Shown: positions 1 through 6,007 of the stretch, piece by piece
How positions within the stretch are numbered: the first letter of the stretch is position 1
Layout of the letters: each line of letters opens with the position of its first letter
Notes under the pieces: model-generated
What the model saw: only the letters and a program-made list of their open reading frames with translations
Database searches by the model: none
What the model was told of the DNA's origin: nothing
Assembly: GCA_021734045.1 (NCBI GenBank)
Contig: JAIPJR010000116.1
Coordinates: 1 to 6,007 of the forward strand
Length of the DNA: 6,007 bases
Direction of reading: 5' to 3'
Source of the DNA: Fidelibacterota bacterium
GTDB lineage: Bacteria > Fidelibacterota > UBA8477
Translations under genes and position numbers: made by a program

Positions 1-59
1 TTGGGAAGTATCAACCTTGAGACTGTATCTTTTTCACCGGCGGAGTGAGCTGTGAAAAT

Positions 60-130
60 GGAAAAGTGTAACTTGGAATACTGGAAAACTGTTACCTATG
101 TTTCGGTACATAAGTGTTACCCATGTCCTG
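60..130. repeat. Three iterated 23-25 nt motifs, possible insertion-sequence end remnant
   Basis: GGAAAAGTGTAAC at 60-72, GGAAAACTGTTAC at 83-95 and ACATAAGTGTTAC at 108-120 form a series spaced 23 and 25 nt apart. The last two continue as CTATGT and CCATGT. Short tandem motifs built on TGTTACCYATGT are, from memory, typical of the transposase-binding ends of IS21- or IS481-type elements. No transposase gene is visible within the window to the left, so this is at most a terminus or a relic. It could instead be a regulatory direct-repeat operator for the downstream transporter. Confidence 0.4.
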
Positions 131-192
131 ATTGCTCACGTGGAATCCGTGTTCCGGTCTTACTCTTCCTCTTTCCTCTTCTTTCTTTCTCT

Positions 193-236
193 AAAACCAA
201 CACCCCTCTTTTTCTCCCCTCAAGGAGAGATTTCTT
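193..236 (-). repeat. Diverged inverted copy of the palindromic repeat core
   Basis: Read on the minus strand, this stretch gives ATCTCTCCTTGAGGGGAGA, then AAAAGAGGGGTGTTGGTTTT. That lines up with the array core ATTCCCCTCTCGAGAGGGGA followed by TAAAGGGGTGTGTTTCTT. A CT-rich near-palindrome centred on TTGA, then an A-rich spacer, GGGGTGT and T-rich sequence are all kept in the same order. It therefore looks like an older or different subtype of the same repeat family, in opposite orientation to the array and on the other side of the binding-protein gene. Similarity was judged by eye only. Confidence 0.5.
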
Positions 237-394
237 AGGACTGCGGCCGGAGATTTATTTCACCGCTGTGTTCTCTGCGCACACGCTGCGATCTTTGTGT
301 TTAACTGCCTTTTTCTCTTTCAACTATTCTCTTTCTGTAATCAGCCCGATTGTCTGTTTTATTTACCAACCCCGTCCAATAGATTTGCCGTCAC

Positions 395-1978
395 ATGCAC
401 AGCACTGCGGGACGCATTAGCCGATGGTTGGGAATCAGTATTTTCACGCTGATCCTGCTCAATGCGTGCTGCGGACCCGACCCATATCGTAATTATTTCA
501 AATTCTCCGAGATCAGCGACCCAAAATCCCTGGACCCGGCCCTCTCTACGGATGTCTTTACCGCCGTGAAGGTCACCCTGCTTTACGACAACCTGGTGAA
601 ATTCGGCGTTGGCAGCGAAATTCTGCCCTCCGTGGCGCGGGATTGGACAATTTCACCAGATGGCAGACGCTACACCTTTCATCTCCAGCCCGGGTTTCGG
701 TTCATCAATGGCCGTCAAATGACCGCGCAGGATGTGAAATTTTCATTCGAGCGCGTATTGAATCCGGAAACCCGCTCGCCCATGACCTGGCTGTTCACCC
801 CCATCGTGGGTGCCGAGGCATTTCAAAATGGTGACAGGGATGAGGTAGCGGGCTTGATTGCAGAGGATTCATTGACCCTGACCATTGTGCTTAAAACACC
901 CTTCGCGCCATTTCTGGGATTCTTGGGAATGCCGGCAGCAGCGATTGTGGCACCGGAAGGCGTGACGGCGGCCGGTGACCGCTTTGGCGAAAAGCCATTG
1001 GGCAGCGGTCCCTGGATTTTGGAAGAGTGGTGGCACGATAATTATCTCAGTTTTAAGCCCAATCCCGACTATTTCTTCGGTCCGCCAAAACTGGAGGGTT
1101 TGCAGATTCGGATTATTCCGGAGGTGCTCACCATGGCGGTGGAGTTTGAATCGGGGAATCTGGATATGATGACAATTCCCAATTCCGAATTCAAATACTG
1201 GACCCACAGTCAGGTTTGGCGGCCCTACATCCAGAAATTTCAGGAATTGGCGTTTTACTACATCGGACTGAATTGCGAGCGGCCACCCTTTAACAATCCC
1301 CGCGTGCGGCAGGCCGCCAGTCTGGCCATTGACCGGGAGAAAATCATCAAGCGCATTCTTCATGGCGCCGCCGAAGCCGCCAATGGACCCATTCCGCCAG
1401 CACTACCGGGGCACAATTTTGAACGGCCGGTGGATGCGTTTAATCCTGAGCGAGCGCGGCAGATATTGCGGGAAGAGGGCTACCCGGATGGTTGTGAATT
1501 TGAACTCTGGGCGGATCAGGACGCGGGGGTTTCCCAGACCCTGGAGGCGATTCAGTCTTATTTGAATGACGCCGGATTCAAAGCCCGGATTGTACGGAAT
1601 GACTGGAACATGATGCGGGATGCCATGCGGCGCGGCAAGACGGACGCCTATTGGGGCAATTGGTGGGCGGATTATGCCGATGCAGAGAATTTTCTATCAC
1701 CGCTCTTCCACACCAAAACGGCGGCATTGCGGAACCGGTATTCCAATCCGAAGGTAGATGATTTGATTGAAAAGATGCAGCAGGAGCCGGATGACTCCCT
1801 GCGGGCTGGATTGGCCACGCGGATTGACTCGATTCTGGCGGTGGATGTACCCTACATTTTCATGTGGTACCCCACCACCTACACGGTGGTACAACCCTGG
1901 GTGCGGGATTATCAGGTTCATCTCATGCCCAATGCCAATAAATACACCGAACCGTGGTTTGACCGGGAGGGGGAGTAG
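395..1978 (+). CDS. Peptide ABC transporter solute-binding lipoprotein (family 5)
   Basis: This is a 527-residue extracytoplasmic binding protein of the SBP_bac_5 family (OppA/DppA/NikA type), which captures oligopeptides, dipeptides or similar ligands and delivers them to an ABC permease. The N-terminus has Arg7 and Arg10, a hydrophobic stretch (about 12-22) and a lipobox Leu22-Asn23-Ala24-Cys25, so a lipid-anchored protein is predicted, with cleavage before Cys25. Family landmarks are DPKSLDP at 42-48, the SVARDWTISPDGRRYTFHL block, TAQDVKFSFER, GSGPW at 203-207, and NNPRVRQAASLAIDR from 300. Length is normal for the family (about 500-600). ATG 395 is chosen because it gives a complete lipoprotein signal; no good Shine-Dalgarno sequence precedes it. 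Hand-counted GC over 1081-1380 is 53%. The substrate cannot be read from sequence; a peptide is the family default. The matching permease lies 3.1 kb downstream, past the repeat array. Confidence 0.93.
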   Translation: MHSTAGRISRWLGISIFTLILLNACCGPDPYRNYFKFSEISDPKSLDPALSTDVFTAVKVTLLYDNLVKFGVGSEILPSVARDWTISPDGRRYTFHLQPGFRFINGRQMTAQDVKFSFERVLNPETRSPMTWLFTPIVGAEAFQNGDRDEVAGLIAEDSLTLTIVLKTPFAPFLGFLGMPAAAIVAPEGVTAAGDRFGEKPLGSGPWILEEWWHDNYLSFKPNPDYFFGPPKLEGLQIRIIPEVLTMAVEFESGNLDMMTIPNSEFKYWTHSQVWRPYIQKFQELAFYYIGLNCERPPFNNPRVRQAASLAIDREKIIKRILHGAAEAANGPIPPALPGHNFERPVDAFNPERARQILREEGYPDGCEFELWADQDAGVSQTLEAIQSYLNDAGFKARIVRNDWNMMRDAMRRGKTDAYWGNWWADYADAENFLSPLFHTKTAALRNRYSNPKVDDLIEKMQQEPDDSLRAGLATRIDSILAVDVPYIFMWYPTTYTVVQPWVRDYQVHLMPNANKYTEPWFDREGE

Positions 1979-2043
1979 GTATTAGCGCGTTATTGGGCAT
2001 CTACCAGAACCAGCTTTTGGGATATCAGACCGCGAGCAAAAGG

Positions 2044-2288
2044 ATTCCCCTCTTGAGAGGGGACTAAGGGGTGTGTTTCTTATAGCAAATAATTGTCAAA
2101 AGACAGGTTTAGATCGAAAGACTATTTAATTGGTAGATCAATGGACATACATCTCACCCACCGCTTCGGCGGAGCCTGCCTCGACGGAGCTTCAGCGAGT
2201 CCCGGCGAGTCCCGGCCTGCGGCCACCCCTCCGGGGGAGGGGATTTACCAAAGCGCGATTATTTGGATCTCCCAGTGCAAACAAAGGG
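2044..2288 (+). repeat. Repeat unit 1 (left arm alpha, module A)
   Basis: This 245-bp unit has a CT-to-TT change at the centre of its palindrome (CCCCTCTTGAGAGGGG), the only copy among the six so altered. The left arm (alpha type) reads CTTATAGCAAATAATTG. The hairpin is CCGCTTCGGCGG, which caps a 4-bp stem with a TTCG loop. The middle module A contains CCTCGACGGAGCTTCAGCG, a short tandem GCGAGTCCCG pair and GGCC-TGC-GGCC. The second hairpin is CCCCTCC-GGG-GGAGGGG (2226-2242). The linker ends CCCAGTGCAAACAAAGGG. Confidence 0.88.
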
Positions 2289-2528
2289 ATTCCCCTCTCG
2301 AGAGGGGATAAAGGGGTGTGTTTCTTATAGCAAATAATTGTCAAAAGACAGGTTTGGATCGAAAGACTATTTAATTGGTAGATCAATGGACATACATCTC
2401 ACCCACCGCTTCGGCGGAGCCTACAGCGAGCCCCGGTCTGGCTTCGCTACCGCTCAGACCGGGGCACCCCTCCAGAGGAGGGGATTTACCAAAGCGCGAT
2501 TATTTGGATCTCCCAGCGCAATCAAAGG
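2289..2528 (+). repeat. Repeat unit 2 (left arm alpha, module B with long hairpin)
   Basis: This 240-bp unit shares its left arm with unit 1, with about four differences over the first 130 nt. Its middle module (type B) is different: an 11-bp perfect stem GCCCCGGTCTG (2430-2440) pairs with CAGACCGGGGC (2455-2465) around a 14-nt loop. The second hairpin is CCCCTCC-AGA-GGAGGGG (2467-2483), and the linker ends CCCAGCGCAATCAAAGG. Confidence 0.88.
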
Positions 2529-2772
2529 ATTCCCCTCTCGAGAGGGGATAAAGGGGTGTGTTTTTGGTGGCGAAAAATCGCGAAAGTTGGCTTTAGTTTG
2601 AAAGAGCACTTAAATGGTTAGGCTGTGGACATACATCTCACCCACCGCCTCGGTGGAGCCTGCCTCGACGGAGCTTCAGCGAGTCCCGGCGAGCCCCGGC
2701 CTACGGCCATCCCTCCGGGGGAGGGGATTTACCAAAGCGCGATTATTTGGATCTCCCAGTGCAAACAAAGGG
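2529..2772 (+). repeat. Repeat unit 3 (left arm beta, module A)
   Basis: This 244-bp unit has the beta arm (GGTGGCGAAAAATCGCGAAA, then a TTGGCTT block). The beta arm aligns with alpha over its whole length but is clearly diverged. The arm ends in the hairpin CCACCG-CCT-CGGTGG. Module A and the CAAACAAAGGG linker match unit 1, except that GGCC-TAC-GGCC replaces GGCC-TGC-GGCC and the second hairpin (2710-2726) begins TCCCTCC, keeping a T:G pair. Confidence 0.87.
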
Positions 2773-2846
2773 ATTCCCCTCTCGAGAGGGGATACAGGGG
2801 TGTGTTTCTTGTGGCAAAAAGCGTCAGACGAGTTCTTGGCTTTTAG

Positions 2847-2858
2847 GTTAAGCTTAAC
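2847..2858. promoter_or_regulatory. 12-bp perfect palindrome abutting the DUF559 start codon
   Basis: GTTAAGCTTAAC is its own reverse complement and ends directly before ATG 2859. It lies where the repeat arm stops resembling the other units. There is no Shine-Dalgarno-like purine run in the same place. It might be an operator, for instance for self-repression, or a small hairpin over the ribosome site. A 12-bp palindrome could also arise by chance. Function is inferred from position only. Confidence 0.35.
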
Positions 2859-3260
2859 ATGAAAAAAATCCTACCATACCGTCCTGATCTGAAGGAAAAA
2901 GCGCAAAAGCTCAGGCAAAATTCCACGCTTTCCGAAGTGTTATTATGGAATCACCTCAAACAGAAGCAAATGTATGGCTATCGATTTCACCGCCAAAAAC
3001 CGATACTGGATTATATCGTGGATTTTTACGCGCCAGAATTAATGTTAGCTATTGAGATTGATGGGTCCAGCCACAATGAATCAGTAGCTCATGATAGAAA
3101 AAGAGAAAAGGCGATTGAAAAATTGGGCGTTCGTTTTTTAAGGTTCCAGGATCGTGATATCCAGTACCGAATTAACGAGGTCCTCATTACAATTCAGGAA
3201 TGGATAGAAGCGCATGAGCGTGCCAATGAACAGGAGCAGAACCCACCCCTGCCCGGCTAA
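2859..3260 (+). CDS. DUF559 domain protein, Vsr-like endonuclease fold
   Basis: This 133-residue protein is a complete DUF559 domain, a family related to very-short-patch-repair (Vsr) and other PD-(D/E)XK-type nucleases. Visible landmarks are the helical LRQNSTLSEVLLW block (18-30, Glu26 conserved), YRFHRQKPI (41-49), DYIVDFY (51-57, Asp55 as likely metal ligand), and AIEIDGSSH (64-72, with Glu66, Asp68 and His72). A DRKREKAIEKLGVRFLRF stretch follows from about 79, then a C-terminal helix. All expected catalytic-type residues are present, so it looks intact. The last residues (about NPPLPG) are encoded by repeat sequence, and the TAA lies in the loop of the hairpin at 3251-3268. GC over 2881-3180 is about 41% by hand count, well below the neighbouring genes. 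No Shine-Dalgarno sequence is evident before ATG 2859. Its biological role is unknown; it may be a DNA nuclease tied to the flanking repeats. Confidence 0.88.
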   Translation: MKKILPYRPDLKEKAQKLRQNSTLSEVLLWNHLKQKQMYGYRFHRQKPILDYIVDFYAPELMLAIEIDGSSHNESVAHDRKREKAIEKLGVRFLRFQDRDIQYRINEVLITIQEWIEAHERANEQEQNPPLPG

Positions 3261-3268
3261 AGCCGGGC
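3251..3268 (+). terminator. Hairpin enclosing the DUF559 stop codon
   Basis: GCCCGGC (3251-3257) pairs perfectly with GCCGGGC (3262-3268) around the loop TAAA, whose first three bases are the stop codon of the DUF559 gene. A second hairpin, CCCCTCC-AGA-GGAGGGG (3271-3287), follows after two bases. There is no T-run straight after either stem, so this is not a classic intrinsic terminator. Two strong stems at the end of a message could still slow transcription or protect the 3' end of the RNA. Confidence 0.4.
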
Positions 3269-3330
3269 CACCCCTCCAGAGGAGGGGATTTACCAGAGCC
3301 AGCTTCTATGACTCAGGGCGCAATCAAAGA

Positions 3331-3573
3331 ATTCCCCTCTCGAGAGGGGATAAAGGGGGGTGTTTCTTATGGCGAAAAATCGCGAAAGTTGGCTTCAGTT
3401 TGAAAGAGCACTTAAATGGTTAGGCTGTGGACATACATCTCACCCACCGCCTCGGTGGAACCTGCCTCGACGGAGCTTCAGCGAGTCCCGGCGAGCCCCG
3501 GCCTGCGGCCACCCCTCCGGGGGAGGGGATTTACCAAAGCGCGATTATTTGGATCTCCCAGCGCAATCAAAGG
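3331..3573 (+). repeat. Repeat unit 5 (left arm beta, module A)
   Basis: This 243-bp unit combines the palindrome at 3331-3350, a beta arm (TTATGGCGAAAAATCGCGAA), the CCACCG-CCT-CGGTGG hairpin, module A with GGCC-TGC-GGCC and the CCCCTCC-GGG-GGAGGGG hairpin (3512-3528). Its linker, CCCAGCGCAATCAAAGG, is the type otherwise joined to module B in unit 2. This unit is thus a different combination of the same parts. The base before the palindrome is A instead of G (AAAGAATTCCCC). Confidence 0.87.
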
Positions 3574-3836
3574 ATTCCCCTCTCGAGAGGGGACTAAGGG
3601 GTGTGTTTTTGGTGGCGAAAAATCGCGAAAGTTGGCTTCAGTTTGAAAGAACACTCAAATGGTTAGGCTGTGGACATACATCTCACCCACCGCCTCGGTG
3701 GAGCCTACAGCGAGCCCCGGTCTGGCTTCGCTACCGCTCAGCCCGGGCCACCCCTCCAGAGGAGGGATTTACCTGGTCACGCTCATTGGGTAGCCGAACG
3801 CATGCGATGGGAATTCCCGCTTGCAGGGAAGGATTA
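3574..3836 (+). repeat. Repeat unit 6, decaying right edge of the array (module B/C hybrid)
   Basis: The palindrome (3574-3593), beta arm and CCACCG hairpin are well kept. The middle module starts as B (GCCCCGGTCTG, 3714-3724), but its right arm CAGCCCGGGCC (3739-3749) has the GGGCCACCCC of module C, so only 9 of 11 stem pairs form. The second hairpin has lost one G (GGAGGG, 3761-3766). After GATTTACC the sequence departs from the other linkers and ends in AATTCCCGCTTGCAGGGAA (3812-3830), a weak palindrome 239 nt after the unit start. This looks like a degenerate last copy. Confidence 0.78.
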
Positions 3837-3882
3837 AAAGCAATCCGGAAAATTATCTACAACGCTAAATAGAGTAGGAAAT

Positions 3883-5082
3883 ATGAACACTACAACCACC
3901 AGTCTGATTTCCGATCCCGTAGGCGTAATGGTCTATCTGCTGGGACTCATCGCGGTCATTTATTGGGCGCAGGGGCAGCCGCGTTTTGGGAAAGTCTTTA
4001 AATATCTACCGCCGGTAATTTGGATTTATTTCCTGCCCATGTTTTCCACAACATTGGGCATTACGCCGCCCGCTTCACCCCTGTATGAATTTGTAAAACT
4101 GAACCTCCTGCCAGCCGCATTGATTCTGCTGTTGCTTTCATCCAATATCCGTGAATTGGCGCATCTGGGTCCCAAAGCGTTGGGAACCATGTTGTTCGGC
4201 ACCGTGGGAATCGTGGTGGGTGGCGTGGTTGCACTGGCACTGTTCGGTCACTGGCTGCCGGAAGATGCCTGGAAGGGAATGGGCGCCCTCTCTGGTAGTT
4301 GGATCGGTGGCAGTGCCAATATGGTGGCCATCGGGACATCCATCGGCACGCGGGATGACCTGTTCGGCATCATGATTATTGTGGATACAGTTGTGGGATA
4401 CGGCTGGATGGGCGTGGTGATTTTCCTCTCAGCTTTTCAGGAGCGGCTGGACAAATGGAATGGCGTCGACGCCAGCCATATTGATGACATGGACGCCCGG
4501 ATGCAGGCAGTGGGTGAAGCCAATCGCCGACCCCTCACATTCCGGGAATTGAGTCTGATGGTTTTCATCGGACTGGGCTTCGGCTATCTGGCGCTACAGG
4601 CGGGAAATTATCTGCCGGATGTGGGCAGTGTGATTACCTCCTTCGCCTGGACGATTATAATCGTTTCCATCATTGGATTACTTTTGTCACTCACCCGTTT
4701 TTCGTCACTTGAGTATGCCGGCGCCAGTCATGTGGGCAACATCTTTCTCTATCTGCTTCTGGCGACGATTGGCGCAAAAGCTGATTTACAGGCCATTACC
4801 CAGGCGCCCATGTTTCTGGTGGCGGGTGTGGTCTGGATTATCATCCATGCTACGATACTCTTTTTTGGTGGAAAATTGTTGAAAGCACCCATGTTTCTCA
4901 TCGCCACATCCAGTCAGGCCAACATTGGTGGCGTGGTGAGCGCCCCCATTATCGCGTCGGTTTACCGGAAGTCCCTGGCACCGGTGGGCTTGCTCATGGG
5001 TGTGGTGGGTAATGTGATCGGGATTTACTTCGGACTGTTAACCGCCCAGCTCATGGCCTGGGTTGCCAATATCTATTTTTAA
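3883..5082 (+). CDS. DUF819 family integral membrane protein (YjcL-like)
   Basis: This 399-residue, strongly hydrophobic protein has roughly ten to twelve membrane segments, for example about 14-28, 42-60, 70-86, 96-118, 160-182, 222-240, 250-268, 308-330 and 368-396. I recognise the DUF819 family from the GSWIGGSANMVAIG block (138-151) and the SSQANIGGVVSAP block (343-355). These two small-residue, Asn-containing loops sit in the two halves of the protein and suggest an internal duplication, as in secondary transporters. A charged cytoplasmic-type segment lies near 187-220. Length is normal for the family. The start ATG 3883 is preceded by AGTAGGAAAT, a weak, closely spaced ribosome site. 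It begins right after the repeat array and ends 38 bp before the ABC permease start, so co-transcription with the permease is likely. No substrate is established; a peptide or muropeptide link is only inferred from neighbours. Confidence 0.85.
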   Translation: MNTTTTSLISDPVGVMVYLLGLIAVIYWAQGQPRFGKVFKYLPPVIWIYFLPMFSTTLGITPPASPLYEFVKLNLLPAALILLLLSSNIRELAHLGPKALGTMLFGTVGIVVGGVVALALFGHWLPEDAWKGMGALSGSWIGGSANMVAIGTSIGTRDDLFGIMIIVDTVVGYGWMGVVIFLSAFQERLDKWNGVDASHIDDMDARMQAVGEANRRPLTFRELSLMVFIGLGFGYLALQAGNYLPDVGSVITSFAWTIIIVSIIGLLLSLTRFSSLEYAGASHVGNIFLYLLLATIGAKADLQAITQAPMFLVAGVVWIIIHATILFFGGKLLKAPMFLIATSSQANIGGVVSAPIIASVYRKSLAPVGLLMGVVGNVIGIYFGLLTAQLMAWVANIYF

Positions 5083-5108
5083 TGGCGCTTTAATAACCAC
5101 CCGCTGCG

Positions 5109-5123
5109 AAAGGACATTCCCTG
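5109..5123 (+). promoter_or_regulatory. Ribosome binding site that supports a CTG start
   Basis: AAAGGA (5109-5114) lies six bases before CTG 5121. In the permease frame the last stop upstream is TAA 5094-5096 (after another TAA at 5091), and no ATG, GTG or TTG occurs between it and the first conserved residues. The reading from CTG gives MGQYILKRIAQLIP, which matches how OppB/DppB-type permeases normally begin. The first in-frame ATG (5199) would remove the first membrane helix. Confidence 0.65.
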
Positions 5124-6007
5124 GGCCAATATATTCTCAAGCGCATTGCCCAACTCATCCCGGTGATTCTGGGCATAATCCTGCTCACCTTCATTCTCAT
5201 GTATGTGGTGCCGGGCGATCCGGTGCTTTCCATGGTGGGACAACGCTACGATGAAGAGACGCTGACCCAGTTGCGGCAATCGTTTCACCTGGACCAGCCC
5301 ATCTATGTGCAGTTTGGTCATTACCTGTGGGGATTAATGCATGGGGATCTGGGGATTTCCTTCATCACCCGCCGGCCGGTGATGCAAACGATTCTGGAGC
5401 GCTTTCCCGCCACCATGCTGCTGGCTTTCGGGGCAATGGTGGTTTCCATATTGCTGGGCTTGTCCGTGGGCATTCTCAGCTCACTCAAACCCCATTCCTG
5501 GCTGGACCGCTCCACCATGGTGCTGGCATTACTGGGGGTTTCTGCGCCGGTATTCTGGGTGGGATTATTGCTGGTCATCGGCGGCCGTTATGTGGGCTGG
5601 CCTTACCTCACCGGGTACGGCTGTCTGCCGTTTCTCATTCTCCCGGCCATTACGCTGGGCACGCGCAGCGCGGCATTTCTGGCCCGCGTCACCCGCGCCA
5701 ATATGCTGGAAGTGCTGAATCAGGATTATGTCCGCACCGCCAAAGCCAAGGGACTGAGTAACCGGGTGGTAACCCTGAAACACGCGCTGAAAAACACCAT
5801 GATTCCCATCATCACCATTATCGGTGTGGATTTTGGCAGTTATCTCAGCGGCGCGGTACTGACCGAATCCATTTTTAACTGGCCCGGCGTGGGGCGACTG
5901 GCATTACACGCGATTCTCAAGCGCTATTTTCCGGTGATTCAGGGGGTGGTCCTCATGCCCGCGCTGGTCTTCGTGCTGGACAATTTCATCGTGGACATTC
6001 TCTACGG
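5121..6007 (+). CDS. Peptide ABC transporter permease, OppB/DppB type (3' end outside window)
   Basis: The 295 complete codons visible encode an inner-membrane permease of the binding-protein-dependent transport family. It forms the channel with a second permease (OppC/DppC type) and is driven by cytoplasmic ATPases. Landmarks: first helix about 9-29 after the basic YILKR start; PGDPV at 31-35; FHLDQPIYVQFGHYLWG; GDLGISF; helices around 95-115 and 130-150; and the EAA cytoplasmic loop DYVRTAKAKGLSNRV from 202, followed by HALKN, which contacts the ATPase. ESIFNWPGVGRL and a final helix come near the end. Family members are usually 305-340 residues and end soon after VD-LLY, so only about 10-15 residues are missing. 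It starts at CTG with a good ribosome site, 38 bp after the DUF819 gene. It is the natural partner of the binding protein at 395. Confidence 0.9.
   Translation, partial: MGQYILKRIAQLIPVILGIILLTFILMYVVPGDPVLSMVGQRYDEETLTQLRQSFHLDQPIYVQFGHYLWGLMHGDLGISFITRRPVMQTILERFPATMLLAFGAMVVSILLGLSVGILSSLKPHSWLDRSTMVLALLGVSAPVFWVGLLLVIGGRYVGWPYLTGYGCLPFLILPAITLGTRSAAFLARVTRANMLEVLNQDYVRTAKAKGLSNRVVTLKHALKNTMIPIITIIGVDFGSYLSGAVLTESIFNWPGVGRLALHAILKRYFPVIQGVVLMPALVFVLDNFIVDILY

Follow-up and report, generated by a model that had tools for sequence, protein, structure and literature searches.

Does the small nuclease gene that lies inside a tandem array of palindromic repeats in a Fidelibacterota genome move these repeats, or is it only carried among them? 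The array is found in the window (the whole stretch of DNA analysed, 6,007 nucleotides), between a gene for a family-5 solute-binding protein (395-1978) and a DUF819 gene (3883-5082), in an assembly of 2.54 Mb that comprises 119 contigs and is 92% complete. The first-pass annotation, made from the letters alone, had described six tandem units with shared palindromes, one of them carrying an intact DUF559 gene, and had compared this layout to REP repeats and their associated transposases, with an autonomous form and gene-less derivatives. As judged from comparison of sequences, we regard it as established that DUF559 genes belong with triplex-type hairpin repeats in a single family of elements, and that the unit shows strong signs of mobility. 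The array itself is probably a local amplification of a mobile family of triplex-end repeats, with DUF559 as the enzyme that moves them.

Layout of the array and its nuclease gene

Palindrome positions and a profile match bear out the description of six tandem units, five without a gene and one with an intact DUF559 gene. The tandem array is real, although its limits are about 2046-3772 and not 2044-3836 as first drawn. Each unit starts with the palindrome TCCCCTCTYGAGAGGGGA (starts at 2046, 2291, 2531, 2775, 3333 and 3576, thus spaced by 245, 240, 244, 558 and 243 bp), with a tail such as AGGGGTGTG behind it, and closes with CCCCTCC-NNN-GGAGGGG (starts at 2226, 2467, 2711, where it is one base shorter, 3271, 3512 and 3751), before which lies a C-rich tail split off by further palindromes. 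The shared palindromes are repeated as had been claimed, but the repeated end is the palindrome plus a G-tail, with a C-tail at the other end. The features, in window coordinates, are as follows:

2017..2045, + strand: partial copy of the inter-unit spacer (the full spacer, from the right hairpin of a unit to the next left hairpin, is 46-49 bp)
2046..2290, + strand: unit 1, gene-less; left hairpin 2047-2062 with tail AGGGGTGTG, core, right hairpin 2226-2242
2047..2073, + strand: example of a left end, CCCCTC-TTGA-GAGGGG-ACTAA-GGGGTG, a pyrimidine-purine-purine (intrastrand-triplex type) motif
2291..2530, + strand: unit 2, gene-less; left hairpin 2292-2307, right hairpin 2467-2483
2531..2774, + strand: unit 3, gene-less; left hairpin 2532-2547, right hairpin 2711-2726
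2775..3332, + strand: unit 4, gene-bearing; left hairpin 2776-2791 with G-tail, DUF559 gene, right hairpin 3271-3287
2859..3260, + strand: DUF559 gene for a predicted endonuclease, 133 aa, intact; last codons (NPPLPG) and stop within the right-end repeat
3251..3268, no strand: extra palindrome GCCCGGCTAAAGCCGGGC, between the right hairpin of unit 4 and its tail
3333..3575, + strand: unit 5, gene-less; left hairpin 3334-3349, right hairpin 3512-3528
3576..3772, + strand: unit 6, gene-less, end of the array; left hairpin 3577-3592, right hairpin 3751-3767

The five gene-less units, each with a core about 160 bp long, are 70-95% identical to one another. With these the gene unit has its ends alone in common (59-63% identity overall, 91% over about 45 bp of the left end), and the single palindrome GCCCGGCTAAAGCCGGGC, within which the DUF559 stop codon falls, stands where the other units have their middle palindromes. 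Because the similarity is confined to the ends, the gene-less units of the array did not arise from this gene unit by simple deletion. The whole-genome search that had been proposed for the 18-bp palindrome (with its leading T) returned six copies in the 2.5-Mb genome, all of them in the array, and no match to the reversed pattern; the array is therefore not a product of chance. A search of the window against Rfam gave no match. Elsewhere in the same genome, hairpins of the right-end type (CCCCTCC..GGAGGGG or similar) form three further arrays, noticed on contigs C46 (about 939-1364), C75 (about 389-777) and C115 (about 1310-1610), with periods of about 201, 366 and 260 bp, respectively (L069, L070 and L071).

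The gene product matches PF04480 (3.2e-30, 104.7 bits against a curated cut-off of 20.6), its other Pfam match, MTES_1575, lying below the cut-off. It is the sole DUF559 gene found in its own assembly, and a relative with 72% identity occurs in Candidatus Neomarinimicrobiota. In the 72 DUF559 domains sampled, the rounded conservation of E26, Q46, D55, E66, D68, G69, H72 and D79 is 100%. Structure prediction (mean pLDDT 82) gave a model that is nearest to the solved DUF559 protein 3hrl (Z 14.5), followed by the I-Bth0305I homing endonuclease (catalytic domain, 3r3p_A, Z 11.3, rmsd 2.2 over 94 residues) and by Vsr (1cw0, Z 8.9); VIA-align structure rows under the top few were not taken as relatives. 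A profile match of DUF559 to 3r3p was obtained as well (E 1e-4), in whose alignment an A stands opposite D55 and no H opposite H72, E26, D55, H72 and D79 being invariant in DUF559. DUF559 is a single-domain protein with a predicted EDxHD/Vsr fold and a predicted nuclease role. It has this fold in common with I-Bth0305I and Vsr, yet, unlike them, it consists here of the catalytic domain alone and lies between hairpin repeats. NGO0050 of N. gonorrhoeae (3hrl), YcjD of E. coli and VsrA of Caulobacter belong to the same Pfam family as the window protein; in the open-access literature we found no tie of these three to flanking triplex repeats.

Hairpin ends beside DUF559 genes in other genomes

The genome of the window alone could not have decided the interpretation. 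The systematic survey of flanks covers one phylum: 40 DUF559 loci, with up to 20 kb around each, were taken from 120 evenly drawn Pseudomonadota genomes. We counted hairpins that paired a C-run with a G-run, carried a tail, pointed inward and lay within 300 bp of the gene. Far from lacking flanking repeats, DUF559 genes elsewhere usually have them: inward hairpins with tails stand on both sides at 22/40 loci and on one side or both at 35/40, whereas for ORFs of the same regions taken as controls the counts are 0/457 and 51/457, respectively. A single side accounts for 13/40 loci, and at 5/40 the rule detects no inward hairpin. This rule was chosen after examples had been viewed, so that the exact fractions depend on it, and the 40 loci are partly non-independent (several per genome, two or three orthologous), but neither point matters beside so large a contrast with the controls. 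Upstream of the 40 genes, an inward end is present in 29, and 1 has an outward end alone. Vsr genes of the same phylum have such hairpins on both sides in 0/28 cases and on any side in 1/28, and among 18 RAYT genes of Neomarinimicrobiota, the genome of the window included, none has both inward ends, other palindromes being found there. The association of DUF559 with these ends is also present at Neomarinimicrobiota loci. Moreover, the stop codon or the end of the frame lies inside or past the repeat tail (C-tail) at 33/58 loci.

BoxC/PIT/TM repeats were already known from bacteria in the 1990s. They consist of a C-rich arm, a G-rich arm and a mirroring G-rich tail, and are intergenic, widespread and arranged in inverted pairs of two end types, all of which holds for the repeats described here. 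To judge from their motifs, the window ends share the intrastrand-triplex architecture of BoxC/PIT/TM. All six left ends score 1.0 by a mirror rule for the pyrimidine-purine-purine intrastrand triplex, and for the 146 hairpins nearest to DUF559 genes this rule gave 79/146 inward versus 28/146 outward (p=2e-6); one junction, folded as single-stranded DNA, formed hairpins with a z of -1.41. Compared with TMECO of E. coli, the architecture is the same and the flavour is different, the window flavour being CCCCTC..GAGGGG-AGGGGTG and the common one CCCTCTCC..GGAGAGGG-TTA-GGGTGAGGG. In E. coli K-12, Holder et al. (PMC4666352) reported 23 copies, with five inverted pairs of two types, and instability of the repeat loci; triplex-type motifs were tied there to genomic instability, and polymerase blocks in vitro are given for this motif. 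The same 2015 survey (PMC4666352) saw no transposase or integrase remnants near the E. coli sites and found no mobility activity. BoxC/PIT/TM repeats were thus described without an associated enzyme, whereas here such ends flank DUF559 genes.

The ends also match each other and their gene. Similarity between the upstream and the downstream end of one locus is 0.555, higher than between genomes (0.280, p=9e-17) and higher than with other loci of the same genome (0.389, p=8e-4). End similarity rises with that of the DUF559 proteins (Spearman 0.265, reached in 0/2000 permutations; 0.58 among pairs from the same genome), from 0.27-0.30 at protein identities below 50% to 0.63 at 60-80% and 0.84 above 80%, the closest protein pairs including orthologues. 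As for the load of repeats, a pattern for one common flavour matched 732 times in the 120 Pseudomonadota genomes, compared with 26 matches for the reversed pattern. It had been reasoned from the window that genomes rich in the repeat should not be devoid of DUF559, and the counts agree: at least 10 copies are present in 13/25 genomes with a strong DUF559 match and in 3/95 without one (p=2e-8), and among genomes of at least 4 Mb in 11/15 and 2/34, respectively. In Neomarinimicrobiota, DUF559 occurs in 6/8 genomes with repeats, the same trend in weak form (p=0.03). The motif reaches 158 copies per genome, almost all distant from DUF559, and gene-less units also occur. In the three repeat-rich genomes that have no strong DUF559 match (G100, G117 and G122, with 12-21 repeats), DUF559 may have been lost or missed, or the repeats may have been moved by another enzyme. 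The gene itself is patchy and often multicopy, with up to 10 matches per genome, and is repeatedly broken by stops. An in-frame stop was seen within the copies L011, L017, L018, L019, L034 and L109, as is expected of decaying element genes.

Duplicated units and occupied or empty sites

In one genome assembled as a single contig (G036), two DUF559 units separated by 1.3 Mb have 99.4% identity over 643 bp, and this identity starts and stops at the outer edges of the hairpins. At this pair, no target-site duplication was evident by eye. Tandem pairs of DUF559 units were seen in three other genomes (L016/L031 in G003:C74, L021/L036 in G023:C13 and L113/L116 in G062:C111), that of G003 being 99.6% identical over 687 bp.

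A look for empty sites in closely related strains had been suggested; empty sites were found in congeners. At a locus of one genus, between the lon gene, accompanied in most genomes by a zinc-finger gene, and a gene for a membrane protein, three genomes (G005, G009 and G013) carry the DUF559 unit and its hairpins. The unit is absent in seven congeners (G006, G007, G010, G011, G017, G019 and G021), where the zinc-finger and membrane-protein genes are 41-173 bp apart. G019 has two such zinc-finger/membrane-protein loci, both empty; the occupied G005 has no zinc-finger match at its lon/membrane-protein locus, and G004, with no zinc-finger match there, was left out of the count. The empty sites are too diverged for a base-level comparison of junctions. 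In ten sister-family genomes, moreover, the neighbourhood of the solute-binding protein and DUF819 genes is syntenic, with no array or repeats. All these comparisons of occupied and empty sites are between species, and a loss of the unit would be as possible as a gain.

In sister-family genomes (L075-L081 and L083-L085) a small open frame seems to separate the gene for the solute-binding protein from the DUF819 gene; no such frame is seen at the position of the array (window 1978-3883). The window's own genus was discarded as a source of empty sites, G001 and G002 having no match to the neighbouring DUF819 protein. E. coli ycjD, which has such repeats downstream and none upstream, was likewise rejected as an empty site within one species, as the examined strains that lack ycjD carry an efflux gene set between fabI and sapF and the repeats are one-sided. 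At fabI-sapF, a stretch that covers 80% or more of the ycjD query from K-12 is present in 3333 of 5426 E. coli genomes. In all three ycjD-less strains examined (E. coli L160, L161, L162, L165 and L166, compared with L096 of K-12) an RND-efflux gene set adjoins fabI, and in two of the three it was traced as far as sapF.

Which enzyme may move the repeats

Perhaps the repeats are spread by a RAYT-type transposase, by replication slippage or by template switching, with DUF559 as cargo caught between the copies. PF01797 transposases do occur in 42 of 60 relatives, the genome of the window among them, whole-unit tandem duplication is common, and three repeat-rich genomes are without a strong DUF559 match. 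Yet the RAYTs of these genomes have other palindromes and in none of the 18 cases both such ends; random cargo would be diverse, whereas no control ORF and no Vsr gene has hairpins on both sides; and the flavour of the ends follows the DUF559 protein, within one genome too. We consider this explanation rather unlikely. The chance reading, that GC-rich genomes yield CCC..GGG hairpins beside any gene, can draw on the control ORFs that have an inward hairpin on one side or more, but it is already contradicted by these same controls, none of which has both sides, as well as by the small number of matches to the reversed pattern and by the recurrence of the association at Neomarinimicrobiota loci; we give it next to no credence.

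The main functional counter-reading comes from Caulobacter, where the DUF559 protein VsrA was proposed to repair T:G mismatches (VSP repair) in connection with a cytosine methylase, and where the SOS response of the methylase mutant depends on VsrA (PMC12907096). DUF559 in general would then be a Vsr-like mismatch nuclease kept for the benefit of the host, and the hairpins would be terminators or regulatory sites. The kinship of its fold to Vsr fits this view, but a motif so widely dispersed, almost always away from DUF559, together with the existence of gene-less units, does not, nor do a patchy, often multicopy and repeatedly interrupted gene and the absence of such flanks from Vsr itself. 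We judge it unlikely. It is very unlikely, in our opinion, that DUF559 moves nothing and cuts hairpin or triplex structures that stall replication, being kept nearby by selection: a guard acting in trans need not sit between inverted, flavour-matched copies or be duplicated as a hairpin-bounded unit, even though the triplex-type ends, with the genomic instability and polymerase blocks in vitro reported for such motifs (PMC4666352), speak for it.

DUF559 as the mobilising enzyme is the best explanation, because its association with the ends is specific, oriented and flavour-matched. We infer that DUF559 cuts these ends and drives their movement, possibly as follows. The gene-bearing unit would consist of hairpin, G-tail, DUF559 gene, C-tail and hairpin, and the non-autonomous forms would be the units without a gene and the dispersed, inverted end pairs. 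In cruciforms or where single strands are exposed, DUF559 may recognise the hairpin/triplex end that has its own flavour, and may nick or cut at the edge of that end, after which host repair would copy or re-insert the hairpin-bounded segment. Break-and-copy from a homologous end, in a homing-like manner, could produce tandem arrays and the insertion of genes between existing ends, while joining of a released segment elsewhere could account for dispersal. Homing endonucleases of EDxHD type are known (PMC3943268), which makes the break-and-copy mode plausible by analogy only. The idea of an autonomous form with gene-less derivatives, as in REP/RAYT, thus gains from the inward flanks on both sides, the matching ends, their correlation with the similarity of the DUF559 proteins, the enrichment of repeats, the duplicate units and the occupied and empty sites; it has to be amended in that the derivatives are not simple deletions of the gene unit and that the relevant end is hairpin plus tail, not the 18-bp palindrome alone.

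With somewhat less assurance, we lean towards a class of mobile elements across bacterial phyla in which a single-domain EDxHD/Vsr-like nuclease, and no transposase, disperses triplex hairpin repeats including BoxC/PIT. If the link is true, it would provide the first candidate enzyme for the long-known BoxC/PIT-type repeats, a role for a family of unknown function, a mechanism testable in laboratory E. coli and further culturable strains for a widespread class of repeats, and a new kind of mobile DNA that pairs a homing-endonuclease-like nuclease with triplex-type ends. The parts are known, and in the open-access literature we found no paper that makes the link between DUF559 and triplex repeats; among the literature searched the pairing is rated new, and the mechanism is a proposal.

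The nearest parallel is given by REP/RAYT systems (REPtrons and REPINs; PMC3733652, PMC3116915), which have small palindromes in inverted pairs, a gene-bearing form between inverted copies, many gene-less copies and matching flavours. The DUF559 unit resembles them in its gene between inverted palindromic repeats and in its gene-less copies. The enzyme of REP/RAYT is an HUH tyrosine transposase (PF01797), whereas DUF559 has an unrelated fold, for which Pfam and structure point to an endonuclease; moreover, the ends of the DUF559 element carry G/C tails, unlike those of REP/RAYT, and RAYTs of the same genomes have other palindromes. CGTC-tagged REPs, which are also found without a transposase (PMC3733652), were set aside as a different repeat. 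Two Y1-type transposase genes are present in the genome of the window (L223 and L224, on contigs C59 and C60), the former surrounded by its own palindromes (GCTCCGGGCTTTAGCCCGGAG), unlike the DUF559 ends.
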